From contig CAKKRK010000051.1 in assembly GCA_919902665.1 (NCBI GenBank), positions 1 to 50,767 on the forward strand: 50,767 nucleotides of DNA. Reading direction: 5' to 3'. This stretch comes from Nitrospiraceae bacterium. GTDB taxonomy: Bacteria; Nitrospirota; Nitrospiria; Nitrospirales; Nitrospiraceae. Made by a program: the position numbers and the translations under genes. This document shows, in pieces, positions 1 through 50,767 of the stretch. A model generated the notes under the pieces. It did not search any database. It had not been told where the DNA came from and saw only the letters and a list, made by a program, of their open reading frames with translations. How positions within the stretch are numbered: position 1 is the first letter of the stretch; each line of letters starts with the position of its first letter.

Positions 1-50
1 CAGTTCCGGAACGAATTTCTGAGCAGAAACGTCAATTAATCAGACCTTCC

Positions 51-1133
51 TTAGCTATATTGATCCCACGTGTCACACTGTTTGATGGACCAGAAGACAG
101 CTTCCTTGAGCTTCTTAAGGATCACGTTGTCGGGATCACGGATGGCCTGCAGCTTCTTGTCCAGATCGTAGAGGGGCTGTATGGCACGCTTATCGGGAAT
201 TTTGCCCAGCGCCCAGGCCACTTCCGTGAGGACCGTCCAGTCCGTCTTTGAATCTTGAAGTTTTGCCAGCAACGGCAGCACCACCGACGCATCGCCTGCA
301 ATCCCTCCAATCTGCCCCAGCCCTTTGGCGGCAGCTGCCTGAATTTCCAGCTGAGGCGAGGTATTCATCAAGTCGACGAGCAACGGAATGCCGTCTCTAC
401 CGAGATTGCCCATGGAGAGAATGGCCTGTTTAGCCAGATCCCTATTTTTCAGCGCTTCTTTCAACTTGGGCAGGGCTTCGTCAGCTTGCATCTCACCAAG
501 CAATGACATGATTTTGATCTTCCGGGCTTGACTGACATCCGGGGAGTCGAGCATGGTGAGGAGCCGATCGGCATGGCCCCATTCCGCTGCGAGAAGGAGT
601 GGAAAATCGTACGTTGCGAGCGCTTCCTGCAACTTGGTCATCGCATACAGGCCGGGATCAGCAACTTGGGCCGCCTGTGCGGCCGCCACGGCATCTTCGA
701 ACTCCGTGCGTACTTCTTTCTGCCATTTGATCTTCATCCCGCCGAGCAGGTAGGTCAGCTGGCAGGCAGGCCCCTTCCAGAGGCGCGATGGGGCGTCGGG
801 CAGGTCGGCATCTCCTCCCGTGGCCGTCGTACCTTCCCACGTTTTACGTTGCTCGCATTTCACCCGAAAGACGACATCGTGAGGGGTGGTCGGATCTCGA
901 ACGGTTGCATACCCGGCTTCATTCAGACGTTGGGCGACGACCTCGCCTAAGGTGCCAGCACCCACTCCGCCCTTATCCGTGATGGTGAGCACGTCGACTA
1001 ACACGGTCTGAATCTTTTCCAGCCGACCCTTTTGCTCTGGGGTAAAGTATTCACGGTAGGCAGAGGCAGATGAGGGCATCAGGCTCAGAACGAGACAGAG
1101 TGCGAGGGCCGATAAGGCTAATTGTTTTTGCAT
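51..1133 (-). CDS. Secreted HEAT-repeat protein
   Basis: A 360-residue protein that begins with a clear signal peptide (residues 1-25, cleavage after SSASA), so it is probably periplasmic. Residues 26-190 form a domain I do not recognise. Residues about 195-350 are alpha-helical HEAT/PBS-type repeats with the usual pattern of alternating Leu/Ala and Gly-Leu-Gly turns (for example AKGLGQIGG and WALGKIPD). HEAT repeats normally provide a protein-protein docking surface, and no catalytic motif is visible. The ATG is supported by a strong GGAGGT Shine-Dalgarno six bases upstream. The gene is divergent from the ATP synthase cluster and is not obviously linked to it. Specific function unknown. Confidence 0.85.
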   Translation of the reverse strand: MQKQLALSALALCLVLSLMPSSASAYREYFTPEQKGRLEKIQTVLVDVLTITDKGGVGAGTLGEVVAQRLNEAGYATVRDPTTPHDVVFRVKCEQRKTWEGTTATGGDADLPDAPSRLWKGPACQLTYLLGGMKIKWQKEVRTEFEDAVAAAQAAQVADPGLYAMTKLQEALATYDFPLLLAAEWGHADRLLTMLDSPDVSQARKIKIMSLLGEMQADEALPKLKEALKNRDLAKQAILSMGNLGRDGIPLLVDLMNTSPQLEIQAAAAKGLGQIGGIAGDASVVLPLLAKLQDSKTDWTVLTEVAWALGKIPDKRAIQPLYDLDKKLQAIRDPDNVILKKLKEAVFWSIKQCDTWDQYS

Positions 1134-1282
1134 GGCTCACCTCCGCCCACTCGTATTGAATCTAGGTGTGGGTGCGATCGCTTGAGGAACTTGGCGTACG
1201 CCGCCGATCGACTTCCAGTATACACCGTATTACTCGCCCGACTGTGTTGACGAGCAACTTGCCCGCCTGTGCCTGTAGCGTA

Positions 1283-1310
1283 TTGACAGCTCATAGGTCT
1301 CAGTGCTAAT
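1283..1310 (+). promoter_or_regulatory. Putative sigma-70 promoter of the atp cluster
   Basis: A perfect TTGACA -35 box (1283-1288) is followed after 16 bases by GCTAAT (1305-1310), which matches the -10 consensus at four of six positions. Transcription would start near 1317, about 65 bases before the atpH GTG. This is the only good sigma-70-like pair I see in the 248-bp divergent gap. It was recognised by eye. Confidence 0.5.
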
Positions 1311-1381
1311 TTTCGCGCTCTGCTTCGTGCCTCGCACGAAATCTTTAGGTTTGTCAAAATAACGCATGTGGATGCTAAACG

Positions 1382-1921
1382 GTGATTAAGACAACAGTTG
1401 CGCGACGTTACGCCCAGGCCCTCTTCGAGCTCCTCGATCATTCAACCATCGAAGCCACGCGGGGGACACTTACTGACCTCGGTCTGGCGATGAAGGAATC
1501 CGCCCATCTTCGTCATGTGGTGGCTTCACCTGCGTTCGGGGTGGAGGAGAAAATTGCCGTCCTGACCGCACTCGGTGAGAAGCTGGGGTGCCCTCCAGCC
1601 GGTAAAGCATTCCTGGGCCAACTGGTGAAGAAGAATCGGGTGGGATTTCTGCCGGAAATCGCCGACGCATTCGGCAAGTTAGTTGATCAATTAAAGCGAA
1701 CGCAGCCGGTGACGGTGTCTTCCGCGACGGCTCTTCCGCCGGCGGAACAAGATCGAATCAGGACGCGCCTCCGTGACACGTTGAAGCGCGACGTCGATGT
1801 CACATTTCAGACCGATGCCAGTCACCTCGCCGGCTTGCAGATTCAGATCGGTAGCAAAGTAGTCGACAGCACCGTCCAAGGTCGCTTGCGCGATTTGCAA
1901 GTCCTGTTGACGCGAGAATAA
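1382..1921 (+). CDS. atpH: ATP synthase F1 subunit delta
   Basis: The 179-residue delta subunit (OSCP) links the F1 head to the peripheral stalk of Fo in the rotary ATP synthase. The N-terminal TVARRYAQALFELL and the C-terminal IQIGSKVVDSTVQGRL stretch are typical of the family, and the length is normal. The start is GTG with only a weak ribosome-binding site, but the family alignment leaves little room for another start. It opens the cluster atpH-A-G-D-C, with atpA following after 9 bases. The Fo genes usually found upstream (atpB, E, F) are absent; a divergent HEAT-repeat gene lies there instead. Confidence 0.95.
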   Translation: MIKTTVARRYAQALFELLDHSTIEATRGTLTDLGLAMKESAHLRHVVASPAFGVEEKIAVLTALGEKLGCPPAGKAFLGQLVKKNRVGFLPEIADAFGKLVDQLKRTQPVTVSSATALPPAEQDRIRTRLRDTLKRDVDVTFQTDASHLAGLQIQIGSKVVDSTVQGRLRDLQVLLTRE

Positions 1922-1930
1922 GGAGTAGCC

Positions 1931-3451
1931 ATGCAGATCAGGGCAGAAGAAATCAGTGCGATTATTAAAGAGAAGATCAAAGGCTTCGACAAGCAGGTCG
2001 ATGTCAAGGAAACGGGGTCTGTCATCCAGGTGGGCGACGGTATTGCCAAGGTCTATGGCCTCGACGGAGCCATGGCCGGTGAGATGCTCGAATTCCCAGG
2101 CGGACTTTATGGCATTGCGTTGAACCTGGAAGAAGACAATGTCGGTGCCGTGTTAATGGGCGACTCGGTCGGGGTCAAAGAAGGCGATCCTGTCAAGCGC
2201 ACCGGCCGCATCGCGGAAATTCCGGTGGGTGAGGCGTTGATCGGCCGTGTGGTGAACGCAATCGGCCAGCCGATCGACGGCAAAGGCGCCATCAAGTCGA
2301 CGCTCTCTTCGCGCATTGAGATGGTCGCTCCTGGTGTGAATACTCGGCAATCGGTACGGGAACCGTTGCAGACCGGCATCAAGGCTATCGATGCCATGAT
2401 TCCCATCGGGCGCGGACAGCGTGAGCTGATCATCGGAGACCGCCAGACCGGCAAGACGGCTATCGCGGTCGATACGATCATCAATCAAAAGGGTCTCGGC
2501 GTATTTTGTATCTACGTCGCCATCGGCCAAAAGCGATCGACCGTCGCGCGTGTCGTCAAGACTCTCGAAGAGAGTCACGCGATGGAATACAGCATGGTCG
2601 TGTCGGCCAGCGCCAGCGATCCCGCTCCTATGCAGTTCTTGGCGCCCTTCGCCGGTGCCGCGATCGGCGAGTATTTCCGCGATAACGGGAAGCATGCGTT
2701 GATTGTCTATGACGATTTGTCCAAACATGCCGTCGCCTATCGTGAGCTCTCGCTCTTGCTTCGTCGCCCCCCGGGACGCGAAGCCTATCCCGGCGACGTG
2801 TTCTATCTCCATTCGCGGTTGTTGGAGCGGGCCGCCAAGCTGAGCGAAAAGCTCGGCGGAGGAAGCCTCACGGCGTTGCCAATCATTGAAACGCAAGCGG
2901 GCGACGTGTCGGCCTATATTCCAACGAACGTAATCTCGATTACGGATGGGCAGATCTACCTCGGCAGTGATTTGTTCTATTCCGGTATCCGCCCAGCCAT
3001 TAACGTCGGTCTTTCGGTTTCCCGCGTCGGCGGATCGGCGCAGATCAAGACGATGAAGCAAGTGGCCGGTACGCTTCGGCTGGACTTGGCCCAATATCGC
3101 GAAATGGCGGCGTTCGCCCAATTTGGCAGCGAACTCGACAAGGCCACACAAATGCAGCTGGCGCGTGGTGCGCGCATGGTCGAGCTGTTGAAGCAGGGGC
3201 AGTACAAGCCGATGCCGGTCGCCGATCAAGTGCTCTCGATCTATGCGGGTGTCAACGGATATCTCGACGACGTGCCTGTCGACAAGGTGCTGCAGTTCGA
3301 AGCGGACTTCCTGCACTATGTTCAGCAGAACCATGCTGAACTGAAAAAAGAAGTTACCACCATCGGCAAGATCGACGACAAGGTTGGCGGTCGTGTGAAA
3401 GAGATCATCACGACCTTCAAGCAGAAGATGGGGTACGGAGCCAAAGCATAA
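1931..3451 (+). CDS. atpA: ATP synthase F1 subunit alpha
   Basis: The 506-residue alpha subunit forms the non-catalytic nucleotide sites of the F1 hexamer. The Walker A motif GDRQTGKT is at residues 169-176, the Walker B stretch [11 protein letters not shown] follows, and the alpha/beta signature [17 protein letters not shown] is intact. Length is normal. An AAGGAG Shine-Dalgarno precedes the ATG at the expected distance. It is transcribed with atpH upstream. A 95-bp palindromic spacer separates it from atpG. No unusual residue was noticed. Confidence 0.98.
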
Positions 3452-3546
3452 GCACAAGACTGAGTATCGAGGACTCAGGGCGGAGGCGGACACCAGGTGC
3501 CGGATCTGCACTCTCAGCACTCAGTCCATAGCCCTGATGGAAGACA
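3452..3546. repeat. Palindromic CTGAGT/ACTCAG spacer between atpA and atpG
   Basis: The spacer contains GACTGAGT near its left end, a second GGACTCAG close by, and CAGCACTCAGTCC near its right end. Inverted GACTGAGT-N3-GAG blocks therefore face each other and could fold into a hairpin in the mRNA. The same vocabulary recurs in the next spacer (4426-4529), which suggests a shared repeat family or an mRNA-processing hairpin. Found by eye. Confidence 0.45.
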
Positions 3547-4425
3547 ATGCCAAGTTTACAAAGTTTGCGCCGCAAGATCGCGGCGTTTAAGAATACCCAG
3601 AAAATCACCAAGGCCATGAAGATGGTGGCGGCGGCGAAGCTCAAACGCTCGCAGGACCGTATCCTGGCCGCTCGTCCCTACGCCCACAAGATGCGCGGGG
3701 TCCTGAGCAATCTGAGCCGGCGCGTCAACCGCTCCGCCCATCCGCTGCTCCAGAAGCGCGAGGTGAAAAAGATCGAGGTGCTCGTGATCACCAGCGATCG
3801 AGGGCTCTGTGGAGGATTCAACGGTAATATCGCGCGGAAGAGCGCTGAGTTTGTGCGGCAGTGCGAGGCCCAAGGGTTGACGGTGGGTCTGAGTATCGTC
3901 GGTCGAAAGGGCCGCGACTATTTCCGGCGCCGTTCGTGGCCGATTCGGCAGGAATGGACCGGTGTATTCGACAAGCTCAGCTTCGAACATGCCCTCGATA
4001 TCGGCGGCGACTTGACCGACAATTTCGTGAAGGGCACATTCGACGAGCTGCATGTCGTGTACAACGAATTCAAGTCGGCCATCCAGCAGCGTGTGATCGT
4101 GGAGAAGCTGTTTCCGGTGGATGCGGCGACTGAGTTCAGCGCGGCTCCGGCTGAGGGCGTGGCGTCAGGAGCCTACCTCTACGAGCCGGATGAAGCGGCG
4201 TTGCTGAGTGCGCTCGTGCCGAAACATTTCCAGGTACAGGCCTATCGAATCCTGTTGGAATCAGCAGCTGCTGAGCATGGCGCCCGGATGGCCGCCATGG
4301 ATGGGGCGACACGCAACGCCGGCCAGCTCATTAAAAAGGTCACGCTCTATTACAACAAGACCAGACAGACGGCGATCACCAAGGAACTGATGGACATCGT
4401 CGGCGGCGCGGAAGCTCTTAAATAG
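3547..4425 (+). CDS. atpG: ATP synthase F1 subunit gamma
   Basis: The 292-residue gamma subunit is the central rotor shaft of F1. The N-terminal helix SLRRKIAAFKNTQKITKAM and the C-terminal helix with MDGATRNAGQLIKK and TRQTAITKELMDI are the two family signatures that form the coiled-coil axle. Length is normal. A GGAAG ribosome-binding site precedes the ATG. It is flanked on both sides by spacers of about 100 bp with palindromic CTGAGT words, an unusually loose layout for an atp operon. Confidence 0.97.
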   Translation: MPSLQSLRRKIAAFKNTQKITKAMKMVAAAKLKRSQDRILAARPYAHKMRGVLSNLSRRVNRSAHPLLQKREVKKIEVLVITSDRGLCGGFNGNIARKSAEFVRQCEAQGLTVGLSIVGRKGRDYFRRRSWPIRQEWTGVFDKLSFEHALDIGGDLTDNFVKGTFDELHVVYNEFKSAIQQRVIVEKLFPVDAATEFSAAPAEGVASGAYLYEPDEAALLSALVPKHFQVQAYRILLESAAAEHGARMAAMDGATRNAGQLIKKVTLYYNKTRQTAITKELMDIVGGAEALK

Positions 4426-5972
<1,547 letters not shown>

Positions 5973-6099
5973 CGGAGCGAGCAGGATGTCCTCGGTGCTC
6001 GCGCACCCCCCACGATGAAGCTGTGGTCGGTGCATGCGCGCAATAGACGACATCCAGCTCACCCCGCTTGATGGTGTAGAGAGAGAAAAAGAAGGACGT

Positions 6100-6522
6100 A
6101 TGGCTGGAAAGTTTCTATTAGAAGTCGTAACGCCGGAGAAGCAGCTGCTGAGTCAGCAGGTGGATGAAGTCATTGCCCCGGGGTCTGAAGGAGAGTTTGG
6201 GGTACTCCCTGGGCACTGTCATTTCCTGTCGACCCTGCGCATCGGCGAACTTCGTTACCGTGTTGATAGTCAGACCCATTCCATGGCCATTCTGTGGGGC
6301 TTTGCCGAAGTCACTCCTACCAAAGTCACCATCATGGCTGAAATTGCGGAACAGGCGGAAGACATTGACGTGGAGCGGGCCAGTGCCAAAGTCGCTGAAG
6401 CGGAACGACGCCTTCAAGCGGGCGGCCTGCCGTCGGAAGTGAAAGACGCGCAGATCAGCTTGGAAAAGGCCCGGCTTCGAAAAAAGATTGCGGAACGTAC
6501 AAAAAAGACCGGCCACGCCTAG
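6100..6522 (+). CDS. atpC: ATP synthase F1 subunit epsilon
   Basis: The epsilon subunit couples rotation of gamma to the c-ring and can inhibit ATP hydrolysis. The N-terminal beta-sandwich (KFLLEVVTPEKQLLSQQVDE, then PGSEGEFGVLPGH) and the C-terminal helical hairpin (about residues 90-140) are both present. I place the start at 6100, preceded by GAAGGA, giving 140 residues, the usual family length. An upstream in-frame ATG at 6034 would add 22 residues without family support. This gene ends the atp cluster; no convincing terminator hairpin with a U-tract is seen in the 136 bp that follow. Confidence 0.95.
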   Translation: MAGKFLLEVVTPEKQLLSQQVDEVIAPGSEGEFGVLPGHCHFLSTLRIGELRYRVDSQTHSMAILWGFAEVTPTKVTIMAEIAEQAEDIDVERASAKVAEAERRLQAGGLPSEVKDAQISLEKARLRKKIAERTKKTGHA

Positions 6523-6658
6523 TGCGGCCAAATCCACCTCCCTCTTTACCAGGTCAACTACGTCCAGCCGCTGGCCTGTCCCTACGAGAACAATAGGGCG
6601 CTCTGAGCCGCTTCATCGCATTTGAAATCAATCTCACCTCTACTGTAGCGTAGATTCC

Positions 6659-7663
6659 ATGATTACGGAGTTTCTGGTTACATCAGGGGAGCAACCTAAG
6701 CGACTCGACCTCTTCCTCGTCAATCGAGAACGAGACATGTCGCGGTCAGCGTTGCAGCGTCTGATCGAGCTGGGTCGTATTCGCATCAACGATCAGGTCG
6801 TGAAACCGAGTCACAAGATCAAACCTGGTGATCGGATCACGATGGATGTGCCAAAGCCTGAGCCTCTTTCAATGAAGGGGGAGGCGATCCCATTGGAAGT
6901 CCTGTTCGAAGACGAATCCCTTCTCGTGTTGAATAAGCCATCCGGCATTGTGGTGCATCCAGCCCCAGGGCATTGGACCGGAACGCTGGTCAACGCACTG
7001 CTGCATCATTTCCAAACGTCGGGTGGAACGATGTCGGCCATCGGAGGGAAAGAGCGCCCCGGCCTTGTTCATCGACTAGACAAAGAAACGTCCGGCGTCA
7101 TGGTGATTGCCAAAACTGACACAGCGCATCGGGCCCTCGCCGCGCAATTCAAACTCCATACCATCACCCGCGTCTATGAGGCGTTGGTCTGGGGCGTGCC
7201 TAAGAAAGGTCGAGGAATGATCGAACTCGCGATTGGTCGAGACGTCAAAGACCGGAAGACCTTTTCATCGAGAACGACTAGTCCCAAGGAATCCGTGACC
7301 GACTATGTGGTCGACCGGCGGTATGGCAAAGTGGCTGCCCATGTATTGCTGTACCCGCGAACGGGGCGAACGCATCAGCTTCGGGTTCACCTTACGTCAT
7401 TGGGTCATCCCATTCTGGGGGATCATACGTACGGCGGGCGAAAGGTCTGCACGATCGCCGACATGGAGGTTCCTCGGGTGATGCTCCATGCCAGAACTCT
7501 CGGCTTTACCCATCCGGTGACGGGCCAGGTGGAAGACTTCACGAAGTCGGTGCCAGCCGATATGGAGCAGGTGATGTCTGCGCTTGACCAGCTCGGTATC
7601 ACTGGGGAGAGGAAACCGCGTGAGCCACTCGCCGATCTCTACGTTGCAGAGGATGCATGTTGA
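6659..7663 (+). CDS. rluD: RluA/RluD-family 23S rRNA pseudouridine synthase
   Basis: A 334-residue pseudouridine synthase. Residues about 15-65 form an S4 RNA-binding domain, and the catalytic domain carries the family motif GLVHRLDKETSG with the catalytic Asp at residue 141. Further signatures are LNKPSGIVVHP and the C-terminal RTGRTHQLRVHL. The layout matches RluD, which modifies helix 69 of 23S rRNA, but RluA-type paralogues differ mainly in target, so the exact sites are inferred. The last 7 bases overlap the next gene, suggesting translational coupling. Confidence 0.88.
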   Translation: MITEFLVTSGEQPKRLDLFLVNRERDMSRSALQRLIELGRIRINDQVVKPSHKIKPGDRITMDVPKPEPLSMKGEAIPLEVLFEDESLLVLNKPSGIVVHPAPGHWTGTLVNALLHHFQTSGGTMSAIGGKERPGLVHRLDKETSGVMVIAKTDTAHRALAAQFKLHTITRVYEALVWGVPKKGRGMIELAIGRDVKDRKTFSSRTTSPKESVTDYVVDRRYGKVAAHVLLYPRTGRTHQLRVHLTSLGHPILGDHTYGGRKVCTIADMEVPRVMLHARTLGFTHPVTGQVEDFTKSVPADMEQVMSALDQLGITGERKPREPLADLYVAEDAC

Positions 7664-8079
7664 CTGCCGAAGTCCTCGATGCGGTGGGAGGGGTTACGTC
7701 TCACATCAAGTCCTATGCGGCTAAACTTCCACCCATTGTCCACTTGAGCGCCGTACCCTCGGCAGTGAAGCCGTCGTTCGAAGCGGTTGAGGGTTATGAA
7801 ACCATTGTATCCCGTGTTCGAAGCCAGAGTGCTGGGACTCCGTACAAGGCGCTGAATGAACCCTTCGTGTCATCGCTGGAGGCGTTTGAAATCGGAAACC
7901 TGCTTGGGGCGGTTCATCCATTGCTCGCGGTATTGGATCACTTAGAACGCATGCGGCGGGATCACGAAATCGAGATTGGGCGAATCGATGACAAGCGTCT
8001 TACGGAGTACCGCGCCGCATTACACAAGATACTTCCCGGCAATCAGCCAGAATTAGATGGCGCGGGAGGAGGCCTGTAA
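7657..8079 (+). CDS. Conserved hypothetical protein, coupled to rluD
   Basis: A 140-residue soluble protein that I do not recognise. It has no signal peptide, membrane segment or metal motif. The C-terminal half is predicted helical (LLAVLDHLERMRRDHEIEIGRI), with a short Gly-rich end. Its ATG lies inside the last codons of the pseudouridine synthase gene (7-bp overlap in a different frame), so the two are very probably co-translated. A link to RNA modification or ribosome assembly is possible but unsupported. Confidence 0.7.
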   Translation: MLTAEVLDAVGGVTSHIKSYAAKLPPIVHLSAVPSAVKPSFEAVEGYETIVSRVRSQSAGTPYKALNEPFVSSLEAFEIGNLLGAVHPLLAVLDHLERMRRDHEIEIGRIDDKRLTEYRAALHKILPGNQPELDGAGGGL

Positions 8080-8174
8080 TGCCGTTCTGGTGGCTTCTGA
8101 GCGGCTTGCCATGAGCGTTTCAGCGGCAGTCCACCTGCCGATCCAGCACGACGATCAACAACTCAGCGAAGCGA

Positions 8175-8354
8175 TCAGTGGCCCATCTTGGGCCCCAACG
8201 CGTTCGCTCCGGCAGTGACGAGTTTGAAGCGAGCCGCGCTCCCACAGTGGGGGCACTTCGCTCGAACGGTTTCCTCGTCGAGCACTTCGTACTCATCTGC
8301 CTTCAGCCACATCAATTGGAAGCACTTTGGACAGGTTCGGACTTGCGTTGACAT
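8175..8354 (-). CDS. Small zinc-ribbon protein
   Basis: A 59-residue protein with two knuckles, CPKC and CPHC, spaced 23 residues apart, a typical zinc-ribbon arrangement that binds one Zn2+. I place the start at 8354 because GAGGAAA lies just upstream at good distance; a longer reading from 8381 lacks such a site. Proteins of this kind are often FmdB-like or rubredoxin-like regulatory or accessory proteins, but no specific role can be given. It stands alone, convergent with the gene ending at 8079 and divergent from the acetyltransferase gene. Confidence 0.75.
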   Translation of the reverse strand: MSTQVRTCPKCFQLMWLKADEYEVLDEETVRAKCPHCGSAARFKLVTAGANALGPKMGH

Positions 8355-8403
8355 CAGTTTCCTCGTACACTCCAAGACCATTCGGGGGATACTCTAGTAT
8401 AAG

Positions 8404-8835
8404 ATGCCTCCAACCCTCAAGTCCGCTGTCACCTACTCCCATCACGAGCCCCCTGACGCGTCTCAGCTCCTTGGGCTATTCCACCAAGCCCCCTGGGCCA
8501 AGGGCCGATCTCTCGAAGACACGAAGGAGATGCTCCTCCATACGGATCTGACACTCTGTGCATGGGATGGAGAGCGTCTTATCGGGTTCGGTCGAGTCCT
8601 CACCGACTTTATCTATCGCGCGACGATCTGGGATGTGATCGTCGACAGGGGGTATCAGGGACAAGGCGTGGGGACTGAGATTGTTCAGCGCATCCTCAAG
8701 CATCCACGACTCGAGCGGGTGGAGCTTGTTTGGCTTTGTACTAGACGACCTGGCTTTTATGAGAAACTAGGCTTCAGCTCAAAAGAACAGATAGGTCTGG
8801 TGTGGAGTCGAAGCAAACAGGGTCGGCTTGAGTAG
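8404..8835 (+). CDS. GNAT-family N-acetyltransferase
   Basis: A 143-residue protein of the GCN5-related acetyltransferase family, which transfers acetyl from acetyl-CoA to an amine. The acetyl-CoA pyrophosphate-binding loop is visible as QGQGVG within VIVDRGYQGQGVGTEIVQRI, preceded by the strand with LIGFGRVLTDF and followed by the FYEKLGF motif common at the end of the fold. The substrate cannot be predicted. It is a single-gene unit between the zinc-ribbon gene and a convergent outer-membrane protein gene. Confidence 0.85.
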   Translation: MPPTLKSAVTYSHHEPPDASQLLGLFHQAPWAKGRSLEDTKEMLLHTDLTLCAWDGERLIGFGRVLTDFIYRATIWDVIVDRGYQGQGVGTEIVQRILKHPRLERVELVWLCTRRPGFYEKLGFSSKEQIGLVWSRSKQGRLE

Positions 8836-8857
8836 AAGCTGAGCTCGAATCCGTTAC

Positions 8858-8889
8858 CACCCCTCCTACCATTAGGACTAGAAGGGGTG
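8858..8889. terminator. Hairpin between convergent genes
   Basis: CACCCCT (8858-8864) pairs perfectly with AGGGGTG (8883-8889), and the inner bases CCTA/TAG extend the stem. It lies between the convergent acetyltransferase and outer-membrane protein genes and could serve both strands. There is no clear U-tract, so it is a candidate only. Confidence 0.45.
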
Positions 8890-8916
8890 ATCATGATGTG
8901 AGCAAAGGTTTGAAGA

Positions 8917-9546
8917 TCAGAAGAACATCTTTCCACCGAAGAGAAAGCCAAACGAAGACGCATTCCAGTCATCATTCCTTCCCCCGGTACCGGTCGTATG
9001 GCCGTCGTTCCGTTTATAGGCCCATTCTCCATTGAGTGCGAACCGGTCATTGAGCTTGTAATCCGCTCCCCACCCGAGTCGCCAGGCAAAGGTATTGCTG
9101 GGACTGATGCGAATCGCCGTGTCCTCGCCGAAACTGTTCACATTCACGCCAAAGCTCATGTTCACATACGGGATGACCTGACCTAATCTGACCGGTCGAA
9201 TTTCCAGGGTTGGCAGCACTGATACGGTGTCTTGATGTCCGAGATCCACGTCAGGCCTCTCAACGCTCACACCATGCCGCTCCCACTCAAGCATCATTCC
9301 GACCAAGAGCCATGTATTGAGGCTATACAGTCCTTGAAAATTGACCAGTGGTCCGATCGATGTTGAGGTATTGTCCGAGAGCTGTTGAGTCAACGGAGCA
9401 AATCCCACGCGAAAGCCGAGCATCCATTTACCTGGTTCAGTCCCGCCGAACTCTTCCGCCAGAGTAGGGGTTGAAAGTGTAGGGACGGTGGTGAGAACAG
9501 TGAGGAGTACTCCGATCAACCAAGTTTTGAACGACTGCTTACGCAT
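8917..9546 (-). CDS. Outer-membrane beta-barrel protein (paralogue 1)
   Basis: A 209-residue protein with a signal peptide (about residues 1-30), alternating hydrophobic strands and a C-terminal phenylalanine (GGKMFF), which together indicate an outer-membrane beta-barrel of the small 8-stranded type. It is a clear paralogue of the divergent gene at 9983: both share GPLVNFQG, VGMMLEW, a PYVN/PYLT strand and TFAWRLG. A GAGGAGGC ribosome-binding site supports the start. It may be a small porin or a structural barrel; the cargo is unknown. Confidence 0.8.
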   Translation of the reverse strand: MRKQSFKTWLIGVLLTVLTTVPTLSTPTLAEEFGGTEPGKWMLGFRVGFAPLTQQLSDNTSTSIGPLVNFQGLYSLNTWLLVGMMLEWERHGVSVERPDVDLGHQDTVSVLPTLEIRPVRLGQVIPYVNMSFGVNVNSFGEDTAIRISPSNTFAWRLGWGADYKLNDRFALNGEWAYKRNDGHTTGTGGRNDDWNASSFGFLFGGKMFF

Positions 9547-9982
9547 GAATTGCCTCCTCTCGTAAAGTCGGGCGAATCGCGGTCATTCCTGGCTCACACG
9601 ATTGCACACGTCGGCCTCGTTACGCACGCACTGACTCGATGGAGATGAGTCAGGGGGACTCTGATTCGAGAAGCCATGCATCTGACGCGAGTGTCGAAGG
9701 TACCCCGGAGTCAGTTGTCGCACAGAACAGGAAGTCCCTGTGTTCCGACTAACAGTACAACAAAAGACACGCAATCGCTAACGAAATACTGTGATCTGTT
9801 CGGGCAAATCAACAAGCAACCCTTTGGTACAGAGTTGAGCAGATCCCAGCTAGGTGTCTGCTGCTCCTCCTGGCTTCGTCGTCAATGAGTTCACTTCTTG
9901 AGAATTCTTCCGTGCGATTGCAAGCAGAATAGGGCTCAGTTACAGTGCATCGTCAAGAAGGTTTTGCCACACAGGAGGGGTT
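9547..9982. promoter_or_regulatory. 436-bp divergent regulatory gap with an operator-like inverted repeat
   Basis: This gap separates the start codons of the two paralogous barrels. CTGACTC (9631-9637) and GAGTCAG (9647-9653) form a perfect 7-bp inverted repeat with a 9-base centre, about 85 bases upstream of the 9546 start, which could be an operator or a leader hairpin for that gene. No open frame with a plausible ribosome-binding site was seen in the rest of the gap. Confidence 0.4.
9918..9946 (+). promoter_or_regulatory. Putative sigma-70 promoter of the 9983 barrel gene
   Basis: TTGCAA (9918-9923), a 17-base spacer and TACAGT (9941-9946) give four of six matches to each consensus box. 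The predicted start near 9953 leaves a leader of about 30 bases with a strong AGGAGGGG ribosome-binding site before the ATG at 9983. Confidence 0.45.
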
Positions 9983-10636
9983 ATGCATAGGATCAGCCAG
10001 CACTTGGCCATTGTTGTTGTCGCCCTCAGTCTCATGACCGGTACCGCCAAAGCCGCCAATTTGATCTGGGTCCACGGACCACTGGAGGAAGAAGGTAAGA
10101 TCCACAGCCTCACGATCGGTACCGCCAAAACCACCGATTTGAGTTGGGTTCATGAAGGGATGGCGGAAGAAGGAAAAATCACCGCCGGGTTTCGAGTGGG
10201 ACCGAGTTTCACCACCCAAAGTTCAGGCCTATCGACCGTTGGGCCACTCGTCAATTTCCAAGGTATGTACGGGCTCAACAGATGGTTCCGTGTCGGGATG
10301 ATGCTCGAATGGCAAAATCACGGAGTTGACCCGGGAACTGGATCAGTCAATACGGTCACTCTGCTCCCTGTCAACTTGGAGTATCGCCCTGGGCATTTCG
10401 GGAACCTCATTCCCTATCTGACCACCGGGATTGGTGTAAACATCAACACAAAGAACGTCTCAGATACGTTCGCGTGGCGACTCGGCGGTGGTCTCGACTA
10501 TGCCGCCACCAACTGGTTCCCAAACGCCCCAAGTGGAATGATGTTCAATGTAGAGGCGGCCTGGAAACGGAACCATCCATCGGGTGGTGATGCTTCCACC
10601 ATGGGTTTGATTTTCGGTGTCCGACATACCTTCTGA
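9983..10636 (+). CDS. Outer-membrane beta-barrel protein (paralogue 2)
   Basis: A 217-residue protein with a signal peptide ending near residue 24 (TGTAKA), then two copies of a 26-residue repeat, then a barrel domain ending in a C-terminal Phe (GVRHTF). The barrel part is similar to the divergent gene at 8917-9546, sharing GPLVNFQG, VGMMLEW and DTFAWRLG/NTFAWRLG. An unusually strong AGGAGGGG ribosome-binding site suggests high expression. The repeat region is absent from the paralogue, so this copy has gained an N-terminal extension on the mature protein. Function unknown; a small porin is possible. Confidence 0.8.
   Translation: MHRISQHLAIVVVALSLMTGTAKAANLIWVHGPLEEEGKIHSLTIGTAKTTDLSWVHEGMAEEGKITAGFRVGPSFTTQSSGLSTVGPLVNFQGMYGLNRWFRVGMMLEWQNHGVDPGTGSVNTVTLLPVNLEYRPGHFGNLIPYLTTGIGVNINTKNVSDTFAWRLGGGLDYAATNWFPNAPSGMMFNVEAAWKRNHPSGGDASTMGLIFGVRHTF
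10040..10195 (+). repeat. Two tandem 78-bp (26-codon) repeats in the barrel gene
   Basis: Copy 1 begins at 10040 and copy 2 at 10118, each with GGTACCGCCAAA. The encoded units read GTAKAANLIWVHGPLEEEGK and GTAKTTDLSWVHEGMAEEGK over their first 20 residues. They diverge at several codons, so the duplication is not brand new. Because GTAKA forms the end of the signal peptide, the duplication also created a second possible cleavage region. Confidence 0.75.
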
Positions 10637-10688
10637 GTTGGAGATGTGGAAGGAGTAGCAGCAAGTAGGAGCGAATGAAGCAAGAGGC

Positions 10689-11519
10689 CTAATGCGTATG
10701 AACGAGCCTGGTGCGCCGCTCGCGTTTTGGTGAGAAGAAGACTGCAATGAAAAATATGGTGGTCGCTAAGAGGACGATGGCCGGCCCTGAGGGCACATCC
10801 CAAAACGCGGAAATCAAGACACCTACAATCGACGTGAATATCCCGATCGTTGCGGAATACAGAGTCAGTGTTGCAAGGCTATGCGTGAGTTGGTAAGCGG
10901 TCGACGCCGGAATCAGGATCATGGCAAATACCAAGATCGCTCCGACGGTTTTCAGTGAGACCACCACCGTCAAGGCGACCAACGTCAGGAGGAGGAAAAA
11001 GATTTGGCGTGCAGGGACGCCGGAGGCTTCAGCCATCTCTTGGTCGAACGCGATAAAGTAGAGTTCTTTTGAAAACAGGAGGAGGAGGCCCAAGACGAGG
11101 ACGGTCAACGCTCCGATGACGCTCAGTTCCTCAGGTGTGACCGATAGCACGCTGCCAAATAAGTAGCCGTACACTTCGGCATTGTAGTTTTTCATCAACC
11201 CAATGAAGAGAATGCCCAGTGCCATTGTCGCGGTATAGAGAATGCCGATGGAGACATCCAGCTTCATTCTGCCCCGTTCTTCAACCCAACCAGTAATCCA
11301 AACCGTTGCAAGACCGAACACAATGGCGAGCAACAGGGGAGGCCATCCCATCAAGTAGCCGAGAGTTACGCCCGCAAATGCGGCATGTGACGTCCCGGCT
11401 CCCACGAACGCCAATCCACGCAATACGACGAACACGCCGATGACGGAGCAGAGCCCACCCACCATCGCGGCGGCGAGGAGTGAGCGCTGCATGAAGTCGT
11501 AGGCGAGGAGATCCAACAT
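10689..11519 (-). CDS. znuB: Zinc/manganese ABC transporter permease
   Basis: A 276-residue inner-membrane permease of the ABC-3 family (ZnuB/MntB/TroC), with about eight hydrophobic helices. The family stretch GVFVVLRGLAFVGAGTSHAAFAGVTLG near residues 29-55 is typical, as is the later AILVFAMILIPASTAY. It lies 16 bp after the ATPase gene in the order binding protein, ATPase, permease. The metal is probably Zn2+ or Mn2+; sequence alone cannot decide. It ends 52 bp from the convergent barrel gene. Confidence 0.9.
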   Translation of the reverse strand: MLDLLAYDFMQRSLLAAAMVGGLCSVIGVFVVLRGLAFVGAGTSHAAFAGVTLGYLMGWPPLLLAIVFGLATVWITGWVEERGRMKLDVSIGILYTATMALGILFIGLMKNYNAEVYGYLFGSVLSVTPEELSVIGALTVLVLGLLLLFSKELYFIAFDQEMAEASGVPARQIFFLLLTLVALTVVVSLKTVGAILVFAMILIPASTAYQLTHSLATLTLYSATIGIFTSIVGVLISAFWDVPSGPAIVLLATTIFFIAVFFSPKRERRTRLVHTH

Positions 11520-11535
11520 TGTCTGAAGTCCATTC

Positions 11536-12363
11536 CTAGTGGTGATGGTGGTAATCTTCGACGATGACGAGGTCTTTCTCTGTAATCACCAGGTCTTTGC
11601 CATAGACCTGGTGAAGAATCTCCGGCTTGAGGACTTCCGCGGGGGGGGCGGCGGCGAAGAGTCTGGTTTTGAGAAGAACCAATCGATCGACCCGTGAGCG
11701 AATCATATTTATGTCGTGGGTAATCAAGAGGACGGTCAATTTGAGTTCATCATGCAGCTGTTGCACGAGCTCGATAACATTGTGTTGAGCGGTAATATCC
11801 AGACCGGTTGTCGGCTCATCCAATATTAAGACCTTGGGCTGTTGTGCCAGGGCTCTCGCAATAAAGACGCGCTGTTGCTGGCCGCCGGATAGCTGTCCGA
11901 GGGCATGATTCTTGTGAGAAGCCATTCCCACCTGAGCCAGGGCTTCCTGCGCGATGTCACGATCCTTCTTCCCTGGACGTTTGAACAGGCCCAGCGCTCC
12001 GTAACGACCCATCATCACTGTTTCAAGGACCGTCACCGGAAAATTCCGATCGACGACCCCTTTCTGCGGGAGATAGCCGATTTTGGCGCGATGGTGGCAG
12101 CGGAGTTCGTTGCAGGCACAGTCGAAGATATGAAGATGTCCTTCCACGGGGGCAAGAAGCCCCAGTACGGCACGACACAACGTCGTCTTGCCTGATCCGT
12201 TTGGGCCGATGACTCCCACGAACTCGCCGTCGTAGATAGCCAACGAAATGTCTTTGAGGGCGATGAGCCCGGGAAACCCGAAGGAGGCATGCTCAAAACG
12301 GATGATTGGCTCACGGGGATCTAACACGGAATCCGAAGCTCCTTCTGGAGGTCGTCTGACCAA
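11536..12363 (-). CDS. znuC: Zinc/manganese ABC transporter ATP-binding protein
   Basis: A 275-residue ABC ATPase that powers metal import. Walker A GPNGSGKTT, Q-loop YLPQKG, signature LSGGQQQR, Walker B VLILDEPTTGLD and the switch His (LLITHD) are all intact. The extreme C-terminus is DYHHHH, a natural four-histidine tail that could bind or sense the transported metal. The start codon lies 2 bp after the stop of the binding-protein gene, so the pair is probably translationally coupled. No consensus Zur palindrome was recognised upstream of the operon. Confidence 0.92.
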   Translation of the reverse strand: MVRRPPEGASDSVLDPREPIIRFEHASFGFPGLIALKDISLAIYDGEFVGVIGPNGSGKTTLCRAVLGLLAPVEGHLHIFDCACNELRCHHRAKIGYLPQKGVVDRNFPVTVLETVMMGRYGALGLFKRPGKKDRDIAQEALAQVGMASHKNHALGQLSGGQQQRVFIARALAQQPKVLILDEPTTGLDITAQHNVIELVQQLHDELKLTVLLITHDINMIRSRVDRLVLLKTRLFAAAPPAEVLKPEILHQVYGKDLVITEKDLVIVEDYHHHH

Positions 12364-12365
12364 GG

Positions 12366-13316
12366 CTACGAGGTCGTTTCTAATGCGCGGGCCAATTGGA
12401 GCACATTATAGCGAAGCATGTCGAGGTAGGTCGCCGTTCCCTCCAAACCGCCTGGCATCGTGGTCAAGACGACGACGTGCGCCTTGGTTTCCCTTGCCAG
12501 TAACTCCGGGAGTCGCTGACTGAGCTGAATCTCGGATACGATCACCTTGATATTGTCGCGTCTCATCTTCTGGATGAGAGCTTGCAGATGAAGGGCGGAG
12601 GGTTCTGTGCCAGATTGCATGTGGATCGTGCCAACAATGTCGAGGCTGAATCGTTTGGCCAAATAGGGCCACGCTGGATGATGGGCGATGAATCGTCGGT
12701 CGGAGAGCCGCTGGATACGCGCGGAGAGTTCCTTTTGCAACCGACCAAGCTGTTGAAGATAGGCCGCTTGATTGGTTCGGAATTCCGTTGTATGACTTGG
12801 GTCCACTTCAATGAGAGCGTCGGTAATGTGGCGCAGCATGATGGTGACATTTTCAGGATCCAGCCAGACATGCGGATTCCCGGCTTCCCCGTCGTGATGT
12901 GTTCCTTCATGTGCATCAGTATTGTCTTGAATCAGCTCGACGCCGTGAGAGGTCGTAATCACACGTAACGATTGGCCACCCGCGTTCTTCACCAGCGATG
13001 AAACCCACACCTCAAGTCCCATGCCGATCTCCAATAACAGTCTGGCCTTCCGGACTGCGATCAGATCGGTGGGTTTGGGTGAATAGGTATGCTCATTTTC
13101 ATAGCCGCTCAACAACGATGTGACTCGTACATGGGGGCCACCGACCTGCTCTGCCAAATCCTTCAGAACAGGAATGGTGACCACAATCGGAATCGGGTCG
13201 CGAGCGTCCGTCACGGTGCTAAGGGGTGGAAAGAAGCCAGGTAGCAGGGCGAGGAGAAAGAAAGAAGATAACTTCCGTACATGATTGAGAGGAAACATCG
13301 GCGGGAACGGTACCAT
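12366..13316 (-). CDS. znuA: Zinc/manganese ABC transporter substrate-binding protein
   Basis: A 316-residue periplasmic cluster 9 metal-binding protein with an N-terminal signal or anchor (about residues 1-38). Likely metal ligands are the His in ENEHTYSPKP, the His in GNPHVWLDPENV, the His pair in FIAHHPAWPYLAKRF and the acidic residue near the C-terminus. A His/Asp-rich loop (DAHEGTHHDGEAGNPH) just before the second ligand is typical of zinc-type members such as ZnuA. It is first in the operon and should deliver Zn2+ (or Mn2+) to the permease. Confidence 0.92.
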   Translation of the reverse strand: MVPFPPMFPLNHVRKLSSFFLLALLPGFFPPLSTVTDARDPIPIVVTIPVLKDLAEQVGGPHVRVTSLLSGYENEHTYSPKPTDLIAVRKARLLLEIGMGLEVWVSSLVKNAGGQSLRVITTSHGVELIQDNTDAHEGTHHDGEAGNPHVWLDPENVTIMLRHITDALIEVDPSHTTEFRTNQAAYLQQLGRLQKELSARIQRLSDRRFIAHHPAWPYLAKRFSLDIVGTIHMQSGTEPSALHLQALIQKMRRDNIKVIVSEIQLSQRLPELLARETKAHVVVLTTMPGGLEGTATYLDMLRYNVLQLARALETTS

Positions 13317-13454
13317 CCGCGTATGATGGTGTCAACGACGCTATATCCTGTTAGGCCCTGTCCATTCGCCTCCTTGACCCTACACGAAAGTTCGATTAGC
13401 GTAGCACGCTCATGAGCCGCTCAGCATTCAGGCGATCGTGAAAGGATACCGGAG

Positions 13455-14654
13455 ATGAACGTTGTCGGATTGATGTCAGGAACTTCAGCCGATGGAGTCG
13501 ATGCGGCGCTGGTGACCATTGTCCGCAAGAAAGCCGGTCTCAGAGTCGAGATGATTGCGTTTCATTCACTTTCCTATCCGCGTTCGCTGCAGCAACGCAT
13601 TCTCTCTGCATCGGTGTCGGGAACGGTGACGGATATTTGCCACCTGAATGCGCTCTTAGGTGAATGGTTCGCCGACGCTGCCTTAGGAGTCATTCGGTCA
13701 GCTCAACTGTCGCCAGAGGACGTAGATCTCATCGGATCTCACGGCCAAACCGTGCATCACCTGCCGCATGGCATCAAAGATACCGGTGTCGGCGCTATAC
13801 GGTCGACACTGCAAATCGCTGAGCCAGCCGTCATCGCCGAACGCACGGGGATTACCACGGTGGCCAATTTTCGGCCACGCGATATCGCGGCCGGCGGACA
13901 GGGAGCACCGCTGACCCCGGGGGTCCACGCGCTGCTGTTTCGGCATCCGCGCCGCGCGCGGCTGATCGTGAATCTTGGCGGCATCAGCAACGTGACCTAT
14001 CTTCCCAAGGGCTCAGGCTCTGCGGAACTCGCCGCATTTGATACGGGCCCGGCAAATATGGTGCTTGATGGGCTCATGTCTCGCATCACGAATGGCCGGG
14101 CCTCGATGGACCGTGAGGGGCGATTGGCGGCAAAAGGCCAGGTCGATACGAGACTATTAGCCAAACTTCTCGCTCATCCCTATCTCTCTCAGGCGCCGCC
14201 AAAATCGACCGGTCGCGAAGCGTTCGGCACAAAGATGCTGGACGAATTGCTCAATTGGCAACACACACGCCGGTTATCGGTTGAAGATCTTCTGGCCACC
14301 TGTAGCCGTTGGACTGCTGAAGCGGTCGGGACGGCCAGACGGTGGATCAAGGGGGGAATCGATGACGTGATTGTGGGAGGGGGCGGTGTCCGGAACCGGG
14401 CGATCATGGGACATTTAACGGATATCTTTGCTCCAGTGCCGGTCACCTCCTTTGAGGCTCATGGCTGGGACAGTAAAGCGCTGGAATCGGTGGCGTTTGC
14501 CGTCCTCGCGTATCAGACCGTTATGGAACAGTGCGGAAACGTTCCCTCGGTTACGGGGGCAGCATCCCCAAGGATATTAGGTTGCATCGTCCCAAGCGGC
14601 CCACAGTGGTATGAGCAGTTACGATCACGCAAAGGCGGAAGCAAAAAGAAATGA
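13455..14654 (+). CDS. anmK: Anhydro-N-acetylmuramic acid kinase
   Basis: A 399-residue cytosolic kinase of peptidoglycan recycling, converting 1,6-anhydro-MurNAc plus ATP to MurNAc-6-phosphate. The motifs MSGTSADGVDAALV at the N-terminus, GSHGQTVHH, VNLGGISN, FDTGPANMVLDGLM and VGGGGVRN are all family signatures of the ASKHA fold. Length is slightly above the usual 370 or so because of a basic C-terminal tail (LRSRKGGSKKK). It overlaps the next gene by 4 bp (ATGA), implying coupled translation. Confidence 0.95.
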   Translation: MNVVGLMSGTSADGVDAALVTIVRKKAGLRVEMIAFHSLSYPRSLQQRILSASVSGTVTDICHLNALLGEWFADAALGVIRSAQLSPEDVDLIGSHGQTVHHLPHGIKDTGVGAIRSTLQIAEPAVIAERTGITTVANFRPRDIAAGGQGAPLTPGVHALLFRHPRRARLIVNLGGISNVTYLPKGSGSAELAAFDTGPANMVLDGLMSRITNGRASMDREGRLAAKGQVDTRLLAKLLAHPYLSQAPPKSTGREAFGTKMLDELLNWQHTRRLSVEDLLATCSRWTAEAVGTARRWIKGGIDDVIVGGGGVRNRAIMGHLTDIFAPVPVTSFEAHGWDSKALESVAFAVLAYQTVMEQCGNVPSVTGAASPRILGCIVPSGPQWYEQLRSRKGGSKKK

Positions 14655-15157
14655 GACTTCTTCTGGTCGGTACGGTCATTATGGGGATCATCATGCTTTG
14701 GCGTTATCTGAGGAAGACACGACGGAGGAAGAAGCGGACAACGCCATTTGCCATTCCTTCCGGTGTTACCATCGAGCCTATCCGATTACTCGAGGAAGAA
14801 GAAATCGCGTTGTATAGCCTCCTGCAAATGGCTGTCCAAGAGCGCTACCTTGTCTTTAGTCAGGTGCCGCTCTGGTCCTTCGTCGAGGTCGACGCGGAGG
14901 CAACCGTGCGTTCCGCTCTTCTGCGAGAGATTGCACTGAAGCGAGTCGATTTTGTTTTGGTCCATCCTGGGTCATGTCGTGTCGAACATGTCGTCCAGAT
15001 CGAGCGTGAATCTTCACCACTGCATCAGGCCGAACGCCAGCACGTCATCGAGTCGGTGCTGAACGCAGCGGGGATCAGGCTGACAACGTTGCAGCCAAAG
15101 AAAAGCCACACGCTGCCTGATCTGACCACTCGATTGGGGATCACTGCAGAGGAGTGA
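14651..15157 (+). CDS. DUF2726-like membrane-anchored protein
   Basis: A 168-residue protein with one N-terminal membrane helix (about residues 3-18) followed by a very basic stretch (RKTRRRKKR). The remainder resembles the DUF2726 domain: start-of-domain EEIALYSLLQMAVQERYLVFSQVPLWSFVEV, then KRVDFVLVHPGS and a later helix. DUF2726 has been suggested to have a restriction-endonuclease-like fold, where the D in VDFVL and the E in QIERES would be candidate active-site residues; that is an inference. It overlaps anmK by 4 bp. Confidence 0.7.
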   Translation: MRLLLVGTVIMGIIMLWRYLRKTRRRKKRTTPFAIPSGVTIEPIRLLEEEEIALYSLLQMAVQERYLVFSQVPLWSFVEVDAEATVRSALLREIALKRVDFVLVHPGSCRVEHVVQIERESSPLHQAERQHVIESVLNAAGIRLTTLQPKKSHTLPDLTTRLGITAEE

Positions 15158-15186
15158 CGAGTTGCATCAATCGAACAGGAGGATGC

Positions 15187-15678
15187 CTACGGCGATTGAT
15201 TCGTCGAGTCTTCGGCGGTTGCCGTAGCCTCGATGGCCTTGCGAGCGAGTTCTGCCTCAGAGCTATCCGGGTATTGGCCCACCACCCGGTCAAACATCAG
15301 TCGTGCCGTCTCATGATCCCCTAGTTTGGTGTACGTCTGGCCGAGCTTCAGCGTGGAAGCTGCCAACTTAGGGCTGAGTGGGTAATTTGACACGACCTCA
15401 TTGAACGACTTGAGCGCATCTCGATATCGCCCCATCCGATATTGACATTCCCCGATCCAATATTGCGCATTGGCGGCTAAGGCGGATTCGCTATGCAGTT
15501 CGATGAAGAGTTGGAAACCTGCCATGGCGGCTTTGTAGTCGCGGTGTTTAAATTCATCCATGACGCGATCATATAATCGGCGGGTCGTATCCTGCCGTTG
15601 AGTAGGAGCAGCTAGGGACTGGCCCACCGAAAAGAACATGAATAGGAGGATGAGAATTCCGAGACATTTCTGGAGCAT
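15187..15678 (-). CDS. TPR protein of the CpoB/YbgF type
   Basis: A 163-residue periplasmic protein. I place the start at 15678 because GGAGG lies 7 bases upstream; this leaves a clean signal peptide (about residues 1-23). The rest is three tetratricopeptide repeats with the pattern seen at the C-terminus of CpoB/YbgF (AQYWIGECQYRMGRYRDAL, then LKLGQTYTKLGDHETARL). CpoB works with the Tol-Pal system in outer-membrane constriction, but here no tol genes are adjacent and the coiled-coil N-terminal part of CpoB is missing. It is best called a Tol-Pal YbgF-like TPR protein. Confidence 0.75.
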   Translation of the reverse strand: MLQKCLGILILLFMFFSVGQSLAAPTQRQDTTRRLYDRVMDEFKHRDYKAAMAGFQLFIELHSESALAANAQYWIGECQYRMGRYRDALKSFNEVVSNYPLSPKLAASTLKLGQTYTKLGDHETARLMFDRVVGQYPDSSEAELARKAIEATATAEDSTNQSP

Positions 15679-15956
15679 AACAGGCCTCCATCTGTTCAAA
15701 CGGCAATCGAGGGGCTTAGGCACGCAATCAGTATGCCAGGGCTTCTGCTATTCACGAATGCGAAACGTTTAAAATAACAGGATCTTGCACAATCGCAGAA
15801 GCCAATCGTCTTGAGGGTTTTCCAGGGGAGTGGTAATGAAGACACAGTTTTGTACAATGTGGTTCGAGTCTCTGACTTGTCTCATTCAATATTCAAAGAG
15901 TCTCCATATTCCGTCAAGGCCGTAAGAACGCGACCAACCTTTCCGAGGAGAACATC

Positions 15957-16748
15957 GTGAGTGAAGAGTCCATTCCGACCAACCCCTTGGGCGGACGAAC
16001 CTTGATTGTCGATCCGACCGATCAGCGCTGTTATCCAACTCCAAGTGCTGCGCTGAAGGATGCCGCTGAATCGGATCAGGTCTATGTCCGTCCCGGGATT
16101 TATGAGGATAAACTTGTCGTCACCCAACGGCCGATACGGCTTGTCGGTGCCGGACGAGATAGCGTCCAAATCTTCTGTCGCCGCAGCGGGCCGTTGTATC
16201 TTCAAGAGGTACCGGAAGGGTGGATTACCGGCATCACGTTTCGCTATGTTGGCAGCGACCAGCATTCAGCGCTCAACATACTCAACTCCACATGCATCAT
16301 CACGCAGTGCCGAGCAATGGAAGGGATTTTGTCGGGCGTGGTGTTGTATGGACCCGAATGTCGGGTCGCCTTCACCGACAACGAAGTGTGCCGCAATCGG
16401 GAGTCGGGCATTTTTGTGTTTGCCGGCGCTCAACCGCGAGTGGCGGATAATCGCTGTGTCGAGAATCACCATTTTGGCATCGCGGTCCGAGATTCGGGCA
16501 GCCGTCCGGAACTGGTGCGGAACCTGTGTGAAGACAACATGCTGAGTGGCATACTCATGTTCCAGCACGCCGAAGGGCTGATTGTAGATAATGTGTGTCG
16601 GAACAATCAGCACTGGGGCATCCTCCTGACACCTGATTCCCATCCCAACCCTGCTCCATCGGTGCTTCCGACGATGAATCGACTCGAACCGAATGGAATC
16701 GGTGAGTATTCAATCTCTGATCAACCGCTTGCTCAGATTGGTCGATAA
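15957..16748 (+). CDS. Right-handed parallel beta-helix (NosD-like) protein
   Basis: A 263-residue protein that starts at a GTG behind GAGGAG. It opens with LIVDPTDQRCYPTPSAALKDA, the classic entry of pectate-lyase-like beta-helices, and then repeats short Asn-rich turns (VADNRCVENHHFGIAVRDSGSRP, NLCEDNMLSGI, DNVCRNNQHWGI) at 22-24 residue spacing. Such folds bind or cleave polysaccharides, or act as scaffolds. No signal peptide is present, unusual for the family, so it may act in the cytosol. The catalytic residues of true lyases cannot be identified. Confidence 0.75.
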   Translation: MSEESIPTNPLGGRTLIVDPTDQRCYPTPSAALKDAAESDQVYVRPGIYEDKLVVTQRPIRLVGAGRDSVQIFCRRSGPLYLQEVPEGWITGITFRYVGSDQHSALNILNSTCIITQCRAMEGILSGVVLYGPECRVAFTDNEVCRNRESGIFVFAGAQPRVADNRCVENHHFGIAVRDSGSRPELVRNLCEDNMLSGILMFQHAEGLIVDNVCRNNQHWGILLTPDSHPNPAPSVLPTMNRLEPNGIGEYSISDQPLAQIGR

Positions 16749-16781
16749 GAGCAATCAGGAGTTGCCGAAGATAGATGATCG

Positions 16782-17705
16782 TTAACTTAAGCAGGTAGCG
16801 GAAGACGAAGCATCAGGAATGTGAAATTGAAAAGAACTTCCCCCTTGTTGTTTGGCTCGATACATTGCGGCGTCAGCATGCTTCAAGAGCTCATCAACTT
16901 CGTGATCATCGGTTGGGTAGACGGTAATCCCGATACTGACTCCGATTAGCGCTCTGTGCTCCCCAAGGTGGAATGGTTCCGCCAATCGCTTGGTGATTCG
17001 CTGGGCGACCAACGTGATATCCTCTTCGCACGTTAGGCCTTCCAGGATAATGGTAAACTCATCTCCTCCCATACGGGCGACTGAGTCTACTTCGCGGACA
17101 CACTCTTGCAGTCGTTCAGCGACGGCCTTCAAAAGCTGATCACCGACACTGTGACCCATGGTATCGTTCACCGGCTTGAAGTGATCAAGATCGAGCAGCA
17201 TGAGACTGAGAGGCTGTTGGAGTCGTTTGCTGCGCGCCATGGCTTGGATCAGGCGATCACGAAACAACGTGCGGTTCACAAGGCCTGTTAGCTGATCATA
17301 TTGAGCCAGGTAGGTCAGCCGCTCTTCAGCCCGCTTTCGTTCGATGGCATAGCGGATTGAGCGAGCCAACAGCTCCGACGGCCCTTGTCCCTTGATGAGG
17401 TAATCCTGTGCTCCATTCTGGAGAGCTTGTAGCGCGAGCGTTTGATCATTGAGCCCACTGAGCACGATAATGGCAATCGTCGGATTCGCGGCTTGCATTT
17501 GACGCACGGTTGAGAGCCCATAACCGTCCGGGAGTGACAGGTCGAGAAGGACTGCGTCAAAACGTATGCGAGCTAGGCGGGTGACAGCGTCGCTCAGGCG
17601 GGTCACATGGATGATCTCGAATTCTTCTATCCCCCATTCTGCCAGAATATCTTGAGTCAGGCGTGCATCAACGTCGTTGTCTTCAACTAATAGGATCTTG
17701 ATCAT
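16782..17705 (-). CDS. REC-GGDEF response regulator, diguanylate cyclase
   Basis: A 307-residue two-domain protein. Residues 1-120 are a receiver domain with phosphoacceptor Asp55 and a following KGQG loop. Residues about 135-295 are a GGDEF domain with intact GGDEF at 213-217, so it should make cyclic di-GMP from two GTP. An I-site RxxD (204-207) lies exactly five residues before GGDEF, implying product inhibition. No partner histidine kinase lies next to it, so it is an orphan regulator. A GGAG ribosome-binding site supports the start. Confidence 0.92.
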   Translation of the reverse strand: MIKILLVEDNDVDARLTQDILAEWGIEEFEIIHVTRLSDAVTRLARIRFDAVLLDLSLPDGYGLSTVRQMQAANPTIAIIVLSGLNDQTLALQALQNGAQDYLIKGQGPSELLARSIRYAIERKRAEERLTYLAQYDQLTGLVNRTLFRDRLIQAMARSKRLQQPLSLMLLDLDHFKPVNDTMGHSVGDQLLKAVAERLQECVREVDSVARMGGDEFTIILEGLTCEEDITLVAQRITKRLAEPFHLGEHRALIGVSIGITVYPTDDHEVDELLKHADAAMYRAKQQGGSSFQFHIPDASSSATCLS

Positions 17706-17909
17706 CGCACTCCAGGCCTGAGCTTTTTCCTAACCTCCTCCCAACCACTGCTTCACGCACGTACTAAGTATAGCTTAAGACACTGAATCAACAAGTAAAT
17801 CCATGAAGTACTGACATGCTCGGATCCTTATCAAAGCGCCTGAAACGCAACGGTCTGGTCGGTATCTCGGATGTGCGATGCGTATGAAGGAACTAGAGGA
17901 CGGAATACC

Positions 17910-18109
17910 ATGAGAAGCATGCTTCGACTAGGAAAAAAATAATTCTGCCTGCATGTATAGCTCTTTGGCTGTTTACGTGGGACGGAATTGCGGCGGGCTA
18001 GTTGGTCAATGAGACACTCTCTGGTGAGAACTTGGAAGACCGGCGGAGTCTTATCGGGCCAAGACCCAGAACTAGTCTGAGCACTCCGAATAAGTTAGAT
18101 CACTCTTAG
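17910..18109 (+). pseudogene. Decayed small secreted-protein gene (candidate)
   Basis: An AGAGGA ribosome-binding site precedes an ATG at 17910, then MRSMLRLGKK and a stop right after a run of seven A. Reading through with one extra base gives IILPACIALWLF, then DGIAAG, a convincing signal-peptide core, then a TAG at 17999 and 35 further open codons to 18109. The pattern suggests a small exported protein inactivated by a frameshift in the A run and a nonsense change. Sequencing error or chance cannot be excluded. The rest of the gap 17706-18147 holds nothing else I recognise. Confidence 0.35.
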
Positions 18110-18147
18110 GCAAAAGAGAACAGTAGGACCATGCTAGAAAGGTTGAA

Positions 18148-18489
18148 TCACGATCCACGGGAAAGGGTCCTGAGATTGCTCGGATAAGTGCCGATTGGGC
18201 CCTGCTCTGGGCCGATCCCAGCTTCACAGGCATATCCTGCTTCGAAGGGCCAGAGTAACGAACGGCCAACGGCACTGCCACGGATGTGAATATATCGCAA
18301 TGTAACACCCATACGAGCGGCGTCGTCCTTTACCTTCTCAGTGCATTCACCAGGTGAATAACCTCGACGCGAAATCAAGAGCGGCTTACCCGATGCGCTG
18401 AGAACGGAGAATTCGCTTGCACATCCTGTGACTAAGAGCAGGACACACAAAATACCGCCAAGTCGACCGAGCATTCTCCTTCGACTCAT
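18148..18489 (-). CDS. Small lipoprotein, hypothetical
   Basis: A 113-residue protein. The start chosen at 18489 gives a compact type II signal peptide, MSRRRMLGRLGGILCVLLLVTGC, spelled here as basic n-region, hydrophobic core and lipobox LVTGC, so the mature protein begins with a lipid-modified Cys. The mature part contains GYSPGECTEKVKDDAARMGVT and two later Cys-containing segments; I do not recognise a domain. A longer reading to 18585 is possible but would put 32 residues before the signal. Function unknown. Confidence 0.65.
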   Translation of the reverse strand: MSRRRMLGRLGGILCVLLLVTGCASEFSVLSASGKPLLISRRGYSPGECTEKVKDDAARMGVTLRYIHIRGSAVGRSLLWPFEAGYACEAGIGPEQGPIGTYPSNLRTLSRGS

Positions 18490-18646
18490 CTTGAATCGCC
18501 CCCATCCAGCAGGTTTGTCTACGGGCACAGCGCTGACAACACACCAAACCATAACACGAACAACCTCTCCCAATCGACTGAACAATACCTTGCGCTTGAA
18601 CAGTTCAGCGAGGGTGAAAGGGAATAGCCGTTGAACACTGACCGAA

Positions 18647-18844
18647 TTAGACCGGCTTCTCCGAGATATACTCGATGTATTTCCAGAACTGCTTAGCGTC
18701 CTCCTCGTTCAAGACCACCGGAGTATTGTTGGCGGTCCCTGTCATATAGATCTTGACCGAGACGGTATCATGCCAAATCTGCACCTCACAGTGAGAGATC
18801 AGATCCAGGTTGAACGCATGGTTGCCTATTCGGACAAAGTGCAT
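18647..18844 (-). CDS. Small conserved hypothetical protein (65 residues)
   Basis: A 65-residue acidic protein with a good AGAGGAAA ribosome-binding site and protein-like composition (HFVRIGNHAFNLDLISHCEV, then VVLNEEDAKQFWKYIEYI). The start resembles small single-domain proteins that record a residue-level sheet followed by a helix, but I cannot name a family. It stands alone between the lipoprotein gene and the divergent stator-like gene pair, with 279 bp of non-coding DNA before the latter. No membrane segment is visible. Confidence 0.6.
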   Translation of the reverse strand: MHFVRIGNHAFNLDLISHCEVQIWHDTVSVKIYMTGTANNTPVVLNEEDAKQFWKYIEYISEKPV

Positions 18845-19123
18845 AGCGTTTCCTCTTTCTGGTTGTCAACGAAGGGTGAGCATACACCAAGTTCTCACAC
18901 CTCAAAAGCAACGGAGAGTTTTGTTGAGGTAGCTGTGCATCCGTGAGCCCTACAGAACTTGCCGCCCTCTCGGCAAAAACTTCCCTCCTGTTATGACGTT
19001 ATTTCAACCGTGCAGGGATACACGGCCATTTCTCGCATTTCTCTCTGGCACAGAAGTTGAGGGTGACATTCTAGTTTTTCTCTTACTGAAAATGGTGTGT
19101 AGGGCTCCAGTGAGGTTTGCCTG

Positions 19124-20335
19124 ATGAATGACGTGGATTCAATCACCGCTCTTTGGGAATGGCTCACTCGTGATGTCACGGTTGTTGGTGGGCTCCAGAG
19201 TCCTGCGCTTAGCTGGATCGGTGCTGCGGGGATCTTGACCCTGTGTTTCTGGCATAGCGCAGTGCTCCTCAGGGGTTTGTTACAAATCCAAGGGACGCTT
19301 GCGCGCTTTCACTCGTCTGTCGCGCCTCTGGTGCTGGCACGGCAACAGGTGTCCAAAGATTGGCTGGTTATTCCAGCGTTGGCAAAAAAACGAGCGCGTC
19401 TTGATGTGTCGTCAGAAACGCGACGCGATCTTGACGATCTGCACACATTGGATCAGGCGGTACGGTCGGAACAGGACTTTGCCAGAGACTGGTTTTCATA
19501 CCGTAAGACCCTCGCGGTAGAGCAATCCGCCTGGTTTCTTGAGCCGACCGTCCATAGTCAGCGTTCCGCAAGTGAGTTTTTCTCGTTCGAATCTCTCTGC
19601 GCCGCTCATCTCAACGTCCGATTTTATCGGCAACTTCCCGCCTTCATGACGGGCATGGGGTTGATGTTCACCTTCCTCGCCATCTTGATTGGCCTCAGCA
19701 AGCTCCATGCGAACGGGTCGGAGATCGATGGCATCCAAGGACTGATCAACGGCCTCTCTGGAAAGTTTGTGACATCCATCGTCGGCTTGGCGTGCGCCAA
19801 TGCGTTCACCCTCCTCGAACATTCTTTCTGGCATCGGTTGGACAACCGACACCGGGAGTGCATCTCCCTCCTGGACGAAATGTTTCCGCAGAGGGCTACA
19901 GACCAACCTTCCCAGGGGGCCCCATCATCGAACGGATCTCCGGTGGCCATTGCCACTCCGATCCGAAACGACACCGCACATCAGCTTGTCGAGGCCGTGC
20001 AGCAGCGCCTCGGGTCCACCGTCGCAGCGCTGAACTCAGCCGCGCAGGCGATCACGGCGCTACAATCCAAGCATGCACCAATGAAGTTTGATGCTTTGCC
20101 AGCGGAGATTGGTCACGAGGTTCAGCGGGCGTTACGACCCATGTTGAATCCCATACTGGACGCTATTCAAGACCTCAACCGTTCGATGAAGGAGCATGTC
20201 TCCCCGGTGCGGCTGTCTCAAGCCGAGATCGAAGCAATGTTTCAGGATCTCAGGAGCACCACTGCCGCAACGACAGAACCTGCACGTCCGATCCATAAAG
20301 ATCGCAATTCAGGAAAACCATCTCGTCTAACTTGA
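19124..20335 (+). CDS. MotA/TolQ/ExbB-type stator subunit, ZorA-like
   Basis: A 403-residue inner-membrane protein. Three hydrophobic helices are visible at about residues 30-52, 171-192 and 207-231; the last two, LPAFMTGMGLMFTFLAILIG and GLSGKFVTSIVGLACANAF, carry the proton-channel signature shared by MotA, TolQ and ZorA. Between helices 1 and 2 is a charged cytosolic stretch, and after residue 245 comes a long soluble tail predicted mostly helical. A ZorA-like tail would extend into the cytosol. It is followed after 24 bp by a MotB/OmpA-like gene. Usual Zorya genes ZorC, ZorD and ZorE are absent. It should use ion flow to drive movement; the target is unknown. Confidence 0.75.
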   Translation: MNDVDSITALWEWLTRDVTVVGGLQSPALSWIGAAGILTLCFWHSAVLLRGLLQIQGTLARFHSSVAPLVLARQQVSKDWLVIPALAKKRARLDVSSETRRDLDDLHTLDQAVRSEQDFARDWFSYRKTLAVEQSAWFLEPTVHSQRSASEFFSFESLCAAHLNVRFYRQLPAFMTGMGLMFTFLAILIGLSKLHANGSEIDGIQGLINGLSGKFVTSIVGLACANAFTLLEHSFWHRLDNRHRECISLLDEMFPQRATDQPSQGAPSSNGSPVAIATPIRNDTAHQLVEAVQQRLGSTVAALNSAAQAITALQSKHAPMKFDALPAEIGHEVQRALRPMLNPILDAIQDLNRSMKEHVSPVRLSQAEIEAMFQDLRSTTAATTEPARPIHKDRNSGKPSRLT

Positions 20336-20359
20336 ACCGGCACGGAGAGAGCAAAAGGG

Positions 20360-20992
20360 ATGAAGTCGAGCTTTACACAGGACTCGCGTGACAACTCAGC
20401 GGTGGTGACGAGTGGGGTTGCCGATCTTATGACCTCACTCGCCGTTATCTTCATTCTCTTGCTCGTGGCTTACATGACTCGCGTCGAGGATGGAAATGCC
20501 AATCCGGCCAGGAGCAGTGGTACTCCAACGGACAGCACACCGAGAATCGATCCACCTCATCCAGCACTGGAAACCAAAATGCCAAGCACTCACACGATTA
20601 CGGTGCCGGATGCCGCGATTAATTTTGAGTTTGGGAAAAGCACGTTGCTCCCGACGGCCGAGATCTTCTTGTCCGAGACCATGCCACACTACGCCTCACT
20701 TGTCTGCACGCCTGGAGAGCAAGAAGTAGAAGCCTTTGTGATCGAGGGATACACCGATGATCTGGGTGACGATATACGCAATCTGAGACTCAGTCAGGAA
20801 CGCTCTTTTGCGGTGCTGGCCAAAAGCTTGGAAGTGATCCGGGAGAAGCTTCCCTGGGCCTACGAGTGCTTCCTGCAAAAGTCGACCGCGAATGGACGTG
20901 GGAGGCAGGATCTTTTACGGAATGAGATAGGGCAACCAGCCCGCGAAAAAAGCCGCCGCGTCATGTTCAAAATCCACATGCGCCCCATGTAG
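20360..20992 (+). CDS. MotB/OmpA-type stator subunit, ZorB-like
   Basis: A 210-residue protein with one N-terminal membrane helix (about residues 20-40). Asp22 at its start, in VADLMTSLAVIFILLL, is the position of the proton-carrying Asp of MotB and ZorB. The C-terminal half is an OmpA-like peptidoglycan-binding domain (INFEFGKSTLLPTA, then GYTDDLGDDIRNLRLSQERS and EKSRRVMFKI). An AAAAGGG ribosome-binding site precedes the ATG. With the upstream ZorA-like protein it should form a stator anchored to the cell wall. The pair could be a Zorya remnant or an independent envelope motor. Confidence 0.8.
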   Translation: MKSSFTQDSRDNSAVVTSGVADLMTSLAVIFILLLVAYMTRVEDGNANPARSSGTPTDSTPRIDPPHPALETKMPSTHTITVPDAAINFEFGKSTLLPTAEIFLSETMPHYASLVCTPGEQEVEAFVIEGYTDDLGDDIRNLRLSQERSFAVLAKSLEVIREKLPWAYECFLQKSTANGRGRQDLLRNEIGQPAREKSRRVMFKIHMRPM

Positions 20993-21112
20993 CGTGTGAG
21001 CCTACACAGCGTGGACCTCTTTCCTACCATTGCTGGCTTGGGTGGAGTAAGACCTCAGAGCCATTCGGCTCTCGCCTGTCTCCGACTGTTAATGATAGAT
21101 GGGCGAGAAGCC

Positions 21113-21910
21113 TCATCCATAAATGCGGCGGGTCAGTTCGATAAACTTCTCGATGGAAAGGATTTCCGCACGGAGAGAAGGCGAGAGCGCAAGCGCTTCC
21201 AACGCAGCTGCCACTAGCTTCTGGTCATACCCCTGATCTTTCAGTGAATTGATGAGTGTCTTGCGGCGGTGGGCGAAGGCAGCTTTCACCAGTGCTGCGA
21301 ATTTGGCTTCTTTCTCCTGGTTCAGTGCTCTCTGAGGCTTGGTCTTGAGCAGAACCACAGCAGAGCCGACTTGCGGTCGTGGTCGGAAGCACTGGGCAGA
21401 GACTCGGAACGCTTTCGTGATCTCTGCCGCATATTGTGCCATGACGGAGAGGACTCCGTAGTCCGAACTTCCAGGCTTGGCCACGAGCCGATCAGCCACT
21501 TCATCTTGCAGCATCAGCACCATGCGGGGAAAATGGTCGCGCTGATCGAGAAGTCGGAAGAGGAGGGGAGTGGATAAATAATAGGGAAGATTGGCGACGA
21601 CAATGGTGCCGATCGGAAGCTGCTCGACCGGGTAGGTCATCGCATCGTCGAGGACGAGCGTGAGATTGGAAAACTGGGGCTGTCGTTCAGTTAGGAACGC
21701 ATGGAGCCGAGGATCGACTTCGATTGCCGTCACGTGGCCACTCGCACGACACAGCGCTTCGGTGAGGATGCCTCGGCCTGGCCCGATTTCCAAAACGGTA
21801 TCAGTCGGGGTGAGTTCAGCCAGCGCGACGATTTTGCGAACAATGTTGGGGTCGATGAGAAAGTTCTGCCCAAGGCGCTTGATCGCGGCAGGGGGAAGAG
21901 AGGAGTCCAC
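21113..21910 (-). CDS. rsmA: 16S rRNA dimethyladenosine transferase
   Basis: RsmA (KsgA) dimethylates two adjacent adenines near the 3' end of 16S rRNA with S-adenosylmethionine. Motif I LEIGPGRGILTEAL, the acidic VTAIEVDPRL and the catalytic NLPYYLSTPLLF are intact, as is the C-terminal RRKTLINSL. I place the start at a GTG (21910) with GGAG upstream: this gives 265 residues, the usual length, and starts 2 bp after the previous gene ends. An ATG at 21979 would add 23 unsupported residues and overlap that gene by 67 bp. Confidence 0.93.
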   Translation of the reverse strand: MDSSLPPAAIKRLGQNFLIDPNIVRKIVALAELTPTDTVLEIGPGRGILTEALCRASGHVTAIEVDPRLHAFLTERQPQFSNLTLVLDDAMTYPVEQLPIGTIVVANLPYYLSTPLLFRLLDQRDHFPRMVLMLQDEVADRLVAKPGSSDYGVLSVMAQYAAEITKAFRVSAQCFRPRPQVGSAVVLLKTKPQRALNQEKEAKFAALVKAAFAHRRKTLINSLKDQGYDQKLVAAALEALALSPSLRAEILSIEKFIELTRRIYG

Positions 21911-21912
21911 AC

Positions 21913-22230
21913 TCAGCTCCGAGTTGGTGGAGCCTGGGCCAATTGCTTGGCCAATATGCTCAGGGGCGTGCGATAGCACTCCACAAGATCCGTAAACTCT
22001 TCAACCAAATCATGAGTAAAAGATGGCCCTGGTTGGACGCTCGCGAAGATTTGTCCTTCCCGATCGCCTACGTTATTGGTGAGAAATGTGACCGTGCGGG
22101 CTTTCCATTTTGCTATTCGTTCCGTCCCGGCGACGGTGTTCAGGTCTTGAAGGGTCTGTTTCTCAAGTGTCTCCAATTCGTCAATCTGACGCTGAACCAC
22201 GGCAAGGCCCTTCGAAATATCAAGCGACAT
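21913..22230 (-). CDS. Small hypothetical protein between pdxA and rsmA
   Basis: A 105-residue protein, placed to start at 22230 (MSLDISKGLAVV). It is predicted to be helical, with a coiled-coil-like stretch (VVQRQIDELETLEKQTLQDL), and has no signal or membrane helix. It overlaps the 3' end of pdxA by 11 bp and ends 2 bp before the preferred rsmA start, so it looks like a translationally coupled member of this cluster. I do not recognise a family. Confidence 0.65.
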   Translation of the reverse strand: MSLDISKGLAVVQRQIDELETLEKQTLQDLNTVAGTERIAKWKARTVTFLTNNVGDREGQIFASVQPGPSFTHDLVEEFTDLVECYRTPLSILAKQLAQAPPTRS

Positions 22231-23302
22231 GTTTGGTCCGTCCCTTCTTGGTCGGAGTTGCCGCCATTCTGTTCTGAGCGATCCTGGCAGCCAGTTTGAT
22301 GGCCTCAATCAGGCTTCCGGGATCAGCGACGCCTTTCCCGACGATATCAAACGCGGTTCCATGATCCACTGAGGTGCGGATGATAGGCAAGCCCACAGTG
22401 AGATTGACGCAGGTGCCGAAGGCGACCAGCTTCAGGGGAATGAGACCCTGATCGTGATAGAGGGCGACGACGCCGTCAAATGACCCGTTCGCGGCCTTCC
22501 CAAACAATGTATCAGCTGGCAGCGGATCACTCGCCAGAATACCCTGTTTTTGTGTGGCGCGTGAAGCCGGGAAGATGATTCGAGCTTCTTCATCGCCGAA
22601 CAATCCATGCTCACCGGCATGGGGATTGAGGGCAGCCACTCCGATCCTGGGGCGCTTGATGCCAAACAGTGTCGTCAGCGCCAATTGGGCCAAGCGGATC
22701 GCCTTTTCAATCTTGGCTTGTGTCAGCAGCGCCGAGAGATCTCTGATTGCGATGTGTGTCGTGACGAACATAATACGCAACGGCCCGCCCACGATCATCA
22801 TGCCTGATTCGTTCGCGTGAGTGAGATCGGCCAACAACTCGGTATGGCCTGGGTACCGGCAGCCGGCCATGTTGATGGCTTCTTTGTTGATGGGCGCCGT
22901 CACCATTCCTTCGATACAGCCGATCTGAGCCAGCTCAACAGCCTTTTTGATGAAGGCGACTGAAGCGGCGCCGGTCTCTGCCGCGGCAATCCCGGACTTG
23001 AAGCGTCGCAGCGGTGTCTCCAGTGGATCCAGTACCACGACCGTTCCTCTACGTGGCGCCATCGGGTCATGCCCGTGAACTCGGACTACGTTCAGTTTGA
23101 GCTTCAGTGACTTGATCGTTCGCTCCATGACGGGAAGGGATCCGATGACAACCGACCGGCAGACGTTACGCAAATGAGCGCCTGCCAGCGCCTTGGCGAT
23201 GACTTCTGGACCAATGCCGGCCGGGTCTCCCATCGTGATTCCCAGCAAGGGGAGTTGGGAGGATGAGGAATGTGTGCGAGGTGATCGCGGTTCAGTTGAC
23301 AT
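22220..23302 (-). CDS. pdxA: 4-hydroxythreonine-4-phosphate dehydrogenase
   Basis: A 360-residue enzyme of pyridoxal-phosphate synthesis (DXP-dependent route), oxidising 4-phosphohydroxy-L-threonine with NAD. The signatures GDPAGIGPEVIAKAL, the metal-ligand histidines in YPGHTEL, LNPHAGEHG and ALYHDQGLIPLK are all visible. Length is slightly long because of an N-terminal Ser/Thr-rich lead and a basic C-terminal tail. It overlaps the upstream exchanger gene by 11 bp and the following small gene by 11 bp, indicating a compact operon. Confidence 0.95.
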   Translation of the reverse strand: MSTEPRSPRTHSSSSQLPLLGITMGDPAGIGPEVIAKALAGAHLRNVCRSVVIGSLPVMERTIKSLKLKLNVVRVHGHDPMAPRRGTVVVLDPLETPLRRFKSGIAAAETGAASVAFIKKAVELAQIGCIEGMVTAPINKEAINMAGCRYPGHTELLADLTHANESGMMIVGGPLRIMFVTTHIAIRDLSALLTQAKIEKAIRLAQLALTTLFGIKRPRIGVAALNPHAGEHGLFGDEEARIIFPASRATQKQGILASDPLPADTLFGKAANGSFDGVVALYHDQGLIPLKLVAFGTCVNLTVGLPIIRTSVDHGTAFDIVGKGVADPGSLIEAIKLAARIAQNRMAATPTKKGRTKHVA

Positions 23303-24293
23303 AGAGATGCACCGTATAGCCGATATAGAACGCCGCCCCGGCGGCGAGTAGCCAGGGTCGCCACCGACCTCCGATCAGAATTTGCAGGAGGCAGAGTCCT
23401 ACCGCCTGCACGGCTAAGATCATGGTGGTCAATGCCGATGATGCAATGACCCACTCGGTTCCGATCAACCCCAGTGCAACCGGGAAGGTGCCCTGAAAGA
23501 CCATGGCGCCCGTAACATTGGCCACGGCGAGCCGGTCTTTCTTGCGATAGAGCCAGAGAAAGCTATTGGACATCTCGGGTAGCTCGGTGGCGAGCGGCGC
23601 GATGAGGAGCGCTAAAATCAACGGCGACATGGCGAACAAGCCGGCCATCGATTCTGCAGCCATGACAAAAAGATGGGCGCCTAATATCAATCCCCCTAAC
23701 CCCAAGAATGATTGAAATCCGATCATCGCATAGGACGGCGTGGTTGCGTGCTTGTCGAAAATCAGTGGTTCCAGCTCACCACCTTCTTCCCCATCAGCCG
23801 GTGCAAATTTGAGCTTCATGTAGTAAATATACAAACAGACCAATACACCAGCTGCGATGAAGTGAATCAGTTTGGACGGCACGAATGCGCATCCCAAGGC
23901 GATAAAATAGCCGATCATAAAAAACGTGAGGTCTGTCAGCACTTCATGATAGTTGAGATGAAATTTGGCAGTCCGCTTGCCAGCCCGGGCATAGAGCAGC
24001 AGAAGAATCGCCAGAATGGGGAGCACCAGTGTGCTGAGCATGAACGGGGCGCCTAAGATGGCACCTAAGCCAACCTCAACCTCTTCATGGCTATCGCCGA
24101 AGAAAATCGCAATGATCGGGATCGAGGTTTCAGGCAGGGTCGTGCCGATGGCGGCAAAGACACTGCCGACGGCACCCTCGGAGATACCCCGCCGCTTGCC
24201 AAACCATTCAATGGCGTTCGTAAAGAGTGCGCAACCACCAAGTGTGACCGCGACGGAAACGAGAAAGAGGAGCACGTAGTACAGCACGGTCAT
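23292..24293 (-). CDS. Calcium/cation antiporter (NCX family)
   Basis: A 333-residue inner-membrane protein with about ten helices in two inverted halves. The two alpha-repeat signatures are visible as AAIGTTLPETSIP and LIAPLATELPEMSNS, where the Glu residues normally coordinate Ca2+ in CaCA-superfamily exchangers. An acidic loop (PADGEEGGELE) separates the halves. The family swaps Ca2+ (or another cation) for Na+ or H+. It overlaps larC by 4 bp and pdxA by 11 bp, so it is co-translated with a nickel-cofactor gene; whether this hints at another metal is unclear. Confidence 0.85.
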   Translation of the reverse strand: MTVLYYVLLFLVSVAVTLGGCALFTNAIEWFGKRRGISEGAVGSVFAAIGTTLPETSIPIIAIFFGDSHEEVEVGLGAILGAPFMLSTLVLPILAILLLLYARAGKRTAKFHLNYHEVLTDLTFFMIGYFIALGCAFVPSKLIHFIAAGVLVCLYIYYMKLKFAPADGEEGGELEPLIFDKHATTPSYAMIGFQSFLGLGGLILGAHLFVMAAESMAGLFAMSPLILALLIAPLATELPEMSNSFLWLYRKKDRLAVANVTGAMVFQGTFPVALGLIGTEWVIASSALTTMILAVQAVGLCLLQILIGGRWRPWLLAAGAAFYIGYTVHLYVN

Positions 24294-25507
24294 GCTCGGC
24301 CTCGCGCCGTTGGGATTCTCGTCTTTTTGCGTCCTCGTCGATAGGCCATCAGCGCGTCCTCCATAACCGTCTTGAGGGGGTAGCCGGTTCGTTGCGCAAT
24401 GGCTTTACAGTCCTCATATTCGGGGGCTGCTTTTTCCCATCCGGCGCCGACCTCGGCTACTTTCATACGAATGACTCCGCCTGGCGTCGTGACGGGGACG
24501 AATCGCCTGGTGAGGACCTGTCGGCGTACTTCATGAAGTCGCACTCCGAGCGTGGTCGTTTCCTGGAAGAGGACCTCAATCACGGCATCCTTCCGGTCTT
24601 CAGTAGCTAGGCAGCTCAGCAGAATTCCTGGCCGACTTTTCTTCATGACGACGGGAACCAGCACGACATCAACAGCACCGACCTGAAAGAGCTGCTCCAT
24701 GATGTATTCGTAGGTCTGTGGACTGATGTCGTCAAGATTCGTCTCAATCTGTATCATCGGCTCGGTCGGATTGGCCGCCGATGTGGACTCTTCCTCCACA
24801 AACAGGCGCAAGGCATTCGGCCATCCGTCTGGATCCTGGTCGCCGGCTCCGTAGCCCACGGCCATACTCTTCATGGTCGGCATCGGGCCGAATTCCGACG
24901 CCAATGTTCGAAGCAGCGCAACCCCGGTGGGGGTGGCAAGCTCACAACGCGGACCGTCGGCGTAGATCGGAATTCCCTTCGCCAGCGCCGCCACCGCAGG
25001 CCCTGGAACCGGTAAGAGTCCGTGTGAGGTTTGAATCGACCCGGCTCCAACATTGATCGGAGAGGCGGTGATTTGGGTGGCGTTCAAGAGATAGCACCCC
25101 AGCACGCCACCGACAACATCGATAAACGAATCCATCACTCCGACTTCATGAAAGTGAACATCTTTTGGATCGACACCATGCGCTACTCCTTCGGCCTCAG
25201 TCAGTCGATCAAAGACCAACCGGCTCCGTTCCTTGACTGGGCCTGGCAACGTGCTGTCGGCAAGGATCTTTCGAATGCGAGTAAGGGTCAGCGGCCGGTG
25301 AAACCCTTGTTGAACGATCACGTCGACCTTTATCGCCGGGAGTGCGCCACGATGTACCTCGCGCTTCCGCAATGTGTAGCCGGTAAGCTTGAGTCCTTTG
25401 AGGCCCTTGACCAAGTCAGTCCATGGTAACCCTGCGCTCACTAATGCGCCCAGGACCATATCTCCACTGACCCCGGAGAAACAATCGAAATGCAAATGAC
25501 GGCCCAT
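24290..25507 (-). CDS. larC: Nickel-pincer cofactor nickel insertase LarC
   Basis: A 405-residue LarC that inserts nickel into the pyridinium dithiocarboxylic acid mononucleotide to finish the nickel-pincer cofactor. The N-terminus HFDCFSGVSGDMVLGALVSA and the motif HFHEVGVMDSFIDVVG are diagnostic, and the C-terminal domain (IQIETNLDDISPQTYEYIMEQL) is complete, so it is one continuous frame and not the frameshift-type split seen in some lactobacilli. LarB is encoded about 0.7 kb further on. No LarA (lactate racemase) or LarE is in the window, so the client enzyme is unknown. Confidence 0.92.
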   Translation of the reverse strand: MGRHLHFDCFSGVSGDMVLGALVSAGLPWTDLVKGLKGLKLTGYTLRKREVHRGALPAIKVDVIVQQGFHRPLTLTRIRKILADSTLPGPVKERSRLVFDRLTEAEGVAHGVDPKDVHFHEVGVMDSFIDVVGGVLGCYLLNATQITASPINVGAGSIQTSHGLLPVPGPAVAALAKGIPIYADGPRCELATPTGVALLRTLASEFGPMPTMKSMAVGYGAGDQDPDGWPNALRLFVEEESTSAANPTEPMIQIETNLDDISPQTYEYIMEQLFQVGAVDVVLVPVVMKKSRPGILLSCLATEDRKDAVIEVLFQETTTLGVRLHEVRRQVLTRRFVPVTTPGGVIRMKVAEVGAGWEKAAPEYEDCKAIAQRTGYPLKTVMEDALMAYRRGRKKTRIPTARGRA

Positions 25508-25698
25508 TCAGTTCCTTACATGCGATGTGCAAAATGACCGGACATCTTACCGAAGGCGTGGACGAACGGCAATCGCTGGTTCATTCTCGACGCTTCGTTG
25601 ACAGCCTAGGGGTGCTATGGTATCCCCCTAAGAGTGCGGTTGAGTTGCATCGTGCCGAACACGACGCCTGTCACTCATGAAAGCATGGTTCAGGGTTT

Positions 25699-26229
25699 TT
25701 GTTGAAATTGTCACATACGCTCCATCACATGAGACGTCTGCTCGGGTTGCTCACCCTGTGTGCTTCTCTGATGGCCGTATTTCCGGCAGAGAGCCTCTCG
25801 AAAGAGAAGCCGCCCCGCGTTCCCAGGCCTGAGCCTCAGCTCAAAATTGTCGGCCTTAACATTGCCCCGACACCGTATGCGCTGGGCAACGGGCCTCTTC
25901 AGTTTTCCGTTACAGTCCAGCTTCCGAAAGAAGTGGATGGATCCACGATTTTGGAGGTGACCTCGCTCATTAGTTCTCCGTCGAAGAGCTCGCTTCGATT
26001 TCTCACGTATCGACAGCCCATCCAAGTCCCTCCAGCCGTGGATGGGGAGACAGGGCGATCGAAGGTGTCCGTCGAACTTGCGTGGGATGGCCAGGATCAC
26101 CGAAAGCAACTCGCCGGGGTGGGCATGTATTCGTATGAAGTGCGGACAAAGTTGTTGGCCAATGGAGAAAAAGGGTTACGCACCGTGATGGTTGCCTGGC
26201 CAAAGCGAGGCTTACTGGAAGTGAAATAG
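25699..26229 (+). CDS. Secreted hypothetical protein
   Basis: A 176-residue protein with a signal peptide (MRRLLGLLTLCASLMAVFPAES) and a mature part rich in beta-strand-forming residues, ending in a domain that reads like an Ig/carbohydrate-binding-type sandwich (ELAWDGQDHRKQLAGVGMYS, EVRTKLLANGEKG). I recognise no named family. The start is uncertain: a TTG at 25699 follows a weak AGGG, while an ATG at 25729 gives the cleanest signal peptide. It lies alone, divergent from larC and convergent with larB. Confidence 0.65.
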   Translation: MLKLSHTLHHMRRLLGLLTLCASLMAVFPAESLSKEKPPRVPRPEPQLKIVGLNIAPTPYALGNGPLQFSVTVQLPKEVDGSTILEVTSLISSPSKSSLRFLTYRQPIQVPPAVDGETGRSKVSVELAWDGQDHRKQLAGVGMYSYEVRTKLLANGEKGLRTVMVAWPKRGLLEVK

Positions 26230-26254
26230 AGGCGCATTCATTTCTTCCGCGCCT
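26230..26254 (+). terminator. Terminator-like hairpin
   Basis: AGGCGC (26230-26235) and GCGCCT (26249-26254) form a 6-bp GC-rich stem with a 13-base loop, followed by ATTTCTCT on the plus strand. It directly follows the stop of the secreted protein gene and overlaps the larB stop codon, so it may end both convergent units. Confidence 0.45.
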
Positions 26255-27014
26255 ATTTCTCTACTCCCAACATATTGATCCGATGTGCGAGGCAGGCCGC
26301 GCCGAATCCGTTGTCGATATTCATCACGCCTACACCCGCCGCGCAGGAATTGAGCATCGTCAGCAGCGCAGCGACTCCCCCGAAGCTCGCACCATAGCCT
26401 CGGCTGGTTGGCACGGCAATGACCGGGCAGTGGACCAACCCTCCCACCACGCTCGGCAGGACACCGTCCATACCAGCTGCGACGATCACGACCTTCGCAT
26501 CGAACAGCCGATCTCTCTTTCCGAGCAGTCGATGGATACCTGCAACCCCGACATCGTACAGTCGCTCGACGTGGCTACCCATCACTTCAGCCGTCACACG
26601 AGCTTCTTCCGCCACAGGCACGTCCGCCGTTCCCGCGGTCACTACGAGTATATGCCCATGTTGTTTCTGCTTGGAAGCGTGAATCGCCACCAGGCGTGCA
26701 TCGGGATAGTACTGTGCTCGCCGATCCAGGCGGCGAATGGCTCGCCCAACCGATGGGTCGGCACGAGTGGCAAGAAACGGGCCCTGTTTCTTGATGAGCG
26801 CCCGAGCGATGGCGATAATCTGCGCGGTGGTTTTCCCTTCACACAGGATGACCTCGGGGAACCCTTGTCGTAATGACCGATGATGATCGACTGAGGCAAA
26901 GCCAAGATCCTCAAAAGGCAGTGACCGTAGGCGTTGAAGTGCCTGTTCCACCGTGGCATCGCCTTGACGGACCTGCTGCAACAGTCGTTCGAGTCCTTCC
27001 GGATTCATGTCCAC
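26253..27014 (-). CDS. larB: Nickel-pincer cofactor carboxylase LarB
   Basis: A 253-residue LarB that carboxylates and hydrolyses nicotinic acid adenine dinucleotide in the first step of nickel-pincer cofactor synthesis. Its C-terminal half is PurE-like (VVTAGTADVPVAEEARVTAE, AAGMDGVLPSVVGGLV, VPTSRGYGASFGGV), and the N-terminal helical region with FPEVILCEGKT is typical. It overlaps gpsA by 10 bp, so the two are coupled. With larC nearby it shows that the organism makes this cofactor, assuming LarE is encoded elsewhere. Confidence 0.92.
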   Translation of the reverse strand: MDMNPEGLERLLQQVRQGDATVEQALQRLRSLPFEDLGFASVDHHRSLRQGFPEVILCEGKTTAQIIAIARALIKKQGPFLATRADPSVGRAIRRLDRRAQYYPDARLVAIHASKQKQHGHILVVTAGTADVPVAEEARVTAEVMGSHVERLYDVGVAGIHRLLGKRDRLFDAKVVIVAAGMDGVLPSVVGGLVHCPVIAVPTSRGYGASFGGVAALLTMLNSCAAGVGVMNIDNGFGAACLAHRINMLGVEK

Positions 27015-28027
27015 CCCTTCTCTGATTTTGCATCCCGCTCCATCAAATCAGTCACGGCCTTCCTACAAGATTTATCGTCATACAGGACGGAATGAATTTC
27101 TTGTATGATCGGCATATCGACCTGATGGCGCCGGGCCAATGTTAATGCGGCACGTGCCGTTCGAACGCCTTCAGCGACAGCCTGCATGCCTGCCAAAATT
27201 GTCTCCAGCTTTTCTCCCTGGCCGAGGCGAACGCCTACCGAATGGTTTCGGCTGAGTGTACCTGTACAGGTCAGAACTAGATCACCGACCCCGGATAGTC
27301 CATAAAACGTGCGCGGATCGGCTCCCATCGCAGCACCGAGCCTGATGATTTCAGCCAGGCCTCGAGTAATGAGTGCCGCGCGGGCATTGAGTCCGAGGTT
27401 CAGACCATCGATCACACCGGCAGCTAGTGCCATGACATTTTTTAGGGCTCCGCCGAGTTGGACGCCGATGACATCCGTATCGGCGTACACACGAAATACA
27501 GGCGTCATCAACGCATTTTGAAACTGCCGCACGAGCTGTTCATCGGAGCCAGCTAGGCAAAGGGCTGCTGGCTTCCCAATGCTGAATTCGGAGGCGAAAC
27601 TGGGTCCAGACAGTACCATGAGGAAGCGGTGCATGGCCGGCGACAACTCGTCCTCCATAACCTGGGTCATCAATTTGGCCGTGGTTTCTTCTATGCCTTT
27701 GGTTGCGCATACGAACGGTATGGGCTCTGAGATGTAGGGTGCCAACTGATGCAATACGGATCGGGTTCTGTGGGAAGGAACGGCAAACAGGACCCCATCA
27801 CAGCCATGGACGGTTTCAACCAGTGAGGAAGTGGCCGTTAAATTTGATGGAAGAGGGACGCCTTTCAGGAAGACTGAATTTTCATGAGAGGTGTTGATGG
27901 CGTTGACGACATCGTGTTCATAGGCCCAGAGGCGAACCTCCAGACCCTTTTCGGCCAGATGTTTGGCCAGGGCTGTGCCCCAGGCTCCAGCTCCAATAAC
28001 GCCGATCTTGTTGATCGTGGTTGGCAT
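27005..28027 (-). CDS. gpsA: NAD(P)-dependent glycerol-3-phosphate dehydrogenase
   Basis: A 340-residue cytosolic enzyme that makes sn-glycerol-3-phosphate from dihydroxyacetone phosphate for membrane lipid synthesis. The Rossmann motif GVIGAGAWGTALAKHLAEKG, the conserved LSGPSFASEF and the catalytic Lys in GALKNVMALAAGVIDGL are intact, with GLSGVGDLVLTCTG near the C-terminal third. Length is normal. It is the first gene of a two-gene unit with larB. No regulatory site was recognised in the upstream gap. Confidence 0.96.
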   Translation of the reverse strand: MPTTINKIGVIGAGAWGTALAKHLAEKGLEVRLWAYEHDVVNAINTSHENSVFLKGVPLPSNLTATSSLVETVHGCDGVLFAVPSHRTRSVLHQLAPYISEPIPFVCATKGIEETTAKLMTQVMEDELSPAMHRFLMVLSGPSFASEFSIGKPAALCLAGSDEQLVRQFQNALMTPVFRVYADTDVIGVQLGGALKNVMALAAGVIDGLNLGLNARAALITRGLAEIIRLGAAMGADPRTFYGLSGVGDLVLTCTGTLSRNHSVGVRLGQGEKLETILAGMQAVAEGVRTARAALTLARRHQVDMPIIQEIHSVLYDDKSCRKAVTDLMERDAKSEKGWT

Positions 28028-28245
28028 AAGCGATTCAGCCTCATGGGAAAATCATCACCCATCCATTCAGGAAGGCGGATTATATAAGAAGCTATCGAGT
28101 ACCTGTCAATGAATGAGGATTCCGCCATGTGAACGGGAGCTGGCCTGTTCGTCCCTTGTCAGGATTCTAGAAATAGCTTCGCCACTACCTGTTCAAGTCA
28201 TAAGATGGAAGGTGGGCATATATACAGGCAATCCAGAGGATTCCG

Positions 28246-28983
28246 ATGAAACGCTGGCATGCGACACGAGTCTCCTCAGGAATCTCTGCAACAGCGCTGT
28301 TGTTTTCGTCCCTATTTTTTGTTGTTCCCACTGCGCATGGTGAAACCTACGTTGCTGGACAATTCGGATTCGCGGTGCCTGGTCTAGGTGGCGGCCTCTC
28401 GGACGGTGATATTACTTCTTCATTCTTTCTTCCCGGCGCGACACACGGCGAGTTTGAGTTATCAACTTCTCTTATGTTTGGTGGAAAGGTAGGTCACTAC
28501 TTCAATTCCGCTCGCTGGATTGGCGTAGAGGCGGAAGTGTTTCATACAACTCCCCACATTGACCAGCAAGTTCATACTTTTCAGAACCCCTCAGTGCCCG
28601 GCGTAACAGCAAGCGCAACTTTTCAAGGGGCATATTTTCGAGTATTAACAGTGGCTCCTTTTAACCTCATGTTTCGTTATCCGATGACTCGCTTGCAGCC
28701 CTATGTTGGGGTGGGACCGGGGATTTTCTTTGCACGTATCAAGGGAGAAGGGCTAGCACCGGATTCGCCAGAGTCAACTTCAGACAATGGGAGACTTGGC
28801 TTGAATGCTAAGGTCGGCCTTGAATACTATGTCACCAGACATCTTACGGCATTCGCAGAATGGAAACTTAATTACGCGCACTTCAAATTCGATGAAAACC
28901 AAAATCTATTCCCTTTCCCCTATGGCTTAGATGCAACCTATACGATGCATCTCGTCTCATTCGGTGTTGGCTATCACTTCTGA
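28246..28983 (+). CDS. Outer-membrane beta-barrel protein, OmpA-barrel-like
   Basis: A 245-residue protein with a signal peptide (about residues 1-32, cleavage near TAHG) and strands alternating with Gly/Phe turns: YVAGQFGFAVPGLGGGLS, RLQPYVGVGPGIFFARI, then GLNAKVGLEYYVTRHLTAFAEW and the C-terminal VGYHF ending in Phe. This is the pattern of 8-stranded outer-membrane barrels (OMP_b-brl type). A GAGG ribosome-binding site supports the start. It stands alone, divergent from gpsA, and is not similar in detail to the 9-10 kb barrel pair. Confidence 0.8.
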   Translation: MKRWHATRVSSGISATALLFSSLFFVVPTAHGETYVAGQFGFAVPGLGGGLSDGDITSSFFLPGATHGEFELSTSLMFGGKVGHYFNSARWIGVEAEVFHTTPHIDQQVHTFQNPSVPGVTASATFQGAYFRVLTVAPFNLMFRYPMTRLQPYVGVGPGIFFARIKGEGLAPDSPESTSDNGRLGLNAKVGLEYYVTRHLTAFAEWKLNYAHFKFDENQNLFPFPYGLDATYTMHLVSFGVGYHF

Positions 28984-29073
28984 TATGTAATCATCCCTGC
29001 AAGAACAGCACTGGGAAAACGAGTTTCGTTCCTGTAATCTCTCTTTATGCTGTGAGCTCTCCTTGGCCCGATT

Positions 29074-29433
29074 ATGCAAGCCTGCCAAACCTGCAGCCGG
29101 TCACAACCGGAGATCAACCGTTTCTGTATCCAATGCGGTCGGCGACTCGCCGACCGATCGGATAGTCGGCCGGCTACTCAACCCTCTAACACCTTGGCAC
29201 CAGATCAACTCAATCTCGCGGTACTTTACGGGATGGTCGTCGTGCTCATTCTGGCTGTCTTGTTCCCTCCATGGGAGACACCGCCGACGCAGACCCCGGA
29301 GTTTCTCGGCATGTATTTCATCCTCTCTCCACCAACTCCGGACGCTGTTGTGAGCCGCATGCTCCTGACCATTGAGCTCGTTACGATCGCGATTGCCGGC
29401 ATGTATGGCGCGTTTCTGTTCAGGAAAAAGTGA
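29074..29433 (+). CDS. Zinc-ribbon membrane protein, hypothetical
   Basis: A 119-residue protein. The N-terminus has a zinc-ribbon with CQTC and CIQC knuckles (residues about 4-22), a short linker, then two membrane helices (about residues 48-66 and 95-115). Proteins combining a zinc ribbon with membrane helices are widespread and mostly uncharacterised. The ATG has a weak ribosome-binding site. It ends in a convergent gap of 70 bp that itself contains an inverted repeat. Function unknown. Confidence 0.7.
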   Translation: MQACQTCSRSQPEINRFCIQCGRRLADRSDSRPATQPSNTLAPDQLNLAVLYGMVVVLILAVLFPPWETPPTQTPEFLGMYFILSPPTPDAVVSRMLLTIELVTIAIAGMYGAFLFRKK

Positions 29434-29449
29434 TTGGGCAATAGTCATT

Positions 29450-29499
29450 CGTCATTGATCAGAATAAATTCATGTCCATTCATCGATTGGCCAATGACG
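29450..29499. repeat. Inverted repeat in a convergent spacer
   Basis: CGTCATTG (29450-29457) and CAATGACG (29492-29499) are perfectly complementary across a 34-base loop, within a spacer built from GTCATTCGTCATTG-like words. It could act as a weak terminator for the convergent genes or be a spacer repeat of the sort also seen at 3452, 4426 and 50168. Confidence 0.4.
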
Positions 29500-29503
29500 T
29501 TTC

Positions 29504-30304
29504 TCAGTCCAACGCGAGTGTGAGGCACTTGGCCGACCCACCGGATTTCATGAACTCATCGAGCTGAACCTGGTGGGTTTCATATCCTCGCATACGGAGC
29601 CAGGCTTGAGTGGTGGGACACCCCGTAGGGAGAACGACATGTTTCCCGACATTGACGGCATTGCAGGCGAACAGTAGGGCTTCATCTTCCGGAACGGCAA
29701 GACGCAGCTTGTCAGGAATTCGTTCGGCAATCGCTGCCTGGCCATAGCGATCAAAGGCAGCAGGAAAATAGAGGAGCTCCCCGCCGCTCAAGGGACAGAG
29801 GCAGGTATCCAGATGATAGAAGCGGCTGTCGACAAGTTCGAGGGGAATGATTTCTCGGTGAAAACGCTCACTGAGAACCGGGAAGACGTGGAAATCCGAT
29901 CGTTGCCTATAGCCACCGAACCAGTATTCTGGAAAACCCAGGAGGTCGCCTGCTCCCTCAAAATACAGCTCGTGTTCTACTGTGACCACGTCATAGCCCT
30001 GCCCACGGAACCAATCTTCAAAATGAGTCTCTTCAGGCTGACGCTCAGGGTATCGGAAGCGACTCACGACGGCGGTTCGTCCCACCACGATGCCGGCATT
30101 GGCCGTAAATACGAGGTCGGGCAACCCAGGAATGGGAGTCATTCGTTCGAGTACGACGCCCACGTCTTTTTCGAGTATTCGCATCAATTCATGCCACTGT
30201 CGCATCGCCCTTCCGTGATCTACGCGATTGGCAAGCCGCATCCAGGGATTGATTTCATACTCAATCCCAAAAAACTCCGGAGGACACACGAGGAGGCGGC
30301 TCAT
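29504..30304 (-). CDS. Arginine dihydrolase-like (AgrE/ArgZ N-terminal-type) hydrolase
   Basis: A 266-residue protein of the guanidino-group modifying superfamily (arginine deiminase, DDAH, amidinotransferase). Asn69 (FTANAG), Glu116 and Asp120 (EGAGD), His164 (YHLDTC) and a nucleophilic Cys260 near the end (SGGSAKC) fit the active site of cyanobacterial ArgZ/AgrE, which converts arginine to ornithine, CO2 and ammonia. It overlaps by 4 bp the end of an ornithine cyclodeaminase-like gene, the second half of AgrE. A DDAH-like activity is the alternative; substrate not proven. Confidence 0.75.
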   Translation of the reverse strand: MSRLLVCPPEFFGIEYEINPWMRLANRVDHGRAMRQWHELMRILEKDVGVVLERMTPIPGLPDLVFTANAGIVVGRTAVVSRFRYPERQPEETHFEDWFRGQGYDVVTVEHELYFEGAGDLLGFPEYWFGGYRQRSDFHVFPVLSERFHREIIPLELVDSRFYHLDTCLCPLSGGELLYFPAAFDRYGQAAIAERIPDKLRLAVPEDEALLFACNAVNVGKHVVLPTGCPTTQAWLRMRGYETHQVQLDEFMKSGGSAKCLTLALD

Positions 30305-31545
30305 GTTGGCCTTCCCAATACCCTGGCGAGTTCCGACAGGAACGATGCTGCATCCATGACGAGGCCGACCGCCTGAAAGCTCCCGCGGTCGGCCAACTTA
30401 GTCGGGACCGACGGGTTCACGTCTACACAGACTGTGGGAACGGTTGCCGGAAGAAGATTGCCCGTCGCCACGGAGTGGAGCGTCGAGGCGACGAGGAGCG
30501 CCAGTCCAACGCCGGGGATCAAGGTGCGCATCGCGCGTTGTGCCAGAACGGAATCCGTGATCACTCCGGGCAAGGGACCATCATCACGAATCGTTCCGGA
30601 CATGATAACCGGGACGCCTTGGCGGACACAGGCTGCCATGATTCCTTGCTTGATCATTCCCGACGTGACCGCCGCTTCAATACCGCCAATGGCTCGAATC
30701 CGGTTGATGGTCCGCAAATGATGCTCATGGCCATGCGGGACTGCGCGCCCTGCTGTCAGCCCGTAGCCGAGTGACGTGCCGAACAGATCAGCTTCCATGT
30801 CATGTGCAGCCAGCGCATTCCCACAAAACAGGATATGAATAAACCCCTGTTCGATCAGCCAGGTCAGCGCCTCTCGCCCACCGGCATGAATAATGGCTGG
30901 TCCACCGGCCAGCAAGACGTGTGAGTCCCTCTGCCTCTCTCTGTGTCGCTCTCTCATTTGACGCATTCGAGTCGCGACGTCGGCGATGATATGAGCATGG
31001 GGCCGTTCAGCCGAGACCTGAGACTCCATGAATCCAAAGACGTCTCGTTCGCGTGGCCGCTGGAGGGGAATGACACGCACCCCCTCTCGACCGATCACGA
31101 TTTGATCCCCACGACGAACTTCCCCCATCGGCACGGCTTGGGCGACAAAGCCTGCCTCGCTGACTGCGATTGCGAGGTCCATCTCGATTCGATCGACGTC
31201 CAGCCATTGACCGTTGAGCCGGATCTGGGTGGGGAGGTGTGTCGTGGCATAGAAGTCATCGGGTAACACCCCATCTGCGGGCGCACCGTCGGTACGGCAG
31301 TCGGCCTCACGTTCGATCGAGGCGCCGTGTGGTTGAATCGCCTTCAAAATGTCGTCTAGGAGCGTTCTTGAAGCAGCTTGGATCCGGATACGAGTATGAG
31401 ACGGTTCTTCCCTGGTCTTGCCGATGTGCACGTCCTCCAGGTCGAAGGTTCCTCCCATCATCAGGATGAGATCGAGCACCTTAGCGAGCACGAGGGAGTC
31501 AATAATGTGGCCTTGAAGGCATACGCGTTCTTGGTAGTGGTTCAC
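30301..31545 (-). CDS. LOR/SDH-domain ornithine cyclodeaminase-like protein
   Basis: A 414-residue protein of the LOR/SDH conserved-domain family (TIGR00300), whose characterised members include the C-terminal half of AgrE and archaeal ornithine cyclodeaminase. The conserved stretch VLLAGGPAIIHAGGREALTWLI, LFCGNALAAHDMEADLFGTSLG and GGIEAAVTSGMIKQGIM are visible. The expected reaction is ornithine to proline plus ammonia, NAD-assisted. I place the start at a GTG (31545) preceded by GAGGAC; a TTG at 31557 is less well supported. It is upstream of, and overlaps, the arginine hydrolase-like gene. Confidence 0.78.
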   Translation of the reverse strand: MNHYQERVCLQGHIIDSLVLAKVLDLILMMGGTFDLEDVHIGKTREEPSHTRIRIQAASRTLLDDILKAIQPHGASIEREADCRTDGAPADGVLPDDFYATTHLPTQIRLNGQWLDVDRIEMDLAIAVSEAGFVAQAVPMGEVRRGDQIVIGREGVRVIPLQRPRERDVFGFMESQVSAERPHAHIIADVATRMRQMRERHRERQRDSHVLLAGGPAIIHAGGREALTWLIEQGFIHILFCGNALAAHDMEADLFGTSLGYGLTAGRAVPHGHEHHLRTINRIRAIGGIEAAVTSGMIKQGIMAACVRQGVPVIMSGTIRDDGPLPGVITDSVLAQRAMRTLIPGVGLALLVASTLHSVATGNLLPATVPTVCVDVNPSVPTKLADRGSFQAVGLVMDAASFLSELARVLGRPT

Positions 31546-31612
31546 AGCCGTCCTCAATGGATGTGACCATATAGTACCACCCGCTATGGCAGGGGAAAGA
31601 AAATGAGAGGAA

Positions 31613-32659
31613 CTAAGCGTTCGTGGGAGATATTTTCATCAGTTCTCGGAGTACGCTCGTGGCGTAGGCGCCGGGAGGGAGGCTGAAAGAGAGGGTAAGG
31701 ACATCACCGCTGAGTGACCATTCAAGTTCAGTGAGGGGGATGCGGAGCGCTCTGCGTTCGCCACGGAATCCACAAGCTTTCGCGGCGGCGACGAGACTCT
31801 CTTTACTTGTGCCTGCTTCGGCAATGACAGCTTCTTCGATTCCACCAGGCTCGCCACTCGCCCAGGACACGCGTGAGCCGAAGAGGATGCCGGTCGGACT
31901 GATCTCAAAACGATCTGCGCGCGGCTGTTCGCTTTCAGCATTCTCAACCTGAAAACAGGCGCCATTCTCCAGTTTTGTCGCCCAATCACCGACGAACAGG
32001 CGATCGATCTGATCGATGCGCCGGGCGAGGATGCGATTGAACAAAAACGACTGATAGGTATTGAGGTACCAGATGCGCTGGGAACGGTTCATCTTTTCTC
32101 GCCGCCGCGCATCGTGGAGGAGTGCCGCGCCCACCTCGTAGTTATCGCCCCGCTTTCCTTGACGTTGAGGGCCAAAGTAGTTGGGCACGCCACGTGTGCT
32201 CAGCTGTTGAAGAACGGCCTGCACGGTTTCAGCTGCGTGATCGGCGACATTACGGATGACTAAGCGGAAGTGATTGCCAGAGTGATGACCGGTTCGTAAC
32301 CGATTACGATGGCGTCCGAGGATCTGAAAACTCAAGATTGAGTCATCGGTCTTGAGGCCAGAGACCTGCTCCGGTGTGACTCCTTGCAGCGACACCATCT
32401 GAGTGGTGACGGCCCGGGCATCCTTCAAGCCGGCGACCCCGATGGCTTGAGCTCTCACACCTAATGTAGAGGAAAGTCGGCGAACAAGATCCGGCGTGGA
32501 GAGGCCTCGCTTAGTGATCGTGATGTACAGATGTTCACCTTCCCCGCAAGGAAGGTAGAGCGGCCGTTCCTCGACCTGAAAGTCTTCGGGCACGGCGCGG
32601 ATTTGTCCACCGATTCCAGGCATGTTGCTAGTGAGGAAGGGCTCGATTGGTTGCGTCAC
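31613..32659 (-). CDS. truD: tRNA pseudouridine(13) synthase
   Basis: A 348-residue TruD that isomerises uridine 13 in tRNAs. The signature GLKDARAVTTQ with catalytic Asp80 is intact, as are RLRTGHHSGNHFRLVIR and the NYFGPQRQG loop that defines the family, and its length equals the usual 349 or so. It is a single gene, divergent from the metallophosphoesterase gene, with 55 bp before the arginine-catabolic pair. Confidence in the enzyme class is high; no regulatory signal was recognised. Confidence 0.95.
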   Translation of the reverse strand: MTQPIEPFLTSNMPGIGGQIRAVPEDFQVEERPLYLPCGEGEHLYITITKRGLSTPDLVRRLSSTLGVRAQAIGVAGLKDARAVTTQMVSLQGVTPEQVSGLKTDDSILSFQILGRHRNRLRTGHHSGNHFRLVIRNVADHAAETVQAVLQQLSTRGVPNYFGPQRQGKRGDNYEVGAALLHDARRREKMNRSQRIWYLNTYQSFLFNRILARRIDQIDRLFVGDWATKLENGACFQVENAESEQPRADRFEISPTGILFGSRVSWASGEPGGIEEAVIAEAGTSKESLVAAAKACGFRGERRALRIPLTELEWSLSGDVLTLSFSLPPGAYATSVLRELMKISPTNA

Positions 32660-32729
32660 AGGTATTCCTTCGTTGGGCTGACCATGAATAGCGCAAATGT
32701 GTTGTCAAATCTGGTGAAACGTAAGCCCA

Positions 32730-32738
32730 TGGTATACT
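32730..32738 (+). promoter_or_regulatory. Extended -10 promoter of the metallophosphoesterase gene
   Basis: TGGTATACT is an extended -10 element (TGn followed by TATACT, five of six matches), placed about 46 bases before the ATG at 32784. No strong -35 box is seen at the right distance, which extended -10 promoters tolerate. Confidence 0.45.
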
Positions 32739-32783
32739 TTTCTGGTCCATGTGGAAACGATCAGATAAGAGACAGGTTATGGA

Positions 32784-33620
32784 ATGAGCCGGCGGCGGGC
32801 GGTGTCATGGCCTGATCGCGCGCGAGCCTCTATTGGCTACTGTCTCGGCCATCCCCTCTACCGACTATTCAGCCTCATCCCCGACTGGGAATTCGGCCTT
32901 GCGAAACATGAGGTGACGCGGTACACGCAAGTGCATGGTGTTCTGGCTGGTCGTGCCGTCCATATCACCGACCTGCATATTGACCGATATTGCCCGCGTC
33001 ACGATCGCATCGTCGACACTGTGAAGGAGCTTCATCCGGATTGGATTTTTATCACCGGGGACCTGCTCAACGTTCCCGAAGGACTTCCTCATCTCTTTCG
33101 ATTCCTCGAACAGCTACGCGCCATAGCCCCCATCTACATGACGTTGGGCAATCATGACCACTATAGCGGTGTGCCGGTTGCACAATATGCCGAACTGGCC
33201 GATCGACACAAGATCACGCTGCTGGTGAATCAAAGCGCCATCGTCTCAACGGGAAAGGGAGAACTCGCCATTGTCGGCGTCGATGATCCATCACTACATC
33301 GTGCGGATCTTCGATGTGTCCCGCCTCGCGCCGAGTCACGCTTTACCTTGCTGCTCGCCCATGCCCCTAACATCCTCGACTATGTGGAGGATCATCATGC
33401 CATTGACCTAATCCTCTGTGGACACAGCCATGGAGGGCAGTGGAAAGTGCCGGGAATCCCCACCTTCTGGCTTCCTCCTGGCTGTAATGGTCGCGTGGAC
33501 GGGTGGCACGAATCCGGCCAACACAGGCTGTATGTCAACCGAGGGTTGGGTTGGTCCTTTCTTCCTTTTCGTCTGAACTGTCGGCCTGAAATTGCGGTGA
33601 TTGAGTGGGTGCAGGAATAG
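32784..33620 (+). CDS. Calcineurin-like metallophosphoesterase
   Basis: A 278-residue metal-dependent phosphoesterase. The five motifs are intact: ITDLHID, FITGDLLN, LGNHDHYSG, LLAHAPN and LCGHSHGGQ, which bind a dinuclear metal centre. The layout resembles YkuE/LpxG-type enzymes that act on phosphorylated lipids such as UDP-2,3-diacylglucosamine, but the substrate is not defined by sequence. There is no signal peptide; a weakly hydrophobic stretch precedes the first motif. It converges with a HEAT-repeat gene. Confidence 0.88.
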   Translation: MSRRRAVSWPDRARASIGYCLGHPLYRLFSLIPDWEFGLAKHEVTRYTQVHGVLAGRAVHITDLHIDRYCPRHDRIVDTVKELHPDWIFITGDLLNVPEGLPHLFRFLEQLRAIAPIYMTLGNHDHYSGVPVAQYAELADRHKITLLVNQSAIVSTGKGELAIVGVDDPSLHRADLRCVPPRAESRFTLLLAHAPNILDYVEDHHAIDLILCGHSHGGQWKVPGIPTFWLPPGCNGRVDGWHESGQHRLYVNRGLGWSFLPFRLNCRPEIAVIEWVQE

Positions 33621-33644
33621 GCCGATCCGCAAACCGCATAATCG

Positions 33645-34340
33645 TCACTCCCGCATCCGTTCCAATGCTTCCCTGGCTCGACTTCTGACGGTTTGGTCCC
33701 AGTCATGCTCCATGGCCGTCTTTAACCGTTCGCGCGCTTCGGTCGCTCGGAGTCGTCCAAGCCCCAACGCGGCGCAGGACCGCACATAGGCATGGTCATC
33801 GTCCAGAGCCTTCACGAGTAGCGGCACCACCGACAGATCTTGCAACGCGCCGAGGTGACTGGCTGCCATGCCCCTGATGCGATGCTGTTTATCACCCAAC
33901 GCTCGTTGTAGGGTGGTGATAAACAGCTGCTTCAAGGCTGGCACGGCCGATTGAAGCCCATCGATGCGATACGCATTGACTTCAAGCAAGGTAAAGGCAA
34001 GGTCAAGTCGTTTGTCCTGGACGGTTTCTCGCTCGAACAGCGATAGGAGTCTGGCTCGCTCGCGAGACTTTTTGCGGCGACGGTGGAGCGATCTTAGCGA
34101 AATGAATAGCAGGCCGGCAGCCACAAGACTGATCGTCGCCATTGGCACAGCCTGATCGACGATATAGTCTTGAGTCTCAACCGATAATCGTTTCCAGACC
34201 CACACGCCGGTCACGATGAAGCCGAGTAGTACGGCAAGCAGGGTCAGGTTGGCTTGCCCTTGATCGCGATGGTCCACCATACGGCGGAGATCATACGAAC
34301 GTGAAGGAGGGGCCGTCAACGAAGGGAGCCTTGAGGACAC
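33645..34340 (-). CDS. Membrane protein with HEAT repeats
   Basis: A 231-residue protein with two membrane helices (about residues 33-50 and 66-83), a basic segment (RSLHRRRKKSRERARLL) and a C-terminal region of HEAT/PBS-type repeats (LVKALDDDHAYVRSCAALGLGRL). The repeats should lie in the cytosol as a docking surface. The partner is not known. It is divergent from the metallo-beta-lactamase-fold gene. It is not related beyond the repeat type to the secreted HEAT protein at 51-1133. Confidence 0.75.
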   Translation of the reverse strand: MSSRLPSLTAPPSRSYDLRRMVDHRDQGQANLTLLAVLLGFIVTGVWVWKRLSVETQDYIVDQAVPMATISLVAAGLLFISLRSLHRRRKKSRERARLLSLFERETVQDKRLDLAFTLLEVNAYRIDGLQSAVPALKQLFITTLQRALGDKQHRIRGMAASHLGALQDLSVVPLLVKALDDDHAYVRSCAALGLGRLRATEARERLKTAMEHDWDQTVRSRAREALERMRE

Positions 34341-34407
34341 CGACGGCTTGACCGAGGTTTCCCGTTGTGACTATTCTGCGAAAACATTAGCGTCCGGTGT
34401 GTTGCCT

Positions 34408-35163
34408 ATGAGACTCACCATTCTTGGTTCCGGGACCAATGTCCACCCCACGCGTGCCGCGGCCGGGTATTTGGTGCGCACAGATCAACACATTCTGCTC
34501 GATTTTGGCCCTCGCACTCTGATGAACCTGATCAAGACCGGAGTGAACCGGCACAAGATTACGCATCTGTTGTTCTCGCATTTTCACGCCGATCACTTTT
34601 CTGATTTCATCACCTTCTTTTTCGACGCGATCATCTATGCCAAATACGGAGGAGGGCATCGCCCAGGGATGACGCTGATCGGACCGAAGGGGACGATCCG
34701 TCTCTTACGGTCGATCATGCGCAGTTTCCCGAGTTTTGACTCAGCTCCATTCCGCGTGACCTTGCGCGAGGTATCCAGCAAGCCGTTCATGATCGGAGAG
34801 ACTCGTATCGTGCCCAACCCAGTGGTCCACGTACCAGACCTCTCATCCGTCGGCTATCGGATCGAGTACCGGGGGAAGGCGATCGTGTATTCTGGAGATA
34901 CGCAATATTGTGATGCGCTTATCCGACTATGCACAGATGCCGACTTGGCCGTGCTCGATTGTTCATTTCCAGCAAACAAGCCTGGCCCCGCCCATCTGCA
35001 CGCTGGACAGTGTGGTCAGGTGGCGAAGGAGGCCGGGGTAGGCCAACTTGTTCTCTCGCATTTCTATCCAATTGCGGATCGATACGACGTCAGGGTTCAA
35101 GCGGCTGAGCAGTACAGTGGCAAGATTTGGAAGGGGAAGGATCTGCTGACGATTCGAGTCTAG
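34408..35163 (+). CDS. Metallo-beta-lactamase-fold hydrolase (RNase Z-like)
   Basis: A 251-residue hydrolase. I start it at 34408 (MRLTILGSG) since the family begins with this strand; a reading from 34348 adds 20 residues without support. The metal-binding HFHADHFSD, the later YSGDTQYCD with its bridging Asp and the C-terminal LSHFYP His give a full set of ligands. This arrangement is closest to RNase Z/ElaC-like or phosphodiesterase-type members; tRNA 3' processing is possible but unproven because the exosite is not evident. Confidence 0.82.
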   Translation: MRLTILGSGTNVHPTRAAAGYLVRTDQHILLDFGPRTLMNLIKTGVNRHKITHLLFSHFHADHFSDFITFFFDAIIYAKYGGGHRPGMTLIGPKGTIRLLRSIMRSFPSFDSAPFRVTLREVSSKPFMIGETRIVPNPVVHVPDLSSVGYRIEYRGKAIVYSGDTQYCDALIRLCTDADLAVLDCSFPANKPGPAHLHAGQCGQVAKEAGVGQLVLSHFYPIADRYDVRVQAAEQYSGKIWKGKDLLTIRV

Positions 35164-35168
35164 CCTAT

Positions 35169-35291
35169 CAGGGTGTTGAAAAAGTCCGCGAGCTTTGTTC
35201 TCGCATCGCTCAGAGGCTCAACGTACGGTACTGAGTACGTTTCGCCTCTTCGCTCGCTGCGTCCGTGCTGGCGGCCATTTTGAACACCCTG
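35169..35291. repeat. 123-bp element with terminal inverted repeats (MITE/REP-like)
   Basis: The ends are CAGGGTGTTGAAAAAG (35169 onward) and the complement of CAGGGTGTTCAAAATG (ending 35291), imperfect inverted repeats of about 16 bp. A second internal inverted repeat, AACGTAC and GTACGTT, sits in the centre. No reading frame is present. This has the shape of a non-autonomous mobile or REP-type element; I recall similar sequences in Nitrospira genomes, but copy number must be checked. Confidence 0.7.
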
Positions 35292-35314
35292 CTCGATGCG
35301 GCAAGGAGTGTCTG

Positions 35315-36172
35315 TTATAGCCCTTCTTCGCGAGGAGCGCCGCCCAAGATCTCGATGAATTTTGTCAGGCGAGCGGTCTTTCCCTCTTCCCCCGACTTGG
35401 AGTAGATCGCCAAGAGATTTTTGATCATGCGAGACAGAATGGCTTGAACCGGACTTTTTTGGAGATACTTCTCATCAAACCCGTATCCGGCCTCGGTCAG
35501 AAAGCGAGCGCAGTTTTTTTCGGTGAGCAAGGCTCCGCCGTTGAAGCAGTCGATGAAAATCTTATAGCGATCAGACTCGTACTTCACCAAGAAATGCCCC
35601 GGCATGCCGACGCCATACAGCGGGAGTGCCAAACGCTGTCCGATCAAGAGATAGACGGCTGACAAGCTGATGGGGATACCGACTCGCCGATCCATGACGC
35701 AGTTGACGTAGCTGTTCTCAATTTCATAGTAGTTTTTAGTATTTCCCTTAAACCCTTGTTCGGTGAACAGGTATCGGTTGAGTGCGTTGACGGCCTCTTC
35801 ACCGGACGCTCGATAGCCAATCCGCGCTCGAACTTCGTCTGCCATGGTATCGAGCTGATCACGATAACGAGCGACATCAAGGGCAGGATAGGCATAACGG
35901 GCGATCAGGAAGGCGCCGGCTTCGAGGCTCATCGCGTCGTCCGTGAGGGACGTCAGGCTCGCCAGTTCATCCTCCAGCTTGCTGCCTCGGATTTCCTCTA
36001 GGACGGACGCGATCCGATCGGCCATTTCAGGTTGCTCAATTTCCGCCTCCTGGAGAAGCGGGACGGCCGATGGGCCGATATCGATGAGCCTCCCGCTGAT
36101 GGTACGGACAATTCGGTCGTCCTCATCGGACAAAAGGCGAATCAGCGCACGAATTTGATTCTCCGGCATCAT
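35315..36172 (-). CDS. SirB1-like transglutaminase-fold protein
   Basis: A 285-residue soluble protein. The N-terminal ~70 residues are helical, with a HEAT-like repeat (LLSDEDDRIVRTISGRLIDIGPSAVPLLQEA). Then comes the SirB1/transglut_core2 domain: NYYEIENSYVNCVMDRRVGIPISLSAVYLLIGQRL, GVGMPGHFLVKY and FIDCFNGG. The Cys, His and Asp positions may form a cysteine-protease-like centre, but SirB1 has no proven activity. It lies last in a minus-strand run that includes the ABC-2 exporter and a LON-domain gene. Confidence 0.8.
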   Translation of the reverse strand: MMPENQIRALIRLLSDEDDRIVRTISGRLIDIGPSAVPLLQEAEIEQPEMADRIASVLEEIRGSKLEDELASLTSLTDDAMSLEAGAFLIARYAYPALDVARYRDQLDTMADEVRARIGYRASGEEAVNALNRYLFTEQGFKGNTKNYYEIENSYVNCVMDRRVGIPISLSAVYLLIGQRLALPLYGVGMPGHFLVKYESDRYKIFIDCFNGGALLTEKNCARFLTEAGYGFDEKYLQKSPVQAILSRMIKNLLAIYSKSGEEGKTARLTKFIEILGGAPREEGL

Positions 36173-36275
36173 CTCCTACGACTCTCCGTCGCGCACAGGC
36201 TGACGTCTGGGGGCGTTGATGTCATGATCTGACGGATTCTGCCGTCAGTCAAGCGATCCACGGTTCGGGGTGAGG

Positions 36276-37055
36276 TTACCCCATGGCACGGCGGAACGCC
36301 TTGGCCCCGCCGTACAGACAGAGGGCATCGAACACCAGCATGACCAAAACCACCATCCCGATGTGTGGCAAGGCTTCAGTCCAGCCGGACAGAATTAACG
36401 GCCGCACGGCATCGATCGCCCAGGTCATCGGGTTGAATTGCGCCAGAAAACTCATCCAGCCTGGCATCGCCGTCAGCGGGACCAATGCGGAACTGAGGAA
36501 AATCATCGGCAGCGAAAGAAATCCCAAGACGGAAAAGAAATCACCGTGACTTTTCACGGAGAAGGCCATTGCCATGGAGATGGCCGTCAGGCCGACACCG
36601 AACATCATGCCGATCAGCAGAATCATGGCCACCCCTAGGATGCCGGTCGCTGGGTGAACGCCGAAGAGGTAGGAGACGCCAAGAATCACAAGGACTTGCA
36701 TCGACGTAATGGCCATGACGAAAATAAAACGGCTCAGGATGACGGAGGTTCGATGGATCGGCGTGGACATCAACCGCTCGAGGAACCCGTTTTCCTTGTC
36801 GAACAGCAGATCGACCCCGCCGGCCAAGCCATTGTTCAAGACCGTCATAACGACGACCCCGGCCGCGAGGAAGCTGATGTAGTTGGGAGCCTGCGTGACC
36901 TGTGTGTCTGCGGCCCGTTGAAACAGGTTTCCGAAGAAGATAAGCCAGAACAGCATCGGCTGCACCAAGGTGAACAGCATGCTGAATTTTTCCCGGCTCA
37001 ATCGCCGAACCCACCGCATCGTCAACGCGCTGATTTCTTGCCAGTAGTGCGCCAC
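36276..37055 (-). CDS. ABC-2 type transporter permease
   Basis: A 259-residue inner-membrane protein with about six helices. The conserved NGLAGGVDLLFDKENGFLERLMSTPIHR and the later FNPMTWAIDAVRPLIL are the hallmark of ABC-2 export permeases of the DrrB/NodJ type. It follows the ATPase gene after 9 bp. The exported compound (drug, lipid or polysaccharide) is not predictable. The start ATG is preceded by AGGAGT. Confidence 0.88.
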   Translation of the reverse strand: MAHYWQEISALTMRWVRRLSREKFSMLFTLVQPMLFWLIFFGNLFQRAADTQVTQAPNYISFLAAGVVVMTVLNNGLAGGVDLLFDKENGFLERLMSTPIHRTSVILSRFIFVMAITSMQVLVILGVSYLFGVHPATGILGVAMILLIGMMFGVGLTAISMAMAFSVKSHGDFFSVLGFLSLPMIFLSSALVPLTAMPGWMSFLAQFNPMTWAIDAVRPLILSGWTEALPHIGMVVLVMLVFDALCLYGGAKAFRRAMG

Positions 37056-37064
37056 ATGACTCCT

Positions 37065-38036
37065 TTATACCGTCTCAGATTCCGGGATAGATTCGGTGAT
37101 GGCCCGTCCCGTATGTGCGATGAACACATCGTCCAAGCGCGGACGGTTATATTGAATAAACTCGATGTTACAACCTAATCGATTGGCCGATTCGAGAATG
37201 GTGGGCAATGCTTTTTCAGGGGATTCCACTCTGATATCCAAACCCTTGGTGGTTGCCCGCACGGCCTTGATCGCAGGCCGATCTTTGAGCGCGGACTCTA
37301 ACGAATGAATCCGGTCGGTCTCTTTCAAGGTCAGGGACACAATGTCTCCACCGAGGGCAATTTTGAGCTCGACTGGTGAGCCTAGCGTTTTGATCTTGCC
37401 CCCGTCGATAATCGCGAGTCGATCGCAGAGTTGATCGGCCTCATCCAGATAGTTGGTCGTCATCACAATCGTCATCCCACGGGCTTTGAGCATTCGAACG
37501 TACTCCCAAATCCGGAGACGGCTTTGTACGTCGAGGCCGAGTGTGGGCTCGTCAAGAAACAAGACTTTGGGGTTAGGCAGCAATCCACAGGCGATATCGA
37601 GCTTGCGCTTCATCCCACCGGAATAGGTCTTGGCCGGCCGGTCCGCATGGGCCTCCAGTTCGACCAGTGTGAGCAGTTCTGCGATGCGTTTGGCCGCTTC
37701 TTCTTTCGTCAGATGATAGAGCGCGCCCAGCAATTGTAAGTGTTCACGTCCGGTGAGGAACCGGTCGATCGCGCGTTCTTGAGGCACGTACCCGATGAGG
37801 GTCCGAACCTTGTCCGCATCGCGTACCGTATCGTACCCCATGACCGTCGCCGTGCCCGATGTCGGGTGCAGCAAGGTGATGAGGGTGCGAAGCGTGGTGC
37901 TCTTGCCTGCGCCGTTCGGTCCCAGCAGGCCAAAAATCTCTCCTGCGTAGACTTGGAACGAGAGGTCATCGACAGCCCTATAGCTGTCATAGGTTTTGCT
38001 CAGATGGCTGACGTCAATTGCGATGGTCCGATCCAT
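37065..38036 (-). CDS. ABC transporter ATP-binding protein, DrrA-type
   Basis: A 323-residue ABC ATPase of the DrrA/CcmA type. Walker A GPNGAGKSTTLRTLI, signature YSGGMKRKLDIA, Walker B VLFLDEPTLGLD and a C-terminal domain (residues about 230-320) that in the family stabilises the dimer are intact. It starts immediately after the LON-domain gene stop and precedes the permease by 9 bp. The likely role is ATP-driven export; substrate unknown. The start and the upstream stop are adjacent, suggesting coupled translation. Confidence 0.9.
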   Translation of the reverse strand: MDRTIAIDVSHLSKTYDSYRAVDDLSFQVYAGEIFGLLGPNGAGKSTTLRTLITLLHPTSGTATVMGYDTVRDADKVRTLIGYVPQERAIDRFLTGREHLQLLGALYHLTKEEAAKRIAELLTLVELEAHADRPAKTYSGGMKRKLDIACGLLPNPKVLFLDEPTLGLDVQSRLRIWEYVRMLKARGMTIVMTTNYLDEADQLCDRLAIIDGGKIKTLGSPVELKIALGGDIVSLTLKETDRIHSLESALKDRPAIKAVRATTKGLDIRVESPEKALPTILESANRLGCNIEFIQYNRPRLDDVFIAHTGRAITESIPESETV

Positions 38037-38726
38037 TTAGTCCAAGCCCTTTATGCCGTGAGGTTCGTGGAGCATGAATTGAACCAGATCGTTCAATCGA
38101 CGAGCTCGTTGGTGGAGCCCATCCGCTTCCAGTAAAAATTGTTTTTCCAAGGGGGTACAGTCCAAATAGGTTGAGAGAGTATTGACCAAAACTTCATCAC
38201 TGACTTCTTCGCGAAAAAACCCTTGCCACGCCGCACTATCTTCTCTCGCCTGAAGGTACCGTCCAAGCACATCGACCAGCGCTTGCCGAACGCCTTTGGC
38301 CAGCCCCTCGGTGGCGCACATGGGCGTGACCTGAATCGTCGCTTCGCGATAGGGCTTGTCGAAGTGTTCTTCGGAAATCTCGCACCGTTCGAGCCCTTGT
38401 AGCAAGATGTTGGAGCGCCCGTCCGGCAAGGGTTGCACGCTCACGATCCGTCCGATGCATAGCGCGGGATAGATGGCTGGATTCCCATAGTAGTCCGGCT
38501 CCCACCCTTCTTTCAGCAGCGCCATGGCAATACATTGACCGCCCATTGTCACATCAGCGATCATCTGGCGATAGCGTGGTTCAAAAATATGGAGCGGCAG
38601 ATACGTCCTTGGAAAAAAGACGACGTTGGGTAACGGAAACACCGGAAGGCGATCGGGAATTGGAAACGGTTCGACATATTTGGACGAACTCCGATCAGAC
38701 GGCCCCCGCTCATGATCAGTCTGCAT
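38037..38726 (-). CDS. LON substrate-binding domain protein
   Basis: A 229-residue protein consisting of the N-terminal substrate-recognition domain of Lon protease (FPLPNVVFFPRTYLPLHIFE, then RYRQMIADVTMG), without ATPase or protease domains. Such stand-alone LON proteins are common in bacteria and their job is unclear; a role in substrate recognition or regulation is inferred. It is the first gene of the LON-ATPase-permease run. It is divergent from the lipocalin-like gene across a 150-bp gap. Confidence 0.88.
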   Translation of the reverse strand: MQTDHERGPSDRSSSKYVEPFPIPDRLPVFPLPNVVFFPRTYLPLHIFEPRYRQMIADVTMGGQCIAMALLKEGWEPDYYGNPAIYPALCIGRIVSVQPLPDGRSNILLQGLERCEISEEHFDKPYREATIQVTPMCATEGLAKGVRQALVDVLGRYLQAREDSAAWQGFFREEVSDEVLVNTLSTYLDCTPLEKQFLLEADGLHQRARRLNDLVQFMLHEPHGIKGLD

Positions 38727-38876
38727 GGCTCACGATAGCTGACACGTGTGAAAATTGTCAACGCCGTTTGCTCGATGACGAGTCGTGGGAAAATACAAAA
38801 CATCGCTCTGAGACAGTCGATTGGTTCATGGGTTGGACGCGTGGTATAACCGATACAACGGGAGGGCTCAGGTTAC

Positions 38877-40040
38877 GTGATCCACTTACGATCGGCTGAC
38901 GATGCAAGACAGCGTCTGACAGACTGGGGACGGATCCTCATGGTAGTCCCTGTCTTGCTGAGCGTGACTGTGTCGATGGTATTCGCCGCAAGTCCGGCTT
39001 CCGTACCATTTCAACCGGCGACTGCCGGCTATCGGTACGAGTTTCCCAGAGACCATGGATCGCATGCCCGCTATCGAACCGAGTGGTGGTACTACACAGG
39101 CCATCTGCAGTCGAAGAACGGCCGGTCGTTCGGCTTTGAGTTGACCTTCTTTCGCCGTGGTGTCCCGCCTGACCAAATCAAGACGCTACCGTCGAAATGG
39201 TCGATTAGCCACCTATATCTGGCCCACTTTGCCGTGACCGATATCAACGGGAAGCGATTTCACTTCTCGGAAAAACTCAGTCGGGAGGGGTTGGGGAAGG
39301 CCGGTGCCGACGAGTCGAGGCTCCGTGTCTGGATCGACGATTGGCGTGCGGAAGCGTCGACGGACCAGACCGGCTCTCACACCTTGGCGGCTCATGACGA
39401 GACCCATACCCTCGCCCTCACACTCCAACCGGCCAAGCCGCTCGTCACTCACGGTGCGGCCGGCATCAGCCGAAAAGGCAAAGATATCGGTCAAGCCTCT
39501 CACTACTACTCGTTTACGAGACTCACGACCACGGGGAGCCTGACGATCGATGGCGAGCAGTTCGAGGTGTCTGGCACCAGCTGGATGGACCATGAATATG
39601 GGTCAACCGAGCTTGGGACGGATCAAGTCGGATGGGACTGGTTCAGCATTCAGTTGGAGGACGATACCGAACTCATGCTGTATCGGATGCGGCGGAAAGA
39701 CGGCTCGGCCGATCTGGCTTCCAGCGGGACCGCCGTGTCGCCGGATGGACGCACTCGACACCTGGAGGTGACCGACTTTCAGATCGAATCGACGGGGGCC
39801 TGGACCAGCCCTGAGAGTAAGGCCACATATCCCAGCCGATGGCGGCTGACGTTCCCGTCGCTTGACCTGGTTTTGGATCTCGCTCCGTTGCTTGCGAATC
39901 AAGAATTGCGCACTTCGCGCAGCGCCAAGGTTTCCTATTGGGAAGGAGCGGTGGCGGTGACAGGGACTAAACAGGGCAAACCAATCAAGGGGCAAGGCTA
40001 CGTCGAGCTGACCGGCTATGTTGAACGCCTCAAGCTCTAG
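38877..40040 (+). CDS. CrtC/AttH-like lipocalin-domain protein
   Basis: A 387-residue secreted protein of the AttH/CrtC (carotenoid 1,2-hydratase-like) family, with a signal sequence (about residues 20-37). The motifs RTEWWYYTGHL, FGFELTFFRRGV, SHLYLAHFAVTD and SGTSWMDHEYGST are diagnostic of the two-barrel lipocalin fold; members such as CrtC hydrate terpenoid chains, others are uncharacterised. The start is a GTG at 38877; an ATG at 38940 is an alternative. Its last ~44 codons are duplicated downstream at 40929-41064, flanking a methyltransferase gene. Confidence 0.85.
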   Translation: MIHLRSADDARQRLTDWGRILMVVPVLLSVTVSMVFAASPASVPFQPATAGYRYEFPRDHGSHARYRTEWWYYTGHLQSKNGRSFGFELTFFRRGVPPDQIKTLPSKWSISHLYLAHFAVTDINGKRFHFSEKLSREGLGKAGADESRLRVWIDDWRAEASTDQTGSHTLAAHDETHTLALTLQPAKPLVTHGAAGISRKGKDIGQASHYYSFTRLTTTGSLTIDGEQFEVSGTSWMDHEYGSTELGTDQVGWDWFSIQLEDDTELMLYRMRRKDGSADLASSGTAVSPDGRTRHLEVTDFQIESTGAWTSPESKATYPSRWRLTFPSLDLVLDLAPLLANQELRTSRSAKVSYWEGAVAVTGTKQGKPIKGQGYVELTGYVERLKL

Positions 40041-40066
40041 CAATCAGCTCTCAGCAGCCTATCCTC

Positions 40067-40885
40067 ATGGCTGAGTCGCGCAGTGGGATGATGATGGATC
40101 AGGAATATGTTTTCCTTCGTGCCGAAGATCGGAGCGAGCTGGAACGGCTTCGCCTGATCGAACGTACGCTTGATCCTGCAAGTCGGCGGCGGCTGCTTGC
40201 CACCGGGCTGCAGGTTGGGTGGAGGTGTCTGGAGATTGGCCCTGGCGCTGGGTCCATTCTGGCTTGGATGGGAGAGGTAGTTGGTCCATCAGGAGCCGTA
40301 TGCGCGATCGACGTATCGACGAAGTTTCTTTCAGTTCAACGCCCCCCTCATATCGATATCCGCCAGGAAGATTTCCGAACTGTTGACTTGGCGCCATCAT
40401 CATTCGATCTTGTTCATTCCCGGTATGTGCTCATTCATATGTCTGACTATCAGAGTGTGCTATCGAAAATGTTGGCCTGCCTTAAGCCTGGCGGATGGCT
40501 TGTCCTGGAAGAGCCGGACTTTTCTGCCTCGCGAGGCATTGAAGGGGACACAGTTCAGCTGGAGGCAGTGAACAAGGTCAATAGGGCCATCAAAACCATG
40601 TATGACAAATTAGGGATGGATTATGCCTTAGGCCTCAAGCTCCCTGCGCTCTTACAACAACAAAGGGTCTATGGGCTTGCGGTAGAAAACGATGTGCCGC
40701 TCTCCGCCGGTGGATCCGGCATGGCCACGATCATGAAGATGTCAGCAGTGCAATTGCGCGATAAATATCTCGCGACTGGTGTTGTCACGGAGCAGAATCT
40801 TGATCAGTATCGATGTTTCACAGACAACCCGCAGGCCTGGGCGATTTATTATGGGACGGTTGCGGCCAGCGGTCAAAAACCTTGA
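40067..40885 (+). CDS. SAM-dependent methyltransferase
   Basis: A 272-residue class I methyltransferase. Motif I reads LEIGPGAGSILAWMG (about residues 55-70), followed by an acidic loop (VCAIDVSTKFL) and the later FDLVHSRYVLIHM and KPGGWLVLEEP, all expected of UbiE-like enzymes. The target is unknown. It lies between the lipocalin gene and the decayed copy of that gene's 3' end, so it sits inside a duplication and may have been inserted there. The start follows the lipocalin stop by 26 bp. Confidence 0.85.
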   Translation: MAESRSGMMMDQEYVFLRAEDRSELERLRLIERTLDPASRRRLLATGLQVGWRCLEIGPGAGSILAWMGEVVGPSGAVCAIDVSTKFLSVQRPPHIDIRQEDFRTVDLAPSSFDLVHSRYVLIHMSDYQSVLSKMLACLKPGGWLVLEEPDFSASRGIEGDTVQLEAVNKVNRAIKTMYDKLGMDYALGLKLPALLQQQRVYGLAVENDVPLSAGGSGMATIMKMSAVQLRDKYLATGVVTEQNLDQYRCFTDNPQAWAIYYGTVAASGQKP

Positions 40886-40928
40886 TTGAACGATGTAGAC
40901 AGGAGAAGAAATTATCAGCTCCAGAGCC

Positions 40929-41064
40929 CTGTGCCTCCCGCAGTACCAAGGTGCCCTATGGAGAAGACACGGTGGCCGTGACTGGAACCAAACAGGGCAA
41001 GCCTATGAAAGGCGAAGGCTGCGTCGAACTGACCAGTTATACGGAGCGGCTCAAGATAAAATAG
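40929..41064 (+). pseudogene. Remnant of a second lipocalin-gene 3' end
   Basis: These codons encode SRSTKVPYGEDTVAVTGTKQ and continue to a stop, matching the end of the lipocalin gene (SRSAKVSYWEGAVAVTGTKQ, about 39908-40040) at most positions. Only the tail is present and no promoter or ribosome-binding site is evident, so it is a partial duplicate. It shows the methyltransferase gene at 40067-40885 is bracketed by direct copies of the same sequence. Confidence 0.75.
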
Positions 41065-41081
41065 GGATAGCCATTACCGAA

Positions 41082-41690
41082 CTATGCATACAGAGGCGTC
41101 CCATTCTCTTTGCGATCTCGGAGCTCTGCCAACATTTCAGATTCCGTGATATCCATGGCCCACCTTGGACGAAGTTGGAAGTGGGGTTGATCGACGAAGG
41201 TCTTCCAGTTGCCTCCCCATTCAAACCCCAAGTCCATTCCAAGAGCGCCGACAGCCTTATACTTGTCGGACTCGCTAAGGTACTTTGTACCCTCAAAGAT
41301 CCCGACATCAAACGCAATACCAAAGTTGTGGTTGGAGTACCCGCCTCGTACTTTTGTGACGATCCGGCCAGGCTGTGTACGACCCTGTGCATACAGTTCG
41401 TCCTGTTCGGCATAACTTCTCAATCCACTAATGATCTTGATCTGTATCCCGTTTTGCGCGGCCTTTTGAACCAATGCCCGTGCATTGGGTTGCACTTCGG
41501 GAAGTAACGTTGCGATCTTTTTCTCACTTCGTGCGTCGACGGCTTCAATCGCCTCGGCAGGAGGCGCTCCATGAATCGTTGGTTTGACAATGTGGGCATA
41601 GATGGCGCCCCACGTCTCTGTACCGGCTCGACCATCAACTTGCACGCCCAGCTTTTTCTGCACGGCAGAAATCATGTCTTCAAGTTCCAT
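41082..41690 (-). CDS. M15-family peptidoglycan L,D-peptidase (CwlK/endolysin-like)
   Basis: A 202-residue zinc peptidase. The N-terminus (ISAVQKKLGVQVDGRAGTET) resembles a shortened peptidoglycan-binding motif. The catalytic part has SGLRSYAEQDELYAQGRTQPG, NHNFGIAFDVG with the His and Asp zinc ligands, and DQPHFQLRP with the last His, the pattern of VanY/M15C enzymes that cut L-Ala-D-Glu or D-Ala-D-Ala bonds. There is no signal peptide, as in phage endolysins, but no other phage gene is nearby. A lytic or cell-wall-recycling role is inferred. Confidence 0.85.
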   Translation of the reverse strand: MELEDMISAVQKKLGVQVDGRAGTETWGAIYAHIVKPTIHGAPPAEAIEAVDARSEKKIATLLPEVQPNARALVQKAAQNGIQIKIISGLRSYAEQDELYAQGRTQPGRIVTKVRGGYSNHNFGIAFDVGIFEGTKYLSESDKYKAVGALGMDLGFEWGGNWKTFVDQPHFQLRPRWAMDITESEMLAELRDRKENGTPLYA

Positions 41691-41752
41691 TGTAAGTCTC
41701 CTTGTGGTGAGCTGCGACAGGGATCCAGAGGCTGGCCACGTATCCTCCTACA

Positions 41753-41941
41753 TCAGCCAATAGTCGTGCGGGACATGCAATCAAGACAGATTTTCGTTGG
41801 CTCTAGAGTATCAATTGTGACCAGATTGTTCGCTCCGTTCCAGTCTGGAATAACCTCGATCGCCTGCGCTGTAGCCTTCACCGGTTTGTTGCCTGGAGTT
41901 TTGACCGTCACACCTATTGCCGCGACCTTGTTCGGTGGCAT
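41753..41941 (-). pseudogene. Possible decayed reading frame in the 41691-42263 gap
   Basis: On the minus strand residues MPPNKVAAIGVTVKTPGNKP and the following VKATAQAIEVIPDWNGANN, ending CLDCMSRTTIG, look protein-like. A stop codon lies ten codons above the ATG, and the same frame reopens beyond it for about 40 codons, so this could be the 3' end of a broken gene. A plus-strand frame (41571-42134) also spans the area, so neither is secure. Nothing else was recognised in this gap. Confidence 0.3.
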
Positions 41942-42263
41942 ACGAGTGATTTGCCCATCGTACGGTGATTATGGACTCCGCAAAGGTTGTGCCGGAAACA
42001 AATGGGGTAAGGCCTTGCTGATTTTACCGCAACATGCGAATCGATTGAAGGTTTTGTGGAGTGGAAATGGGGGAGAACTGAATCTAAAACGATTCGGCTG
42101 GTATCAAAATAGATACTTAAACGGGTTTGGTTGAGGGTCTTCTCTGCAGAACCCTCGGCAGCCATTATTGGTGGCACGCTGTTTGCCAAACAAAGCTCTT
42201 AGCTCCCTTCCATTTCTTGACTCCGTGCTGAATCCTGTGTTTAGGTCTCCCGCCAGTACTGTC

Positions 42264-43295
42264 ATGCTACGCCAGACCACGCTTCGAAACATCTCACTCA
42301 TCCTGCTTCTCTTCTGTCTCGGCTGCCAAAAGGAGAGCGAGTCGGTTGTCTCAATCGCGCTCCATCCAACGAATGTAAATATTCTCTACGTTGCCACGAA
42401 CGATGCAGTCTATAAATCACGAGATGGCGGTGGGACCTGGGAGCGATTCCCAAGTTTCAGCGCACGTCGGGTGACGACGCTGGCGATCGATCCACTGCTG
42501 CCTGCGACGATCTATGCCGGTACCATGGGGGATGCGGTCTATAAGAGTCCGGACGGTGGGCAACATTGGCTTCCACATAATGTGGGATTGAAGGAACATG
42601 TGTCGTTTGTGAATCAGTTCGTGTTCCATCCGATAGTGAGCGAGAAGATCTATATCGCCACGACTGTGGGCGCGTTCTATACGAAGGACGCAGGGCGTGC
42701 ATGGGAAGAACGGATGAATGGGATGAAGGAAGTTCACATTGTGACGGCCATCGCCATGAATCCCAAAGCCCCTACCACCCTGTACGGCGGAACAACGGGT
42801 GGGGTGTATCGCTCAGAGGATGGAGCGATGTCCTGGAAAAGGATCAACAACGGGTTGATTCCCGAGAGCGAGCTGATGGCGTCCATGGCGTTGGGCGTGA
42901 ATGCTATTGAAATCGATCAGATGAATCCTATTATCGTTTACGCGGGGACGACGAAAGGGCTGTTCCGCACGGTCAATAAAGGTGAACAATGGGAGCGGAT
43001 TGGACCATCCCTCCCTGATCCTTTTATCAGCAGCATTCTGCTCCATCCCACAGAACCGTCACAGCTCTATGTTGGTGGGCCGAAAGGGGTATGGAAAAGT
43101 TCGGATAGTGGAAAGACCTGGCGGGCGGTGAACCAGGGCATGACAACCCTGAACATTCGCGCCCTAGCTATGAACCCGAAGAATCCGCAACTACTCTACG
43201 CCGGCACGAACGGCAGTGGGCTCTATCGCTCCACTGATGCCGGCGCGACCTGGGCGGCGGTGCCGCTCACTGCCGCGCCGGTTTCGAGTCAATAA
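42264..43295 (+). CDS. Seven-bladed Asp-box propeller lipoprotein
   Basis: A 343-residue protein. I start it at 42264, which puts a lipobox (LFCLGC) after a hydrophobic core, so it should be a lipoprotein; the longer reading from 42168 lacks a signal at its N-terminus. Seven Asp-box motifs of the type S-x-D-x-G-x-x-W are visible (SRDGGGTW, SPDGGQHW, TKDAGRAW, SEDGAMSW, TVNKGEQW, SSDSGKTW, STDAGATW), consistent with a seven-bladed beta-propeller like YCF48/sortilin folds. It is probably a scaffold or binding protein. Its 3' end overlaps the next gene by 7 bp. Confidence 0.85.
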   Translation: MLRQTTLRNISLILLLFCLGCQKESESVVSIALHPTNVNILYVATNDAVYKSRDGGGTWERFPSFSARRVTTLAIDPLLPATIYAGTMGDAVYKSPDGGQHWLPHNVGLKEHVSFVNQFVFHPIVSEKIYIATTVGAFYTKDAGRAWEERMNGMKEVHIVTAIAMNPKAPTTLYGGTTGGVYRSEDGAMSWKRINNGLIPESELMASMALGVNAIEIDQMNPIIVYAGTTKGLFRTVNKGEQWERIGPSLPDPFISSILLHPTEPSQLYVGGPKGVWKSSDSGKTWRAVNQGMTTLNIRALAMNPKNPQLLYAGTNGSGLYRSTDAGATWAAVPLTAAPVSSQ

Positions 43296-43771
43296 CTGCT
43301 TTTTGCGCCTGCTTCTCCATGCTGGTATCGGCCGCTATAGGAGACCATGCGATCTGAGAGCGTTTTCCACTCGTCTGCGGTCATCAGGTCCTTCATCTTG
43401 AACCGAAGGCTCAGTACCCTGGCCGAGCTTTGCGCCCGCTGAATGTTTGCCTCGTTCACGATTTTTGAAAATTCGTCGGGTGTCGCCGTATAGCTGGTGT
43501 TCAAAGTGTAGAGCTGCCGATGATAGGCCCGCTCCTGCGCACGGCTCTCCTTGAGCTCCTTGATGATCTCACCGACGTATGCATTCACACCCTTCGCCTT
43601 TTCGGGATCCTGCACGGTCCGATTGATCAATCCCTCCATGTCTTGCTGGCCCTTCTGCCAATAGGCGTCACTCTTGCCGCCTCCCGTCATGCCGTGGTGG
43701 TGGTGAGACGAGCACCCAACCAGCAGAACCAGGGTGAGCGCACTGAGTAAGCCGCCGAACATCCGTTTCAT
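43289..43771 (-). CDS. Histidine-rich lipoprotein
   Basis: A 160-residue lipoprotein (lipobox LLVGC, then SSHHHHGMTGGGKSD) with a strong AGGAGG ribosome-binding site. The rest is predicted helical, with a pattern reminiscent of periplasmic metal-sensing or CpxP/Spy-like helical proteins, though the diagnostic LTxxQ motifs are not seen. The four consecutive His after the anchor may bind Zn, Ni or Cu. It converges with the propeller gene. Role inferred only: possible periplasmic metal binding or chaperone function. Confidence 0.7.
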   Translation of the reverse strand: MKRMFGGLLSALTLVLLVGCSSHHHHGMTGGGKSDAYWQKGQQDMEGLINRTVQDPEKAKGVNAYVGEIIKELKESRAQERAYHRQLYTLNTSYTATPDEFSKIVNEANIQRAQSSARVLSLRFKMKDLMTADEWKTLSDRMVSYSGRYQHGEAGAKSSY

Positions 43772-43824
43772 GCATGCCTCCTATTGAGAGTTGTTCCCTG
43801 CCTTCTTCATACCGTATTATCCAC

Positions 43825-44178
43825 ATGATTACTATGGCCGATGCCACACCTACCTTGTCCGACCCCAGTCAGATTCTGAAGGAGGAGTTCCGCCGGCATC
43901 TAGAGATCTTCTATGCCCATCTCAAATTGGCCCCACCCTACGAGAGCGTAGAAAAAGCGATTCGGATGCTGACCACCATCGTGCATGCCCTACCGAAGGA
44001 AGAGCAAGTTCGAATCGTCTCCGATCCGACCCTACGCTGGCAGCAGTTTGCACAGGCGTTTCATGCATCAGGGCTTGCGAAGAAGCATCGGGGGATCATT
44101 GCTGGTCTGGCCCGTAACCGCTCAGCCTTGAACTTGCCAGCCGAATACGATCACTTCTTGAATTTATTTCTTGTCTGA
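43825..44178 (+). CDS. Small hypothetical protein
   Basis: A 117-residue soluble protein (start chosen at 43825; 43834 and 43774 are alternatives, none with a strong ribosome-binding site). It is helical and mildly basic, with LEIFYAHLKLAPPYESVEKA and LPKEEQVRIVSDPTLRWQQF. I recognise no family. It is divergent from the His-rich lipoprotein gene and ends near the convergent membrane-protein gene. Function unknown. Confidence 0.55.
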   Translation: MITMADATPTLSDPSQILKEEFRRHLEIFYAHLKLAPPYESVEKAIRMLTTIVHALPKEEQVRIVSDPTLRWQQFAQAFHASGLAKKHRGIIAGLARNRSALNLPAEYDHFLNLFLV

Positions 44179-44198
44179 GAAAAAGCGCAACGGGCGAA

Positions 44199-44852
44199 CT
44201 AGGAAGAGGAGGAGATGGGGAGTGCGACGGCATCTCGCAATTCGGCATAGACTTTCATGAGGCGGTTGTCTTCAAGCCGATACGCAAGGGCCATCGTGAC
44301 GAGTCCAAAGGCCAGCACAAGGGCGGCGAGGGCAATGACCGTGATGCCCGTGAGGGTTCCCCCCAGTGAAGCGAATCCTCCATCCAGGGCATATTGCACC
44401 ACGAAGGTCAGGGACCCGATCAAGACGACCGCAAGCCATAGGAGCGTCATGATGGCTGACGACCACGGCATCCGCTTCACGCACAACGTGTCCAACGATC
44501 CGTCCTGTTGTGAAAGATGAATCAGCCCTTTCACCGGCCAGGCGGTCCTGAACCGCCTGGAGAACAATCGATACTGGGGGCGGATTGCAATTTGGGAGAG
44601 CTGTGGATAAAACCAGGCCACTCCATGCGGAAGCATCAGCACCCTCTCGGGCGTGAACCGATCGCCTAGGGTTGTGAGCGCGGCTCCAGGCCACTGGTCT
44701 GGAGTGTTCGCGACACGGTACCCGTACCGAATGGCGTCTGGGGTCAGCCGAATAAAATACAGCCAATCACCGACGATCAGTCCGATAAACAAGAGCCCTG
44801 CGAAGAGGCCGGCCAGGATCATGCATGTAGCTATCCCATAGGAACTCAACAC
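44199..44852 (-). CDS. Membrane protein, hypothetical
   Basis: A 217-residue protein starting at GTG, with three or four hydrophobic helices (about residues 8-30, 132-152, 163-188). Between them is a soluble segment of about 100 residues containing RFTPERVLMLPHGVAWF. I do not recognise a family. The start has no convincing ribosome-binding site, so the N-terminus is uncertain. It is divergent from the PmtA-like methyltransferase gene, whose promoter lies in the intervening 255 bp. Confidence 0.6.
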   Translation of the reverse strand: MLSSYGIATCMILAGLFAGLLFIGLIVGDWLYFIRLTPDAIRYGYRVANTPDQWPGAALTTLGDRFTPERVLMLPHGVAWFYPQLSQIAIRPQYRLFSRRFRTAWPVKGLIHLSQQDGSLDTLCVKRMPWSSAIMTLLWLAVVLIGSLTFVVQYALDGGFASLGGTLTGITVIALAALVLAFGLVTMALAYRLEDNRLMKVYAELRDAVALPISSSS

Positions 44853-44940
44853 GAATCAAGGCGAAGAGGACCGGTCAGGATTCATTTTCTTTAGGCAACC
44901 CGACTGATGGTATTTCTTTCTCGCCTCACGCAAGAAGCTG

Positions 44941-44969
44941 TTGACTCAAGAGGATGAGTTGGCTACATT
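44941..44969 (+). promoter_or_regulatory. Strong sigma-70-like promoter of the PmtA-like gene
   Basis: TTGACT (44941-44946) and TACATT (44964-44969) flank a spacer of exactly 17 bases, matching five and four positions of the consensus boxes. A start near 44977 leaves a leader of about 130 bases before the ATG at 45108. The leader may hold regulation that I cannot identify. Confidence 0.6.
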
Positions 44970-45107
44970 ACCCGCCATTACGTTCCATGGCTGGCTTTGG
45001 CACCCGTCATGCCCTGCCTTTATGTTTACCCGCGTTGACAGAGCAAGTTGTTAGCCCTGCAGAGTCAGGGTTTTCAGAGAGTCGATCGTTTCAAGTCTGG
45101 AGGAGGC

Positions 45108-45845
45108 ATGGATCCCAACAAGATTGAGCGTGTCTACACGAACTACGCGGGGTTCTACGACAAAGTGTTTGGGAAAGTGTTTCATGAAGGGCGTGAATCG
45201 GCCGTTCGGAATCTCAATGTACAACCCGATGAACAGATCCTCGAAGTCGGTGTGGGGACTGGACTTGCGCTTCCCATGTATCCTCGCCATTGCCGCATTG
45301 TTGGGATCGACGTATCCGAAGGAATGCTGGCTAGGGCAAGGGAGAAGGCGGAAACTCACTCCCTCGACCACGTCCAGCTTCACCGAATGGATGCAGGAGC
45401 GATGGAATTCGAGGATGACAGCTTCGATACGGTTGTGGCGGCCTATGTCGTCACGGCGGTGCCAGACTATCGAACGGTGGTCAGTGAGATGATTCGGGTT
45501 TGCCGTCCCGGTGGCCGTATTATCATGCTCAACCACTTCAGCAATGGCAACAAAGTGATCAATGCGATGGAGCGAGTGATCTCGCCGTTGACCAAGCACC
45601 TGGGGTGGCGGACGGATCTGTCGCTTAGTACCGTGTTGGAAGGGACGTCGCTCCGCATCGCTCGCAATCAACGGGTGAATCCATTACGACTGTGGGCCTT
45701 GGTGGAGTGCATCAACGGCAAGGGCCAGCGGACGAACGGGAATGGCACGGCACACCCTGCTTCAGGGTATGTGAACGGCAACGGAACAGCCGGTTTTGCA
45801 AATGGGAACGGCAACGGGCGTTACTCCCCCGAGCACGCGCACTAA
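45108..45845 (+). CDS. Phospholipid N-methyltransferase-like (PmtA-type) protein
   Basis: A 245-residue class I methyltransferase; I start it at 45108 because GGAGGAGGC lies right upstream. Motif I is ILEVGVGTGLALPMYP, followed by IVGIDVSEGMLARAREKA and CRPGGRIIMLNHFS. The order and length of the catalytic domain resemble Rhodobacter-type PmtA, which methylates phosphatidylethanolamine to phosphatidylcholine. The last ~40 residues are low-complexity Asn-Gly repeats (NGNGTA units), unusual in the family. Substrate not proven; a quinone or other methyltransferase is possible. Confidence 0.82.
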   Translation: MDPNKIERVYTNYAGFYDKVFGKVFHEGRESAVRNLNVQPDEQILEVGVGTGLALPMYPRHCRIVGIDVSEGMLARAREKAETHSLDHVQLHRMDAGAMEFEDDSFDTVVAAYVVTAVPDYRTVVSEMIRVCRPGGRIIMLNHFSNGNKVINAMERVISPLTKHLGWRTDLSLSTVLEGTSLRIARNQRVNPLRLWALVECINGKGQRTNGNGTAHPASGYVNGNGTAGFANGNGNGRYSPEHAH

Positions 45846-45868
45846 TCGGCGTTCCCCCTCATCGCTAC

Positions 45869-46687
45869 TTATCGACTGTGTCGTGTCTGGAGTTCCCGAA
45901 TCAACCATCCCTCCCATTCACGACCTGGGATGATCGTTGTCCCGACGAGACAGTCACCGGCGAACTGTTGAGTGATTTGATCAGCCAGCACTTCGAGGAT
46001 TCGGCTCATCCGCCGATCCTGAATCCCCATCACCCGCAACATCAGACCAAAGCCTTGCCCTTCCAGTGGACCATAGCCCAGGACGTGGACCCTATGCTCC
46101 TCGCTGGCCGTAGATTCGCCTGCTGGAATCAGATCCCCTTCCCACTGCACCGCCGGATGAATCGCGACCGCCCGCGTCGCGTCACGCCATGTGCACGGCA
46201 GACCGGCTCGATCCAGTTGGTGTAACAGCCACTCCACCGTGGGGCCTTCGGTCGCTCGGCCTTGGAAGATCCATCGAGCGAACTCGGCCGCCTGATCGGC
46301 CGTCACGAATGGCGTGGCGATTTCATCCAGAGCGGCCTCATCGCACACCACGTAGAGCTCCCCCTGGGGATCGAACCAAAAGCGCATTTTCCCCGCAGTG
46401 AACTCCGTCTGGATCACGCCAAGGGATGAACAATCAGTCCCATCTTGTTCGAAGACGGAGAAATCCGTGACGCCGGTCATCGTGAGCTTGGCCACTCGGA
46501 CGTATCCGCGAACCTCATAACGGATTATGAGCGAGATGGTCGTACCGGCCGGTACTTCCCGTGTAGAGCCTTCGTCGAAGAGACGGCGTTTGGAAATCTG
46601 CAGGTCGGTCACATATCCTGAGCGAAAACCGCCCGTATGCCCGATGAACCACCGAAGGTCTTCCACGTTCTTAATGGAGTGCTTCAT
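45869..46687 (-). CDS. Conserved hypothetical protein (272 residues)
   Basis: A 272-residue soluble protein with no signal, membrane or known domain that I can name. The middle reads FDPQGELYVVCDEAALDEIA and the later part VLGYGPLEGQGFGLMLRVMG. It may consist of two similar alpha/beta halves, but I cannot show that. It lies 10 bp downstream of the methyltransferase-like gene on the same strand, so the two may form a unit. Function unknown. Confidence 0.6.
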   Translation of the reverse strand: MKHSIKNVEDLRWFIGHTGGFRSGYVTDLQISKRRLFDEGSTREVPAGTTISLIIRYEVRGYVRVAKLTMTGVTDFSVFEQDGTDCSSLGVIQTEFTAGKMRFWFDPQGELYVVCDEAALDEIATPFVTADQAAEFARWIFQGRATEGPTVEWLLHQLDRAGLPCTWRDATRAVAIHPAVQWEGDLIPAGESTASEEHRVHVLGYGPLEGQGFGLMLRVMGIQDRRMSRILEVLADQITQQFAGDCLVGTTIIPGREWEGWLIRELQTRHSR

Positions 46688-46697
46688 GTGACAAATA

Positions 46698-47582
46698 CTA
46701 GTTCTGGTATGGAGACGTGTGCGACGCGTGTGCGCTCGTCCAGCACGATACCACAGCAGGACGCCGAGAACGCAACAGGGTTCTGACCTCGTATGAGCCG
46801 TACCGTACGAGGCCGACCTTTTCGCACCAGGCGGCAGCGATTGCCGCTTCGTCCCGGCCTTGGTTGACCATGACGAATAAACCGTGAGGGGTGAGATTGC
46901 GGGCTACCCGAGAAAACAATGCGTGCGGCGTTAACACTGAGAGCGGCATCCGCCAGGCCAGCACAGGGCCCGGCGTCACGAAGGGATACCACGCGGTAAC
47001 GACGTCAGCCGGATGATCATAGCCGGCATAGTCGCCGACGATGAACTGTGTATTCGGCAGGTTTTGGATATAGCCATGGGCATAGTCGAGGCGACTATAT
47101 CCATTGGTGTAGATCCGGTGCCCTTCGACCTCAACGCCGACCAGCTCCGATGGCTGAAAGAACGCATGCAAGGCGGCCGCATACCAGAAGTTACTCGACC
47201 CCATATCCTGAACGGCTCCACCTACTGAATAGGGTAAGCCGAGCGCCGACCAGGTTCGTTCCAGCACCTCAAGATAGTCGTATTGCTTCAGGGCCGTCGA
47301 CTGTTCTGCCTGCCGTTCGAATCCTACACGGAAGCGTCGTTGGAGTGAGGCGATACGTGCTTGCTGAATGCCGCTCAGTTGAGAAAGTCGCCTGACCGGT
47401 CGTTCACGATACGCTCCTCGAGACCAGGCGAATCGTTCCCCAAGGTGGTACCAGAATGCGTGATATCGAGAGGCGAGCAATTGCCGGATCGAATAAGACG
47501 GTGGGGTGTCATGCGAATTCAACAGTATGGAGGGGGCATGATCCTGAACACCGACGTTTTGCTCGACAACGGAAATGGGCAT
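46698..47582 (-). CDS. Methyltransferase-like hypothetical protein
   Basis: A 294-residue protein with a possible S-adenosylmethionine-binding core: VQDMGSSNFWYAAAL in place of motif I (with the DxGS pattern), ELVGVEVEGHRIYTNG after it, then FIVGDYAGY and ADVVTAWYPFVTPG, which suit a Rossmann-like methyltransferase. The motif is degenerate, so catalysis is uncertain. It is first in a two-gene unit with the 45869 gene. No signal peptide or membrane helix. Role unknown. Confidence 0.6.
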   Translation of the reverse strand: MPISVVEQNVGVQDHAPSILLNSHDTPPSYSIRQLLASRYHAFWYHLGERFAWSRGAYRERPVRRLSQLSGIQQARIASLQRRFRVGFERQAEQSTALKQYDYLEVLERTWSALGLPYSVGGAVQDMGSSNFWYAAALHAFFQPSELVGVEVEGHRIYTNGYSRLDYAHGYIQNLPNTQFIVGDYAGYDHPADVVTAWYPFVTPGPVLAWRMPLSVLTPHALFSRVARNLTPHGLFVMVNQGRDEAAIAAAWCEKVGLVRYGSYEVRTLLRSRRPAVVSCWTSAHASHTSPYQN

Positions 47583-48165
47583 AATACTTCTTCTTCGGAA
47601 GATTGGCCCAAGGCCTGAAGGGAAGCGGCTGGAAAAGATAGAGCGAGATCAGGGGGATAGAGTGCGCACGAATACTTCCGTCGCCGCTTACTCTCTGAAG
47701 AGGTACTGCGGATATGGTGTCGAATTGCTTGGCGAGGCGCGGATCGGCAACACAGATGGCTGAGGATCTTGTCGATCACCCGAGAATCTTCGATCGCAGC
47801 GATGATCTTCAGATCGCTGCCGCAGTTGGGTAGCGCTCGATGTCAAGGTTGAATGCTAGTTTGAGCAGTCGAGCCCAGCTCCTGCACAGCGCTTTTTTGC
47901 GCTGAGGCCTTAGTGGTTCAGGCTTTGCTAGGAGGCCCTAGCGGCGGAGCGGAAACGATTTGACCGCGCAACGTGGTGTTGGGAGCTCAATCGGGGAGCC
48001 AGCAATGCTGGTGATGCTGCCGGGAAGGCCAAAATCTTCATCTGATTCGTGCATCATTCATAGGAAACTCAGCTTGCGAGGCCTGCTGGAGAAAGTGTAT
48101 GTATTCCTCCAGTACATTTCCAGGTCATGACTTTTACTGATCCCTGCTGAATTGGACTCAAAAAC
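47583..48165. other. 583-bp intergenic gap with hairpins
   Basis: No reading frame with a supported start was seen. It contains CAGCGC-T6-GCGCTG (47887-47904) and GCTAGG-AGGC-CCTAGC (47927-47942), two short hairpins 22 bp apart, within GC-rich DNA. They could fold as an untranslated-leader or small-RNA structure, or be spacer repeats. Nothing else was recognised. Confidence 0.4.
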
Positions 48166-48852
48166 ATGAAGAGAGCCATCTGCCTCCAACACGTTTCTTT
48201 TGAGGGGCCTGGTGCTTTTGCCTCATCCCTTTCGACTCGTATGGTGAGTCTTGAGCGCTATCTTGTCCCTGAAAATGGATTGCCAAAAGATGCTGGTGAT
48301 CTATTGATTGTGATGGGGGGGCCGATGTCAGTAAATGACTCAGATAATTGGATTACCGAGGAGACCGCTTTCATCCGATCAGCCTTGCGGGCAGGTAAGC
48401 CGGTGATTGGCGTGTGCCTAGGGAGTCAGTTCATGGCAAAGGCGCTCGGTGCGACGGTGAGGTCAGGTAAGGCATTGGAGATCGGTATGACTCCTGTTCG
48501 TCTCACTGGCGATGGAAAACAAGATCCTGTGTTTGGGGCTGGCTCAGAATCCTTTGAGGTCTTTGAATGGCACGGGGAAATCTTCGACTTACCCAGTGAT
48601 TGTGTCCCGTTGGCTGGATCCGAGATTGCGCCACTGCAGGCATTTCGTTACGGCGATCGGGCCTATGGCCTGCTGTTTCATGCGGAAATGGAGGAAGGTG
48701 GTATCGACTCATTGTGCCGAGAATGTGCTCCGGATTTGATCAAAGCTCGTCTTACGGCCCATCAGGTCAAGGCTACCGCACTGCCGCGACTCCCACAACT
48801 CCATGAGATGGCCGATCGACTCATCGGCCATCTTCTTAAACCTACACGTTGA
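48166..48852 (+). CDS. Class I glutamine amidotransferase
   Basis: A 228-residue stand-alone GATase1 domain. The nucleophilic Cys84 is in GVCLGSQFMAKALG, and the His-Glu pair is suggested by LLFHAEMEEGG. Earlier, LLIVMGGPMSVNDSDNW is typical of GMP synthase-like amidotransferases. The acceptor protein is unknown; the family often provides ammonia to a partner or hydrolyses gamma-glutamyl compounds. It stands 129 bp upstream of dapL on the same strand. The ribosome-binding site is weak. Confidence 0.88.
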   Translation: MKRAICLQHVSFEGPGAFASSLSTRMVSLERYLVPENGLPKDAGDLLIVMGGPMSVNDSDNWITEETAFIRSALRAGKPVIGVCLGSQFMAKALGATVRSGKALEIGMTPVRLTGDGKQDPVFGAGSESFEVFEWHGEIFDLPSDCVPLAGSEIAPLQAFRYGDRAYGLLFHAEMEEGGIDSLCRECAPDLIKARLTAHQVKATALPRLPQLHEMADRLIGHLLKPTR

Positions 48853-48879
48853 TTGCCGGCGCTGCTCTGAAGTAACCTA

Positions 48880-48900
48880 ACGCGTTCAGTTTGAACGTGT
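48880..48900. promoter_or_regulatory. Near-perfect palindrome upstream of dapL
   Basis: ACGCGTTCA (48880-48888) and TGAACGTGT (48892-48900) are complementary at eight of nine positions around a 3-base centre. Its place, about 80 bases before the dapL ATG, suits an operator for a dimeric repressor or a terminator of the amidotransferase gene. No regulator can be named. Confidence 0.4.
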
Positions 48901-48981
48901 AACAGTGAGAAGGTTCTTCCCCGCACGTTCTAACCTTGTCACGTTCCAATATGTGAACTCATCTCGAAAGGAGCCAAAGGA

Positions 48982-50157
48982 ATGGCCGGTTTTCCGATCG
49001 AAGTTGCCACACGCATCAAGACGCTGCCTCCCTATTTGTTTGCCGCGATCGATAAGATGAAGCAGGAGGCCATCGCGCGTGGCGTGGATATCATTAACCT
49101 CGGCATCGGCGACCCTGATTTGCCGACGCCTGCGCCGATTATCGACAGTTTAGCCAAAGCAGCGAAGGACCCCAAGCACCACCAGTACCCCTCCTATGAA
49201 GGCATGTTGTCTTTCAGAAAAGCCGTGGCTGGTTGGTACAAACGCCGTTTCAATGTGACGCTTGATCCAGCGAACGAGGTCCTCACGCTGATCGGCTCAA
49301 AAGAGGGTATTGGGCATATCCACCTTGCCTTTGTCGACCCTGGCGATGTGGTGCTGGTTCCCAGCCCCGGCTATCCGGTGTATCCCGTCGGTACCGGATT
49401 TTCAGGTGGTGTGTCGCATCTCATGCCGCTGACAAAAGCCAATGGATTCCTGCCGGATCTGAATGCGATCCCAAAGGATGTGGCTAGGAAAGCCAAGCTG
49501 ATGTGGCTGAACTCTCCGAATAATCCGACATCCGTGATTATGACGAAGGACTACTTTAAGCGGGCCATCGAGTTCGCACAGGATAATCAGATCATCATCT
49601 GCCACGACGCGGCCTACTCGGAAATCTACTACGACGGCAAGCGCCCAGCGAGTTTTATGGAAGTGGATGGTGCCAAGGATGTTGGCGTGGAGTTCCACTC
49701 GCTCTCGAAGACGTACAACATGACCGGCTGGCGTCTGGGATTTGTCGTCGGCAACAAGGATGTGTTGGCAGGCCTCGGCAAGGTGAAGAGCAACCTCGAC
49801 TCAGGCTGTTTTGAGGCGGTTCAAGAGGCCGGCATTACAGCGTTGGGCTTGGACGACTCGGTCACCGACGGCATCCGAACGATCTACCAGGAGCGCCGCG
49901 ATACGCTCATTCCTGGGCTCAAGCAGTTGGGATTGGAAGTGGATGCGCCACCCGCCGCTTTCTATATCTGGGTGACGGTGCCGAAGGGCTATACCTCCAC
50001 GTCCTTCACCGCCCATCTGCTGGAAAAAACAGGGATCGTGACGACGCCGGGCAACGGCTTTGGCGCACCGGGCGAAGGCTATATCCGCATGACGGTCTGC
50101 ACGACCAAAGAACGGTTAGCGGAAGCGGTCGAGCGGATCAAAAAAGTGGGATTCTAA
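48982..50157 (+). CDS. dapL: LL-diaminopimelate aminotransferase
   Basis: A 391-residue PLP-dependent aminotransferase that makes LL-diaminopimelate directly from tetrahydrodipicolinate in lysine and peptidoglycan synthesis. The PLP-binding Lys is in SLSKTYNMTGWRLGF; INLGIGDPDLPTPAPI, YPSYEGMLSFRKAVAGWY, WLNSPNNPTS and the C-terminal PGNGFGAPGEGYIRM are present. Length is normal. An AAAGGAGCC/AAAGGA ribosome-binding site precedes the ATG. DapL is the lysine route found in Nitrospira, plants and some other bacteria, which supports the proposed host. Confidence 0.93.
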   Translation: MAGFPIEVATRIKTLPPYLFAAIDKMKQEAIARGVDIINLGIGDPDLPTPAPIIDSLAKAAKDPKHHQYPSYEGMLSFRKAVAGWYKRRFNVTLDPANEVLTLIGSKEGIGHIHLAFVDPGDVVLVPSPGYPVYPVGTGFSGGVSHLMPLTKANGFLPDLNAIPKDVARKAKLMWLNSPNNPTSVIMTKDYFKRAIEFAQDNQIIICHDAAYSEIYYDGKRPASFMEVDGAKDVGVEFHSLSKTYNMTGWRLGFVVGNKDVLAGLGKVKSNLDSGCFEAVQEAGITALGLDDSVTDGIRTIYQERRDTLIPGLKQLGLEVDAPPAAFYIWVTVPKGYTSTSFTAHLLEKTGIVTTPGNGFGAPGEGYIRMTVCTTKERLAEAVERIKKVGF

Positions 50158-50167
50158 TTCTAATTGG

Positions 50168-50242
50168 TAAGAGAGTGAAGGGTAAGGGGTGAGGCGAAAA
50201 GATATGGAGTTTGGCCCCTTACTCTTTACCCCTCACTCTTAA
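50168..50242. repeat. Imperfect inverted repeat in the dapL-folK spacer
   Basis: The left arm TAAGAGAGTGAAGGGTAAGG and the right arm, complement of TTAAGAGTGAGGGGTAAAGA, match at most positions, and lie in a spacer built from GTAAGGGGTGAGG-like words. It could act as a terminator of dapL without a U-tract. It belongs to the same style of word-like palindromic spacer seen between the atp genes. Confidence 0.45.
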
Positions 50243-50248
50243 CTCGCT

Positions 50249-50767
50249 ATGGAGACGGTCTTCATCGGATTTGGATCGAACGTCGGCGATCGAGTCGATT
50301 TTTGCGATCGAGCAGTGACGTTGCTCAGCCTCCTCCCACATTCTCGACTTCAAGGCGTCTCACTGCTGTATGAAACAGAACCGGTACGTGACCAGATCGA
50401 TCCCGAAGAGGGATGGTTCCTCAACGGGGTGGTGCAGCTTGAAACGAACATTACTCCCCGCAGCCTCCTCTCGACACTCCAGGAAATTGAACGGGCACTT
50501 GATCGAGATGAAGACAATCGGTCTGGTCCTCGCACGATCGACTTAGACATCCTCTTCTATGGGGAGCATGTGATCAAGGAGCCAGGGCTGGCCATTCCGC
50601 ATCCTCGTCTCCATCAACGCCGATTCGTCCTCATGCCGATGAATGAACTGGATCCACTCTGGGTCCATCCAACGCTCAACCAATCGGTGGCACAGTTACT
50701 GACGGCGGCCAGGGACCAGTCTCAAGTGCGTCTCCTGTTCCCTCAGCCTTCAACCAGATACGGGTCA
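50249..50767 (+). CDS. folK: 2-amino-4-hydroxy-6-hydroxymethyldihydropteridine diphosphokinase (partial, 3' end off the window)
   Basis: At least 173 codons of HPPK, which pyrophosphorylates 6-hydroxymethyl-7,8-dihydropterin in folate synthesis. The N-terminus METVFIGFGSNVGDR, the motif SGPRTIDLDILFYG with its Mg2+/ATP residues, and HPRLHQRRFVLMPM are intact. The frame is open to the end of the window with no stop, so its C-terminus is not seen; the domain is already near its usual length. It follows dapL by 91 bp and is probably in the same unit. Confidence 0.93.
   Translation, partial: METVFIGFGSNVGDRVDFCDRAVTLLSLLPHSRLQGVSLLYETEPVRDQIDPEEGWFLNGVVQLETNITPRSLLSTLQEIERALDRDEDNRSGPRTIDLDILFYGEHVIKEPGLAIPHPRLHQRRFVLMPMNELDPLWVHPTLNQSVAQLLTAARDQSQVRLLFPQPSTRYGS

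What the first reader, a model, noticed from the sequence alone, without database searches (positions are those of the whole stretch)
19124..20992. Orphan ZorA/ZorB-like stator pair without Zorya effectors
Seen: two adjacent plus-strand genes, one with three helices and the MotA/TolQ/ZorA channel signature plus a helical cytosolic tail, the other with a MotB-type Asp22 helix and an OmpA domain. Known: in Zorya phage-defence systems ZorA and ZorB form an ion-driven stator that works with ZorC/ZorD or ZorE effectors; MotAB powers flagella and TolQR the envelope. Inference: here no ZorC, ZorD, ZorE, flagellar or tol gene lies nearby; the flanks are rsmA/pdxA and small unknown genes. The pair could be a defence remnant or a stand-alone envelope motor not yet described.
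Basis: partly seen in the sequence, partly recalled or inferred. Interest (0 to 1): 0.75.

Follow-up and report, generated by a model that had tools for sequence, protein, structure and literature searches.

The report
Stand-alone Zorya-like membrane motor of Nitrospira
Two adjacent genes encode an intact ion-driven motor that descends from a phage-defence system, has lost that system's DNA-attacking partners and most of its long tail, and is now kept as a nearly standard gene pair by flagellum-bearing Nitrospira-type bacteria, which suggests a defence machine re-used for another, still unknown job.

Summary
In detail: 19124-20335 encodes a 403-aa ZorA-like protein and 20360-20992 a 210-aa ZorB-like protein. 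Both fit ZorA/ZorB in PADLOC, PDB sequence and fold searches, not MotAB, TolQR or ExbBD.
It is not a decaying remnant. A 'short' pair (ZorA mostly 400-490 aa) occurs in 122 of 175 family genomes, usually once. It is under purifying selection and lies in at least eight unrelated neighbourhoods; zorB is the only constant neighbour. True Zorya I (ZorA 609-679 aa, usually with ZorB-ZorC-ZorD) is rare; ZorC occurs in 5 of 175 genomes. Short pairs form one clade (support 94) branching among full Zorya I systems, so the best reading is domestication by loss of ZorC/ZorD and tail shortening.
Two new leads emerged. First, the pair tracks the flagellum: 113 genomes have both, 9 only the pair, 16 only flhA, 37 neither (replicated in a sister family; tree-aware test p about 1e-4), although motAB is encoded separately. 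Second, a 15-bp element, YGGCAYRNAANTTGA, precedes short zorA in most lineages, not long zorA; it occurs once in the window's genome.
What the motor drives is inferred, not shown.

The parts
19124..20335 (+). zorA-like gene, 403 aa: three-helix ion-channel/stator subunit with a short helical cytosolic tail
   Evidence: PADLOC ZorA1 3.6e-19; 8vvn ZorA 1.2e-16 with the family profile; Foldseek ZorA about 1e-7 against TolQ 7e-3 and MotA 0.1
19670..19672 (+). Thr183 codon, invariant channel-ring residue (aligns with E. coli ZorA Thr147)
   Evidence: invariant in 49 orthologues; alignment to 8qyd
19775..19777 (+). Ser218 codon, invariant channel-ring residue (aligns with E. coli ZorA Ser184)
19970..20269 (+). 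cytosolic tail helices (residues 283-382), heptad-spaced Leu296/303/310; about 147 residues follow the last membrane helix, against about 460 in type I and 268 in type II ZorA
   Evidence: published lengths from PMC11890865
20360..20992 (+). zorB-like gene, 210 aa: MotB-type helix plus peptidoglycan-binding OmpA-like domain
   Evidence: PADLOC ZorB1 2.4e-32; Pfam OmpA; 8vvi/8qyd ZorB 1.1e-17 and 6.6e-15
20423..20425 (+). Asp22 codon, invariant ion-binding aspartate (equivalent of ZorB Asp21/24/26)
   Evidence: invariant in 52 sequences; aligns with 8qyd/8vvi/8vvn ZorB
20585..20980 (+). periplasmic OmpA-like peptidoglycan-binding domain (residues 76-207), with conserved TDD, NLxLSQxRS, GRG, SRR and two conserved cysteines (116, 170)
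19046..19060 (+). conserved 15-bp upstream element TGGCACAGAAGTTGA, 78 nt before the zorA ATG; sole match to YGGCAYRNAANTTGA in the genome
18959..18976 (.). inverted repeat TTGCCG-N6-CGGCAA in the zorA upstream region, largely conserved in the same-locus clade; possible operator

Best explanation
The pair encodes a complete ion-driven 5:2 rotary motor of the ZorAB kind. It descends from a type-I-like Zorya system that lost its DNA-attacking partners (ZorC, ZorD) and about two thirds of the ZorA tail, and it was then fixed in Nitrospirales chromosomes as a stand-alone two-gene unit with a non-immune housekeeping role in cells that build flagella. Proposed mechanism: two ZorB helices sit in a ring of five ZorA subunits; ions passing Asp22 and the Thr/Ser ring turn ZorA around a ZorB dimer anchored to peptidoglycan; the short tail bundle carries the movement a few nanometres into the cytosol to an unlinked partner or acts on the envelope itself. 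Shown here: family membership, conserved ion and peptidoglycan residues, short tail, absence of linked Zorya partners, selection, wide retention, association with flagella, conserved upstream element. Inferred: 5:2 assembly, rotation, direction of evolution, non-immune role.
For: Homology to ZorA/ZorB by profile, PDB sequence and fold. Asp22, Thr183, Ser218 and the peptidoglycan-domain motifs are invariant or nearly so. Near-core distribution: ZorA matches in 124 of 175 family genomes, 122 after removing two with only a long ZorA; 70 of 296 phylum genomes, all but one of them in two related families. At least eight different contexts with only the pair in common. Long ZorA goes with ZorC/ZorD; ZorC is in 5 of 175 genomes. 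Short clade support 94; short plus the full Zorya system L096, support 100. Purifying selection comparable to rsmA and pdxA. Flagellum association: Fisher 5e-17 in the family, still significant given genome size, replicated in the sister family at 22/1/8/18, Pagel-type test p 8.5e-5 against 0.04 for a pilQ control. Upstream element shared across contexts and absent before long zorA.
Against: No partner or phenotype is known. The flagellum association is not strict: G157 and G081 have the pair without flhA; G008, G111, G169 and G172 have flhA without it. The pilQ control is weakly associated too, so lifestyle or genome reduction explains part of it. ZorAB and rpoB distances agree only partly (Mantel 0.27), so exchange between lineages occurred, as defence genes often show. 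Rooting of the ZorAB tree is by assumption. A defence role with unlinked effectors cannot be excluded.
Confidence: 0.55

Rival explanations
1. A reduced but functional phage-defence module: the motor still senses envelope disturbance at phage entry and either depolarises the cell by itself or activates an unlinked effector.
For: Closest relatives are full Zorya I systems. Ion and peptidoglycan residues needed for Zorya defence are kept (PMC11890865). Patchy losses and partial incongruence with rpoB. Flagella can be phage receptors (general knowledge), which would also explain the flagellum association.
Against: Near-core, single-copy and in housekeeping surroundings rather than defence islands. 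No ZorC in 170 of 175 genomes. ZorAB alone does not defend in known Zorya (PMC8565338), and tail deletion abolishes defence (PMC11890865).
Confidence: 0.25
2. An auxiliary stator or brake of the flagellar motor, used in addition to MotAB.
For: 93% of pair-bearing genomes (135 of 145) carry flhA against 30% (24 of 79) of those without the pair. ZorB resembles MotB in having a channel helix plus an OmpA-like anchor.
Against: No MotA_ExbB Pfam match; fold similarity to MotA is weak (E 0.1). Flagellated genomes without the pair exist and two well-assembled genomes have the pair without flhA. Its upstream element was not found in the flagellar cluster, whose sigma54-like sites end in TTGC. The pair was not next to flagellar genes in the loci examined.
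Confidence: 0.12
3. A degenerating remnant of a Zorya system without function.
For: Partners are missing and the tail is short and less constrained (dN/dS 0.22-0.40).
Against: Intact reading frames in nearly all genomes, ZorA core dN/dS about 0.05-0.11, invariant functional residues, conserved upstream element, long retention.
Confidence: 0.03
4. A TolQR/ExbBD-type energiser of an outer-membrane process with an unlinked partner.
For: Same superfamily; second-best fold matches are TolQ/ExbB.
Against: The B subunit carries an OmpA-like domain, unlike ExbD/TolR; the genome has separate TolQR-like and ExbBD-like sets; no TonB/TolA-like partner was seen beside the pair in any context.
Confidence: 0.05

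Closest known systems
Zorya type I (ZorA1-ZorB1-ZorC-ZorD), e.g. PDB 8QYD and 8VVN
   Same: ZorA channel core, ZorB Asp helix and peptidoglycan domain, gene order A-B; short pairs branch among full type-I-like systems
   Different: No ZorC/ZorD; tail about 147 aa instead of about 460; near-core in Nitrospirales instead of rare; conserved upstream element not found before long zorA
Zorya type II (ZorA2-ZorB2-ZorE), PDB 8VVI
   Same: Channel core and ZorB architecture; 8vvi ZorB is the best PDB profile match to our ZorB (1.1e-17)
   Different: No adjacent nuclease gene seen; weaker ZorA match (1.9e-6); our tail is shorter still (about 147 against 268 aa)
MotAB/PomAB flagellar stators
   Same: General 5:2 stator plan and peptidoglycan anchor
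   Different: No MotA Pfam match, weak fold match; genome has its own motAB in the flagellar cluster
TolQR / ExbBD
   Same: Three-helix A subunit
   Different: OmpA-like domain on the B subunit; no TolA/TonB partner beside the pair; separate sets elsewhere in the genome

Membership tests
Zorya defence system | ZorA-type channel subunit | tested here: met
   PADLOC 3.6e-19, PDB profile 1.2e-16, fold about 1e-7; but below NCBIfam ZorA cut-offs (45.8 against 100 bits)
Zorya defence system | ZorB with channel Asp and peptidoglycan-binding OmpA-like domain | tested here: met
   PADLOC 2.4e-32; invariant Asp22 and conserved peptidoglycan-site residues
Zorya defence system | Adjacent cytosolic partner: ZorC+ZorD, ZorE, or ZorF+ZorG | tested here: not met
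   No PADLOC partner among the window neighbours scanned; no shared neighbour across contexts; ZorC absent from own genome and in only 5 of 175 genomes; ZorE/F/G not searched genome-wide
Zorya defence system | Long cytosolic ZorA tail required for defence | tested here: not met
   About 147 aa after the last membrane helix against about 460 (type I) or 268 (type II) in PMC11890865
Zorya defence system | Protects against phage | not testable with these tools
   Needs an experiment
Flagellar stator MotAB | MotA family profile and flagellar gene context | tested here: not met
   No PF01618 match; not in the flagellar cluster; fold E 0.1
TolQR/ExbBD | Small ExbD/TolR-type B subunit and TolA/TonB partner gene | tested here: not met
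   OmpA-like domain present; no such neighbour seen; own Tol and Ton-like sets lie elsewhere
Ion-driven 5:2 motor superfamily | A5B2 assembly with ion flow driving rotation | not testable with these tools
   Residues are conserved; no complex prediction or assay available

The most novel reading that the evidence does not exclude
A distinct class of stand-alone ion-driven motor that was domesticated from a phage-defence system and now serves a housekeeping, probably motility- or surface-related, function in Nitrospirales, with its own conserved promoter-proximal control element.
Probability: 0.4. Interest if true: 0.85.

Novelty: new variant of a known kind. Interest (0 to 1): 0.62.

Why it matters
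How Zorya's membrane motor passes phage sensing to its effectors is not fully understood. A naturally occurring, selected ZorAB without effectors and with a very short tail would separate what the motor does alone from what the effectors do. It would also be a case of an immune machine turned housekeeping motor in a globally important nitrifier group, and it warns that ZorA/ZorB hits in genome surveys need not mean phage defence.

Tried and rejected
Defence remnant: rejected by intact genes, selection and distribution. The 65-aa neighbour as partner: only in the rsmA/pdxA-locus clade. Link to nitrite oxidation: nxrB is also found in subclades without the pair. Upstream element as a flagellar sigma54 promoter: it has TGGC-N7-TTGA spacing but 61 A and 4 G, never C, at the last position in 65 sites, while flagellar sites end in TTGC. 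Element as a regulon motif: only one match in the window's genome and at most two in six relatives. Leader-peptide idea for the element: considered, but length differences just upstream do not keep a reading frame (inspection). Rfam match in the leader: none. Mobile plasmid origin: only one plasmid hit, and that is a full Zorya I. First tree-based test used a wrongly framed rpoB sequence (G014); repeated without it.

Full report
What is there. Two + strand ORFs, 403 and 210 aa, 24 bp apart, lie at 19124-20335 and 20360-20992. The genes on either side (65-aa ORF at 18647-18844, rsmA at 21113-21979) are on the opposite strand, so the pair is a self-contained transcription unit; rsmA and pdxA are confirmed by Pfam.

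Family. The A protein has no Pfam MotA_ExbB hit (the same family search finds three other proteins in the genome). It matches PADLOC ZorA1 at 3.6e-19, and the B protein matches ZorB1 at 2.4e-32. NCBIfam gives ZorA models first but far below their cut-offs. PDB searches with family profiles give ZorA 8vvn 1.2e-16 and 8qyd 1e-12, and ZorB 8vvi 1.1e-17 and 8qyd 6.6e-15. Foldseek of the AlphaFold2 A model (mean pLDDT 69) ranks ZorA first (about 1e-7), then TolQ/ExbB (about 7e-3), then MotA (about 0.1); the B model (pLDDT 77) matches OmpA domains and ZorB.

Anatomy. Asp22 of B and Thr183 and Ser218 of A are invariant across the family alignments and line up with the ion-path residues of solved ZorAB (role from PMC11890865). 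Residues around the peptidoglycan site are kept (TDD, NLxLSQxRS, SRR), with Tyr instead of His in IEG[YH]TDD in part of one clade. Two periplasmic cysteines (116, 170) are nearly invariant; a disulfide is only inferred. The tail after the last membrane helix is about 147 residues, with heptad-spaced leucines (296, 303, 310), against residues 237-696 in type I and 110-378 in type II ZorA (PMC11890865).

Distribution. A protein search of 175 family genomes found a match in 124, usually one copy of 400-490 aa; two have only a long ZorA, leaving 122. Across 296 phylum genomes, matches fall in this family and one sister family of the same order, apart from one long ZorA elsewhere. In the sister family the ZorB profile hits 24 of 49 genomes, one of them a weak outlier. 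I could not search other phyla, so restriction to Nitrospirales is shown only within the phylum.

Two kinds of ZorA. In the loci examined, long ZorA (609-679 aa) was followed by ZorB, ZorC (EH signature) and ZorD in L089, L096, L097, L098, L099 and L101; L088 has ZorD but no full-length ZorC ORF in my gene calling, although the ZorC profile matches there. Short ZorA was followed by ZorB only. ZorC occurs in 5 of 175 genomes; G100, G125 and G159 carry both the short pair and full Zorya. The short pair sits in at least eight unrelated neighbourhoods, e.g. rsmA/pdxA, proS with a T2SSE-type ATPase, PTPS with an FGE-sulfatase domain gene, and MacB/FtsX; nothing but zorB recurs.

Origin. A maximum-likelihood tree of the ZorA core plus ZorB places all short pairs in one clade (ultrafast bootstrap 94), next to the full Zorya system L096 (100), then L088/L089, with canonical Zorya I as outgroup. 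The simplest reading is that the short pair derives from a complete system; the root is assumed. Agreement with an rpoB tree is only partial (Mantel 0.27, 103 of 5000 permutations), so some exchange between lineages is likely.

Selection. dN/dS is about 0.05-0.11 for the ZorA core (one very close pair had no core replacement), 0.11-0.18 for ZorB and 0.22-0.40 for the tail, against 0.11-0.21 for rsmA and 0.08-0.16 for pdxA. The motor core is as constrained as housekeeping neighbours; the tail is free to change.

Flagellum association. With flhA as marker: both 113, pair only 9, flhA only 16, neither 37 (Fisher 5e-17). The association holds within the window's genus (66/3/4/6) and given genome size (likelihood ratio p 3e-6, or 5e-5 at 90% completeness or more). 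The sister family gives 22/1/8/18. A Pagel-type test on an rpoB tree of 73 better genomes gives p 8.5e-5, while a type IV pilus control (pilQ) gives 0.04. So the pair is mostly kept where flagella are kept, but exceptions in both directions show it is not a fixed flagellar part. Genome reduction or lifestyle may explain some of this. nxrB does not track the pair.

Upstream element. While looking for promoters I found a 15-bp block, consensus TGGCAYRRAAGTTGA, before short zorA: about 42-80 nt before the called start in most of the rsmA/pdxA clade, including -78 in the window, and at varying distances elsewhere. A matrix built only from that clade scores higher upstream of short zorA in most other lineages than in nearly all 436 control regions; it is weak or absent in L071, L072, L076, L079, L103, L107 and L108, and absent before long zorA. 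The pattern YGGCAYRNAANTTGA has exactly one match in the 3.56-Mb genome, at 19046-19060. It resembles a sigma54 promoter in spacing but lacks the expected final C; flagellar sigma54-like sites in the same genome have it. Its reader is unknown.

Mechanism. Most likely the pair forms a peptidoglycan-anchored, ion-driven motor like ZorAB and turns a short cytosolic bundle. What it moves or signals to is unknown; no linked partner was found. I put 0.55 on a stand-alone, non-immune role connected with the flagellated way of life, 0.25 on reduced phage defence, and 0.12 on an auxiliary flagellar stator.

Literature. ZorAB alone is reported not to suffice for defence (PMC8565338), and tail and peptidoglycan binding are required for it (PMC11890865). 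Searches for orphan or solitary ZorAB or for Zorya in Nitrospira found no description of this pair; the library holds only open-licence papers.

Noticed in passing
window 19046-19060; same position class in other loci: Single-copy 15-bp element upstream of short zorA, sigma54-like spacing but TTGA instead of TTGC; binder unknown.
   Followed up: partly
window 18959-18976: Inverted repeat TTGCCG-N6-CGGCAA in the zorA upstream region, largely conserved in related genomes with the same locus; possible operator.
   Followed up: partly
L088, L089, L096-L099, L101: Zorya I systems in Nitrospirota; L088/L089 and L096 are divergent from canonical Zorya I, and L088 shows no full-length ZorC ORF in my gene calling although the ZorC profile matches there.
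   Followed up: partly
C-terminus of ZorA in L071-L078, L081, L083, L087: Trp- and Arg/Lys-rich last residues (e.g. LRWFANWRQG) recur in several lineages but not in the window's clade; possible membrane or partner contact.
   Followed up: no
G357:C24:103419-104036: Weak ZorB-like hit (4.9e-17) in a sister-family genus that otherwise lacks the pair; type not determined.
   Followed up: no
L216-L219 (G000:C20:55000-134999): Large flagellar and chemotaxis cluster with flhA and motAB; sigma54-like sites precede the genes at 68015 and 79335.
   Followed up: partly
window 24293-27014, - strand: Nickel-insertion (LarC-like) gene close to an AIR-carboxylase-domain (LarB-like) gene.
   Followed up: no
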